Shown one piece after another: positions 1-64,000 of a stretch of 64,000 bases of DNA (positions within the stretch are counted from its first letter, which is position 1; each line of letters begins with the position of its first letter). The stretch spans positions 248,001 to 312,000 of the forward strand of contig JACGCN010000049.1 of assembly GCA_014905825.1 (NCBI GenBank). Direction: 5' to 3'. The stretch is from Lyophyllum atratum. Lineage: Eukaryota; Basidiomycota; Agaricomycetes; Agaricales; Lyophyllaceae. A program made the position numbers and the translations under genes. The notes under the pieces were generated by a model. The model searched no databases and was not told where the DNA came from. It worked only from the letters and a program-made list of their open reading frames with translations.

Positions 1-244
1 GGGAGAGATTTCGGCTTAGGTATGAAAATAAGATGCACGACTTAGGCCGATGGAAGAGCATGACTTGTCTGAACGTTGGCGGGTGCACCTATTGTTCCTG
101 CAGACATCGCATCTTCGGAAGAACGCGTTGTGCGGCATGACAGGGTTGATTTTCCGAAGAACATCTCTGAAGTCACGCGCAATGATGACCTTGAAAATAT
201 GATCGCGTTCACTAGCACGAGACTCCGACATATGCGATGACTAT

Positions 245-1178
245 CTATCCCCTCCAGACCGCGGGCCCAGGGACCTGATAAGTTCACGTCCTTCAGTGAA
301 CCTCGCGGGATAAGATATTTAGCTCATGACATACCTTGTAAGAAGTCGGAACAGGATTGTAGATATTGACGGTAAGACCAGGATCTTAGAAGCCGCGTCA
401 GAGCAATGTGAAATGGTAGTCTGAAAGAGGCGTACCAGTTGCAGAGACGTATCCAGGGATAGATACTTTGGCTGGGTTACCGGATCCCCCACCAGTGATC
501 TTGATCTGGGCGCAGGAGATGTACCATTGGGGCGCTCCCGCCACATGAAGGCCAACCTGTTCAATGCGAACCAGGTACTGTGGCGAAAAGAAGTCAGTCT
601 CAGATCTACAAACACTCAAAGAAATGACTCGCCTCTCCGGCAGGTGTGCTGGCAGGAATAGTGGTAGTGAGTTGGGCGGCGTTCAAGTCGGTGAAGGTGA
701 AAGGGTTGAAAGTAGCACCCCACTCAGCGATCTGCAAGACAAGGGTCAAACCGTCCTCTGAGTTTTGACGTCGGCAATTGTTACCTTGAACCAGTTGGCG
801 CCGCTTCCATCCCAGCTTGCAGCTGTGCTCGGGGCTTTTCCAAGGTAGATGGCAGCGGGTCCTTGGTGGTAGATCGTGTTATCAAGTTGGAAGCCGATGG
901 CGCTACCTGCGGCTACCGAAACGGTCGCCGTCGCCGGGGTCGGGTTCACGTTGCACCTGACGTCGTTGCTAGTAACACTCGTGACGGGAGAGTTGCTGAC
1001 GGGTTTGCGAACGGCTGCGGTCGATGTCGTGCTGCCCGCGATGAGGTTGTACCAGATATCTATTGGTTCAGTGCTAAGTTGCCGCGAGACGATGTCAGCG
1101 TATGGTGCAGGTAGACTCACAGTGAGCCGATGCACTGTGTGCGAGGACTGCGAGGCCGACGATGCTAGCAAGCTTCAT
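245..1178 (-). CDS. AA9 lytic polysaccharide monooxygenase
   Basis: Secreted copper enzyme of the AA9 (former GH61) family, which oxidatively cleaves cellulose or related beta-glucans outside the cell. I read six exons (1121-1178, 785-1059, 633-731, 436-577, 335-384, 245-274), giving a 217-aa protein with no leftover bases. The start opens a signal peptide ([18 protein letters not shown]) whose cleavage leaves His1 of the copper brace, continuing [10 protein letters not shown]. The second copper His is in DNTIYHQGP, the axial Tyr in QWYISCAQ, and two Cys (RCNV, SCAQ) could form the usual disulfide. The C-terminus VPGPAVWRG is typical and there is no CBM1. Intron 3 uses a GC donor (GAG|GCGAGT). 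The gene is a paralog of the AA9 at 5187. The family is clear; substrate is not shown. Confidence 0.9.
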
Positions 1179-1223
1179 TGTGGTTTAAAGTGAGGCTTTT
1201 GGATGCTGGATAGCTAGGAATCT

Positions 1224-1238
1224 GTTTTATTTTATATG
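1224..1238 (-). promoter_or_regulatory. TATA-like box of the AA9 gene at 245-1178
   Basis: The minus strand reads CATATAAAATAAAAC about 50 bases before the ATG at 1178. This is a normal TATA position for a strongly regulated secreted-enzyme gene. The assignment rests on motif and position only. Confidence 0.45.
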
Positions 1239-2569
1239 TGCTGGCATGGAGCAAGCTTCGCCGAACAACGAGTTTCGCCGTGCCCCAACATCATAGAGAA
1301 CGATGCTTGGATGCATTGAAGGCCCTCAATGACTGTGAGGACGCCGGAAAAGGTGCGGATATACGTCGAAGAAGCTGTATGACGTGAGGAATCGCATAGC
1401 AGGCGAGATCCCGCAAAGCAAACGCGCGTGGTGATTGTTCGGAATCAGGTGGAGCGGGCATCCGCAGATCATGAATTTCGCCGAAGATCAAGAGGACTTC
1501 GTGAGATTGTTGCGGTGGGAGTTCATATGTATAGTAGGCGAAAGGCACCGAGTTGTCGGGCGACAAGAAGTACAGACGCAATCGCGACTGAGGGGTTGCG
1601 CCTTCAAGACTATGAATAGGCTACGTCCTGTATCTCATCTCGCGGACCTCTTGCCATCTTTCCGAGATCGGTGACTTGCGCGCAAGGCAAGGGTTCTGGC
1701 CAATAGGATGCTGTGGGGCGCCAAAATAGATAGTCCAAGTCCAGAGGGGAGGGAGAACATCACTTTGGTCCGATCCAGCAACGTAGTCGGCGATTCACGG
1801 AGTGGTCGACCGTAAATGCAAGATGTGAACATTGGTTATATTGGACATCAAAATGGCATACGAGGCTCAATAGTGATCACTTTCCCGCCTTCCCTTCAGC
1901 CCCCAGAACAGTCATAGATTGGTCGGGAACTTCAGATTCCCCCTACAGCGCCACGGTGAGTTACCTACCCACCCGGGAGCAAAAGCGTGCAATTGGAAGA
2001 GCTGCTAAAGCTAATTAATCATTGTGCGCGTCTAGAACCGACTCCAGCTGGTTGAAGCTCTGCCTGGGATTATTTTTCAGTATACTGTATACGAACATCT
2101 GGACCAGGGAAACTCGCCATTATGTCGTCGACTATACATGCACCCAAGGCGCTCTACACTGACAGCAAATTGCTGGCGCTGCCAATTAACTGCCTTGAAG
2201 CTTCAAGTTGACGTTGATGTGGTCGAGGAGACAATGAGAGAGCACGTGACTTCCCAGGGTGATTGCTGCGGTTTTGGAGTCTTTGGACCGACCTGGACGA
2301 CAACAACAACGACGACGACGAGCCGTGTTGGTCGCCACCCACAACGACCAAGGGCAGTGTCCTCCATTTTGGCCCCCTATTGTCTGGTCTGATTGCAGGG
2401 ACTTGTTCCCAAGACAACTTGCCGTTTTGGTGCAGACTGACCCACGCCAAACGACGGCATCATACACATCATTCTGCACAGCTTAGATAGCTGGAAATCC
2501 CCCACCCACCGCAGTCCGAAGCCCCCAGTGACCAATAACTAACTGAGTGTCCTTTCGATTCCTACACCA
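1239..2569. other. intergenic, no gene seen
   Basis: About 1.3 kb between divergently oriented genes. The longest reading frames are short, overlap on several frames and match nothing I recognise. An ACAACAACAACGACGACGACG-type triplet run lies near 2300, probably in the leader of the gene at 2570. Confidence 0.5.
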
Positions 2570-3715
2570 ATGACGACCTCAGCCAATTCATCGTCTGTGT
2601 CCACCTCGAGGACGGGATCAGCATCGAGCACCTTCACACCGACTAGCGCAGGAAGCTCAAACGCTAGCTTTCCTTTTTCTACTACTTTCAGCGACCCCAC
2701 AGTTCCTACCACTACTTTCGCGGGAGGGGGAGGCAACGCCAATCCAAATTCTGGAGGGGGTAATCCGAATGGTGGCGGAGGGGGAGGCATCGCCTCATCT
2801 GCGTCTCTTTATCGTACGTCCATAATATGAATTGCGATCTAGGTTTAGCTTTGACGAAGCTCCGCAGTATACACGTTCCTAGCGACCCTGGTGCTCCTAC
2901 TTTCCGTAAGCGCTGCCATCATCCTGCGTTCCCTCCTCCTCCGACGTCGGCACCGCCGCATGGTCGAGGAGGCCATCCGCAACGGTACCTGGGTCCCTCC
3001 ATCACCCGGCGGGTACGGGGCGTTCGGTCTCGGGGGTCGCGGGGGGAGGGTTGATTTGAGCCAGAAGCCTGTTCTGTGGGAGTCGTACATCGGGGGTTCG
3101 GAGAAGGAGCAGACATACACCAACCAGCATCGTGAATCCCAGACGGAATGGGACTGGGATTCAATACGACCTTTTTCTGCGACCTATGTCAACCCGCCGC
3201 CCACCACGACCCAGCCAAATGGGTCAACGACCGCGACCAATGGCGCGACCATGCAGATACCACCCCCACTGACGTTGACCCGTCGTGCTATCCGTTTCCT
3301 TCGCCCAGGCCGTGCGTCAGTCACTCAATACCCCATGACCCCCCGATCGGCCACAGGATCCGCTGCCAATCTGCCCACGCTACCATCAGACGCGGCGGGT
3401 GCAGAAGCCGCACCTGCGCCTCCAGCGAAGAAAGTCAGAGTCGCTGTGCTCATTGCAATGCCGCACCCGCCGAGTGAAGGCTCCGATTCGAGATCAAAAA
3501 CACCGTCTCCCGCCCCTGGCCCCTCCACATCTACCGCTGCATCCTCTTCACTGACACCGGTACCCGCCATCCCTGACGAACCGGAGCTTCCACATATCGA
3601 GTTTGGGGTTGCGGAAATCGAGGTGCATGATTCGGATCACGGTGGGGAGCCGAGTGCAGATACTAAGGGTAAGGCGGGGGGAAGGGCGAGTGGGAGCGGG
3701 AGTTTGGATGTCTGA
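2570..3715 (+). CDS. single-pass membrane protein with Ser/Thr/Gly-rich ectodomain
   Basis: Two exons (2570-2813, 2868-3715) give 363 aa. Residues 1-80 are Ser/Thr-rich and end in Gly/Asn runs, consistent with an O-glycosylated outer segment. A hydrophobic stretch around residues 83-105 (YTFLATLVLLLLSVSAAIIL) is followed by RSLLLRRRHRRM, a stop-transfer signal. The cytosolic part contains EEAIRNGTWVPP and KKVRVAVLIAMPHP, which I recall as conserved in Agaricomycete hypothetical proteins, and a Ser/Pro-rich acidic tail. The layout resembles fungal wall-stress sensors, but there is no WSC domain and no classic N-terminal signal peptide. Function is unknown; gene structure is well supported. Confidence 0.8.
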
Positions 3716-5139
3716 CCGACATATCTTTCTGTGCTTATAGTGAATGTTTATTTTGGATGGGATGTACGATGGAGTTGTACTATTGCTAAATCTTGCTGAA
3801 GAATAGTTGTATGAGTACTTTACGATATTTTGGTATACGGTAACATATACGACTCTAACGAGAAACTGAAGCTGACGTCATTATTTTCTGGTGGTGCACT
3901 GTTATCGCGGGCAGGCGCTTCCATAGGCGTGGAGGACCGAGGTCGTGATCTTGGGGAACCTGGAGACTGGCGGGATGCCTAATTTGGCAAAAGCGCCTTT
4001 GTTAGTCATTTGTGGTCGGTCGCTGGCAAAACTTCCTCCTCCACCATTTCGACGTCTTTCTGGTTGCAGTACCCCTTCCTTATTATTCTTCCTACTATTC
4101 CACTCCACCATGATCAATACTCCTACTCCTGGCTGGTAAGTATATCCGAGTCAAACTTGTCCCCTATCACACCTAAGGACACTGTCATGTCCGAAGCAGC
4201 ATCTCGCAGCAGTTTAGTTCCTTGTCCACACGGAGATGAGTTAAAGACCTCCTTTTGAAGGCCGGAGGCGAACTTCTAGTCATTGGTGAAGAATGGTATC
4301 GTGTTCAAATGAGGATGGCTTGCACCTTCTCTGCGGTGCTCCAAATCTTATCGACCTTGACATCTCCTCCGGGCATATAAAGACATCGCATGTTCTGTCA
4401 CATCGGGAGGGGAGTCACCGGCGCCACGCGAGGCTCACTCACAGTACAAATCTTCTACGGCGCCATCGCGACATGCCAGATTTACAATTCTCGTGGCAGA
4501 GCATATTCTGGGCATTCCGCGCATACAGCGCCAGCCTCATACCACTTACGAGACAATTCTTTGCATTCATCCTTGGCTCACGATACAAGGAACTCGGACT
4601 TTCCCATGAGCTAGAACTTCGGTAATACTGATCCTACGGTATTGATCACCTTCGGTGACTTGGTCAAATTTGGCTGCACAGGATCCACGACACCTGGCCA
4701 TTGGCCTATGACACGCGCGAGAGTGTCTTGCAACTAGCCTGCTCTTCCTATCTTGCGTAGCGGCGGTCTTCCAACCTCTGGGAATGTGTGACTTATACCC
4801 CATAGCCCTTGTGTAAGTCGGTCATCTTTCTTCCAAGCATTATCCGAAGTTAAGAAGTTCGTGCCTGTTTCGATGGATCATGCCACTTCCCCGCATTGAC
4901 TTTTTGACTTGGAGAAGATGCCAAGTCTCTTGAGCCTGTTGTACCCTCCTCTTGTTATGCAGCACTTCTGCGTCTGTCACCCTTTCCTGCAATGAGCTGA
5001 TATCACTTGATCAAACCGATGCCGCACAGAACCGTGCTGCGTGACCCATTTACCCGCCGCAGATGCAATTTCCTGTTCTCAAGCGGGCCGGTTGCAGCCC
5101 GTAGTACTCTAAGGTCTGTCAAAATCATATTTTTCTGGG
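3716..5139. other. intergenic, no gene seen
   Basis: About 1.4 kb between the membrane protein gene and the second AA9 gene. Short frames exist on both strands (for example around 4293-4625 plus and 4567-4803 minus), but none shows a recognisable motif or continues across plausible splice sites. The distal part is the likely regulatory region of the AA9 gene at 5187. Confidence 0.45.
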
Positions 5140-5147
5140 TATTTAAG
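5140..5147 (+). promoter_or_regulatory. TATA-like box of the AA9 gene at 5187
   Basis: TATTTAAG lies 47 bases before the ATG at 5187, similar in spacing to the box before the other AA9 gene. Motif and position only. Confidence 0.45.
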
Positions 5148-5186
5148 CATGACGTCGGTAAGGACACAGAAATAAGATTGCCCACT

Positions 5187-6512
5187 ATGTTCAAGAACGC
5201 ACTTGCCCTAGCGATTACCCTTTTCGGATTCGCCAGTTCCGTTAACGCTCATGGTTACGTCCAAGAGATTACTCTCGGGTCAGCTAAGTATACAGGTTAT
5301 CTTCCATATTCCGATCCGTGCGTACATTCCTTCCTTACTCTCTGTAATTATCTAATTATTGAAATCGACAGCTACTACAACCCCCCACCCCAGAGGATTG
5401 TTCGCAAGATCCCAGGAAATGGTCTGTACATCGTCATACACCTAACTCAAACCACTGGTTTAATGTGACTGCCTTTCTTCTAAAGGACCCGTAGAGGATC
5501 TCTCGTTGATCGAGTGGGTGACATACTCGTCGTATCTTGTACCTCCGTTGACGTTCCGCGCAGCGTTCAATGTAATGGATGGTCTGCGGGAGGCGTGTCT
5601 GGATCCGCCCCAGCTCCGATAATTGGAACAGTCGCAGCCGGCTCCCAGGTCAAACTAAACTGGACGGCCTGGCCAGACAGCCACAAAGGCCCGATGGTTA
5701 CCTACATGGCGCGCGCCCCGTCCGACATAACAAAGTGGAATCCAGGAAACTCGTACGTACCGCGCCGAGCTATAACGTGAAAGTGGTTTTGAGAGCTGTT
5801 TATTCTTTTAGTGCTGTCTGGTTCAAGGTTGCGCACTCTGGGAAAGACTCTGCCGGGAAATGGGCTGCTACGGATGGCCTCTACGCGACCAACTCTATCT
5901 ATACCTTCACGATCCCTCCTAAGCTCAAGGCAGGACAATACATCATTAGGCATGAAAGGTGAGTATCCCTTGTCTTAGTTAGACGAGCAATCTCAAGCTA
6001 TTTCACGACCAGCATTGCCTTGCACTCTGGTACGAGGATATACGTCCGATGCTAAGGATATGTTTACTAATTAGAATATCAGCCTACTCGTACCCTGGTG
6101 TCCAGATTTACCCCAGCTGTATCCAGGTTTCAGTTACTGGATCCGGTACAGCACTTCCCACATCTTTCGTATCCTTCCCTGGCGCCTATACAGCGAGCAC
6201 TCCTGGTACGCATCCAAGTTAACATTTATAACCAGGACCTTGCCACTCACTAGAAACGATGTTTTAGGAATTGTTTATGATGTCTACACAAGTTCGTCTT
6301 TTCCCTTTGCGTTTCGTTCCTTGTACTCATATCTTCGCTTGCAGATACTGGCGTGAGTATTTCTGAGCCGTCTTTCCTGAATGCAGTGGCTCATTTTGAA
6401 ACTAGACATACCCGATTCCAGGACCTGCCGTGTACGTTCGCTTTGACTCTCTATCGAATTGTCGACTGGTACTGATGCTCCCTTGCTGTTCAGGTGGACT
6501 GGAGGAAATTGA
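5187..6512 (+). CDS. AA9 lytic polysaccharide monooxygenase, 11 exons
   Basis: Second secreted AA9 enzyme, 253 aa. Exons by hand: 5187-5317, 5372-5421, 5486-5513, 5564-5752, 5812-5958, 6013-6029, 6083-6205, 6268-6291, 6345-6352, 6406-6431, 6494-6512; all phases agree. The signal peptide (21 aa, ending SSVNA) leaves HGYVQEITLG with His1. The copper-site His lies in WPDSHKGPM, the AA9 Q-x-Y region is represented by QIYPSCIQV, and PIPGPAVWTGGN ends the protein without a linker or CBM1. Exons of 8, 17 and 24 nt are unusually small. It converges with the GH78 gene, 166 bp from its stop, and belongs to a different AA9 subgroup from the gene at 245, since the core sequences differ strongly. Confidence 0.9.
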
Positions 6513-6678
6513 CAGAGCTATTCATGTTCACCATCAACAGCTCGTTTTCCTTGTATCGATACCTTTACTTCTGTTGGGTGGGGTTACCGTTCGTAGTCTG
6601 GAATATACTTCAATTCTTGGTCGCGGCGTTATTAGTGCCGGAAAATGTTCAAAGAATGGTACAAATCTGCATGAAACC

Positions 6679-9600
6679 CTATTTGGATACAGTAAACGAA
6701 TACTTCCCGGATGCTACAGACACCCGAACACCGCTGCTGTCGGTCCCAAGAACAGCGATTCCTTGCGCAGACAGCTGTTTACCACCCTCGAGGACCTGCT
6801 GCGCGCTCGCGGCTGGGATAGTTACTGTGGCATTAACGCTAACGGGAATACCGACATCGATCCTGATATTCCCAGTGTTGTTCGCCCAATCGACGGTAAG
6901 GTTTCCGAAGGGTGTAACGGTCCAAGCACGCGCTGAAGCGAGCTGAGCGGTGAAGAGAGGGGCGATGCTGGCGGTCTCGAAAGCTATGGAAGAAAGCTGG
7001 ATACCAGCCAGATGTTTAAAGATCCAATCGTCGAATGTTCCCAAGAACAACTATTGAGCAAGCTATCAGTACTTGGATGATCCCCATCAACTTTAGAAGA
7101 CTCCTACATGATCATGAGAGCGCGCTTCCAAAGCCCAATGTTCCCACTAAAAAGTCAAGGTCAATCACGGTTTTAATCAAAAAGACCATTGTCACACATA
7201 CCATGGTGGTAGCACCATTAGTGATCCAGAAGCCCCAACTGGGTTTCGTCGTCTGCTGCGCAACAGCGAAAGCGGTGTCTATATGGTGGTACTGCGTCAA
7301 GATGGGAAGGATGTATTTGGTTCCCAGAGCGCCAGTGTTGAGATGGTTTCCGCGAGTCACCACATCATTCGATATGCTGTCTGCCGCGCTTTGGGCCGCC
7401 GTGGCGTTGGGCGCAAGGTCGAATGCAAGCGCGAGTAGGTTGTGCGTTTGTCGATACCCCGAGTCACCAACACCGGCGTAGAAGCCTGACGTTTTGAAGA
7501 ATGCATTGTTGAATGCAGCTTTCACGTTAGCAGCTTGAGAGGCGAATGTGGTCGCGTCCGCGGTCTTTCCAAGGACGACGGCAACTTGGTTCATGGTCGT
7601 TAACATCTTATATCTGGAGTCATCGTTTAGAGCTTCAGTCACTAGGCAGGTTGGCGTTACTTTGGCACTTACAGGTATGCAGTGGCCGATACGCGATTGT
7701 CTTCTGGGGCGTTTCCACCCGAAGGGTCCGTCTCGGGGCTGACCCAGTCACCCAAACCAGTCGAGGCAATGTTGTTGGGTGAACGTCCAAGCTCGAAGCC
7801 GACGTAGTTTTTCATGGCGTCATAGTTTTCCTCGAGTACTCGTCTGTCGCCGCGATACTGGTAGAGCCAGTACGGAATGAAAATGAACGCAGAACTTGAG
7901 GGACACAGATGAGTACACATTTCCACCAAAGATCGGACGTGATTGTGACTTACTGCCATGGCGGAGCTTGGTTATTTTGGCCCCAGCCGCTGTCAGGCGC
8001 AATCACAGCAGGAGGACCAGATCCGTTCGGTCTACTTTCCGCCAGGTCACGGACATACTTGGCCAACAGATCTTCAGCCCCAAGATTGGTCAAGAACATT
8101 TCCTGGAGACATACATCCGAGTGAGTGAAACTTCTATATGAGGTGAAGAATGGTGCGCACAGTGCCTAACATCGCATCGCCCGACCAACCATTCTTCTCA
8201 AACGTCGGGCAGTCCTCAGGGATACTGTGGAGGTTATTTAGCATGGTGAAGACAACAGCCTTGTGCATCTTGTTCAGGATGTCGCTCGATGAATCAAAGC
8301 CGCCACGTGAAGGGAGATCATCGTGTACAACTTGGCCGACGATGTTGGCTGCTGTGGGCGCCGGTCCGGGCCACCCTTGCAGTTGCACATACTGGTAACC
8401 TTTGTAACTGAACTTGGGCTCGAACACCTCAGGCTTTCCCGTTCCTGCAAGCCAGAACCGATCTGTTCGAAAGATTGTCAGTAAAGCGGTATTTGAAAAA
8501 GGCGACTCAAACGCTAACATACCTGTCTGGAAATTGTTCGCGTAATAATGGCTGTTGTCTTCAAATACTACCGTCCCGTCGGCCTTCAGTTTCTCCCCGA
8601 AATGGACAGTGATGAGCGTCTTCGCCGGTCCCGTAACGGTGATCTTCGCCCAACCTGCAACGACCCGCTCGAAGGCCACGACATAGGTTCCCTGAACAGG
8701 CTGTGTGATCGAGACTGGAGTCAAGCTCTGGACGACCCGGGTTGGGGGCTGGCGCTGGCGGAGGAGAACACCTTTCGGGCCCGTGACAACTTGTGCATTG
8801 GTCCAACCCGCAGTCGAGAAGCCGGGCGTGTCGAATCCAGGTTTTAGATAGCTTGCTACAGATAAGAGTAAGCAACGTCACAGCATGGTGCACGATAAGG
8901 CAACGGACGTACCATCATAGTTCTCCCCGCCAAACACATCATCCAAGCGTGTCGGGCCCTCGACAACCTGCCAACTCCCATCCGTCACAACCCTAGCCGT
9001 CGTTCCGTCCGTATACCCAACCGACAACACCGTCCTCAAATTAGGCTCCGCATGCCACGGCGCACCATTCCAATTCCACACATTCCCCTGCGTAACCCCG
9101 TAATGGCTCCTCCCCAACTCCACGCCGATGGCGTTGGTCCCGACTTTGAGCTTCGATGCCACGTCAAGGACGACGTATTGCACTTGGGTGTCGTAGTTGG
9201 TGAAGCCGGGGGTGAGGACGAGGTCGGAGGCGGGGGCGCCGTTCAGGGTGATGCTTGCGTAGCCGCCGACGGCATAATAGAGACGTGCGAAGGAAATGGT
9301 CTTGGTAATGGAAAATTCCTTGCGGAGGAGGGGCGCGGGGTGCTCGCCCAGGGCGTCGGATACGGAGACTTGGTTCGTCCAAGGGCTGGCACCGTACTTG
9401 CCGAAGCTGGTCGCGGCGCTCCACGACGAATCGTCAGTCGTCGGAAGCTCGAAGCCTGCCGGAACGTCTTTGCTGACTTTCCAGGTGGTGTCGGAGAGTA
9501 CAACAGTGGAGGAACCATCTGTGTAAACGACCTGGATAGCTACCAGGAGGCCAGCGGGGGACGGGCCTCCACTCGGGACGGCGGGAAGATTGGTCGCTTT

Positions 9601-10812
9601 GACGGCGAACAGGGTCGACGATCCGGATAGGGGAACTGTAAAGCGTTGTGCGGATTTCCACACGTCAAGTTGGTCAGGCGACGATCCAACCAGAGCACCG
9701 TTGACGTAGAACGTGAACCCGTCGTCAGCGGTCAGGATGACAAAAGCGGATTTCAACGTCTTCCCACTCGGAGTCGGGAAGGTCTTGCGGAAGGCGCGGG
9801 CTTCGGCGGGAGCTGAGGGCGCAGGTGCCGCCGTTTCAGCGGACCAGATCCACGTGGATTCGACAAAGGTGATTGTCGCGGTAACGTCTCCCGTAGGTAA
9901 AGCGACGTCAGAGTTCCAAGGTGCCATGCCGTATTTACCCAGGACAGCCGCGGCGGCCCAGGACGAGTCATCGACGGAGGGTGACTGGAAATTCGCTGGA
10001 ACGGATGTGATGGAACGCCATGAGGAGTCTGAGGAGATGATTGTCGTTGACCCGTCAGAGAAAGTGATCTGGATTGAGGCGAGAAGACCGGCCGGGCCGG
10101 CTCCTCCGTTGCTCACGTCACCGAGGTTGGTAGCGCGGACTGCGAAGAGATTGGATCCGGCGTTGAGGGAAATGCTGAATCTCTGCGATGTCTTCCAGAT
10201 GTTAGCGGAGGTTGGAGAGGCCCCAACCAAGTTTCCATTGACGTAGAGGGTGAACTGATCGTCGACAGTCATGAGAATAAGAGCAGACGTAGCTGTCTTC
10301 CCACTGGGTGAGGTGAACGTTTTGCGGAAGGCGCGATCTCCGGGTGGTGCATTGGGAGGGGTTGTTTCGGACGTCCAGATCCATGACGCGGAACGGAAAC
10401 TTGAACTGAGCGCGTCAGGAATCACTAGACCCGAAGCCGGCTTCCCGATCCATACGCTGGGATTCCAGTCGGCGGCCGAGAGAAAACCAGTAGTGAATTC
10501 AGACGATGCGGCACCTGACCCAGCCGAGGTCACGATATTGACGCTCCAAAAATACCGCGTGTCCGATGTGAGTGCCGGCCCCGCGTATTCAATGAGGTAT
10601 GGTTTCTTGGATGCTACGACCCCGCTGTTCCAGACGTCGCTGCTTCCGGCTTGGGTTTTAGATACGAGGATCTGGTATGAGGTTTGGACAGTTCCCCGCT
10701 GTGCCGAATTCACAATCCAGGAGAAGCGAGGTTTGACGTCGATTCCTACGGGCGTAACTTTGTTCTCAACCTGGAGGGTGGAGATAGTGACCTGTGCAAC
10801 TGAACTCGACAT
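6679..10812 (-). CDS. GH78 alpha-L-rhamnosidase with a duplicated lectin-like domain
   Basis: Releases terminal alpha-L-rhamnose from plant glycosides or pectin side chains. The first exon (8913-10812) encodes an N-terminal beta domain (FSWIVNSAQRG, residues ~1-115), two consecutive copies of a ~165-aa module (each with AFRKTF, FYVNG or LYVNG, ATNL, AGLL and SFGKYG or VLGKYG; residues ~140-305 and ~318-485), then the rhamnosidase N domain (LLRKEFS, GVELGR, WNWNGAPWH). Later exons add the catalytic (alpha/alpha)6 barrel with EDCPTFEKNGWSGDA holding the presumed general-acid Glu, then TTMWEHW, whose Glu fits the catalytic base. The C-terminal beta domain ends FTVSK. The start ATG is followed by SSSVAQVTIS and shows no signal peptide, so the enzyme may be intracellular or an upstream exon was missed. 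Confidence 0.9.
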
Positions 10813-10953
10813 TGTAAGACTCTTTCATCAATACTAGGTTACCAAGGGAAACATACCGGCCGAAATTGCGTCATACAAGCCAATAAAAGCTGTACCCAAA
10901 AGGTATATACCCCATTTCACTGTCAATCCCCGTTAACCCCGGCTTGAAGTGGA

Positions 10954-10963
10954 CTTTATATGG
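10954..10963 (-). promoter_or_regulatory. TATA-like box of the GH78 gene
   Basis: The minus strand reads CCATATAAAG about 145 bases before the chosen ATG at 10812. Between the two, a short upstream reading frame (MGYIPFGYSFYWLV, then stop) begins near 10914. This uORF could modulate translation or hint at a missed leader exon. Confidence 0.35.
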
Positions 10964-11601
10964 CTTCGTGCTTACCTTTCATCGTTAAGTCTACTTGGAA
11001 GTCAGAGTTGTGGGCAGACCCAGAAAAAAGTGTCCTTTAAGGGTTTCCATCGAGAACCAACAACAAAGGCTTGCATCATCACTGCACATGCTACGGTGCC
11101 CCGTGGTGGTCGTCAAACACTGAGCTACTGAAAGATCCTATCAAGACCTCGTGCTTCAGAAGGCCTTCTGCCTTCTTCCCTCGAGTTTTGGCTCAGATGA
11201 TTCTTGACTGAGCATATGGCTACCAAGACAGAGAAAAACACCGAAGTCCGTGTTCCCGTCGCGTGTTGGAGGCTGGGTTCAGTCGTCCGGAATGCGTTGC
11301 CCGGGAGATTCGAGAACCAACGGCGACGGTCAGGCCCACGTTTCAGCACCATTATGATTTACACGTGTTTATTCCAGAGGTCGATCAAACGATGATGATG
11401 GACTCATGATCTGGACTCTGGCTTCCGGATCTCTCGTGTATCCTCCTCCTCCTCGAATCCCTTCAACACCTCATCTCCTCATCTTCTACCATTTGAAAAG
11501 AGGTGCGGGTCGATCCAATATCATCTAGACGTTTCTCATCGAAAAGACCGTCCGAGTTCGGAGATTAGCTTGTTCTGTGGGAAAAATGGGACACCCTGGC
11601 A
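10964..11601. other. intergenic, no gene seen
   Basis: About 640 bases upstream of the GH78 gene and downstream of the ankyrin-like remnant. No frame with a recognisable motif. Confidence 0.45.
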
Positions 11602-12308
11602 TTAACGGACACGGTGTGTGTATTCCCAGATAACAACAGGTAGGCGGAGTAGTATTTTGGAGGTGGGGAGAAGAAGGGTCGCGCGTCGTAGTAAACTCGT
11701 TTTGTGAATGGCAGTGGGATCGAGGTCCTGTTGCGCACGGAGAACGGCGGCAATGGCGGCAATCTGGTTGTTGGCGATGGCGAAGTGGAGCGGGGACCTG
11801 GCAGTGGCTTCGTTGGGAGTGGGATCACTGTCTGGACGTCCTATGAAGGAGTCGCATCGATGTTGGCTCCATGATCTAGGAAGCCTTCAGTAAGAAGTGT
11901 GAGTCCAAGCAAAGTTGGCGCACGTACAGCTGAGTAGAATCCAACTCTGCCGGTCTCCAATCGGTATATTCATCAGGGATGGTATATTCGGGTGCAGGCA
12001 ACCATGCCTCGTCATCGTTTTCCTCCAAAAGCGCGCCGAGAATTCCGCTCGAGTTCGACGAATCCAGACGCTTAGTCCTATACTAATTTCAGTGAGGATC
12101 CACGACAATATTGGACATAAGCCAGTACACACCCGTACAAGCACCTTCACGTTCATCAGATACATCAGCTGGCCGCTGCTGAGCTCGCTCCCCCAGCAAT
12201 TCGTCCCTCACCGCAACCCCTGCTCAACAGTACAGATGCACGTGGCCAAACTTGTCAAAAACCTCGAAAGAGAAGCGGCAGAGCGTCGCTCTGGTTCTTG
12301 CTCGACAT
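11602..12308 (-). pseudogene. ankyrin-repeat-like gene remnant
   Basis: Reading the minus strand, one frame encodes TARSPLHFAIANNQIAAIAA, close to the ankyrin consensus (TPLHxA...G), and ends in a stop at 11602. Slightly upstream a different frame encodes LLTEGFLDHGANIDATPS, also ankyrin-like, and stops. An apparent 5' portion can be joined from an ATG at 12308 through acidic sequence (ALLEENDDEAWLPAPEYTIP), but only by choosing the frame that garbles the DHGANIDAT segment. Two ankyrin-like pieces in different frames point to a frameshifted, decaying gene near 11840. An alternative is a small intact gene using the continuous frame. Low confidence on both. Confidence 0.3.
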
Positions 12309-12630
12309 GGTCTAGATGTGAAATATGTCACAACGTCGAAGGGATTTGAATGGAACCAAGGTAGGAGTGCTCAGTGAGGCAAGAGGGAGGACGGCGGACT
12401 CGTGTTATTTTCCTTTGTTGAATTCGGGAGGCGATCGGATCAACATATAAGGGATGCCGCAGGACTTTCTTCGGTACCACCACTTGACCACCACCTCTTG
12501 GGCTCTTGTGAAACAACTTGAAGGAAAATCATAGTTAATCGCGGTCACTTCTGCATTGCAACCTTTTGATATCGTAAATCACCAGAGCCGCTGTCGCTTT
12601 ACGTTCGAACCCGAGTCGGTTCATCAAACC
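12309..12630. other. intergenic, probable divergent promoter
   Basis: About 320 bases between the ankyrin-like remnant on the minus strand and the first MYND gene on the plus strand. I see no other feature in it. Confidence 0.4.
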
Positions 12631-14511
12631 ATGGATCTCAGCAAAGCGCAACGCATACCACCGATAACTGCTAACCTTGGTCAAGCGTGTTACGCATGTT
12701 TCAAAACCGAAGGTGAAGGCGCAACGCTCCGAAAATGTACCAAATGTCGAAGTGTGCAATACTGCGGGGCTGGTACGCATTGATCTACTCTAGCATCACG
12801 AACTTCCACCAACGTCGAATTCTCTTATTGGAGACTGTCAACAGGTTTGTTGGGATACGTATGCGCGTGTAAGCTGCTAAACGAGGCAAGCATAGGCGAA
12901 TTGGAAGGATCATAAAGGCATATGCAAGGCCTTACACAGCTTAGAGAACGACCCGACCATGAAGGCGTTTCTCCTATTCTCCCTATCTGACGCACCTGCG
13001 AGCGATTTGTACGATCTCGATACAATTATCGACACCATGGCAAACAATCAGCTCCGGTATGTAGGAAGGGTGCTCAATCGAAACCTCACCATCCCGGAAC
13101 GCAACTTGATAGGCTGGGAGCCGCGGTGTATGGGATGGTAAAATGTCTCATTCAATATTCTCCTATATACAACTAATCTCCCTGATAGTGCGCGTACCGA
13201 CCGGATTATGCGCATGGAGGGTAAAGAGAACACGCTCAAAGCCTGCCATGCTTGTAAAATGGCCTTCTACTGCTCTACACCCCACTGGGACGCCGTCCAG
13301 CACAAACACGCAGGAGAGCCATGCCAAGACGGCCACGATGGGTTGACTCAATGTCACATCAACCAGGAGATCCGTCTCGATGTCGCGTTCGGCAACGTCA
13401 TGCTTGGAGCGAACAGTGGCCAGTTCAAATGGGCACCTGAGCGCGTGAAGCCGTCTTGGCATTCATTGAAAGACAGCAACTGGGAGTCTGAATTCTCTAG
13501 TGGGCTTATCAAGGAATTTGGTATCTCCAGAGGGGCGGTCGGGCCGTTTGTGCGGGCTGCTTCGGACGGGTTGTCCATGCCGATGACTATCCTTCACGCT
13601 CTGGAAACCCTAAATAAGGATGACGCATGGACTCGTAAGGAGACTCTGACGATCCATGTGCCTTCCCTTTCCTTTTCTCCTCCCTGATAGCCGTTCTGAC
13701 GACGTTTAAACAGCTCCTTGGGGCCTATGAAGTTGAAGTTATGAACGCTCAAATTTTCGAGGAGATTCTCCACCGACTACCGGAGGTTAAGAACCTCAAG
13801 GTCTGCAGATATTGGAAAAAAAATCCTCACAGCTAGAGACCTCCTGGCTAATCCCGTGAATAGCTCGTCTTATGCGGTCCAGAACTCGTCAAATTATCCA
13901 GCCCAAGAGAAAGAAACAAAGAGATCAACATGGAGACCTGCCCGTACGTCACCCCCCTAAATAATCTGCAGAGACGCCTCATCCAGCCCTCCCCGACTTC
14001 AGCAACTGTACCACCCAACGACGCAAGCGCACCCACCAACTGTTCACTCAGTACGTCCAACATCGTGTCCGTATCAGCATGTATTCATCTCCTTTTGCTC
14101 TCTCTCCAGAAATTATCACGACTTCGCAAAGTCTTTAGGAAGCAGGTTCACCAAACCCGACCTCGCTGTCGCTTTCAACTCCGGCTCGGCGGAACTGGAT
14201 GTCCATTCGTGGAAAGAAACCATATCATTCCTCGTCAAGAATCATATTCCCAGTGTTTTCACCGTAAGTGACTTCTATTTCGTTATTTCCTTCGTTCCTT
14301 CGTGGATCCTGAGATCATATGTGGCGCACAGGCATACCATAGCGAAGAGGCACAAGCGGAGGCGCAGATCCTGAAAGCGGCCGGCGCGAAACTCGTCCCC
14401 GCGCTCGGACCCACTAAGAACGTCTGGGGAAGTACGTCGGCTAAGAAGGAGCCGAATAAAGTTACGGGGTTTTACGCTGTGAATGGCTGGCTTTCAGGTG
14501 GATTCCGATGA
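12631..14511 (+). CDS. MYND zinc-finger/MSS51 C-terminal-domain protein, copy A
   Basis: Nine exons by hand: 12631-12772, 12834-12844, 12896-13137, 13189-13657, 13714-13800, 13864-13943, 14003-14050, 14110-14263, 14332-14511. The N-terminus carries a MYND finger (CYACFK, LRKCTKCRSVQYC, DCQQANWKDHKGIC). A second Cys/His finger-like block follows in exon 4 (ACHACKMAFYC, HWDAVQHKHAGEPC). The rest matches the MSS51 C-terminal domain: LHRLPEVKNLKLVLCGPEL, ETCPNCTTQRRKR, YHDFAKSLGSRFTKPDLAVA, TGFYAVNGWLSGGFR. In yeast Mss51 is a COX1 translational activator, but basidiomycetes carry many MYND relatives of unknown role. No mitochondrial presequence is obvious. It is a tandem duplicate of the gene at 15019. 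Confidence 0.85.
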
Positions 14512-15018
14512 TCTTGAAGTCAGTAAGTGTCTCCTTTCTTCTGGGGAGGATAGCAGAAGAAGAGAGACTTACGGAATGGCTGCGACCCAGAAGATACCGT
14601 AGGACGGGAGCGCTAGTGTTTGATAGTGAATGGTGGGTTTGTTTGGGAGGCCGTAGGGATATGTACGTTACGTCGAAGTTTTCCTGAGGTGACCTCGCGA
14701 GTCGCTACATAATGCCTCTAATAGTTTTGAAAGTCGACCATAATCAGTGTTCTGCGGTGGTGATCGCATCGAGCCTTGACTTGGTCTTCAACAATCTACA
14801 GGAGTCGCTGATCCGATCAACTGATCTGAGTTCAAAACATTTTGCTCGCAACGTAGCGACTTTCCTTCAAACCACCACCACCACCCCTCTAGTGACAAAA
14901 AAATCTCCTTACGGTGGTATCTTAGTGTTGAACTTGAAGTCTGTCCTTTCGACGTAAATCGCTCTTATAGAGTGGCTCAGCTATCGCTTCACATTCGATC
15001 CCATTGACTGATCACGCG
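14512..15018. other. intergenic between the two MYND genes
   Basis: About 500 bases holding the 3' flank of copy A and the promoter of copy B. A CCACCACCACCACCCC run sits near 14873. No gene is seen. Confidence 0.45.
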
Positions 15019-16938
15019 ATGAATTCCCGCCAACTCCGTGACCCGCCCATGACAGCTATCCTTGGACGAGTATGCTACACCTGTTTCAAAAGTAAAACTA
15101 AAATGGCAACGCTTTCAAAGTGTGGAAGATGCCAACGCGTGCGATACTGCGGCGCTGGTACGTATCCCCCCTTTTCTCATTCATATTATGGTGAAGTTAA
15201 TAGGGTGAGGTGATTTTAGATTGTCAAAAGGTTCGTTGATGCGCCTGAATGAAGTCGTCTTAGTTGCTAAAAGAACGAGCAATCACAGGCAGACTGGAAA
15301 AATGGGCATAAAGATTTGTGTAACGCCTTTCGAGCCGTCGAGAACGATCGCTTCATCAAGGCCGCTGTCAGTGGGGTGCTATCGGATGAACCTTTCAGTG
15401 ATTTGTCTAGACTAAATGCGATCATTGAGACGTTGGTAAAAAATCAGGCCCGGTACATGGTACTGGCTCTCGAGCGGAGCCTCACCATATCGGAGCAGAA
15501 CCTTATAGGTTGGGAGCCACGGTGCATGGGATGGTACGATGATCTATCTCTCTTTAAACATCATCACATACCAATGCTGATCACCCTCGTAGCGGGCGTA
15601 CGGATCGAGACATCCGAACGGAAGCTGCAACGACAGGATCCGGTTCGACCCCGCCTACGCTCAAGGCCTGCCAGGCGTGTAAATTAGCCTTCTACTGCTG
15701 CACCCGCCACTGGGACGCCGTCCAGCACAAGCATGCGGGCGAGCCCTGCGAAGACGGTCACGACGGGCTTACTCAGTGCCAAATGAACCAAGAGCTTCGT
15801 CTGGATGAAGGGTTCGCTACCACGCAGACGGAAGCGCAGGCCTTGTCCCGATGGGCTCCTGCGCGCGTCTTGCCGCGTTGGATGCCTTTGGGAGCCACGA
15901 ACTGGGAGGCTGAGTACTCAAGTTGGCTTACACTAGAATTCCGTCTTCTTGGCAAGGCGGTAGCACCGTTCTTGCAGGCGGCGTCGGATGCATTATCTAT
16001 GCCAATGACTATCCTCAACGCTCTGGAGATTTTGAATCCGGATGATGCATGGACCCGCAAGGAAACATTGACTATTCATGTGATTCCGCTTTTTTGTCTT
16101 TTCGTTTTCGGATTCCGGTACTCAAGGCGACTCAATAGATACTTGGAGCCTACGACCCCGAATTTCAGAAGGCTAATGTTTTCGAAGAGATTCTTCACCG
16201 CTTACCGGAAGTAAAAAAGCTGAAGGTAGTCTAGTTTGAAAATCGCGGCAGCCGAGAATGGTGGCTAATCCTCAACCCAATAGGTCGTTCTATGCGGTCC
16301 AGAACTCGAAAATATTATAGACCCAAGCGTATGGAACATAGACATAGACATGTCGACTTGCCGGTATGCTATTCCTCCAATCATTTTTTTCAGTTTTTTT
16401 TCGGGACTTCTCATTCACAACTTCGTCCTTCAGGAACTGTACCCGCCGGGGACGCAAGCGAATCCACCGGCTGTCCATTGAGTACGTCTAATCATCACCC
16501 AATATCTGTGTAAAACTCATCTTCCTTCGATATTCCTGTTAGAACTTACCATGAATTCGCGAAATCCTTGGGAACCAAGTTTACCAAACCCGATCTCGCT
16601 GTCGCCTTCGACTCTGAGCTTTCGGAATTTGACATCCAGTCTTGGCGACAAACGGTGTCCTTCCTCGTCAACAATAGGATCCCTAGCGTCTTCACGGTGA
16701 GTGTCGTAGAGATCCTTCCTTCTTTCACGCATTTGGGTTCATATACGACACGATACAGGCCTACAATCGCGAAGTGGCAGAGGCAGAGGCGAGCCTTTTG
16801 ACAGCGGCCGGTGCGCAGCTTGACCCACGGCTTGGCCCAACGAAGAACACCTGGGGAAGCAAGCTAGCCAAGAAGGAGCCCAACAAAGTGACTGGGTTCT
16901 ACGCTGTGAATGGCTGGCTCGCAGGTGGCTTTCGATGA
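15019..16938 (+). CDS. MYND zinc-finger/MSS51 C-terminal-domain protein, copy B
   Basis: Tandem paralog of the gene at 12631 with the same intron positions throughout, including an 11-nt microexon (ATTGTCAAAAG). The start MNSRQLRDPPMTAILG aligns with copy A. The MYND finger reads CYTCFK, KCGRCQRVRYC, DCQKADWKNGHKDLC. The second finger reads ACQACKLAFYC, HWDAVQHKHAGEPC. The MSS51-C parts are LGAYDPEFQKANVFEEILHR, VVLCGPELENI, CRNCTRRGRKRIHRL, FAKSLGTKFTKPDLAVAFDS, and the end is TGFYAVNGWLAGGFR. Relative to A it has an insertion before the second finger (RDIRTEAATTGSGST). Every zinc-ligand position I can see is kept, so both copies look functional. Cellular role is not established. Confidence 0.85.
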
Positions 16939-17658
16939 TTCACTGGGAACAAATTCGCTTGCCTGCCACTGCAACTGAGCCGCAAGTCGATCTCCTCTCG
17001 TTTGATGCACATTCCTTGCGCCTCGATCTGGGTTTCGATGCCTGTTCTCGATTCACGTCCGATTCCTTCGTCACTCGCTCTTCTTGATCTCAATGTTTCC
17101 TACAGTACCCGGTTCTTGATCATCTTTTGCACGCTCTCAAGTCTTTCATCCCCTATCCTCCTCAGCTTTGTACATTTCTCATACATCACCTAGGCTTTCG
17201 ATGCTTTCCCAGGTCCCTAACCCCCTTCATTCTCCTATCTTGTGGATGTAAACGTTGTATAATTCTTGGCCCCAGTCCTGTATCCTTTCCTCCCCTCTCT
17301 TGATGCCTACGTCGTGTATGTTTTCCACGCTTTCGATGCTTTGCACATTCCCAGTCCACTGTTTCTATATCCCACCCTCTTCTTGGCCTTTAGACAGCAC
17401 CCGCCTCTCATGACTTGCGCATGTCTCCTTTCCACGTCTTGATACAAAGTGCACCTCGTACAGTACTAATACGTATACCTTCTCTTCAGCCAACATATGT
17501 ATTTCATCAAATGCTATTAGAAGCGTGAGTGTAACGTACACGATGTCCCTAGCAAGACTACAAACGTACATAGCAAACTCGAAAGCAAATCTCCCCAACT
17601 CCCAAGTACCGACCAGTCCAAAACAGTACATGCCAGCATCCAAAATCACCGAGTCAAT
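16939..17658. other. intergenic, convergent 3' flanks
   Basis: About 700 bases between convergent genes. The plus strand is pyrimidine-rich, with loosely repeated segments (GCTTTCGATGCTTT occurs near 17192 and again near 17330). No gene is seen. Confidence 0.45.
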
Positions 17659-19995
17659 TCACGCCGCAGACATCACTTGCGCCTCAACCTCATCCGCATT
17701 CCCCAACTCACTCGCCGGAATCGCCAAAGGCGAAACCGACGTCCCCACCACCTCCCTGCTCTCCTCATACGCAGGCGACGGCGTTGGCGGCGTCCGCGTT
17801 ATATCACCCACCACTAACCCCGCCGGACCAGGCCCTGACCCATCCGCACCACCCGTCACCATCCCGCCTCTCACCATTCCCCCCCCACCCCCGCCACCTG
17901 TAACCATCCCTCCGACCATCCCACCAAACTTCGCAACAGCGCCCTCCATCTGCCTCCTCTCCCTCTCCTCCCTCTTCTCCCGTGCCTTCATCTTGCGCTC
18001 CTCCTCCCTAGCGTGCTTGGCACCGCGCTCGCCGAGCTCGTGCGCGACCCATTCGGCGGCGGTGGTTACTGCGCGTATGGGGTCGCGCTTGCAGGAGAGA
18101 AGGAAGCCTTGGAGTTCGGCGGTGGAGAACTCGTGTTCGGGTATGTGGGCGGTGAATTGGGCTGCGAGGTCGGGGATGGATGAGGTGAGTGTGGACGTGG
18201 GTGTGATGGTGGCGTCTTGTTTCTCGAAATGGAGAGTCAAGGTGGAGGTGCTGGTATTAGTAGTGGAGGTAGGGGCACGGGCGAAAAAGCGCAGGAAGAG
18301 AGCCAATGCTTGGGCTTTGGTCGCGAATTTGTATTGGATCTTCATGTCGATGCGTCCTGGGCGGAGGAGGGCCGGGTCGAGTCTATCAATGTAATTGGTC
18401 TACGAACAGATTATCATGAGTCGAGGCCCAGCATAAGGGAAATAAGTTCACGTACGGTGGCGAAGAAAAGCTTTCCCTCCTCGCTACCAACACCATCAAT
18501 AACGTTAAGGAGACCCGAGAGCGTCACAGCGGACTTGCGTCCTGCGCCTGGGGGATATGATCCAGAAACAAAGCCGTACGGCGCCGGAATGGGTTGGTCT
18601 TCCTCGTCTTCGCGGGAGGGGAATGCGCAGTCGATATCTTCGATGAGAAGGATCGAGTTCTTGGGGATCGAGGAGGCGGCTTTTTGCAGGAAGGAGTCAT
18701 CCACGCTGTTAAGTTTGAGTCAGTTGACTTGGGGGAGAGAATTAGAGTAGACGAATGAACGTACAATCCGGAGGAGAGGGACAAGGCGTATATTTCGAGG
18801 CCCAGTTCACCAGCCTGAGGATAATACATGTTAGGCGTTATTGCGGTGTAATCGGGATGTATTCTTACGAGAGCATAGATCGTGGAGGCTAGTGAACGAA
18901 AAACATAATGAGGGCAAGAAGTTGAGCGACCCAGCAAAGAAACTCACTTTTTCCAGTGCCAGGAGGGCCGTACAGAAGGTACCCACGCCTGTGAGGTATC
19001 CCGGCCTCGATATACCACTCCTCCGTATCAATGAACTCTTGAGCATCTTTTACCAGGGAATCCACAACGCCTTCCATTAAAATGATGGAGCTAAGAGGGC
19101 GACGAGCCTTATGCTTGACATTACTCCAGACGAAGCCAGGTCCATACGTTGGCTGTCCCCATCGTAAGCTGAGATATGTATGGTAAAGGTGGCCGGCACC
19201 TACCATATCAGCCATGTGAACTGTCACGTTGGGCCTGCTCACTTCCTTGTAGCGGACGCGCGTTGCTTCGACGAAGTTGTAGAGAATGTTCATGTTGAGT
19301 GTGTAGATCCTAATTATAGATCATGAAGCGTCAGGGAACCTCGAAGACAGCAATATAAGGTCACGCACGAAAGGAATATAGTAGCAGGCGCGTATCCTCC
19401 TTGGTGCTCCGTCGCCTGTCGGTCTTGACTCCTTTTAATCTCCACCCAATACCCCTTCCAGCGAAATAGCTGTGGCATTTTGTACGTCGGGACATAATCC
19501 GCATTGCCATCGACCTCGGGCCCGAGTTTGAGACCCCATTTACGCTTGGAATTCTTCTCGTTGACACGAAAGTCGCGCGAACGACGCCACACATTCTCCT
19601 GTGTCTGTAAAACCAATGGGTTTTGCCTAATTCAGTGACAGGGACACTGGATTGAACTAGCTACGTACCAAAAACAACACAATCCACTCGTACGACGGGT
19701 CTCCTTCGGTGAACTGTGCCGTAATGCAGTACTCTAAAGATGTCAAAAATGAACTCAGAGAATGAACCTGAATAACTGGGGCGTGACGAGACTCACGAAA
19801 CTTGAACCGCTCCATGAGCCACTGGCATAGTCTGCGTCCAGTCTCGATGAGCGAGCCCAAAACGAGCAAGCGGACGCTATCCCAGATATATGGGTTCGAC
19901 GCCATGGACGCCACAAACGAAAGCCCCATGAGGCGGTTGAACGTCAGTCCCAAACCATCGCTGCTGCCAGACGCTGCTTGCGATGCTGAGTCCAT
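17659..19995 (-). CDS. BCS1-like AAA ATPase
   Basis: Member of the BCS1 family, AAA proteins of the mitochondrial inner membrane; yeast Bcs1 inserts the Rieske protein into complex III. The N-terminal exon has a hydrophobic stretch (NPYIWDSVRLLVLGSLIE), then the BCS1 N domain (YVPTYKMPQLFRWKGYWVEI, RPNVTVHMADM). The AAA core has Walker A GPPGTGKS, Walker B ILLIEDIDCAF, GLLNVIDGVGSEEGKLFFAT and the second region of homology NYIDRLDPALLRPGRIDMKI. The C-terminal tail is long, with a basic/acidic coiled-coil-like stretch (REEERKMKAREKREERERR) and Gly/Met repeats. Several introns interrupt it, one inside the Walker A region. Fungi have many BCS1 paralogs, so the specific complex III role cannot be assumed. 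Confidence 0.85.
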
Positions 19996-20148
19996 GGTCG
20001 TATCGGTGGTGTGGTCGAGATGGGTGTCAGGGTGTAGCTTACGGAGAGAATTTTGAGCGCCAGAGACGCACAGTTGACTGTGTGGGCGTCAGAAGGCCGA
20101 AAGAAGTGCGGACGAAGTGCGGCATGTTCGGACATGAGGCACGTTGAT

Positions 20149-20154
20149 ATATAG
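20149..20154 (-). promoter_or_regulatory. TATA box of the BCS1-like gene
   Basis: TATATA on the minus strand, about 155 bases before the ATG at 19995. Motif and position only. Confidence 0.35.
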
Positions 20155-21853
20155 ATCGGGAACCGAAAATAAGAGTTGCTCCCTGATCAACTCCACTCGA
20201 CATTCCGTGCTGAGCGCTGGGCGTCATCTGTCGCTTAGGACGTATACACATACGCGCTCGAGGAGAGGGAGCAGCGTATCATGACGAAGTCAAGTGCAAG
20301 CGGTTGGATATTTTTGTTTATTCGAGTTGTAAATTCTCACGAGATAACCTTGAACTCCTCCATCTCCACCATTGACATGCACGACCATTCTCCCTCGCGA
20401 GACTATCTTCTCCATGATCACCGAATGCACACATAGGACGATTTCTTTGTTCCTCTATTTGCACCACTCGACAGATGCTGTCAACGCTTCAAGAGCGCAT
20501 CCATAATGGGAATCGAGCAATTCGAGGGTCCCTGACGTTCCTTGGACGTCGCATAACCCGCAGGTCCTGGTTCTCAGGTCTCCGGGATATCAACCAGAAG
20601 AATTTGGGTATCTTGCCGTTTGTGATATTTTCACTCGATGATCGAAGAGTTCAGATTATTGACCGATTCCATTCTATGGCTTCATCTTGCGACTGACAGT
20701 GCAACCCGCCACAGCCGCCATCGCTCCCGACGCTGGGAACGATCTCGCATTTCGAACTCATAGCCACCAGCGACATGACTTCACTGCCGTTGTGTGTTAT
20801 GGTGTACCTCGATTGAGTGCCGATGGCCTTCGTACCAAAGGACCGCTATGCCGATTTCTTGCATCCAGATTTTCTCGCTCAAGCTAGTCTCTATATGGAT
20901 CTCCTAGAGCGCGTAGCGTTGCGGTCATAACTTGGTCGCCGGTCCTCAGAATATATGAGTACGCTCTTTGAGCAGTAGTACTTGAAATCAACATTCCACG
21001 AGTTGACTACGGCCTCTTGCCCATAACCGGCTCCCTATCCCTTTCCGGACCGAAAACAAACACCTCCGTCAGGTCCTCTCCAGCCTTCTTCACCTGATCT
21101 AAAGCGCCGATCATTCCTTGTTCCCCTGAATGTCCTCCCCTTCAGCTTCCACTATCTCTATCATTGGCTTCCTCGCTGTACCACCCATGGTCTCTTCGGA
21201 TCGGCGCAGCTTCATATCCTCGCTTTGAAAGGTGCTCAACTGCACGTTTCAGTATGGCTTTTTTTCGACCACACCAGTGTTTCTGCAATTAGCCTCGATG
21301 GGCAACTACTCGAACCTCTAGATCACGATAGGATCAATCAAGTACTAGTCATGTGTTCTTGGTCGTAGGTCCAACTTGCACTATTCGTCAGGGTCAATTA
21401 TGTCGATTCACTGGCTATATCCGGAAGGCAGCTCCGGGCTGCTCTTGCCATCTTGGAACATCGGATTACACCAACTTACCCCACCAGGCTCTCCCAGTTA
21501 CGCAGATTCGAGATATCTGGGACATCGATTGATTCTGGGATCTTTTTCAGTGCAGACATGCCACTTTCGCCTAAGCCGTTGTGGTAAGGTGCAAGCGGAC
21601 CGCGACGTATGCATGCCGAGGAGCACACCAGCGAGACAAGCCTTACGATGAATTCCGACGGAAGAGGCATATGTCATAGTCGTAGGAGGAGACGATCCTA
21701 ACAATGGGATCCGACGGGGAAGGCATTTGTGATTCATCGGTATTCGACCGAAGAAAAAAACCTGTCACCGTTGGGAGCCCGACTTCTTATCCATCGATCA
21801 AGCCTCCATGTGCCTGGGTAGAAGTTTGATACTAATAGTGGCTTCGGAAGGAC
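20155..21853. other. intergenic, no gene seen
   Basis: About 1.7 kb between divergent genes. Two imperfect copies of a segment (TCCGACGGAAGAGGCAT near 21653 and TCCGACGGGGAAGGCAT near 21711) lie about 60 bases apart. No coding frame with recognisable motifs was found. Confidence 0.45.
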
Positions 21854-21860
21854 TTATAAG
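21854..21860 (+). promoter_or_regulatory. TATA-like box, BBE oxidase copy 1
   Basis: TTATAAG lies about 87 bases before the ATG. Copies 2 and 3 have a related box at nearly the same distance, which strengthens the call. Confidence 0.5.
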
Positions 21861-21943
21861 GGACGCGAAGCCCGTGCATTGTTCACACATCCCTTGACTT
21901 CAAGTTAGCACCTCGAGCGCCGATTTATCAAGATCTTCATCCA

Positions 21944-23744
21944 ATGACTGACTTCACAGCGTTCAAAACCCAATTCAAAGGCGATCTCGTTCAAGCCGGC
22001 GATGCCGATTACACAAAGGCCATTGCACGTTGGGCAGCCAATGCAGAGCGTCGCGCTCACATCGTAGCCTTCGTGAAAGATGCAAGCGACGTAGTGCTCG
22101 CGATCCAGTATGCCAGAGTCAATTCCTTGCCGATCGCCATCCGTGGTGGCGGACACAATCCGGCTGCAGCCTCCTCGAGCGAAGGAGGGCTGGTGATCGA
22201 TCTGTCGCGTCATATTAACGGTGCGAAGGTTGATTCCGAAAAGCGTGTTGCGTATGTCGGAGGTGGTGCGCTGTGGGAGACTGTAGACAAGGAGGCGATC
22301 AAACACGGGCTGGCAACGGTGGCTGGAACGGTTAACCATGTATGTCCTTTTTCATTACCAGTAATCATCGTGGCTTCTGCTTATTTCCATGGTCGGCTTA
22401 GACTGGCGTTGGAGGGTACGTCTCTGGCATCTTGGAACGTGGAATACTGCTAATCTAACCACGTTTGATAAGACTTACTCTTGGAGGGGGTTATGGATGG
22501 CTTAGCTCGGAACACGGTCTCGTCATCGACAACCTCGTCCAAGTATATACCCTCCATATTCCCGTGTCAAACACGTCACTAAGAGATCTACAACTGCTTA
22601 GGCTACAGTGGTCACTGCTAACGGCTCAATCTTGACGGCTAGCGAGACCGAAAACAGCGATCTTTTCTTCGGAATACGAGGCGGCGGCTCTAACTTCGGA
22701 GTGGTGACAGAATTTGTGCTCAAGTTGCACCCACAACGGGCAACGGTCTACGCAGGGATGCTTATTTTCCCGCCAACAGCGTTAGAGAAGCTGGTGGAAG
22801 TCACAGCGAAGTGGTGGGCCAATGTTGGGGAGAAGCAGGGGATGCTGCAGATGCTGGCCGTCGGTCCAGACGAAAACGTAGGGCTTTTTTGCCTCGTTAC
22901 CTATACTTCTAACTGTAGTGCCATCCCGTACCTCAGCCAATCATCGTACATAGCCTGTTCTACAATGGTACGGAGGCCGAAGGCAGGGCCGTGTTCAAGG
23001 CCTTTTTCGACGTTGGTTCGTGTTGTCATTTATGCGACGGGTTGGCGAACTCTCAAGGTGCTACACAGGTCCCGTGGCGGACCTGACCAAGGAAATACCC
23101 TTTGAGGAACTAAATACATTGCAGGTGAGTACTTTGCGACCTCGTTTGTTTCCCAATCGTCACAGACCACAATATCCTTTTTAAGAACGCCGGCTGCTTC
23201 CATGGCCAAGGAGTGTACCAGAAGGGCCTTGCGCATCGCAAACCAGACTACCAGTCTATCGCCAAAGCGTATGAGAAGGTCATCAGTACCTCGAGTCCGG
23301 ATTTCAAGGTCAACATCGCCTTTGAGTACTTCCCTCTCGGAAAGATCACCTCGGTCCCGCAAGGCACGACCGCGTTCCGCAGAGACCCCACCCCAAGCGT
23401 ACTAGTTCTCAACTTATGGAAGGAGAACACTGTGGAGAACACAGAGCGTGGCAGGGCCATAGCGCATGAGCTCGCCCGAATTGTCACTGGCGGACAATCG
23501 GGTGTGAGCGACACAGAGAGCTTGGGATACGGAAATTATGGTAAGACGCTTGCAGCTGAAGCACGTCCGCATGTTTTTTAACTATGTTCACCCAGATGCG
23601 GAAGCCGTAACGGGAGAGAAGGAGGCGGTCCCAGACAAAGCGAAGGCGGTGTTTGCGGAGAACTACCCCAAGCTGCAAGCTATCAAGAAACGCTATGACC
23701 CCGAGAATATTTTCAACAAGTGGTTCCCCATAACTCCGGCGTGA
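21944..23744 (+). CDS. BBE-type FAD-linked oxidase (AA7-like), copy 1
   Basis: Flavin oxidase of the berberine-bridge-enzyme/6-hydroxynicotine-oxidase superfamily. The PCMH-type FAD domain has IRGGGHNPAAASSSEGGLVI, whose His is the expected covalent flavin attachment site, followed by VGGGALWETV and, across a 14-nt exon, TGVGGLTLGGGYGWLSSEHG. The Cys that makes a second flavin link in bicovalent members is absent: GTVNHTGVGG stands where GTC is usual. Later parts are FFGIRGGGSNFGVVTEF, the substrate domain (FEYFPLGKITSVP) and the BBE motif NYPKLQAIKKRYDPENIFNK. There is no signal peptide, so it is probably cytosolic. It heads a tandem array of three; the substrate is unknown. Confidence 0.88.
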
Positions 23745-24418
23745 TTCGGAACCTCGCTGTACTAGATACCAACGACAATACAATGTGTACATCATCAGAA
23801 TAGATCGGAACCCCCCAGAATCTTCGGCCGTCGAGGTTGTAAACGTCAACTAAACGATTCAGCGTTACGGAGCCCTAGAGTATCCCTGACTCGTCACTAC
23901 GGAAGTCCATTCAATCACGGCCCAGAGAACCTGATGCCACGCAACAGTAAGGCTTGACGTTTGAGGTACTTAACTTCTCCGGGATGTGAGCGGGAAGAAG
24001 GACCAGTGCAATACGCCGACGATTGTGACGCGGTACTTGTATTAGCACCCCCGTTAATCTTGAGCAGCGAGTAAGCAATGGAATGGACCATAGTGAGAAG
24101 GCTTGAAGAATATATGTGAGGTTTCAAAAAAAATCGTTTCTGCAGCTGTGATCGCAATGATCAAGATCAGATAAGATAAAGTAACATTTGACCTCTGTGA
24201 GCTAGAGGCGAACGGATGCGGTATAGTCAGAATGTAGGCTACGTACCTATATACGCTGTAAAGACAGCACGAATTAAGGAAGATCGGAAAGGTAAGCGAA
24301 TGCCACAAGAATTTTGAAAGTAAGCTAAGACGAAACTTGCAATGGACACGGACTTTTAATTCAGTTTGGATTTGTTTGGTTTCGTTGAAGATTTCTGCTG
24401 GCAGTGGGCAAGAGCTCG
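23745..24418. other. intergenic 5' of the inverted-repeat element
   Basis: About 670 bases of 3' flank of BBE copy 1, with no gene seen. It leads into the mobile element whose target duplication starts at 24419. Confidence 0.45.
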
Positions 24419-24430
24419 TGGTTTGTCCCA
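24419..24430 (+). repeat. left target-site duplication of the inverted-repeat element
   Basis: TGGTTTGTCCCA, repeated in the same orientation at 25114-25125. If the terminal repeat is taken to start with A, the duplication is 10 bp (GGTTTGTCCC). Confidence 0.75.
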
Positions 24431-25113
24431 GGGGGGGCCACCGGCGTAAAGCCGAGAGATGAACAGAACCGTTGGGGTCTGTTTGTCAACGCCTTCCAAA
24501 TCCGTTGGGGTCTATTTGTCAACGCCATTTTGGGCAGTGCTGCTTGTGAGCTACCTACCTCACGAATTCAGAATCACTTTATCGTAGAGTAAGGAGGCAC
24601 CGTGAGTTGAGTCGAATTGTGAGTTCCAGTACAGCATGGCCACAGCATTCTCCTTTACCAGCCTACGCTCCAACATTCAAATAAATTGCCTACTTTGCTT
24701 ATGATATCCAAGTGATATAAGTTCACCACTTGAACACTCGGAAGATGTCGCGAAAGGAGGACCTATATTTCAGGTAGGTACCTTCGCAGTTCATGACTTA
24801 GATAGTCATTACCAGGCAGTAGGAGTTGCAGATGCAGTCCCAATGTTAATGCAGACAAGACAGTGTCAGAATGTAGACAGAAGCAAGGCCTCTCAGGGTC
24901 TGGGGATCGAGGCTGTCAGAAAGCGAGATTTACCATCTTTAAATACTACCGGACATACAGAAACGACGAAGGTGCAATGGCTATAAAGACGGTCAATCTC
25001 GACGGTAGGTGACGAAGATGCGCTCCAGCACTGCTCGGCGCGACCGGCGATCAATTGACAAACAGACCCCAACGGTTCTGTCCATCTCTCGGCTTTACGC
25101 CGGTGGCCCCCCC
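24431..25113. mobile_element. 683-bp terminal-inverted-repeat element (MITE-like), no transposase
   Basis: The left end (24431-24489) and the reverse complement of the right end (25055-25113) match over 59 bases with one mismatch (A versus G at position 32). Both ends start GGGGGGGCCACCGGCG. A 10-12 bp direct repeat flanks them, as expected of a target-site duplication. Inside the left end, part of the repeat (CCGTTGGGGTCTxTTTGTCAACGCC) occurs again just inward, near 24500-24527. No frame encodes a transposase, so this is a non-autonomous element. Long terminal repeats plus a 9-12 bp duplication fit the Mutator-like superfamily better than hAT (8 bp) or Tc1/mariner (TA), but the superfamily is inferred. 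It lies between BBE copies 1 and 2. Confidence 0.8.
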
Positions 25114-25125
25114 TGGTTTGTCCCA
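25114..25125 (+). repeat. right target-site duplication of the inverted-repeat element
   Basis: TGGTTTGTCCCA, an exact direct repeat of 24419-24430. Confidence 0.75.
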
Positions 25126-25548
25126 TGGTATCGATCATCTCATACGGCCCTGTGGCTTCCTGTAACGTCATGCGGCCACCTATTTCTGCTTCGAAATATA
25201 TTCGATTTTCTGGGTCAACTCGCCTGCGGCCTGGTCCATCGGGCTACCTCTCAGACGCTAAGTTCAAGTTGGTAAAGTGAGGCCATTCTGTATGCACCAT
25301 TTGTCTCTTATAAAGGCTTAGTCTCGGGATCATTCAATGGCATAGGTTCAATAGGAACTGCGTTAGTCTACTATGTTGCCTCATCTGAAGAAGTGTCGCC
25401 ATCAATAAAACGACCGTGTATCCCCGCACTGGGCGGCGTCGCGCTAGCAGTGGCAGATCGGTGTGCACAGGATGCCGGAAATGATCACGAGTTCAGGAGA
25501 CTTCATAGGGGAACACTCCGGAAACACCAAAAGCCCCATTGGCGGCTG

Positions 25549-25556
25549 CATAAAAG
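25549..25556 (+). promoter_or_regulatory. TATA-like box, BBE oxidase copy 2
   Basis: CATAAAAG lies about 93 bases before the ATG at 25645, matching the spacing in copies 1 and 3. Confidence 0.45.
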
Positions 25557-25644
25557 CCTGGCAAAAATCGGACACCATCAGATTCCCCACTCCCCGGGTT
25601 TACATTGCGGAAGCTGCAGACGGGTATCCCTTATAATTCTCACA

Positions 25645-27424
25645 ATGACGGACTTCTCGACCTTCAAAGCCCAATTCAAGGGCGACGTAGTCGTACCCAC
25701 CGACACTGACTACCCGCAGGCCATCACGCGCTGGGCTCTGAACGCTAAGCGACGCGCCGAGGTCGTCGCTTTCGTGAAGGATGCTGCGGATGTTGCGATT
25801 GCAATCCAATATGCACGAGCCCAGGCACTGCCGATTGCCATCTGCGGTGGTGGTCATAGTCCAGCGGGTGCATCCTCGAGTGAAGGTGGCCTCGTAATCG
25901 ATCTGTCGCGATACATCAATGCTGCAAAGGTCGACCCAATGGCACGGTTGGCATATGTGGGAGGCGGCGCGCTATGGGCAGCAGTGGACCAGGCCGCCAT
26001 CCAGCATGGATTGGCAACCGTGGCGGGCACGGTCAACCATGTATGTCGTTTGCCGATCAGAGTTTTACACAACATGCTAACTAAGACCATAGACAGGGGT
26101 CGGAGGGTCGGTTCCTTTTTTCGACGCGTAATCCCTATGTCTAACATAATGATGTTCATGTTAGACTTACTCTTGGAGGCGGTTACGGCTGGCTTTCCTC
26201 GCAACATGGCATGGTCGTCGATAATCTTGTTCAAGTACGCAGCCTCAACTTAATTACACATATTCAATCTAGACTACTTTTAGGCGACCGTGGTCACCGC
26301 TGACGGATCGATCTTGACCGCCAATGACTATGTGCATAGCGATCTTTTCTTTGGGATAAGAGGCGGCGGCTCCAATTTCGGCGTGGTCACTGAGTTCGTC
26401 TATAGGCTCCACCGTCAGCGACCCACAGTCTATGCCGGGGTGTTGGCTTTCCCACCCTCGGTACTAGAGAAGTTGATTGAAGTGACAGCCACTTGGTGGG
26501 AGAATGCTGGGCAGAAGGAAGCGATGATACAGGTATTGGGGCCAGGGCCGGATGGAAATGTATGTTTCGCCTTCCGCTGAGGACCTATGTCTTGACTATA
26601 CTGTGTTTTTCCCCAGCCAGCTCTCGTCATGATTGTGTTTTTTAACGGATCAGAGGCCGAAGGGAGGGCAAACTTCAAGGCGTTCCTCGATCTTGGTACG
26701 CGAAACGATGTTTGTTCGTGAATTCAACACTGACGCTGTCAGGTAGGCCCCGTCGTAGATCAAACCAAAGAAGTACCATATGAAGAACTCAATGGCTTAC
26801 AGGTGAGCCATTTGTATACCTAGTTATTCACACCTTCAAGTGCATCTTCTTGACATTCACGGCGATAGAATTTCTTTACATATCACGGCCAAGGTGTGTA
26901 CATGAAAGGAGTGGCGCAGAAAAAGCCGGACTACCCGTCAGCTGCCAAAGCAATTGAGAAAGCCATCAGCTTGTCTACCCCCGACTTCAAGGCAAGCATA
27001 ATATACGAGTACTTTCCGCTTGCGAAGATCAGCTCGATGCCCAAAGATCTGACTGCCTTCCGTCGTGACCCCACACCAGGCGTGCTGCTGTCTTGTGTGT
27101 GGAAGGAGGATTTGGAGGGTTACACCGAGCGTGCCAGAGGCGTTGTGCATGAACTCGCGCGGATCGTGACAGGCGCTCACCCCGAGATGACAGAGACGGA
27201 AGGTCTTGGGTATAGCAATTATGGTGCGTAATACAGTTATGAGGTGCCTTCAGCAACTGATCGCTCATCTTGTAGATCATGAGGCGGTTACGGGAGAGAA
27301 AGAAACGGTGCCAGATAAAGCGAGACTGGTGTTCGCAGAGAATTACCCTCGGCTCCAAGGAATAAAGAAGCGGTATGATCCTCAGAACGTCTTCAACAAA
27401 TGGTTCCCTATTACACCAGCCTGA
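25645..27424 (+). CDS. BBE-type FAD-linked oxidase (AA7-like), copy 2
   Basis: Tandem paralog of the gene at 21944 with the same exon plan, including a 14-nt exon at 26093-26106. I chose the ATG at 25645 because MTDFSTFKAQFKGD aligns with MTDFTAFKTQFKGD of copy 1, although the frame stays open further upstream. The FAD-site motif is ICGGGHSPAGASSSEGG: the covalent His is kept but the preceding Arg, present in copies 1 and 3, is Cys. Other landmarks are VGGGALWAAVD, TGVGGLTLGGGYGWLSSQHG, FFGIRGGGSNFGVVTEF, IYEYFPLAKISSMP and the terminal NYPRLQGIKKRYDPQNVFNK. No signal peptide and no bicovalent Cys. The mobile element lies about 0.5 kb upstream. Confidence 0.87.
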
Positions 27425-28195
27425 ATACAATGTAGCATATTTTTCACTGTACACTGACCTTTTCCGATGCTATCGTTTCAACTGTCTCCTGTCCCTTGAA
27501 GTTGATTATCTGAAAGTACACGCACATCGTGGGCCGCGGTGACGAGCTTGCCAGATAATTAAAAGTCCGATAGTACCGCTTCTTCAAGCTTCTTCACCCA
27601 ACTACCACCGATTTTTTAGTCTTTGCGCCTCCTAGCGCCCCCAGCCCATGCACATCCCAAAGCACGTTCCGGGCTTCGAACATTCTTAAATCCACGACCT
27701 CCGATAGCACCCTGTTCATCCGTGGAAATCGCATGATCGCATGCATAACGACTCCACCCGCCACGTCAAGCCTAGTTAGCTCCCCTGGGCTCTTGACTCA
27801 ACAAGGCCTTGTTGTGTTGGTGCAGAGACCTGCCCCTCCAGTCCGCGACTTCGGGCTCTTGAGTCCTTATTCAATTGTGATGTACACGTCACAATGCCAT
27901 CTCTGCTGGTTGAATAGTAGCACTGCTGGCTGAATGTTATCATACGTCCGCGTGTGCGTGATATTTAGGGCGGCTTTGGTACTCGAAAATCCCGCGAAAG
28001 GAGCCTGATGGTCCTCTTATTGGTTAATCCCAGCCCAGGAGCTAAGAATATGTCGATAAAACTCCAACACAATGGATTTAATCACCAGCAAAATCGCTTT
28101 TTGGACACCCGCAGACTTCACAGGCGACAAGAACAGGGGAAGCATCATCTTTTACTTTCGACCTCCGACCTTCGATTACAGTATACTGCAATCCA
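27425..28195. other. intergenic, BBE copy 3 promoter region
   Basis: About 770 bases between copies 2 and 3. No gene or repeat was recognised. Confidence 0.45.
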
Positions 28196-28203
28196 CATAA
28201 AGG
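28196..28203 (+). promoter_or_regulatory. TATA-like box, BBE oxidase copy 3
   Basis: CATAAAGG lies about 90 bases before the ATG at 28288, the same spacing as in copies 1 and 2. Confidence 0.45.
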
Positions 28204-28287
28204 CTAGATGCAGAAACGTACCACAAGGGGACACTGAGCTTACTCCCTCCAGTCGATCCATCCCATCGTATCTTCTCTCCGTTACCA

Positions 28288-30118
28288 ATGCCCGAATTTA
28301 CAGCTTTCAAGAGCGGATTCAAAGGCGACATAGTGACGCCCACCGATGCCGACTACCTACAAGCCATTGCACGCTGGGCCTTCAATGCTCAGAGGCCCGC
28401 TGAAGTCGTCGCCTTCGTAAAGGACGCCGAGGACGTTGCGCTTGCGATTCGATATGCCCGTGCGACGGCGCTTCCAATCGCCATACGTGGCGGAGGACAC
28501 AATCCGGCCGGCGCATCCTCAAGTAAGGGCGGCCTCGTTATTGACCTCTCGCGATACCTCAACTCTGCGAGAGTCGACCCGGAGAAGCGACTAGCGTTTG
28601 TGGGCGGAGGCGCTTTGTGGGAGACCGTGGATAAGGCGGCAATCCAGCACGGTCTAGCTACTGTAGGTGGGACAATTAATCATGTACGAGGTTTTACTTT
28701 CGCGGCTCAAGGTAGAAGTGCTCATGGTAATCGTAGACAGGAGTTGGAGGGTGCGTTGTCAGTCTGTATGTCGCTTCCAGAATTGAAGAGACCGTTCATC
28801 CTACAGGCTCACTCTTGGAGGCGGGTACGGCTGGCTTAGCTCAGCGCACGGAATGGTGGTGGATAATCTTGCTCAAGTGCGCGGTCCCACCCTTTGTCAT
28901 GATTCAGCCGCCTAACATCCATACTTCAGGCCACAGTGGTCACCGCTGACGGATCAATTCTGACCGCGAACAAGACAGAAAATAGCGAACTCTTCTTCGG
29001 AATCAGAGGCGCAGGCTCCAATTTCGGCGTGGTTACTGAATTCGTGTTTAACCTGCACCCACAGAGGACTACTGTCTACGCTGGGATGCTTACTTATTCG
29101 CCGCAAACGCTGGAGAAATTGGTGGAAGTCACAAAGGCTTGGTGGGCCACCGCTAAGGAAAATGAGGCGATGCTGCAGCTTCTGACAACTGGCAGGGATG
29201 GCAAGGTATGTCCGTTCTTGAGTTCCCTTGCGTCTTAGACGATTTTAGGAATATTTTGTTTCTTGCTTACAATGTTCACTCTAGCCCACCATTCTCGTAT
29301 TCCCATTTTTCAACGGTTCTGAGGCTGATGGAAGGTCGAACTTCAAATCCTTCCTTGATATTGGTTCGTATAGTCATGATTGAGCGATCCTCGCTGATAT
29401 CGTTATCCAGGTCCCGACGCAGATACGTCTAAAGAAATGCCGTATGAAGAGCTCAACGCATTATTGGTGCGACTACTTTCTCCTCTGGTCTATATCAATT
29501 TGTAACCGCGCTTCGTGTTCAGAACTTCGCGGTATACCATGGTCAGGGCGTCTATTTCAAAGCCGTGGCGCAATATCGTCCGGAGTATCCGCCGATCGCC
29601 AAAGCATTTGAAGGAGTCGTCAACTCTTCAGACTCTAATTTCAAGACCAGCATCACCTACGAGTATTTTCCCCTCGCGAAAATAAATTCCGTCCACAAGG
29701 ATGAGACCGCATTTCGACGTGATCGGACACCAGCAGTGCTCGTAGCGGCCTTCTGGAAGGAAGATTCGGAAGAGATGACTGAGCGCGCGAGGGGTGTAGT
29801 GCGTGGATTGGCACGAATCGTCACCGCCGACCAACCTGAGTTGGATCTGGGCTATAGCAATCACGGTACGTCTGTGTTGCGCTTGCTCGTGTATGTGGTT
29901 AGTGAGTGACCTTGTACCTTTCCTTAGACGCTGAAGGAGTTATGGGGGAGAAGGATGCGGTCCTGGGAAAGGCGGAGTTGGTTTTTGCAGACCAATACAC
30001 GAGACTCCAAGCTATCAAGAAGCAGTATGATCCTCAGAACATTTTTAATAAGTGGTTCCCTATTACTCCAGCGGCCAGCGTAGACTTGGTCGAGGATAGA
30101 TCGTGCGCCAAGTTGTAA
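28288..30118 (+). CDS. BBE-type FAD-linked oxidase (AA7-like), copy 3
   Basis: Third member of the tandem array with the same intron positions and a 14-nt exon at 28737-28750. It starts MPEFTAFKSGFKGD. The FAD domain keeps IRGGGHNPAGASSSKGGLVI with the covalent His, then VGGGALWETVD and TGVGGLTLGGGYGWLSSAHG. One conserved Gly is changed (FFGIRGAGSNFGVVTEF instead of GGG). The substrate domain (TYEYFPLAKINSVH) and BBE motif (YTRLQAIKKQYDPQNIFNK) are present. Unlike copies 1 and 2, which end at PITPA, it carries a 14-residue extension (PITPAASVDLVEDRSCAKL). It is probably cytosolic; the substrate is unknown. Confidence 0.87.
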
Positions 30119-30585
30119 CCCATCTTTGCAGAACCTAGTGCTAGATCCACCTGATAGTTTTTATTACCCCAGCCTAGAGTCCAGTATCGTAGTCATATTG
30201 ACTATTCATACCACGGTCCATCTGTGGCCCCTATGTGGTCCTCCTCTTGTCGCGAGATTCGGCTTTTCGACTTCGTCACCACGTCCTCAACTGTTGTGAC
30301 ATCTTGGCTTTTGAACTTCGAGGATGGGCCGGTCATACAATTTCTTATTATGTCCTTGGACAACTTCAACCTTGAAATCCCGTCACGCTTACACGTGTGA
30401 TATTTGCTGAACGTTGTAGATTTCGTCTTGGATTTCGTAGCAGATGAATTCTGCAACTAGGATTTCGCCGCCAAGGCGCTTGAAATTCGAGTCGCAGCTT
30501 GAGCCTTAAACGTTAAACGACGACCATAATTCATCCACGACCCAAGTGCCTATTTCGCACGTCATGGTCATCCACACATGTCATG
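30119..30585. other. intergenic, convergent 3' flanks
   Basis: About 470 bases between convergent genes. A short minus-strand frame near 30202-30456 has no recognisable motif. No gene is called. Confidence 0.45.
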
Positions 30586-31914
30586 CTAAAGATATCTCGA
30601 TGCTTTAGTCGCGGGTTCCACCTTTTTGAAGGCGCCGATTAAGGCCTCGGTCCAGGCATCGTATGCTGCTGGCGAAAGCGCAGCTGCGCCTTGTTCGATG
30701 TGGACGAAAAGGCCTGTCGCCATGGACGCCTTGGCGGCAGTCGTGCACACGTCTCCATCATCAATTCCGTTGAGGAAACGCCCCACCACATTCTTCGTGG
30801 CGGTAAGGATACACGAACTGTCGGAGGGCATCGAGATGTTCCAGGACGGGAAGGCCAGTTGGAGTTGCGTCCTGAGCTGCTTGATGGGCTGCATGATATC
30901 GTCCGTGTACCACCGCTTCGAAGCCGCGCCAGTACCTGCGGTTAATGCATGTGTCAGACGACTGTATGAACAAAACGAGTTTGATTTGTACCCAGCCCAC
31001 TTGATAGGAACATCTGGTCCGTAGTGCAAGTTGTGTTCGCTTTGCCGTGGAACTGTATGAAGGCACAAGATGCCCCAGGGCATCCTCCACGGCCCACTTG
31101 CCATTCGTGAATCGTCCGAGTAGCGTCGTAGAAGGGTTCGAGCTGAAGCTCCGTCATCAGCTGAAAACTGTTCAGAAGTACGTTATTCCTTACTTTATTA
31201 TGAGCAGGATCCGTTTGATAGTATGTCGTGCCTGCAGCACCCGCAACGCACTCACTCTGTTCCTTGAATGACAACCTAGACCTTCCTGCAATAAAGAGAC
31301 TTTTCGCGCCTGTGGATTTGAAGAGCGCAGCTGCTTGCTGGGGAGTTCCGAAATCGAATCCCGGATGGGGAGCCGAGAGGTGAATATGACGCGACGCAGC
31401 TGCGTGCGTCGCCGGAACGATGAGAAGTCCCCACCCTTTCGCGTACTGCTCCTCCCCATGTACTTCTGAGAATATGCAGTACGACGGCCCGGAAGGTTCG
31501 GTAAATTGAGAAATGGTATAGATATCACCGAGCTCGCTCGGGAGGACCATTGATAGGCAGTTTCCGTCGACATCAAGGAGGGAGGAAACTGTGCTTCGCC
31601 AGGCAGCTCGCTGGGCAGCACTTGGTTGCGCTGCTTCATACGAAGCTTTATCGTAGTAGTCGTTTGGAACGGTGTAGGTATCAAGGCAGCTGACCACCTG
31701 TTCAAGAGTGGTCGACTTGGTATAATCTAGGCATGCGGAAGGATTAAACGACTGGCGGATTGGCAGGAGGTTTTCAGGATTTTGCGAAACGGTCTGTGGG
31801 TATGTCCAATGCGAGAAAGCGGACAACACGTTTGCCTGCAGTGCTAATGAGCTGCTGTAATTGTAGCATAAGAAAGTTACCACCTACCACGTTTAGAAAA
31901 TTCCACTGTAACAT
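30586..31914 (-). CDS. conserved-looking hypothetical protein, possible hydrolase fold
   Basis: About 415 aa. The end is certain; the start is inferred. The main frame has no ATG before 31883, but an exon beginning ATG TTA CAG at 31914 splices cleanly (GTG|gtaggt...gcag|GCA). Another intron near 30950 joins LSSGLG to TGAASKRWYTDD. Motif-like stretches are HIHLSAPHPGFDFGT, STGAKSLFIAGRSR, TIHEWQVGRGGCPGASCAF, FIQFHGKANTTCTTDQMF and VEPATKASRYL. Paired His motifs (PHPGFD, FHGKA) recall metal hydrolases of the N-formylglutamate-amidohydrolase or polyglutamate-hydrolase type, but I cannot assign a family. Several Cys suggest secretion, yet the start I propose makes only a weak signal sequence. 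Confidence 0.65.
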
Positions 31915-32764
31915 GATGAGAGACTGGAGTGCGTCTTTCCGAGCCGATTACTTCGAGTTCAAGCCTCACAGCCTATGGAAGAACCTTTTAAGCAATCCTC
32001 ACCTTGCACTTAAGCCTGGGGAGAAGTTGCTCGGAGTCGGGTATACCAAATGCGGGGTCGTGGGAAGGTGGTGGTGGGAGACAGAGGTGGTTTTCGGAAC
32101 CCTCTGCGATCCGATTATGGTAAACTGGCTGTTCCACTTGCGGACCATGTCAGTATGATAAACTCCTCCTCCTCCTCCTCCCCCCCTCCAGGTGCCATTC
32201 GCATCAACGGAAATGGTTGCAGTTGGAACAGGAGCGGGGGACTCGGTAAAGAGGAACGGCTGTGGTGTCTGTTTAGGAGAGACTAGGGACTCGGAGATTC
32301 GTTGGCATTGATCATGATGGCTCGTTTGTTTGCTGTTTCCTTCGGAGGATCACAACGCGTGTTCCCCTTCAAGCTTTGTTTCGGAACAAGTCTCGACCCC
32401 AGCGCATTGCCCAGTGTTGAATGCGTGTTTCTTCCTACATACGGTGCGGTTGAAGGCTTCAATTACTCAAGTATGACTACTAACCACCCTCCTTTCCGGA
32501 AAGGCCATACGCGACCTCCGTCGGCGGCCTTAGTCGTCGATAGGCTAGCTCATTTGGCCGCGATGCTGTAGCTCAAGATAGATTTAGATCCGGATTTTTC
32601 TGCATGTTTTGGATTGAGATCGGGCCCATTTGTCTCAAATCTCTCCTAAAGATTCTCCTAAACAAAGTCTCATTAAGTCCAATGAGATGTCAAAGCGACT
32701 TGTGTGAACCCGAACCACCAAGGAGCAGGTTGATCTGTAGTCGAATCCTCTTTGAACTGGAGCT
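31915..32764. other. intergenic, divergent promoter region
   Basis: About 850 bases between divergent genes. It contains a (CTC)n run followed by a C-tract at about 32163-32190. No gene was recognised. Confidence 0.45.
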
Positions 32765-34807
32765 ATGGGTGCGTAGCAATTCTTTCCGTTCCGCTTCGTT
32801 TCCTTGACATTCATGTGCAATCCTGTCCAGGTTTTCTTACTGACCTGAAGTCTTTTTTCAAATACAAGAGAAGCAGAAGAAGCACCTCTCCTCGGGATGA
32901 AGATTCGACTAGGCATTCCGTCGCTGGAGCCGATAATACCGATCACAAGGGTATTAATCCCATACAACCTACCGATCCTCAGCAAGGTCTACCTGGTACA
33001 GAACCTGGGTCGTCGAAGGAGCAGGTGAAGGAAGGCCCTAAACGGAAGAGCGCCTATGAAATTTATGGAAGAGGTCTGGGAAACGGAAATCTTTTCGGGG
33101 GCTCGAGCCAAGACAGTGAGTCCTGCATCTCTCGCTTCTTCGACTTTTTAAAACGTCAGCGATAGGGGGGGCTGCATCTGGTGATGTGGATTTAGATGGT
33201 GCAGCTGGCGGCTCAGTCGGACGGGAGGATGGTACAGCCCCCAAGCCAATGACAGGATTAGCGCCGAGTCTTACACCGAATTCCAGCACCTGTAACGAAA
33301 TGCAAGCTAGGAACAGCCGTGAGCCACTCAATTTTCATCTTCCTCACGACCTGAACTAGGTTTGAACTAGTCGGTTCCACAGGGGAAGATATGACCACAC
33401 AAGGGTTAAGCGCTTTGGCAAGGTGTTCGGGGCGGACATCCCGTGCAGCCATGGACTTCCCCCGCCAGAGTGACACCAAACTTGGTACGTTTCCTACGTT
33501 TCCAACCCTATCAAAAAGCATCACTCGTTAACTTTCGGCCCCAATAGTACAAGATGACATGGATCGTGGATGGGTAGCTGTTCAAGAGAATCGTAACGCC
33601 TCGACTGCCAGAGCTGCGAACGGAACAGCCGATCCAACTGCCGGCGCCGACCACGTTAATGGCACTCAAGGTCCGTTTCAAAAATTTCGATCTATTCAAG
33701 CAGCCTTTTCAGCGTCGCTCCCTGTATAGATCCTCTTAACCTCAGCCATGCCCCCATTGTACGACATGCATCTGGGAACAAGCCCCCGGTTAGCGATGAC
33801 CAAATCACGAGCGCAGGCTTTGATATCGTCAATACCCCTCACTACGGCAATGGTACGACCATGTTTCTTATGCATACCATCACCTCTATCCTAATGTCCT
33901 GTCGCAGGCATCCTCAGCCATTCAGAACCTTGCATCGCCAGGCAGGTACTAGCTCCAAATAAGTCTTCACCGCTGACCAACGACACTACCAGTACGACGA
34001 ATCACCTGGATCGTGCGTAGCACTTATACTTTCAAGTTTACGAGCTAAAGACGCCATCTAGCTGTAACGCAGGAAAACGATGATGGCCACAGTGCGTACA
34101 CATCATATTACCATATCCTCTGTCTTAACCTATCAACCCGTGTCAGTCACTGACCAAAACAAGGTACGAGCACGCCCCTTCGTTTAGATAAATACTTTAA
34201 CAATGAGGCTATGATAACAGGTCTTCTTGCAATTAATACCGGTGAAATGTACACTAATACCCTTGATAAGGCCGCTGACATCGACAAGAGCTCAAATGTG
34301 AACGAAAATGTACAGTATCATGCAGATAATATCTTCCAAGCTAATTCGGAGGAAGGATGTATGTTTGATACGTTTCCTGTCATACCATAGAGACGCTCAA
34401 CCCCTCTTAGCTACCGACCAGCAGCGTGTCCGCACCGTAATTTCAGTAAGCCAAGTGTCCCATGGCCTCGGAGAGATCACCGACGAGCCTCAGGCTTTCG
34501 CGCCTTCTTCTAGCAAAGGCGCTGCGGGGATACAGCCGAAGATTAAGACATTCAACAGTGTACCTCAAGAGCAGATTGGGGGTCCTGGACATCATTGCAA
34601 GGGATGCACTTGCGACGTTGTTAACAGGTTGGACGTAGCTCTTGGTCACAACTTGAATATCAACGGCGATCTCGTGAATGTAAGTGCAGTTTCCCCTATG
34701 AATTTCCAAAAGTTCGCTCAGCCCCCTTGCCATGACAGGTCGAAGACGAGCAGTCGCATGGGACACATCGTGCGCTGCCAGCTTCCAACCGCTTAACCCC
34801 GCCCTAG
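32765..34807 (+). CDS. many-exon hypothetical protein, NLR-linker-like
   Basis: The start is ATGG, a 4-nt first coding exon (32765-32768). It splices to GT TTT CTT ACT and gives MGFLTDLKSFFKYKRSRRST. About a dozen short exons follow. Joins I could phase run through SAYEIYGRGLGNGNLFGGS, GDVDLDGAAGGSVGREDG, STGEDMTTQGLSALARCSGR, DDMDRGWVAVQENRNAST and GFDIVNTPHYGNG. Further exons include LGHNLNINGDLVN and end VEDEQSHGTHRALPASNRL...P. The composition is polar, Asn/Gly/Asp-rich, without a recognised domain. The many tiny exons and the basic start resemble N-terminal linkers of Agaricomycete NLR/STAND proteins, but no NACHT follows. Exons around 33960-34200 are uncertain. Confidence 0.5.
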
Positions 34808-35016
34808 TTGACCCGCGCGTCACAAACATCTCGTCTCATCTCGTTGCTTTCTTTCTTGCACTTGGACAGTTCCTTGCTTATTATTAGTATAACATCTTCA
34901 GAGGTCTTCAAGGGTATTCTAGATATGGCTCGTAGACATTGTAAAGAACGGTCTGATACTTATTTCAACATTTGTGAGGATTCCCCGGGATCTACTGCAC
35001 TCGTACGACAACACAT

Positions 35017-35112
35017 GGGTCGATGGCGTAGTTGGTTATCGCATCTGTCTCACATAGAACATCGGGCTAGTGTGTGCACAGGAGGTCCTCAGTTCGAACC
35101 TGGGTCGACTCA
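35017..35112 (+). tRNA. tRNA-Val(CAC) with a 22-nt intron
   Basis: The acceptor stem GGGTCGA pairs with TCGACTC (one G-T). The D arm is GCG...CGC. The anticodon stem TCTGT pairs with ACAGG, the loop is CT-CAC-A...C, the variable loop is AGGTC and the T arm is CTCAG-TTCGAAC-CTGGG. The discriminator A is at 35112. The intron (35055-35076) sits after position 37, as in all nuclear tRNA introns, and its GTG can pair with the CAC anticodon. The fold and the intron site support a functional gene. Amino acid identity follows from the anticodon as placed here. Confidence 0.8.
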
Positions 35113-35130
35113 ATTTGACAGGCGCAGCAG

Positions 35131-35138
35131 TTTTTTTT
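35131..35138 (+). terminator. RNA polymerase III terminator
   Basis: A run of eight T starts 19 bases after the tRNA discriminator base, the usual Pol III stop signal. Confidence 0.7.
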
Positions 35139-35448
35139 ATGTTTACAATCATATGTAGATAAACTATGGTAATTGTATAATATCTGCCCAACTCAGGTCT
35201 CAAACCAAGTTCAGGTATGAGTTAAACAATATCAGGAGAGACTCATAAGTGCCTATGTTCTGGTATCAAAATGCACTGCCCGAGAGGAGGCAGCAGAATG
35301 TTTCGCGCCAGCCGCCACATATGCTGTCACTGTCACCAACCTCATTCCGACAGGGAAAGACCACAGCAATAATTATGCCTCTAATAAAGTACATGCATAC
35401 ATTACTACGTCTATGCGAAAGTATCCGACAACATAAGCCAGTTAGAAT
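35139..35448. other. intergenic, no gene seen
   Basis: About 310 bases between the tRNA gene and the 3' end of the helicase gene on the other strand. Confidence 0.5.
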
Positions 35449-38400
35449 CTAGATGTCACTGAGTAATCTCGAAGGTCCAGCAACAGCATTATCAGCATAC
35501 TCTACTCCATTTTGTACCGCGTGGAACGCGGCCGAGGTCAAAGCCAGGGACTGTGACGCGGTCGGGCTCTCCATCTCGGCGTCCTCTGGCGGAATCAGAT
35601 ATTCTAGCTCTTCGTACATATGTGGGAACAGGATTGCCAGCATGTCGTCCATCCTGTAAATCCGCGATGAGCCAATGATGAGAAAGACCTCAAGCGGGAG
35701 ACGTACTTGAATATAAAGTCTCCTTTCTGAACCTTCTTCTTTCTTGGCGAGTCGACAACCTTCGCGTCACTCTCAACCGCAAGGGAAGTAACATTCAGGG
35801 TGCCTGCGGAATTCTCCTTGGTGTAAAGGGACAGTCCTTGTCGGGCGGCCAAATCAAGAATGTTCCGTTCCACGGTATCTACGTGGAGACATAAATATCG
35901 GCTGCGACTACGTAGAGGAAAGAGACTGACCTTCCGCGTAATAGCAGTACACTGATGATCATGGTAAGAAAATGGTAGGACGGATGGTGAGGGTCATCAT
36001 TTTTACCTTCTGTTGGTCGCGTCTGTCCCATCCTGTCAATACGGGCAATGGCTACAAACGTTAGATATCAGCCGCAACACCATCAACGACACGAGCGGAA
36101 CCCACCTTGTATTTCGAAACCATGATGGACGACACTTTCGAGAAGAAAGACGCGGGATGCGCAGGTGATGTTCAAGCCAGCATTTTCCCGTTCCCTGCCA
36201 TGGAATTACATGGAGAATCAAGAAAGAATCAACAGGGACAACATACCCATGGAGGAGCAACACAAGGATCTCTGGGTCGTTCTTGAACCTTTTCGCCGCG
36301 CTCTCGCCCTTTGATTTCTGGTCAATCCGTAAACACCGTATCCCTAACCACTACCTTGAGCCTAAGTCGTAAACACATCGAATATTTCTTACCATTGGTC
36401 TTCAGAGCACGCTCCATGACTAAAAGCAAATTTAGCATTAAAACCCTCAAGAAAGATGACGAACTCACTATGCAAGGAATCCGCCCAAGCCGAGAAAACA
36501 ATACTCTTAGCCCCCGGATCGGTTATCTTGAGGTAAAGCAAATGCCGAACGAGCGTCTGGATCTTGCTTCCATAATCACCAAACGACTCCATCGAGTTGA
36601 TATCCTGGAAAAGCTTCGTATCTAAATATCTGGGTCAGTACAGGACGTGAGACCAAGAATGTCACGAGAACCTATCATGTTATACGCTATCTGCCGCCGT
36701 GATCGCGGGGCTGGCTCGCCCTGTACAGCCTTCTGAGCTTCTTTTACGGCCTCAGGTTGGTCGGGGGTGACGGTGAATCGCTCGATCGTGTCGGGATCGA
36801 TGGGTACCCTGTGATGAATAGTCAGCCATGAACCACAGGAGTACACGATTGACTGTACCTGCAGACAGGGCATGTCTTGCCTTCCCTTCGAAGAAGCCAG
36901 GCTTTCATACATCCCTAATCATCTTACGTCAGCGAAAATTCCAGTCAAGGAACGTACGGTCTACCTCGCAGAAGACATGGGCACTATGGGCGAACACGAT
37001 GAGTGAACAGAACATGTAGAAGGTCGAGGACATACCACTGCGTGATAAACCCGCGCACAAACTCACACCTACAAAGGATACAACTCTCCTCGTCCTCATC
37101 CCGAATCCCAGCATCCTTGTTCTTCGTCAAGTTATCCAAATACCGCTGTCGGGCCCGACTCTTATTGATCTCGGCGTCCAGGTCATTCTTCTCCAATGTA
37201 GACTGGAGAAGAGCCTCCACGACCGGTCCCTCCCACTCGACCTCTGCGACGGTATCGGAGATCTCTTGGAGCTGGCGGAAGTACAGGATGCGCTGATTGA
37301 ACGCCTTGCGGATGAGAACGAGATCCACGTCTAGTTTATCCATGAGCGCAGCTAGTAAAGGATAATAAATCAGTCGACGGGTTCGTAGCACAGATAAGGA
37401 CCCATACTTTGATCAGTCATCAACTGCCTCAAGCCAGCAACAGCCTCCTTCAGCGCAACCTTCTCCGGATCCGTATCCCTATGAATACGCGTCGCAGCAG
37501 TGTTCAAATCAACCAGCACCTACCCCACCCAAAAAAAACCGAATCAGCAACCGCCCTACCAACCCTAAACCATTCAAAGCCAGGTGACCTACACTCTTAA
37601 TCGCCCTCCCCCCCAACCTCCTTAACAACTCCTTCCTCCGTCCCGAAAGCTGCGCATGCAACACCTCATGCTCCGGCTTCACCTCCACATCCTCCACCAC
37701 CTCCATCATCACCTCCCCCTCCCCATCCTCGCCCCCTCCCCCGCCTCCGCCCCGCTCGAGGAGCCCAGCAGCAGCAGCCATCGCCGCCTTCGTGTGCCTT
37801 AACTTCTTCTCCCGCACATCATGCGCCGCCAGCAGCGTGCGCTCATTCAACAGCGCCTGCCTCCGGTCGCTCAGCAGCGCAGAGTAGGCTTGGAGGTAGG
37901 CCTCGGCCTCCCCCTGGCTATCGAGTGTCCGCTGGTACTCCTCCCCGTCCGGGGCGTCTCCGTTCTCCTCATCCCCGGCACCAGCTAACTTCTGCGTCAG
38001 AAGCGTCGTCATATACGTGCGCCATTCCCACAGCAAAGTCGACTGGTCGTTCAGCACGTCCTCCATGATAACATGTGCCTCCTCAATCTATCACCATACA
38101 GTCGTCAACATCTTGCCCATTCGCGAACAAAAACAGAAGAACAAACTGACGAGATCAATCTCCGCGCTCAGCCTCTTAAACACCGTAACCTTATGCGGCT
38201 GCGGCTTCGCCTTCCACTCCACCTCGGTCGGCTCATAAGTCTCCGCTATGGAGGTCAGCACCGCATCATCCAAGAGCGGCACGCCCACCACCAGCGCCTC
38301 CCTCGATATATGCTTCCTCGTCGCATCCTGCGTCAACAGCGCCATCGCCCTCGTCGCCTCCTCCTCCGTGCCTACCAAAAAAGAATACACAAATCAACAC

Positions 38401-41400
38401 CCCCATCCCATACTCGGAAGGAAAAGAAGAGAGAGGCACTAACCTTTCAACAACCCCCTCCGAATCTCCTCCGCAGCCGCGTACGCCTTATCCTCCTCCG
38501 GCGCCCCAAGCGCATGATAGACATCCCCCATCAAGAACCTCGCACGATGCAAGGCAATCCTACACTCCCTCAGCCGATTCTGCAGCGCGCCCCGTTTATT
38601 CCCTTCCCCCTCCCCCTTCTCTCCCTTCCCCCTTCCACGCCCCAAATTCAAATCCACCTCCTCCTCATCCGAGTCGTCTTCAAACTCCTCCTCCTCCTCC
38701 TCCGTCTCGCCCTCAAGCTCCTTGCCCTTCCCCTTCTCCGCCACCTGTACCCCTCCCAACTCTTCCGCACCAGACCGCACGCGCTTGTGCCTCCGCCCAG
38801 CGACATACCGCTCCAACGCCCCCCTCGCCTCATCCACCAACGCCTCCGCCTCCCTCTCCGCCACCACCAGCGTCCCCAGCGCATGCTCAAACCTCCCCGC
38901 ATCATTCTCATCCCTCGCCTGCAGCTGTGCGATCCGTATCAGCGCATGCACCTACCGAACACCCCATCAGTCCCTCCAAACCCTCCCAGCCCAAGTGAGA
39001 GAAGAAAGACGAACCTTGGCCCGATGATCATCCATCATATCCCTCCAATTCCCATCCCTCATATTCTGCAGCACATCCCCAATACTCTGCACCCTCCCCG
39101 CCCTATACATCCCCCCCTTCCCCCCCTCCCTCCCACCACCCCCCTGCAGCATCCCCACCTGCGGATGCGTACACATCGCCCTGAGCCTTCGGATCGCCGC
39201 ACGCAGCGTCGCACCATCGATCTGCCACCCGTCGGAGGCGGCGATGCCGCGCGCGTCGAGGCCGAGGTCTTGGAGGGCTTGTTCTAGGGTTTGGTCGTAT
39301 ACCTAGGGGGGTGAGTGTCAGCTCAATGGGTAAGTGGGTGTGTGAGTTTATGGGGGGGAGGGGGGGGTGGAGGAAGTATAAGGGGGGAGGGACAGAGGAA
39401 AGAACGACGAACATGCTTCTCAACAGCCCCCAGCCCAATCCCCACCAAATACCGCGTCTGCTGCGGGATCGTAAGCTCCTCCTGTACATTTTTCTTCAGC
39501 GTCCTACCCCCAACAACATCAGCATCTGTCTCATCGGGTAAAAGAAAACAGAAAACGATAATAGTAGAACAGAAAAGAGAGAGAGAAGAAAACAGCATAG
39601 GCGTCTCACAAGGTAATAACAAAAGAAAACGATAGAAGTAGCAGAGAAAAGAAAAAAGAGAGGGAACGCACCGGATCCCATAAGCCCCAAACATCCCCGC
39701 GAAATACGCCGCTCCGAACCCCGTACTCGTAAGCCTTGTCCACAGGCGGGGAGACCCGATTTGGTGGTCTACCCGGAGGAACCTACCACGCGACGGGGCA
39801 GTGTTAAGCAAAGACGAAGACGGGAGGGGGGAGAGAAGGGGAAGGACGTACTTGAGGACATGCATGAGGTCGGCGACCTGCTGTCTTGCGGGGGTCCCTG
39901 ATACTGCGAAGGAGGAGAGGCGCGGGATGAGGGATACCATGTCTCTATTGGGGGAGTCCGTATCAGTATCTCCCCAACCACAAAGCAATAAAGCATGAAA
40001 AAAATAAAGGAAGGAAGAATGAATGAATGAAAGAAAAAGCAACGCACTCAGTCTTCCCCCCCCCAACCACCTGCACCTCATCCATAATCACCCTCCCCCA
40101 CTCCACCATCACCAACGGGCTCCTCGTCCTCTCCACACTCGAATACACCACGTCCTCCCTCCTCGGCCTCGTGGGCGCAGCAAGGGCGACGTTGAAGTCG
40201 GAGCGCAGGACGCTGTAGGTGGTTATCACTACGTCGAAGGTGTGTGCGTAGGTGGGCCAGTCCATTATTTCTTGTTCCTCTTCCTTCTCTTCCTCCTTCT
40301 CCTCCTCCTCCTTTTCACGTGCTGAGGAGGAAGAGTCGAGGTCCGAGTCACCCTCCTCCTCCCAAGCTTTCCTACGAGCCTTAGCCTTCCGCTTCCCCTT
40401 CTTCGACATCCGTTCGACCCTCGCAGCCTCCACCTGCCTCTTCGTAACCGGCACAGGCACCTTCGCCCACCCCTCATACACCATCACCCTCAACCCCGGC
40501 GCATGCACCCCCAGCTCATCCACCCACTGCCCCGCCAGCGCCGGCGGCGTCACGATCAGCGTCGTCTACATTCCCCCCCACCACACAAATTAGCCATGTT
40601 GTCCCACCACAAAAACAAGGGAGGAAAGGAGGAAGAAGGGAGGGAGAAACACACCTTGACAGCCCTAACATCCAACCCCGCCCCCGGATCCCACCTCACA
40701 ACACTCGGATTCCTTTCCGGCGGCGACGGATTCATAAGTATCAACGCAATACTCTCCAACGTCTTTCCCAACCCCGGCTCTTCCGCCAATATGCCCCCCA
40801 GCGCCCTTCCCACCCCCTCTGTCTCGGATGCGGGAAGGGTGGGTGACAACATCCCACTTAGCCGGTGCATGTAGAGGGTTGGCGCGGCGTGGATCTTTTC
40901 CCAGAATGAGAAGGGCGGAGGGGAGGAGGGGGAGGTGGAGGGGATGGGGATGACTTGCCCGTTGGGGGTGATAGTCTTACCTTCGCGGGAGAGGAGCCAC
41001 GCGACGCTGCGCCTCTGAAACGGGAGCAGCGTCGGTATGAGCTCCGCGGGCTGCATCATCTCCTGCATCTCCGGGGACCGCAGCGCCGGTGCAGGCCCGA
41101 GGACGGAGTAGAAGAACGGGATATTGGTGGCGCCCGCGTAGGACTCGGGTGTGGGGAGTGAGGAGGGGTAGAGGAAGTGCAGGAGGCGGCGTTGGGCGTC
41201 TTCCACCGTGGATGTTTTCTGTTTCTTGGCGGGGCGGGGGAAGGGGGCGAAGATGCCTGGGAGGAGGAGGGAGGTGGTTGTGTGTATTTGGAGGCGGAAG
41301 GGGAGGGAGGGGGAGGTGGGGTCTTGGGGATGGGGAAGTGGGGGGAGGATGAGGAGCGTGAGACGGGTGTGGATGGAGGTGCGGGAGGAGGATTGGAGGA

Positions 41401-42091
41401 TGTATGCGGCCATTGTGGGGTCGCGCACGAGCTCGGAGGAGATGTCGTGCCATTCGAGGTCGATGGAGTCGCCGTGTAAGGGGAGGAGGAGCGTCCACGG
41501 CACGCGGTTCCGCAGCATCGGCGATAGCACCACGAGGCGCCCGCGGTACTCTATCAGATCGACATCGCCCAAGTCGATCGTGCGCGGCTCGTCGGGGTGT
41601 TGCAGGTCAGCCACCATCTCCGTGAGATTGTCCTCCTCCACGTTCCAGCCTGGTACCTCCTCCCCTATCTGCGTATACTCTACCTCAAACGTATGTTGCA
41701 GCACCGGCACGCTCTTCACATCCTCAGACAGCTTAGTATCGTGGACCGGGTAGGCTAAGTCGGGGTATTTCAAGAGAGGCCAGTCGTAGTCGCCAGGCTC
41801 AGTCGAGCTGGGCGTGGCTGACCCAGAGCCAGCGGGCGTGGACCCCTCAGACGTCTTCGCGCGTTTCGCAGTTCTTACACGACGAGACGGTGGGCTCGGG
41901 GAGCGTTTCCTGCCCTTGCCCTTACTTGACAAGGGGGGACTTGGCGTGTCGTTGCTTGTGGCTATCTGTACTAGCTCATGCACGGCCCGGATGTTGAGCC
42001 ATGGCCTGAAGGTTGCTGGCTCATGGAGGCGCCAGACGTTGCTGACGCTGGACCGGAGGGACTCAGTGTGGTGGGAGAAAGAGGTGCGCAT
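35449..42091 (-). CDS. SNF2 helicase with RING finger (SHPRH/Irc20-like)
   Basis: Large, roughly 1,500-aa, multi-exon DNA-dependent ATPase with an embedded RING ubiquitin-ligase finger. The N-terminal exon holds a nuclear-type basic stretch (KGKGRKRSPSPPSRRVRTAK) and motif I GGILAEEPGLGKTLES. Motif Ia region is TLIVTPPALAGQW, motif II is VIMDEVQ and motif III is FAVSGTPA. Long charged insertions separate the two helicase lobes, as in SHPRH. The RING is CILCRCEF...CAHVFCEGCMKAW...CPVCR. The second lobe has KSIVFSAW, NITCASRVFLLES and AIARIDRMGQTRP. DEVQ plus a RING between the lobes points to the SHPRH/Irc20 branch rather than Rad5. The presumed role is chromatin or DNA-repair ubiquitylation. 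The ATG at 42091 is the first Met of the long frame. Confidence 0.87.
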
Positions 42092-44170
42092 TCGGTGGGG
42101 AAAGCAGCCAGGAAAGGAGGCTGAGGGAGGGAGTGAAGGTAGACGCGTCTTAATAAAATCTCATTTGCGCCCACGTGATCTTCCTCTCACGCCGCCGGTC
42201 CCGACGCTAAGGCGCGCTTACCGCATGTTGCCTGTCGGCCCGCCGCGTCGGGGTCTCAGCTGTCATGCAACGGTCATGGATGACCACGAATGAGTCAAGC
42301 TGCGGTGGAACGTGTCAAAGCGTCGGCCCAGGGACGAATGAGGGGTGACACTTATTATCTTCTGATGTGCGGGAGTTCGAATCGAGTCTCGACTGCCAAT
42401 TTTCATCCTCCTCATCTAGGGTCATCCTCATTCCAAGCCAAGTTCCCGCGAGTCCCAGGCTACCGCCTCCCCACTCCTCCACACCGAGCGCACCCTGCCA
42501 ACGCCGCTATCCCCATCCACCGCGCCACCCAGCTCCATGGCCACCGTCAAAGCCTTCATCGCGCAGTCCCTGGGGCTGAGACTGTCCCTCGAAGGTCGTC
42601 ACATCTTTCGCCACCCTCAACACCGCCAGCCGCCCCCTCAATGCCGTGATAGAACTCTGTATCCTATAGTAAGCAACTTTCCTTTATATTTGCGACTATG
42701 TAGCCGCTCTTTGAGTGAGTTTTGACTAGCGATATTAGTTCTAGTTTCCGGCCCCAATCCAACTGACATCGGCATCCCACACACCGGCATAGCCAGCTGC
42801 CCCTTGGTCACAACGGTGCACTGACATGCTCCTCCATGACCTTGTGAGGTGGTGACGAACAAGGATATGGCGTCGTTCAACTCGAAGATGGAGCAGGCGC
42901 ACATGCCGGAGGTCTTATGACGAAGACGAAGACGAAGTTCAATTATTTACTCGGTGAGCCTAGTCCCGAGTCCTTTCCATTTCTCCCACTAACATCCCCC
43001 CCCAGCGAAAGCGACGACCCCCGCGCAGCAACTCCTCCAATACCTTAGACTCACAACTAAATACTGGTGCCAATTCCGGCCCAGTCCAACATCGACATCC
43101 CCGGCATCGACATAGCCAACACTGGTCATAATGGTGGACTGACGTGCTTCCTAATTGCATCAGAAGGCTGTGACGAACAAGGATATGCTGTGGTTCGACT
43201 CGAAGATGGGTGCGGAGGTAGATACCACTGTCGCTGGAGACCAAGGCCCGCTTGGTGCCAGAGGTCTTATGGCGAGGTTTACTCGGTAAGCCTCACCTCG
43301 AGTCCTTCCCATCTCTCCTACCAACGTCTCCCCCAGCACAACCCACGACGTCCGCTGAGCCTCTTCTCACCACCAAGTACTGGTACCAATTCTGGCGCGA
43401 TCCAACATCGACATCCCCCACACCGACATACCAATGCACCGGCATACCGCGCGCATTGCTTCCTTGGAGTACCCACTATAAAAGACTACAGAGCAAACGC
43501 CTTGTGAGTCCGTACCTTCCGTGGCCGCACAGCTAGCAATATTGTATCAATGGTAAGGCTACAGCCATAAACCCAGCTGGTAAGAACCCCTTCGACTCCC
43601 CTTCGACTCCCTAGTGACCTCGTGAGGTTGTGACATACGAGGATATGGTCTGGTTCGAGATGGAGAGGCCGATACCGTCTCGTGCAACTCCTCAAATACC
43701 TCACAACCACCATCACCTGCCTCGTCCTCTCCTTCGTGGGACCATGGGGCCCCCACCCTCCGAGTCCTCGGATCCTCTCCGCCGCCCCCCTCCTCATCCT
43801 CATCCAAGCCTTCTCCCAGGCCACCGCCTCCCCACCCCCTCACACCGAGCGCATCCCCACCGCCAACGCTGCCGGCCTCATCGACGGCGCCACCGGCTCC
43901 ATTGCCACCGTCAAAGCCTCGAAGGTAGCCGCCGCCGCCTTGACGCCTGTACCCTAGTATATAAGCAACTTACTTAGGCGCACTAGTAGTGATATGTAGT
44001 GGTGACGCGCGCTTTGCACCTGGAAGCTACTACTTGTGTGGGTCCAATGACAGTTCCGATATCCCCGGACTCCAGTGTTTCTACTCTTGAACTCGAACCC
44101 CCAGCGATCGTCTGCCATCCACCGCTTCCACCAAAGCCACCTACCCATCGAAGTTCTCCAATCCGCCTAA
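42092..44170. other. gene-poor interval containing a decayed tandem array
   Basis: About 2.1 kb between the helicase start and an F-box gene. The first ~300 bases are the likely helicase promoter. Most of the rest is the degenerate repeat region annotated separately. No intact gene is seen. Confidence 0.5.
42440..43960 (+). repeat. degenerate tandem duplication of a coding-like unit
   Basis: Recurring blocks appear in the same order. GTGACGAACAAGGATATG is at 42852 and recurs at 43169, with a diverged form (GTGACATACGAGGATATG) at 43629. An intron-like block opening ACTCGGTGAGCCT at 42949 or ACTCGGTAAGCCT at 43281 ends in CCCCCAG. A CCAACATCGACATCCCC block is at 43085 and 43401, with a weaker form at 42758. 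An outer pair (CACACCGAGCGCA... CCACCGTCAAAGCCT) lies at about 42479-42555 and 43839-43918. The best frame of unit B reads VTNKDMLWFDSKMGAEVDTT then GPLGARGLMARFTR. Other units are shifted or interrupted, so this looks like a dead, locally duplicated gene of unknown identity. Confidence 0.6.
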
Positions 44171-45979
44171 ATGGATCACTGTCTCAAGATCATCGAAATC
44201 CAAATTCTGATCATTGAACATCTCGTAGTGGCATGTGCTAGTACCATTAATCCTTCTCGCTACAAGTATTTTGCGACTTTGGCAAGCTTGGCCAGAACAT
44301 CCTCTATATTCACAGGTCTTCTTCGCTTTTTCTTTTTTCGATTATGTGTTGGGGGTTGACAAGTTCACCGTTTAGAAGCTGCCCTCGACGCGCTATGGTG
44401 TGAACAACCCTCACTGGCATATCTAATCCAGGTGATGCCCGACGATCTGTGGACGATCACTATTGAGCCAGAGCTTTTTTCGGGCACAGATGGAGTCATG
44501 AGAACATTGGTACGCACTAGAACTCGTAAGCTATTGATTCCAAGCGACATAATCTTCGTCCGATAGGAATTCAATAGACCTCTGGAAGACACCGACTGGT
44601 CACGATTTGACTATTACTCGCACAGGATCCGATCGTTAGGCCGTACATTGTTGCGCCGACAGCCGGATCCCGGTGAAACCGGGTTCGAATCTCACAACTC
44701 GCACCGACCACCGGATGTCGATGCATCCGTGTTCAAATCTTTCAACTTGCATCGTCCCTTCGATTCCTTGCTCCCCAACCTTTATGAATTCCATCTCAAC
44801 CTCGCCGACCCCTCAACACTAAGATGTCTCCCATTCATGCCCGCCGTCCTCTTTTCGAGTGGTGCCAAACTCGAGGCTCTTGTGTTAGACATACCCCATA
44901 GGCTACCCGACGATTTTCCCAGTTTTCTTTCATCCATTTCATACACCTGCACAGATATCCGTGTCCTAAAAGTCCAACTCCTTAGTTCGATCGCCCCAAT
45001 CCTGTTCATGCCCAGTCACAGTATCATGCTCATACCATTCATATGTGAGCTCAACAATCTTCGATCTCTCACGATTCCCGGAGAATGGACGGTGACACCC
45101 GACCTCATCTATCATCTTGGAAGTTTAACTGGGCTTTCTTATTGCGGGGACATATTCATTGACTCCTCCATGACCGGCCTCCAAATACGGCGGCTGTTCA
45201 CGAGCGACAGCGGACGTTTTTCGGAGCTCCGCCACCTCTACCTAAGAACATCAACTGCGGAGCAGGCTGTAGATGTAATGCAATCGTTGCAATTGCCTCT
45301 GGAGCACCTGGCAATAGAATTTGGGGAACCCAAATTCCAGCCGCCAACATCCGTCCCGAGGCTTATAGAATCCTTTGTAAATCACAACTGCATTTCATCC
45401 TTGACAACACTCTTCCTCCGCTTTTCCCGGCCACTCATGCATGAAATCGCACCCGATTCTCTTTGCAACAACTTCATGCCTCTATTCCTGCTCAAAGCGC
45501 TCCGCGTACTTTACCTTGAATTTGAGAGGAATTCACCATTCAACAATGATTGGCTTGCTGAGGCGGCCATGGCTTGGCCCCATCTCAGCCGCCTCATGCT
45601 GTTTTCAGCGGTTAATGAGCCCCCGGTAGTGACTCTAGCAGGCCTGTTCCCCCTAATCAGACATTGTCCACAGCTCTCCTACCTCTGCCTCACCCTCGAC
45701 GCTAAACCATTCGGCCGGGATCAGGATGTCCTGCTTTCCGGGATCTGCAATCGGAAGCTTACACGGCTGGGAACTTTGCCGATCTCCCTGATCACGAATC
45801 CGGAGGGCGTGTTTCAGTGCCTGCAGCTTATGTTTCCCTGCTTGACTACGATTGACCGTCAGATCAATGCCTGTACCATCACTGCCTATAGCTATGAGAC
45901 TCGGGACCAAGAGGGTGATTGGGATAGGCTTGTTGAGTTGGTAAGACTCAAACCACCATGCCCTCGTCTTCCCCTATGA
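44171..45979 (+). CDS. F-box/LRR-like protein
   Basis: Three exons (44171-44315, 44376-44509, 44567-45979) give 563 aa. The N-terminus is the F-box form common in Agaricomycetes: IEHLV, then FATLASLARTSSIFTEAALD, followed by ALWCEQPSLAYLIQVMPDDLW. The remainder is leucine-rich in irregular repeats (LRSLTIPGEW, LRHLYLRTS, LRVLYLEFERNS, LSYLCLTLDAKPF), as in substrate-recognition parts of SCF ubiquitin ligases. The partial gene at 62637 shares the N-terminal plan and the first intron position. Such proteins form large, fast-evolving families in basidiomycetes; the target is unknown. Confidence 0.82.
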
Positions 45980-46619
45980 AGAATGTCATACCCTAGGTAG
46001 GTATCCTTTGACCCTTTCTTGTGTCGTTGTTCGATGTCGTCGGGCGGTCCAGCCTGCCGGTTAGCAATTAATCATGTATGTAAAATATATCCCTACCGCC
46101 TCACCGAAGAGCATCCTCTCGACATAAGAATTAATTTTGATCCAGGCGCGCGCGCTGGGATACCGACAAGGGAGGATGAAGTAGCCACGAACCCGGAAGC
46201 CAAGAAGTTCGACAATAATGGCCGCAGTTGAGTGTAGGTTCGAACCCTCGCGCAGCCGTGAGAGACCGGAGAGTAAGGCACACGATTGAGTACAGAAATA
46301 GATTCCAAGCTGTTCACCAACCTTCGCCGCTGTCATGCCATGGTGCTCCATAAGCTGATAGCTCGGTGTCACAGCGATGTCTGCACAACTTTGTTACAGC
46401 GCTTGCTACGACCCGCTTTTGACCATGCATCATTATTTCGTGGGGTTCCTTGATATGACAGGTTCATTCCATCACGACGGACACGCGTGTTCCAGCACGA
46501 TGAACACGCGTTAGGGTTTAGGTATTTTTGAATCCGATCCTCAACGTCGGAGCTTGACGTCCATCTTAGGCGCTCACGAACCCCACGCGGCTGTACGCTG
46601 TACCGTACCAAACCACACG
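45980..46619. other. intergenic, no gene seen
   Basis: About 640 bases between two F-box genes. A tRNA T-loop-like GGTTCGAACC at about 46237 has no matching tRNA fold around it. No gene is seen. Confidence 0.45.
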
Positions 46620-47844
46620 ATGTCGGAACCCACACTGGCTCACGAAATCATCGACTCTATCATCGACCATCTCCAATCCGACAAGGCCACTCTCGCAGCA
46701 TGCAGCCTCGTATCGAAAACATGGACACTCCGCAGCACACACCACCTTTTCTCACACATCAGCATCAACAAGTGGAACTTCAAAAAGATCCAGACTTTGC
46801 CCCAGCCATCCAGCCGAATAGTTGGGCGCGTTCGGATGCTGCTGATCTATCTACTGAACCACGAGCAGGCTACCAGCGCGCACCTTTGCCCCCGAGTCCA
46901 GCCTTTCTCTTCGGTCACTGTTCTCGCATTATTCAGAGTTTATTTTTCGACGTCCGACAAATTCACTCGGCTCATATGCTGCTTCCCCAAGCTTCAGGTT
47001 CTGTCGCTGAACACATTAATATGGAATCAGGAACCCACTACTCCGCTTATAGTAGAGTGCGGATGCCCGCCCATGGAGTTGCACACTTTGAACGTAGGAT
47101 GGCAGATTGAAGGTTTCCCGTCGGGCATTCCCTGGCTCTTTGAGTGGTTTCTTGCGAAGGGCATGCCTCCGCTATCCACTGTTCGCCTACGCGGGTTTTC
47201 CGACGAAGACATCCCATTGATCAATGACGCTCTGAAGAATCTGAGAAATTCACTGCGGTCTCTCGAGCTCGAGCTTGGCGTCCTGCGGTCTCTCGAGCTC
47301 GAGCTTGGCGTCGTAGATGATGATGATAATGTTGGTATGTGAACAGTCATGGCAATTTTTGTATCAGCTTGGGCTTTACTGATTCCTAGTCGCAGGCCCG
47401 ATACCCCACTTTGACGGGATTGATCTTAGCCAGCACCATCACCTCCAAAGCCTGAGCATTCTCAACGGACGACCCAAATCACTCCACAACCTTCTCAAAA
47501 CGCTGTCACACCAGTCTACGCTCAAAGACGCCACGATTTCACTTCTTCCCTGGTGGCATCGGCCAGATCATCCATACAGTCGGGAAAACCTAGACCACTA
47601 CCTTGGGAACTCTGACACGGGCCATCACTCCGTAGTGCAACTGCACGTTCGAGTCATCCCGGTAAGATCAGACACTGAAGAGATGATCAAGAGAACCAAG
47701 TCACGTTTCCCGTTGTGCAGTGCACGCGGAAACCTTCATGTAATCGCAGAAACCGCCGTTCCTCAAGCTGGACAATGGGAGGGTTTCTTCTCGTCCACCT
47801 GGATCTCGCCATCCCTTCGAGAAACTGCACAAGCGGGTGCTTAG
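46620..47844 (+). CDS. F-box protein
   Basis: Two exons (46620-47334, 47396-47844) give 387 aa. The start MSEPTLAHEIIDSIIDHL opens a clear F-box (LAACSLVSKTWTLRSTHHLF). The rest is LRR-like without strict repeats (LQVLSLNTLIW, LHTLNVGWQI, LSTVRLRGFSDED). Just before the intron the sequence LRSLELELGV occurs twice in a row through an exact 30-bp duplication. It is the same subfamily as the gene at 61127-62329 (LPQELVDVIIDHLRDDRTAL). The presumed role is an SCF substrate adaptor; the target is unknown. Confidence 0.8.
47253..47312 (+). repeat. 30-bp perfect tandem duplication inside the F-box gene
   Basis: The 30 bases at 47253-47282 are repeated exactly at 47283-47312. The frame is kept, which doubles LRSLELELGV. 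Perfect identity suggests a recent event. Confidence 0.9.
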
Positions 47845-48233
47845 ACAAGGGATTGACGGAAATGTTATCAAGTCTCCGGTAGCTAACCCCAACACAGATG
47901 GTAGTCGATCTGTAGACCGGTGACCGATCCCTCAACGAAGGGCAAGCCTCCTCCACTCGAGGTTGCCTCCGTTGAGGGGCTGGTCACGAGTCCAGTCGAT
48001 CTGTTTGTAGATGACTACTACCAGATGTAGATTCAGGTTATCGATTAAGGATTTAGCAATGGTCATCTACTCGGTCATTCGTTTCTCAGAGTCCTAGCAC
48101 CCATGTTAGGCTAGTACCACGCGTCGTGGATATACTCAAAGGTGAACTTCAGTTGGCAGAGCCGTCGTCGGTGGTATATAAGCCCAGTAAGCACAGCACG
48201 ACATCGCTCCAAAACCAACCCGCCAACGAAAGA
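47845..48233. other. intergenic, convergent 3' flanks
   Basis: About 390 bases between convergent genes. A loose repeat of the GTAGTCGATCTGTAGA kind occurs near 47900 and 47993. No gene is seen. Confidence 0.4.
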
Positions 48234-51200
48234 TCAAACCTCCAAATCCTCCACATCCTCCTCCCCCCCCTTGCCCAAATCCAACTTCCTCTTCCTCCCC
48301 GGCATATACGTCCCATCCCCATACCCCACCCCCGCCTTCTTCCTCAACGCATCCAAGTCCTGCTCCGCCTCCTCCGCCCACTCGAGCACCAGATGCCGCC
48401 CGAGCAAATGCGTGTGTCTGAGCGCGGCATACGCGTTCTCCGCCTCGGCCCGTGACACGAAGTCGAGGAAGGCGAAGCCCCGTGTGCGCGAGTCGAATTT
48501 TTTGGGGAGGCGGACTGATTTGAGGTGTCCATGGGATCTGGGGGTACCAAATTATCAGTATGGGAAAGGCAAGAAGGATGGAAGGAAGGAAGCACATACC
48601 CAAACAACGCCTGAACATCCTTCTTCGTAGCCTCGAACGGCACATTCTTCACAATCATCTTCGTCGTCCTGCTCCCCCCCTTCCCCCCCTCCCTTCCCCT
48701 TCTCCCTCCCCTCCTCCGCCCCCCTTCCCGCAAACTTCACATGCAGCGCATGCCCATCCAACACGAACCCCTGCATCCCACTCAGTGCCTTCCTTGCCGC
48801 CTCCGCGTCCTTGAACCCCACGAACCCGTACCCCATACTGAGTCGGGGCCCCTCGGGTCGCTTGGGGTCGGGCTTGGTCTGCACACGTGCAAAGGAGAAG
48901 GCGGGGAGGTGCCGGAACATCTTCGTCAGGCGCTCCTGCGTCGTCGAGAACGCTAGGTTCTTCACATACAGCGTCGCACCCCCCGTTATATCCTGCTCTT
49001 TCCCCGCATCCCGGTCGTCCCCATTTTCCACAGCAGCACCAGCAGCAGCATCGTCGTCCACCCCCATCTCCTGCTCCGCGATCCTGACGCCGCGGAGTGC
49101 GGACCCCTCGGGAAGCCTATACGTCGACGGCCCCGGCACGACTCCCTCCTCAAACATCCCCAGTGGTCCCTTCTCCAGATAAATCACAGAATTGCCCAAC
49201 CTCCTATACGCCACACCCTTCCACGCCCCCCTCGCCTCCTCCGCCCCCGCAAACTCCACCACCGCCATCGTCCCCGCCGGCGGCACAAGCACCCTCACCA
49301 GCGCCCCATGCGGCTCGAACAGCTCCCGGATGGTCTCGGACGAGGTCCCGTACGGGATGTTCTTAACGAGGATGATGGTGTCGGAGCGGGCGCGGGAGGA
49401 GAAGGACGTGAGAGAGACGCCTTGGGAGGTTAGGTAGGCTTGGGTTTCTTGGATGATGTGGGTTTCGGCGAGGGCGAGTTTTACGGCGGCGTTGTCCCCG
49501 CTTTCGGGGTTGAGGATGGAGGCTTTGTCGATGTTGAGGCGGTCTGCGACTGAGGAGGCTACGGCGTCGCTCTGCGTAGAAATCCGAAGGTAAATATCGA
49601 GACATGGGGATTGAGGGGGAGAGACGAACGTTCATGTAGAGCATGCTCCAATTAAACTCCTGCCCGGCCGTAGCCTTCCGCTTCGCGTGCTTATCCTCCT
49701 TGACGCTCTTCTTCCGCCCCTCTGCCTCCTCGATCTGGGCTTTGCCCTTCCGGTCCACGGCAGCGAGGATATGGATGAGCCGCCCCTGGAAGGACTTGCG
49801 GTCGAGGGCTTCGTACGCTGCGAGGGCTTGTGAGGCTTGGGCAAAGGTGACGTAGGCGACGCCTTTGGGCTGCTTTGTCGTTAAGTCGATGGGTATATGC
49901 ACCTATTCGGAAGGAGACACAGATACGTCAGTAAGGTTCGAGTAAAGGGAGGAAGGAAGAAAGGAGATCAGAAATTGTTTCTACTATCGGTATTCCTGAA
50001 GGATCAGCATCCCCGAAGGTCTGATGTCCCTATGCATTTTTTCATCACCTCGATGAAAAGGAGACATAAATTACCTATAGGAAAAAAGAACGAGGTATCA
50101 GTATGAGTTTCGTTCTATAACAGCAACAGAAGAAAGGAAAGATCAGAGATTTTTCTACTATCGGATTCCAAGAGGATCAGCATCCCCGAAGGTCTGATGT
50201 CCCTATGCAAGTTTTTCATCTTTTCGCCCAAAGAGCATGTGTTTGGTGTAGTGAAAGACGGTTCTTACCTGAAAAACAGATGGGTGGTTAGCAAACAGCA
50301 TAAGCACAATGCGGAGGGGACGAAGAAGAGGGAAAGAGGCTCAGTATCTACTATCATGGATTCCTGAAGGATCAACATTCGCTGGTAGGCGTCTGATGTC
50401 CCTATTTAGGTTGTCATCACAGCCAACAACCTCGTCATGCGAGGAGATGAAGAGAGGGGGAGGGAGGAAGGCTTACCTGAGATATTTCGCCAAAGGGCTT
50501 GAAGAGCTCGAGGAGATCGGTGTCCGTGCATGAGAATGCCAGATTGCGCACGAATAGACGTGCAGTCTGCAAGATTGTCTCGACGGTCGGGTCTTTCGGA
50601 GCTTCAGGTTCCGCAGGCTGTTGTTCCTTTGCCTGGCAAAGAACGTTTCAATATTTGTGCTTCGGACGAAGATAGCTTTAGCACCAACCGGAAGCGCCTG
50701 TTCTGGCCCCTCCTCATCGTCAGACTGCTCAAACGCTTTCTCTACCACATCCGCCGCCTTCGACATGCGCTGCTTCATCCAATCCAGGTCAGAGATGGTC
50801 TCATCGCGCGTCTCCGTGTTGGTATGGTCGGCCATGGGTACGTCGTCAGCGACTTGCGGTTCGGCCACCGTGATGATAGTCGGGTCGGGCTGAGCTTCGT
50901 TAGCCCACGTTGGGCCCTTTTTCGTTCGGTTCTGCATTACTTTCATGTATTCATCGAGCTGAGAGTTGGACTCTGCTGGTGCCGATTTTTCAGCGGCCTT
51001 GGACTTGGGGAGTTTGTTGGAGACGGCATCGTCGTCGCCGGGGGATGGACCCAGCCGAGGTCGTTTATTCGGGCGTGGCTGAGGCGCATCCTTCGCACCC
51101 TAGATGCATGTTCAATGAGACATAGAGCAAGGACTGATAAGAAAGGAGACGAACCTCAATGACGTTCACGCTGATTCTCGTCGAATCAATAAATGTCCGA

Positions 51201-51400
51201 TCAAAATACTCCTTCGCAGCCAACGCCTCCTTCTCAGTCTTATATCCAACAAACCCAAACCGGCGTGAAGTGCCGTCCTGCTTCAACGCGACCTTGAAAT
51301 CAGTCAACGTCCCACCCGGACCGCCTTTCTGCTCAAAATGCTCGCGCAGCCTCGCCGGCGTCGCATACGCCGGCAAGTTCTTGATTATAAGCCGCGACAT
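48234..51400 (-). CDS. MRD1: Multiple RNA-binding domain protein 1 (five RRMs)
   Basis: Nucleolar pre-rRNA-binding factor needed for early 18S rRNA processing in yeast (RBM19 in animals). The start MSRLIIKNLPAYATPARLRE opens RRM1 (with RRFGFVGYKTE). A charged linker follows (KRPRLGPSPGDDDA, ISDLDWMKQRM). RRM2 is LFVRNLAFSC...GVAYVTFAQ, RRM3 IILVKNIPYGTSS, RRM4 LYVKNLAFSTTQ...GYGFVGFKDAE and RRM5 MIVKNVPFEATKKD...GFAFLDFVSRAE. The C-terminus is RKRKLDLGKGGEEDVEDLEV. Order and number match fungal Mrd1. The intron inside RRM2, between GEISQ and VHIPIDL, spans 49903-50476 and is really three abutting introns with one snoRNA each. The gene shares a 224-bp divergent promoter with prefoldin subunit 3. 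Confidence 0.92.
49964..50053 (-). ncRNA. box C/D snoRNA C, in the third abutting MRD1 intron
   Basis: Box C is GTGATGA (50042-50048) and box D is CTGA (49968-49971). The D' guide region GCATAGGGACATCAGACC is identical to copy B. GATAGTAG is separated from box D by about nine bases. B and C resemble each other more than either resembles A, suggesting two rounds of duplication. Confidence 0.75.
50073..50076 (-). other. abutting splice sites AG|GT (zero-length exon), second junction
   Basis: The minus strand reads TTTTTTCCTATAG|GTAATTTATG. It separates intron B from intron C (49903-50074, 172 nt), which ends CCGAATAG before the exon GTGCATATA. Confidence 0.75.
50139..50227 (-). ncRNA. box C/D snoRNA B, in the second abutting MRD1 intron
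   Basis: Same family as the one at 50337. Box C is AAGATGA (50216-50222, one base off consensus) and box D is CTGA (50143-50146). It keeps GCATAGGGACATCAGACC and GATGCTGATCC, shared exactly with copy C. The GATAGTAG segment is present but lies about ten bases from box D, so only the D' guide is likely to be active. Confidence 0.7.
50267..50270 (-). other. abutting splice sites AG|GT (zero-length exon), first junction
   Basis: The minus strand reads CTGTTTTTCAG|GTAAGAAC. A full polypyrimidine 3' splice site is followed at once by a full 5' splice site. It separates intron A (50269-50476, 208 nt) from intron B (50075-50268, 194 nt). Confidence 0.8.
50337..50425 (-). ncRNA. box C/D snoRNA A, in the first of three abutting MRD1 introns
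   Basis: The minus strand has box C GTGATGA (50414-50420) and box D CTGA (50341-50344), with a GGC/GCC terminal stem just outside. Internal AATAGGGACA is followed by D'-like CAGA, and GATAGTAGATA directly precedes box D. From memory of yeast 25S rRNA, ATAGGGACA and GATAGTAGATA are complementary to neighbouring parts of UGUCCCUAUCUACUAUC. The five-nucleotide rule from the D'-like box would place a methyl group at the C equivalent to yeast C2337. Box, stem and position in the intron are seen; the target is inferred. Confidence 0.75.
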
Positions 51401-51624
51401 AATGAAGCTCGTCTAAGTAATTGTCAATGTCAGCCGCGAACCCACGAAGGAAGAGATAGAATTACCACAGACCTTGAGAGAAAAGCTCCAGTCGTCGAAA
51501 AAATAAAGATTTTTATAACAACACTGATCCCTCCAATCGAACTCCGCCACGGCCATCTCCGCGTCCTCTCCATCTCTTGGTGAAACACCACATCGACCAA
51601 ATTGAAATTGTGGAACACGTCGAT
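51401..51624. promoter_or_regulatory. divergent promoter of MRD1 and prefoldin subunit 3
   Basis: Only 224 bases separate the two start codons. An A-rich block (GAAAAAATAAAGATTTTTATA) lies near the middle. A possible 5' UTR intron of MRD1 (GTAATTCTAT...ATTACTTAG) lies just before its ATG. Joint control of a ribosome-assembly gene and a chaperone gene is plausible but not shown. Confidence 0.5.
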
Positions 51625-52516
51625 ATGGCCTCCAACACCGTCTTCTCCACCGAAAAGAACCCCCGCGGCATCCCCAAAGCCCCCTTCGTCGTAAGCCCCC
51701 TCCCCCCGCGCGTCCAACGGCTTCCCCGGCTAACGATCACGATCTACAGGCGAACGTCGAAGAGTACCTCGGCGGCCCCGACGCCGAAGTCGAAGGCACG
51801 CTCAAAAACTTCCAGGATGCCCTAGCGTACGCTCCACCCCTCCCCTCCCCCGCCCCACTCCCTGCGCTGAAGCTAAAGTATTAAATCGAAAGGGTAGCAA
51901 GTACCGCTATATGGATGGCAATCTGACGCAACGGCGGCAGAGCCTGGAGGAGAAGATCCCTGATATCAAGAAGACGCTGGATATGGTCGAGTTCCTCCAT
52001 GAGCGGCGGGTGAGTGGCTTGCTCGTTTTTGGGTCGCGTTTTTCGTGATTGATGGATTGGGGGCGTGTTAGGAAGGCAAAGGAAAGGCAGCGGAGGGTGA
52101 GGACGATCTAGACGACTTGGAGGACGAAGAAGGCTCTGCGAAGCTACTTAAGACGACGTTCGAGCTCAACGACACCCTCTTCGCCGAAGCAGAGCTCGAA
52201 GAGACAGACACAGTCTACCTATGGCTCGGCGTACGTCCCCCTCCTCCCATACCTCCTCCTCCCCCTAATGTATTCCCACTCAAAGGCAAACGTAATGTTA
52301 TCATACAAAATACCCGTCGCGATCTCCCTCCTCAAGTCCAAACTCGACGCAGCCCAGACCAGTCTGGATAACACCATCGAGGACCTCGAGTTCCTGCGGG
52401 AGCAGCTGACGATAATGGAGGTCAACATGGCGAGGGTGTACAACTGGGACGTGAAGCGGAGACGGGAAAGGAGGGAGAGGGAAGAGGCGAAAAGTCCTGC
52501 TAAATCCAAGGACTGA
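51625..52516 (+). CDS. PAC10: Prefoldin subunit 3
   Basis: Alpha-type subunit of the hexameric prefoldin co-chaperone, which hands nascent actin and tubulin to the CCT chaperonin in the cytosol. Five exons: 51625-51690, 51750-51826, 51898-52009, 52072-52230, 52286-52516. The start MASNTVFSTEKNPRGIPKAP is typical. The body has two long coiled-coil arms (RYMDGNLTQRRQSLEEKIPD; DAAQTSLDNTIEDLEFLREQ) around the beta segment (LNDTLFAEAELEETDTVYLW). It ends with ITIMEVNMARVYNWDVK-type sequence and a basic tail. Length and order match VBP1/Pac10 proteins. An in-frame ATG 48 bases upstream exists, but the family starts at MASN. Confidence 0.92.
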
Positions 52517-52871
52517 TTGCGCATTTGATCTAATATATGCTCGATGTATGCCCAGGGCCATGAAACGATATTGGCCTGCTGATAAACAGCAGGCCAGCAG
52601 ACGACATACTCGATTAAATCCCAACTAAGTACTACTCGAGTCATGGGAGGTGATGGGGTGAAAGAAGAGGGAAAGAAGAATAGGTCATGATCATGATATG
52701 TATGGGCCACTCAAAGGTGACACGATGCCAAAAAGAAAAACAATGCCGATATGAGGTGGGGGAAAGGTACCGTGGAGATGGAAATGAGAATTGAAGTCTG
52801 TATGATCCATATGTAAGTAACGAGAAACCCCATCCCGCGTCTCCCCCACCCACCCAATCAACGACGACGCC
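52517..52871. other. intergenic, convergent 3' flanks
   Basis: About 355 bases between prefoldin subunit 3 and the alternative end of the Myb gene. No gene is seen. Confidence 0.5.
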
Positions 52872-52921
52872 TCACGAATGCGCCCCATCCCAACTCGCCC
52901 TCTTCCGCTTATTATCACTCC

Positions 52922-55919
52922 TCAACACCAAATCCTGCGGACACACCGCACTCTGCCCCCGATGATGACTCTGCGACCTTCCCAACCCCCCACCCCACCC
53001 CCACCCATCATACTCTTACTAGGCCCCACAACGCCACCCCCACCCATACCCAGGAACGACGCCACCCCATGCCTACTCCCACTCCCACCCCCATTCCCCG
53101 GGATATGCTGCCTCAAAGACGCCGGAATCCCCATCGACTTCAAGTTCACCCCCGCCCCCACCGAAGACGACGCAAGATCCAACGCCTGCTGCCCCTGCCC
53201 CACCCCCCTTCCAACGCCATGCTCCTCCTCCCCACCCGCCACGGGGTAATAATGCAGATCCAAGAACGACAAGTTCAAGTTATTCGACCCGTCCATCGGG
53301 CGCCATCCGTACGCGTCGTGCGATAGGGAGGGGAGGAGCATCTGTGTGGGGTAGGCCCGCACGGTCTGTGCCTGTGAGGTAGGCGAGACGGAGGAGGAGA
53401 CCTTGTTGTCGGGTTGCGTCGGTTGTGTTTGCATCGCGCCCGCCGAGGCCTGTTCCTGTCCTTGGCTCCGTCCCTGACCCTGACCCTGCCCGAAATACTG
53501 CGCCCGCGAAGACATATCCGGCTGCGACATCGCGTGCGGCTGCAGCGGCCTCGCAGGGGACAGCTGTGCCCTAGCCTCAGACGGCGGCACTGATATCGAG
53601 CGCCCATGCGCCGAATGGTACCCAGGGAAGGTCGTAGACTCGGAGGAGCGGCGCATGCCGCGTGAGCGGAGGAGGGGGGTACCGGGGGGCGTGGCGTGCA
53701 GCTCCAGGTCGTGGTCGTGGTCATGGTCATGGTCGTGTGCGGAGAGGTCGACGAGGTCGTCCAGGCTGAAGCGGTCTCCTGAGGAGGAAGCGGAGGAGGA
53801 GGAGTGGGGGTCTTGTGGGTCCGCCTTCTGTCCTCGCTGCCGCCGGAGCGGATGACAGTGGTCCTGCTCCATCTCTACCCCCAGCCCACCCGAGTCGTCG
53901 GCCATGCCAGCATCAGCACCACCCGTATCATCCAACGTAATCCCCGTCAGCTCGATCTCATCAATCCCCGGAAGCGCCAGCTGCATAGGATGTATCCCCG
54001 TCGACTGTGAGATCCCCGACAGCCCCAGCCCCGAGAACGCAAAGTCCGAGCCATAGCCCCCGCTACCACCACCACCACTCGAAGGAAGATAATGCTGCAT
54101 AGGATGCTGTGGCTGGTGCGTCCTCGCTCCGAATATAAGATCTCCCGCATAGTTCGAATGGTGCGTGAACCCCCTGAACCCGCTCGGCGGGAACATCTCA
54201 TCCGAGAACGTCGAATGCGAGTTGCCCACGCCCGCCTCCGAGGAGAAGTCGTTCGGCATGAGAGTCGGAAGCAGATCGTACCGGTCCAACACCCCGTGGT
54301 TGAGGTTGTGAAAGGAGAACGGCGAGGCCGGGGAAAGCGCGTCGCCTGGGTAGGGCGGGGAGGAAGGGTGAGCGCCCCCGCCGCCGCTCCCGGGGTCGAG
54401 CCGTGGGTTGGCAGAGAACCAATCTTGCGTGCCCCAGGCGGACTTGCCGATCATACCGCCGAGGTGGTCGCTGCGCCGATGAAGGGAGGGGGAGTGGGAG
54501 GCGCTCATGAGGTAGTCGGCTGAGAGGTGGGAGGACGTCGGGGAGCCCGCTGCAGTTGACCACGCATGTGTAGAGTGCGTGGGTGTATTGACGCCCGAGG
54601 ACCAGGTCTGCGACTGGCCGTCCATCTCGGTGGGGTAAAGTGAGGGTGGGCCGGGCATGAAGTCGGGGATTGCGAGGGGGTCGGAGAGTTGGTCGAAGGT
54701 GACCATTTCCATTTCGTCGTCGTCGGTGGAGAAGGATTCGGTGGAGAAGGGGAGGAACTTCTTGGACCGGGAGGAGGAGGTTGAGACGTTGTCGACGAAG
54801 ACGGGGGTATGGGGCGTTTTGAACACCGAGTCGCCGTCTTCCTCCCCGGCAGAACTTTCGTCGTCCTCTGAACATGCTGTACTCTGCGGGACACTCTTGG
54901 TTCCGCCTCGAAGTAGACCCTGGCTGGTGTGTGCTCGCCGCCTACTTCGTACAGGCCCAGTCGTGGACATCGCCAGCTGGTCATCAGTAGCGGCGCGTAC
55001 GGGGAGGGGTGGTCCATCTGCCAGCTGCTTTTTCTTTGACGCGTTGCGAGGCTTATACCCCGCTGCCTGATAAAGCTCGGGAAAGGCGTTCCTGAACCTG
55101 TCCCTCAAGTCTGTTGAGCGTCTTCCTTGTTCTCGGAAGACAGGGTCCTTGACGATAGTTGCCCAGATTGTGCCATGCTTCTCATACCCGGCTTTAAGCG
55201 CCCGATCCTCTTCCTCAGTGAACGGCCGGCGCTTCTTACTGCGCGTCTTTTCAAATAGTGATGAGCCATCAGGGAGGGTCGAGCGGACTTTGCTGGAGAG
55301 GTGTGTTCGGGCATTCGGGTAGTGTTCTTTGTATGCATCCGGGAAATATGTGCGGAAGCTGTTCCGTGTCAGCAGACAGCCAAAATATAAAAGATGGCCC
55401 GACGTACCGGTCTTTAAGATCCACGGGAGACCGATTGTCGAATTTCAGCGTAGGGTCGCTCAGTATAGTCTTCCAATTGCCCACTCCATGCTGTCATCAC
55501 GTTGAACAACGAGCCCTGGTGTGAAGAAAAGTAGGAGGACTCACGCGATTGCAGCCCGAGACCAGCATCTTGGTTTCCTCGTCCGACCATTTCTTCCGTT
55601 GTTTCTTCTCTTGAAAGGGCTCACAGTCCGCCCCCGTGGCGAGCTTCCTCATTTTCCCCCGCTTCTCCGGTACCAGCCCAGCCGCCTCGGTCTCCGGTAC
55701 GTGTGAATCGAGGCCTGTATCATCCCGGAAGTTCCACGCTTGAACCACGCGGGGCGAAGAGGGGAGTGCGAGGGAAACACGTCTTTGTTTGAGGGGTGAT
55801 GCCGCTGCGAACGACGAGGAAGAGGCGGGAAAGGGGGCTTTGAAGGAGAAGGTCGATGCAGACGGAACTTGCAGTGTGGTGTCGGTGGCCCCCCTGGCCT
55901 CGAGTGAACCAGGTGTCAT
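52922..55919 (-). CDS. double Myb/SANT DNA-binding protein (Teb1-like)
   Basis: Probable nuclear DNA-binding protein. After a Ser-rich start (MTPGSLEARG) come two adjacent Myb repeats: RKKWSDEETKMLVSGCNRHG, WKTILSD, RSPVDLKDRFRTYFPDAYKE; then KRRPFTEEEDRALKAGYEKH, WATIVKDP, RRSTDLRDRFRNAFPELYQA. VDLKDRFR and TDLRDRFR correspond to the telobox-like third helix. Tandem N-terminal Myb repeats of this kind occur in fission-yeast Teb1, which binds telomere-like repeats at histone promoters. The long C-terminal region is low complexity (Ser, Gly, Gln, His-Asp repeats). The open frame stops at 52922 with VRCVRRIWC, but another frame continues to a family-like tail ending at 52872, so the last ~30 residues are doubtful. 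Confidence 0.8.
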
Positions 55920-57493
55920 GTCTGACTACGGAACCGGCGTCGGTATCCGATAGAAAATGTGTGCAGAATGTCTGTGAATTTCGCAGGTGACCTCGGTGGC
56001 CAGCGAAGGTCGGAAATTAACGGCGAAGAGGTAGCAAAAGGTGCGCAATGCCGGAGCGTTTGTGAAGAGCTGAGAGTCAATCACAGCACTAGGTATGCTG
56101 CCCTCGACCACGTTGTCTCGGCGCCAATCTGGGGGCGCTCTGTGGCCGTGAATAGGGCTATGCTGCAAGACGAGCGAGAGAGGGATGGGCAAGGGGATGT
56201 GGGCACGTTGCAGACGCTCGTCGCTAATATGTCAGATATGCATGTCCCAATTAGGCAAACACGCGTTGTTGCATGCCACCTATGCCACCTTCCGATCACA
56301 CTATCACAACAAAATCCTCTACAAGTGCGCGCGGGGGCTCAACGGTACAGCGAACGATGGCGGCAGCTCACAGCAGCAGTTACGATCGTCGTCATTCTCA
56401 TTGGTAAATGATATGATATTCAGGATAAATGAAAAGAAGCGACATAGGAGATAACGGCGGAAAAAACGCCAACTCCTTCAGGCCTCAAGTCTTAAATTTA
56501 CAGGACATATAGTGTGACATAATTACCAGGCGGGGGATCTTCGGACAGCGTGGTCGTTCATAGCACGGGTTGACTTCCAGTTCTTATCGATAAGCGATCG
56601 ACTCATCTGCGTTCTCCGAAGTTCAGACACGAGTACAGCAAAGAGGCCTTCGAAGCGCCAGTTCGCATCTTGCGGAGACTGAAGAGGAAATGTTTCCGAC
56701 ACGCGACCAGGGTCGTCCAGCGGCTGTTAGGGAATCCATCTCTGTCCACTGTCGATGCTCAGTCAAGCGCGGAACAAGGAGCGCTCGACAGCTTGTTTAC
56801 GCTCCAGGGACAATCTTGCTAGCCGGAGGATCTGACGCAGGTTGCAGCCTTCTTTGAAAAGGTCACGGGTCCGGGGTTTCATCTTTAAGCTTGATCCCAT
56901 GAAGAGCCCATGCTCGGTCTCGGGCAGGTCGCTATGGATGAAGTCGATTCGATCTGGCTAATGTCAGGATGTACTCGGTACTCTCGGACCACCTTCATCC
57001 AGTGGCACGGTTCTGACGTCTAATGGCTGCCTCACGCGAGCGTCCGCCTCTGCAGCCTCTCGGAAAGCTGTGTTTCTCCAGGTGTGGGTGACAAAACTGT
57101 CGAATTGCCTAGCAATAGGAACAGATCAGGCAATAATACGGAGGGTTCCTCATGCATGGCACAACGGCAAACACGAATTGATCTTTTCAATCTTCCCTTG
57201 AGCGCCTTCCAAGGGGGTGAACCGAAAATTTAATCGCATGGAGCGGCGGCTTGAGTCAAGCCACTCGAGAGACAGCTTGACGTCTATCAGCCCAGGCATC
57301 TTCTGATGCCTGTGGATCTTCCGCTCGAATATTGAAGGCGACTGTAAGTGCCAAGGAATGACGAATTTGTTTCAACAATTACATACATACAGACCGTTCA
57401 TACAGCTGAGCCACAAGTCCATGATCGCGAAACAATAGTACAGGAATCCCAGATGAAGGGGCAAGAAGGAGAGCCAATTTCACGCCATGGAAA
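55920..57493. other. intergenic, no gene seen
   Basis: About 1.6 kb upstream of the Myb gene. Frames on both strands are short and overlapping with no motif. An AGGCATCTTCTGATGCCT perfect inverted repeat lies near 57296-57313. Confidence 0.45.
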
Positions 57494-58662
57494 TCATCTA
57501 CAATGCTCGTCAGGAATATCCCAGACGGCCCAATACCCCGAGAAAATACCCTGAAAAGCCTCGCTGTCAGCTTGCTTACTGAGATGAAAGGAGATTCGTA
57601 CCCAGTAGGGACAGGCCATCGGGCGCTCGTACGTCTGACCGTTGATCGTAAGAGGAGTAGTGAGGCGTAACGTCTCGGCGTTTTCGCCACCATGTACGCC
57701 GCCCAATTTCGCCTCAATTCTCTGCAAAAGGGTCAATAGATTTGTCGAGCATGTTGAACATGATTAGAAACGTACGCGGAATCCCGAGTTCGGAGCGGTG
57801 CACCCCTGAATTTTCGGATGGTGAGTGTCATACATAGGTGTACGATGAAGTGCGATTCAACCAACCTTCTGATTCACAACTTCCCAGAACGCAGCGCAAA
57901 CAGCTTCGTTGTCAGCCACCCAGCGACCATGTACGCTACCCCCCCAGCGCTGATCATCTCGGTCAGTCATGACAATACATCTCATCACGAAGGTAGACGC
58001 ACCGCCTGCTCGCAAGTGATCGGTTTCTGGTAAGTGATGCCGTTGATCGTTATGGGAGTGGCCTTGCAAGCCTCAACCCCGTCGAGCGACCCCGAGAGGT
58101 TCGCGAGCCGCGCAGTATATGTCTTGCGCCCATTCGCAATGCAATGCTCGTCGCCGGTGACATCAACCCAGTACAGCCGCGCCAGCTCCCGCTCCCGCCT
58201 CTCCCTCTCTACCTTCTCCTTCAATTCTTCCTCAAATCTATCGATCTTCCGTTTCCACTCTGCCTCCTCGCGTCTGAAGTCCTCGATGCGCTGTTCTCGC
58301 CTCCAAGTAAGCTGAGCCTCCTGTCTCTTGTACTCATCTATGGCCCGCTCATGCCTTTGGAAGAGTGCAGCATCCCGTCGTTCGTAGTCCTTGATTATCT
58401 GTTCACGCTTCTCGATGAGGTCGTGTTCCTCCTGATTATATTTCTTGATCCGAGCATCCCACTCCTGCCTGATACGACGGCGGACTCGGGGATCAGCGGG
58501 GTCTGCAGCCACCATGCGATCGACTAGAGCTCCCAGAAATCCACAGAGAGGACCAAGGAGAACAAGTGCGGCGATGATTAGGACCACTTTCGTGCTAGAA
58601 GACTCTTGACGTTTCTTGTCATACCCGTGACCACTACAACGCCTATTTAACTGTTTTTCCAA
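57494..58662 (-). CDS. membrane-anchored coiled-coil protein with duplicated Cys modules
   Basis: The N-terminus is basic (MEKQLNRRCSGHGYDKKRQ), followed by one hydrophobic segment at about residues 25-48 (VVLIIAALVLLGPLCGFLGA). A strongly charged, heptad-like region comes next (RREQRIEDFRREEAEWKRK; EELKEKVERERRERELARLY). Then come two related modules of about 50-60 residues: ARLANLSGSLDG..TPITINGITYQKPITC..HGRWVADNEAVC and AKLGGVHGGENA..TPLTINGQTYERPMAC..SGYWAVWDIPDEHC. Introns near 57995, 57867, 57760 and 57575 keep phase. I do not recognise the family. A decayed relative lies at 59199-59690. The topology suggests an anchored stalk with paired disulfide-stabilised heads. Confidence 0.75.
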
Positions 58663-59198
58663 CGTATGTTCTGAATGTGCATATACCTGGAGGTGTGACG
58701 AGGAGTTGATGCATTTTTACTGTCGTTGGGCAGGAGAGGTGTACGTTCCCTGAAAGCCGAAAAACCACATCAGGCATGAGGTTAAATCGAACGGACTGTT
58801 ACTTTACGTTGATCGATAGGAAGGGGCCGGTGATCTACAAGCCTTGCTCAGTTACCACAAGAAGATTATTTGGCGAACGCTACGCACTCCTCTCTTACCA
58901 TCGCTGCTGCGCTTTGGAGATGGAACTCGAAGGCGAAGCAAAGTCTCAGGTCACAAAGGGGGATGCTGTTTATAACCATTTTGACAGGGCGTCAAAAGAA
59001 CCACAGGGCGTGGTACAGCCCTGGCTGTAAGAGAACTTTGATTTCTTTTACCTAAAAGTATCATGCAAACGTCACCGACCGATCTTTGGCCTATTATGTG
59101 AAGACAGTCTTGTTTCGTGTAAAATTCTGAAACGCAAAGAGGTGTTTCATTAAGACGTCGCAGCAATGCTTGACAATTCCTTCGAGAGCACCCCACAT
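58663..59198. other. intergenic, no gene seen
   Basis: About 540 bases upstream of the coiled-coil gene. A short plus-strand frame near 58776-59030 has no recognisable motif. Confidence 0.4.
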
Positions 59199-59690
59199 TA
59201 TGCTATTGACCGCCTGTATCTGACGACATGCCAGCACGTGTGCGATCGGACAGCTAATTCACTGCGGGGGTTGGGGCCTGTTCGATAGGCGTGTTTGGAC
59301 GATGAATACCCTGCGCGAACCCAGCTAGGGCAAGCCTTGGGCCGCTCATACCTCTGGCCTTTGCTTGCGTATTCACGCACAATTTTCTCCAGGATGCAAT
59401 ATACCAAACTTCTTCACGATTCTCTGCAACAAGAAGTGAATGAAGAAAGAATGTCATAAATAATAATGAAAACTTACGCAGAATCCAGAGTGCGGGGCGC
59501 GCCTGGAGTCAGGTTGGACTCAGAGACGTCGCCAGGCATGAATCGCCCGGTATATATCCCTGGCACGTTTTGCTTCGTAACTTCCCAGGGGATGAAGGAG
59601 GACGTACGAGGTTGGCACAGCAGAGCTGCGTTGTGCTATATATTATCTCGTCTTGGCCAAGACCGTGGAGAGTAGAAACGACAAGTAATC
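59199..59690 (-). pseudogene. decayed relative of the coiled-coil/Cys-module gene
   Basis: The minus strand encodes GQRYERPKACPSW, nearly matching GQTYERPMACPYW of the gene at 57494. Further upstream, PWEVTKQNVPGIYTGR-like sequence echoes FWEVVNQK..GC. The pieces lie in different frames. No start, membrane segment or C-terminal GxWxVxD..C module can be joined, so it is read as a fragment. Confidence 0.4.
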
Positions 59691-60410
59691 GAATCAGAAC
59701 CGATTCGCGATCCAAGTCTCTTCCGACCCCCAAGACAACATGAACAATGTCCAACAACGGCGAACGTGCGTACATAGAGTGATGCCAAACCAAAGGTAGA
59801 TGGGGAGGCTAGTTCAGGACTAAGGGTCGTTCGTATACATCGGCTGTTTCTGTCCCGCATTCCAGGGCTCGTTAGGCCGTGCATTGGCCCGAAGAAGTGA
59901 GAGAAATGCGTGGATACTTGGTGACATATGTAAGGTTCGGCTTTGTTGCTGAGGCTTGTCCTTCTTAAGGCGGTCGTAAAAAGAGTCCAGTATCCCTATA
60001 ATCAGACATGTTCTTTTCGTCGATCATCTGTCGGGCTAGAGGTTCCAAAAAGGGTTCAAAATCCATGGTGATTGGTCTGAACAAGAAAAAGACTATGATA
60101 GGCATACCTTGTGGTCGCCCAAACTATGTTGGTGGCTGAGATAGAGTCAAACGGATAAGTCTCGACATACTTTCCAAGCAGAGAGCGCATAGGGCTCGAG
60201 GCTTGAGAAGACTTCAACGAGGAAGTTGGCAGAAGGCAGTGCAAGGCAGTACTACTACTTGGGCAAAATTTGCGTGACGTCAACATCACATGCACCCATA
60301 CTCTATACCCTTCGCGCCGCCCCCTGTTATGACACCACTGACAGTGACACGGCCCCATAGACACGCGTCATGTATCAAGGACTTGAGCTTCCTCGTCATC
60401 GCAGAAACTC
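59691..60410. other. intergenic, no gene seen
   Basis: About 720 bases between the decayed fragment and the promoter of the small gene at 60535. No gene was recognised. Confidence 0.4.
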
Positions 60411-60418
60411 TTATATAG
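60411..60418 (+). promoter_or_regulatory. TATA box of the small gene at 60535
   Basis: TTATATAG lies about 120 bases before the start codon. A C/A/T-rich leader (CCCATCTTCACAAG, CAACACTTTCACG) follows, as expected for a well-expressed fungal gene. Confidence 0.5.
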
Positions 60419-60534
60419 ACCCTTCCCTGACCCTGTTACGACTTAAATCAACAATCTTTCCCATCTTCACAAGTTACAAAATCCCAACAACACTTTCACG
60501 AACCTAAACCTTTATTTCATCCCCACTAGACATC

Positions 60535-60863
60535 ATGGTGAGGCATCCGAACCATGTATACGAACTGCTCAATGATCTGATGACAAAATCCAGGGTTCTA
60601 TATTCTCTGCCATCGGAAACGGTATCAATGCTGTCATCAGTGCGATCGCTGCTGTCATTATGGCCATCGTCGGCGCAATAACAGCTGTAAGTATTTTTCA
60701 GCTATACCACGACATTCGGAAAGCTCAACGCCCGTTTGATTTACAGGTCATCGTCACAATATTTGACGTAATCGGAGACATTCTTTGCTGCAGATGCTGT
60801 GGCTCGCGGAGACGAACAGGGCGCGCTTTCAGTGGCCGCAGACGAATGGCAAGAAGCTATTAA
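60535..60863 (+). CDS. 70-aa hydrophobic protein with predicted lipid anchors
   Basis: Three exons: 60535-60537 (the ATG alone), 60594-60686, 60747-60863. The product begins MGSIFSAIGNGINAVISAIA, is hydrophobic to about residue 47 (VIMAIVGAITAVIVTIFDVI), then has DILCCRCCGSRRRTGR and a basic tail ending MARSY. Gly2 followed by Ser at position 3 suits N-myristoylation, and the CCxCC cluster suits palmitoylation. Both are predictions from motif. I recall similar small proteins widespread in Agaricomycetes (MGxxFSAIGxGINAxxSAIA...CCRCC), of unknown function. The splice sites are clean and the TATA box strong, so the gene is probably real despite its size. Confidence 0.8.
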
Positions 60864-61126
60864 TATGCACGTTCACGATTCGACGCAACTTACGATTTTA
60901 TACCCCTCACAATCCATGGACTCGCAATCACGGCATCACACTAATTACTCTATGTATCCCTATACCCGCTATCTATAGCGTAACTTCATTTTGATCTATT
61001 CAGTTCCACCACCCAGTGTGTTCGAAATGTAGTTGAAGATCCTCGAGTCAGAAAATCGATTCTACGGGGGTGAGAATTTCTTTGTGGATATGTAAAGGTG
61101 GATCGTGAATCCTCCCGTGCATTCCT

Positions 61127-62329
61127 CTAGAGCCTAGAGGAACGGGCGGAATGCATCCATCTCAAGAGTAGTCTAAGAGCCAGGTGCCCGAGACTGGTCA
61201 ACCTTTGCCGACGCTCTTCTTGTCTATGCCTCTCCGAGACGAAGCGAATGATCCCCAATCCATGACACGAAGGTAAATAGGGCAAGCACATATCAACGAT
61301 AACCTGAGGTACGTCGGTAGAGAGTAAGAATTCCACTCGGATGGTGAAGCTCGAGAGACGAAACTTTGTGGCCGCATTGGCGAGAAGACTGTCGAGATCT
61401 ATCCAGTCGCTAGCAAAGCTATTCATCAGAGTGGACATGAAGAGCCCTAATTTAACCTCCCGGAGCTGAGTTCGCAGCGTGTGCGTTGCGAGAATATCGT
61501 GGAGGAGTTTTGGCGAGCCGTTGCAGAGCAATTCCAAGGACCGTAGGTCAGCGTTCCGGCTGAGGTTAATATGTTCGGCTTTACCATACATTAGCGAACT
61601 GTTCGGTGAAAAGCAGTAGTACGAACCTGCCCGGTCAGCATGCCACAGGACAATCGTGAGGTATCGCAGAGAAGTGCCTAGTGCCCGTATAGCAGCGCCA
61701 ACGTGTTTTAGGTGTTCTTCATGAGGCTGATCTATACGAAGTCTGGATAGGGTTGGTAACGGGTCTAATGACGTGAACCAGGCTAGGAATGTGTCCAGCG
61801 ACGATAAATCGATGCTTAAAGTGTGCCACCCCCGTGGTGGCGATATTCGTGCAGAAGGTTCCGTCTCCTTTAACCATGAGCAGCCAACCAACATCACAGT
61901 CTGAATACGGGGAAAAGAGCAAAGCAGATTGGCCAGCACATCGAACGCCGCAAAACGGGTGTTGCGCAATTCCAGGTGGGTAATCAGCGTAAAAGCGGCT
62001 GAGAGTCTATACTGCATCCCCTGGTTTATCTCTGATCGCATAATGTACAGTGAGGTGATGGATGGGAAGAGGTCGATCTCATGTGGGAGAGAGTACGCGT
62101 AGAAGTTCAGCAGTAGGTTGCGAGTGTATGGTGAGAAGATGGACGCGATGTCGACGGCGTCGATGATGAGGTCGTACGGGCTGATGGAGAAGTCGGCCAT
62201 GAGGTGAGATCTGCTGCGCGAGAGCCATGCCTTGCACATTACACTGCAGGTAGCGAGTGCCGTACGATCGTCGCGCAGGTGATCGATGATTACATCGACG
62301 AGTTCTTGGGGAAGTGTCGGGATCGGCAT
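61127..62329 (-). CDS. F-box protein
   Basis: Uninterrupted 400-aa frame. The start MPIPTLPQELVDVIIDHLRD opens an F-box (ALATCSVMCKAWLSRSRSHL). Irregular leucine-rich segments follow (ITSLYIMRSE, ITHLELRNTRF, WHTLSIDLSSL, LRYLTIVLWHA, LRSLELLCNGS). It is the same subfamily as the gene at 46620. The probable role is an SCF ubiquitin-ligase adaptor with unknown target. Lack of introns is unusual for this window. Confidence 0.8.
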   Translation of the reverse strand: MPIPTLPQELVDVIIDHLRDDRTALATCSVMCKAWLSRSRSHLMADFSISPYDLIIDAVDIASIFSPYTRNLLLNFYAYSLPHEIDLFPSITSLYIMRSEINQGMQYRLSAAFTLITHLELRNTRFAAFDVLANLLCSFPRIQTVMLVGCSWLKETEPSARISPPRGWHTLSIDLSSLDTFLAWFTSLDPLPTLSRLRIDQPHEEHLKHVGAAIRALGTSLRYLTIVLWHADRAGSYYCFSPNSSLMYGKAEHINLSRNADLRSLELLCNGSPKLLHDILATHTLRTQLREVKLGLFMSTLMNSFASDWIDLDSLLANAATKFRLSSFTIRVEFLLSTDVPQVIVDMCLPYLPSCHGLGIIRFVSERHRQEERRQRLTSLGHLALRLLLRWMHSARSSRL

Positions 62330-62636
62330 CTGGAAGGCCGCGTTAAAGAGCTCGACGATAGTATACTGCGTGGCAGAAGAATGTGGCTAATCTTCAAGTT
62401 AGGCCTGAGCTGTTCTGTACGTAGTCAATGAGATGAGCCAAGGTTCAGTGAAGCTCGCTTTGGGACTGTTTGATGGCGGACAGTGTGGGTAAAAATTGTC
62501 TAGGGCCGGGTAACGCGCGTCTTGAGAACAATTAGCATCTCTCGCAAATTTTCATCGTCTCTGCGACTGCAGAGGCTTGCAGAGGTTGCCCGTGTCGGTT
62601 CCTGAAATTTCAACTATCCCAAAGACGATTATCACG
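62330..62636. other. intergenic between divergent F-box genes
   Basis: About 300 bases, presumably a shared promoter. No other feature is seen. Confidence 0.5.
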
Positions 62637-64000
62637 ATGCATCCTTGCCTTGCCATTCCCGATCTGCAGTCGCGTATTTTCGAACACTTCCCCACTGTAC
62701 ACAGGATTACGCTTGAACCGGAGTCAGATTCCATGCGTACTCTTGCACACCTCGCCAGAACGTGCCGAGCTTTCACCGGTGCACCCCTTTCGTCAACTCT
62801 GAGGTTTCCCTCGCTGAATGTTGTGTGCCGGTCGTGATTCAGAGCCTGCTCTCACTGTTTTATGGCGCAATCAAGCGACATTGGGGCCCCTGGTAGAAGT
62901 TATGCCGTGCCGCATATTGGGCCGGAAAAGTGGCCAACGCAAAGTAGTACGTTAACCCCGCAAAAGGTTGATTACTTAGTGTTCAATTGTTCATCAGAGA
63001 TTCATACGCCCCCCAGGAGACGCAGATTGGGCAAGGTTCGAGTATTATGCACGGAAAATCCGTGCTTTCGGCTCCTATCACCATAAGCATAGTCTGCCCA
63101 TTCACAATGAGGTGATGATGATGCTCGCGAGCTATCGTCCAGCTCGTTGTATACTCCCCAATCTACGAGAGATTACTCTTCAAATGAGCGACTCTGAGGA
63201 TGAACTCTCCCTCCTCTTCGCGCAGTGTCTCCTTAGCAGCACTATTCAACATGTATGGCTCATAATCGATGAAGAACGCCATGCGAGCCCTACCCTGATC
63301 TCAGCTATACGTCGCAACTGTCCCAATATCCAGCAGCTTAGCCTCAAGTTGTCCGCTCCACGCCATTCCACAGTTGTCCTTGCTTTGAATGACTTAATGT
63401 GCACCTTGCCACGTCTTCAAACCCTTATTGCACCTCTCCCCATACCAATGGACACACTGCTCCACCTCAGCATGCTGCCCTCACTGGGAACGCTTCATAT
63501 GGAAGGAATAGTTTTCAACGGTTCCCAAACCATCGAACTCCTTGCGTCGCAGGATAATTGCTTTGCTCGGCTTCACAGTCTCCTTTTCTCTGTGTCATCG
63601 CTCGAGGAACCCACCCTTGTGATGAATGCAGTACATCGCCCACTGTCGAAGTTGGGGGTTCAGCTAAGCCAAATCCCAGCTTCAATTCAAGCAAATAACT
63701 TCATTACCGCCATCACACGACACCCCTGCCGCAACTCTTTGAGGCACCTCAACATATCCACAAACCCCCCCATACTTGATACAGAGCATTCTGACGACAT
63801 CACCAACATTCACGCTCTCTTCCTCCTTCCAGGGATTGAAAGCCTCGAGCTTAATTGTAGGCCATTCGCCGCTGCTGTGGACGATGCCTGGCTTGCCACG
63901 GCGGCTGCGACATGGCCACGTCTATCAACTCTCATGATCCACTCAAAGACAAAATCGACACTCGCAGGGCTTATGCCATTGGTCAGACGCTGTCCTCTTG
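62637..64000 (+). CDS. F-box/LRR-like protein, 3' end beyond the window
   Basis: Exons 62637-62778, 62843-62943 and 62998 onward; the last exon stays open to the window end. The product starts MHPCLAIPDLQSRIFEHFP and continues LAHLARTCRAFTEPALTVLW and RNQATLGPLVEVMP, matching the gene at 44171 in layout and in the first intron position. LRR-like segments follow (LREITLQMSDSEDELS, IQQLSLKLSAPRH, LSMLPSLGTLHMEGI, LRHLNIS). Partial gene; the presumed role is an SCF adaptor. Confidence 0.78.

Follow-up and report, generated by a model that had tools for sequence, protein, structure and literature searches.

The 574-nt intron of the MRD1 gene of Lyophyllum atratum (Agaricales, Lyophyllaceae) is made up of three units that abut without any exon between them, each with its own splice signals and one box C/D snoRNA candidate. 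We put at roughly 70% the probability that these units are complete introns spliced stepwise with one snoRNA per lariat, where the removal, its order, and the snoRNA output are what we infer from the sequence. The array itself is real, unlikely to be a product of chance, and probably functional. By "the window" we mean the whole stretch of DNA that was analyzed (64,000 nt), and all positions are given in its numbering. The host gene and the parts of it that adjoin the intron are as follows:

48234..51400, minus strand: MRD1 (multiple RNA-binding domain protein 1 / RBM19), from ATG to TGA
50477..50632, minus strand: MRD1 exon upstream of the 574-nt intron, ending ...GEISQ in the protein and CTCAG in the DNA
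49903..50476, minus strand: whole apparent intron, 574 nt, split at two exact AG/GT points
49630..49902, minus strand: MRD1 exon downstream of the 574-nt intron, starting GTGCATATACCC in the DNA and VHIPID in the protein

The translation that we typed from this gene (646 aa) matched the public L. atratum protein FPV67DRAFT_1612778 (P0001) with 100% identity over 99% of the query. A domain search placed five RRM stretches in the protein, and the intron falls in phase 0 between Q303 and V304 of P0001, inside the RRM stretch at 277-347, which agrees with the RRM-interrupting position given in the original prediction. Joining 50477 to 49902 yields GEISQ/VHIPID, and the four-exon translation across this joint is contained in P0001. 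The intron was also correctly described as far longer than its neighbors, at 574 nt versus 55, 56, and 58 nt for the three other MRD1 introns, and every one of its reading frames contains stops. Among solved structures, the best match of the protein was poly(A)-binding protein; its single RRMs matched the RBM19 structures 2cph and 2cpf, as well as the mouse cDNA entries 1whw and 1whx, which we take to be RBM19 too. Rbm19/Mrd1 is described as a ribosome biogenesis factor (PMC3440411), and conserved snoRNA introns have been reported in the ribosome-related genes RPL7 and NOG2 (Lim et al. 2021, PMC8476143); by analogy, these would fit MRD1 as a host.

Two other places in the gene call for a comment of their own. 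In the 3′ part of MRD1 (48683-48690, minus strand), a G-rich run is one base longer in the window than on the other haplotype, which we read as being in frame at this point. P0001 departs from its homologues here (HVKGREGG vs. HVKFAGRG), and the extra base may be a sequencing error or a real frameshift. At the opposite end (51401-51556, minus strand), P0001 starts 32 residues upstream of the MSRL start in its homologues P0002 and P0006. By our reading, this N-terminal extension runs through a short intron ending at 51413, and it looks doubtful.

The intron divides into the following units and junctions:

50269..50476, minus strand: unit 1 (U1), 208 nt, with donor CAG/GTAAGC, branch site CTAAC 19 nt before the end, and acceptor TTTTTCAG
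50268..50269, minus strand: junction 1, a zero-length exon, TTTTTCAG/GTAAGAAC
50075..50268, minus strand: unit 2 (U2), 194 nt, with donor CAG/GTAAGA, branch site CTGAT 23 nt before the end, and acceptor TTCCTATAG
50074..50075, minus strand: junction 2, a zero-length exon, TTCCTATAG/GTAATTTA
49903..50074, minus strand: unit 3 (U3), 172 nt, with donor TAG/GTAATT, branch site CTGAC 25 nt before the end, and acceptor CCGAATAG

These coordinates, the two AG/GT junctions, and the lengths of 208, 194, and 172 nt are unchanged from what had been predicted. Each unit was likewise found to hold its own donor, its own acceptor, and one box C/D snoRNA of a single family, and branch sites can be added to this inventory. 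The claim of consecutive complete introns with zero-length exons is thus supported at the level of the sequence. AG/GT also flanks the intron as a whole on both sides (CTCAG/GTAAG and AATAG/GTGC), and the U3 donor is without G at +5.

In order to judge the splice signals, we used donor, acceptor, and branch-site models trained on 89 predicted introns of the window with lengths of 45-120 nt. The training introns are noisy, coming from a simple home-made gene finder run at two penalty settings; we kept the setting with 114 introns and subtracted the three units and 22 introns outside 45-120 nt. This gene finder fuses MRD1 with its upstream neighbor and predicts a plus-strand gene that overlaps part of MRD1. 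Introns were capped at 300 nt in its runs, so its choice of the three units is no evidence for them. Against the 89 introns, the donors of U1, U2, and U3 ranked at the 44th, 54th, and 33rd percentiles, the acceptors at the 100th, 100th, and 70th, and the branch sites at the 60th, 85th, and 100th. Both internal acceptors outscored all 89 training acceptors. The splice signals of the units are therefore within the range of the other predicted introns in the window, which speaks for stepwise splicing.

The tetramer AGGT occurs four times in the intron, with two occurrences being the claimed junctions, so the tetramer alone proves nothing. The scores are more telling: among 3000 dinucleotide-shuffled versions of the intron, none had even one junction reaching the lower of the observed donor, acceptor, and branch-site values. 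With thresholds set post hoc from the two junctions themselves, all three scores were passed by 2 of 520 AGGT sites on both strands of the window, which are the claimed two, and by 0 of 1606 sites in 200 kb of contig C61. The two junctions also have the highest summed scores in the window (22.6 and 22.4), where three other AGGT sites reach at least 20 (the top one about 21), and none of the 1606 sites in the 200 kb of C61 reaches 22 or more; by summed score the margin is moderate. A chance origin of the junctions is unlikely.

Each unit contains one snoRNA copy of 80-81 nt:

50341..50420, minus strand: snoRNA copy 1, box C GTGATGA, box D' CAGA, box D CTGA, the D box ending 72 nt from the 3′ end of its unit
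50143..50222, minus strand: snoRNA copy 2, box C AAGATGA (degenerate), box D' CAGA, box D CTGA, 68 nt from the 3′ end of its unit
49968..50048, minus strand: snoRNA copy 3, box C GTGATGA, box D' CAGA, box D CTGA, 65 nt from the 3′ end of its unit

The core pattern of this snoRNA occurs three times in the window, where the expectation was 0.00. An exact search, which could miss diverged copies, gave six matches genome-wide, three on each of two contigs and all of them in this intron; in viral contigs the pattern had no match. No Rfam family reached its gathering score for the three copies, and the top matches, to the box C/D families Afu_335 and snoMe28S-Cm2645, were below the cut-off (E of 0.3-0.5) and involved copy 1 only. 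Single-strand folding of six sequences gave z-scores of -1.1 to 1.3 and hence no structural support.

The snoRNA has a putative rRNA target. The stretch ATAGGGACA, which adjoins the D' CAGA in all three copies, presumably complements a stretch of 25S rRNA. A second stretch, GATAGTAGA, reaches box D in copy 1 alone and ends 7 and 8 bases short of it in copies 2 and 3, respectively; we take it to be complementary to the rRNA directly adjoining the ATAGGGACA target, and the copies may have different targets. The rDNA of this genome was not found by a pattern search or by a 5.8S family search. Going by the table row for Neurospora crassa CD36 and by the sub-cut-off Rfam matches, the snoRNA appears to resemble snR64/U74. 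CD36 is listed as intronic, with a D' guide for 26S-Cm2299 (PMC2780460).

A second copy of the intron, 90% identical, lies at G000:C61:692798-693368, and our reading of the surrounding alignment is that it is an allele. Its units measure 205, 193, and 173 nt, with both junctions and all three snoRNAs present. Copies 1 and 3 have a RUGAUGA box C and a CUGA box D on both haplotypes; copy 2 is off at one place of box C, which reads AGGATGA on the other haplotype, and given this degenerate box its snoRNA may be weak or dead. Counted over window positions only, with bases found solely on the other haplotype omitted, the haplotypes differ at 45 of 285 spacer sites (16%) and at 7 of 241 snoRNA sites (P = 3e-7). 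The splice elements taken together differ at 2 of 48 sites (Fisher P = 0.04 vs. spacer), and the elements of the internal junctions alone at 1 of 32 (P = 0.06, borderline). Constraint between the haplotypes is thus clear for the snoRNAs and suggestive for the junctions.

We propose that the units would be removed one after another, probably from 5′ to 3′. Each removal would join the exon ending in ...CTCAG to the next unit and so recreate CAG/GTAA, the donor for the following step. The donors regenerated from the exon CAG with GTAAGA and with GTAATT score at the 54th and 36th percentiles. Each unit would then leave as its own lariat, which would be debranched and trimmed to one snR64/U74-like C/D snoRNA, giving up to three snoRNAs from one MRD1 transcript. 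Elsewhere in fungi, 42 spliced ESTs from an ascomycete cluster III comprised 18 without intron I, 14 without introns I and II, and 10 without all three (Luo et al. 2013, PMC3596301), and in Fusarium, five intronic snoRNAs became less abundant and their lariats more abundant when Dbr1 was deleted (PMC9606315).

We think it rather unlikely that the 574 nt leave as a single intron with an intronic snoRNA cluster, the internal AG/GT sites being unused relics and the snoRNAs being cut by nucleases from the lariat or the pre-mRNA. Such clusters do exist, having been reported in rice and Drosophila (PMC2780460), and the original prediction overstated the case when it denied that excision in one piece could release three snoRNAs. 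The missing +5 G of the U3 donor also suits this explanation, and the public protein is identical however the interval is removed. Unused sites should decay, however, and both junctions are intact next to spacers that are 16% different (P = 0.06 for the internal elements alone), while the two internal acceptors outrank every acceptor of the training set. The position of the snoRNAs points the same way. Measured to its own acceptor, the D box lies at 72, 68, and 65 nt in the window and at 70, 67, and 66 nt on the other haplotype. As a control, the corresponding spacing is 70 nt in an RPS30-like gene of this genome that carries snR60 in an intron, a single gene with two allelic matches, one of them examined. 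Were the interval a single intron, its acceptor would be 438 nt away from the first snoRNA and 240 nt away from the second, and only the last would have the usual distance.

Other candidates for this spacing control were less useful. Profile searches for SNORD24 and SNORD18 gave no match, which does not show their absence. The snoZ13_snr52 family gave four matches over the cut-off, with no clear C/D boxes in the two that we examined, and all four were dropped. As a side observation, these matches (L032-L035, on G000:C83 and C86) are paired about 0.8 kb apart on two contigs, and are perhaps another repeated RNA.

Evidence of a different kind comes from homologues. A protein search with MRD1 gave 1330 matching proteins, and among the best 120, the 25-residue stretch across the joint was ungapped in 113, interrupted by extra residues at or beside the joint in 6, and partly missing in 1. 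Three of these six models have an insert that reads as translated snoRNA: Agrocybe pediades P0065, with two copies, Suillus tomentosus P0110, and Hygrophoropsis aurantiaca P0097, the last by our own reading alone. We take Suillus tomentosus and Hygrophoropsis aurantiaca to be Boletales. The inserts of P0005, P0046, and P0053 could not be read as the snoRNA. A query made of the translated intron and insert pieces returned P0065 (E = 1.5e-10) and P0110 (E = 0.027), which is a weak check because the query consists partly of their own inserts. The Agrocybe insert as a protein query returned only P0065 itself, and the composite query only P0065 and P0110; since P0097 was not recovered with its own peptide in the query, the search misses short inserts. 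Another A. pediades model, P0045, is without the insert, so inserts of the P0065 type are retained or mispredicted pieces of intron. These models appear to indicate that Agaricales and Boletales share the snoRNA in this intron, and this would explain nonsense insertions at the joint in the public MRD1 models of at least two, and probably three, other mushrooms.

We give little credence to a scheme in which the first donor chooses among three alternative acceptors, with the isoforms that keep U2 or U3 decaying, such that the array sets the level of MRD1 together with its snoRNA output. Luo et al. allowed for such a choice in their own system, where the products suit stepwise splicing but also a single functional donor with three acceptors to choose from (PMC3596301). 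The stops in every frame of the 574 nt would suit such decay. The extra residues in 6 of the best 120 listed MRD1 models, three of them read as the snoRNA, may come from retained isoforms or be mere prediction error. Moreover, the U2 and U3 donors are within the range of other introns, whereas a merely alternative acceptor needs no donor behind it.

It is very improbable that the copies are incidental pseudo-snoRNAs or the junctions accidental: the lack of a gathering-level Rfam match, the degenerate box C of copy 2, and the unremarkable folding scores can be cited in favor, against snoRNA bodies that have changed so much less than their spacers (7/241 vs. 45/285 sites), a core that recurs in translation in the Agrocybe and Suillus MRD1 models (in Hygrophoropsis by reading only), and shuffles that make chance unlikely.

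It is important to note what weighs against stepwise splicing, namely the U3 donor without its +5 G, the degenerate box C of copy 2, the borderline P of 0.06, the one-gene spacing control, and the noisy models.

That the array may be old is suggested by the Agrocybe model, in which the snoRNA appears twice in translation at this joint; by our count, 92 nt of the model separate the copies. Copy A aligns best with U2 (score 52.0, against 45.5 for U3 and 37.4 for U1), and copy B nearly equally with U2 (75.6) and U3 (75.5). Aligned with the 5′ end of U3 (GTAATT...), the intervening stretch scores 23.7, a value reached by 3 of 200 shuffles; aligned with the sequence by which U2 continues, it scores 22.3, reached by 26 of 200, a small difference. 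In the P0065 model, about 80 nt may thus have been removed as an intron whose acceptor stands directly before GTAATTA, as at junction 2. We can only tentatively entertain, at odds well short of even, that this is an old, maintained ratchet array which predates the split of Lyophyllaceae and Agrocybaceae, with three consecutive splicing events at one joint and three snR64/U74 copies per MRD1 mRNA, the snoRNA dose being multiplied and tied to MRD1 output.

As for the origin of the units, the snoRNA copies are homologous to one another (z of 9 to 15), with U2 and U3 being closest (72 of 82 aligned columns identical), compared to 64 of 87 for U1 and U3 and 60 of 86 for U1 and U2. The spacers, aligned without the splice consensus, showed no clear homology (z of -0.1 to 2.0), and for the best pair, the 3′ flanks of U2 and U3, 32 of 1000 shuffles were at least as good. 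Tandem triplication including the splice sites, which had been proposed as the simplest history, is therefore not shown, and we do not adopt it. Probably, snoRNA introns were gained or duplicated at an AG/GT site, and exon loss is disfavored by the unaltered protein sequence at the joint. Since the intron is flanked by AG/GT on both sides, unequal exchange at this four-base identity would duplicate it exactly, and zero-length exons could have been created in one such step.

The arrangement has several known relatives. Ratchet points, or recursive splice sites, occur within long introns of Drosophila and vertebrates, where an acceptor stands directly before a regenerated donor. A donor is likewise regenerated at the MRD1 joint, judging by sequence, but the MRD1 units are 172-208 nt long and carry a snoRNA each, and there is no very long intron to shorten. 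Stwintrons also appear as one fungal intron and are removed in consecutive reactions; in them, the order is imposed because a splice element of one intron is split by another intron (PMC8469720), whereas donor, branch site, and acceptor are whole in all three MRD1 units. The snR64/U74 snoRNA of N. crassa, CD36, shares the intronic location and the guide at box D', and differs in being 90 nt long (PMC2780460), against three tandem copies of 80-81 nt in MRD1.

The closest systems are ascomycete, and the original prediction was wrong to regard the arrangement as unknown in fungi. Luo et al. (2013, PMC3596301) reported snoRNA-associated introns in direct succession, no exon lying between them, and their EST and RT-PCR products are in keeping with stepwise splicing in the 5′-to-3′ direction. 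Donovan et al. (2016, PMC5033589) described two pathways for Candida cluster II, zero-exon recursive splicing being the minor one by RNA-seq, and gave the exon size of Debaryomyces hansenii cluster III as zero after Luo et al. The snR57-55-61 and snR41-70 clusters of Candida and Debaryomyces share with MRD1 the zero exon size, the snoRNA introns, and the regenerated splice site, and differ in their non-coding hosts and in also showing nested splicing and one-base exons (PMC5033589).

The hosts of Luo et al. have in common with the MRD1 array their juxtaposed introns without exons and the snoRNAs inside them. They are non-coding and polycistronic, with different snoRNAs in each cluster, and exon deletion was invoked for them (PMC3596301). 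The MRD1 array, in contrast, has a protein-coding basidiomycete host, one snoRNA family present three times, and an exact frame; the joint is ungapped in 113 of the best 120 homologues, and exon deletion fails as an explanation because the reading frame is kept exactly. In the open-licence literature of PubMed Central, searched by titles and abstracts, we found neither a protein-coding gene nor a basidiomycete with snoRNA introns that lack exons between them. What is new here is therefore the protein-coding host, the basidiomycete, and the threefold presence of one snoRNA. Arrays of exon-less snoRNA introns would thereby extend from non-coding ascomycete hosts to a protein-coding basidiomycete gene, in which each step must be exact. 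With units of 172-208 nt, MRD1 offers a compact natural system for distinguishing stepwise splicing from acceptor choice, the point left open by Luo et al. for their ascomycete clusters.
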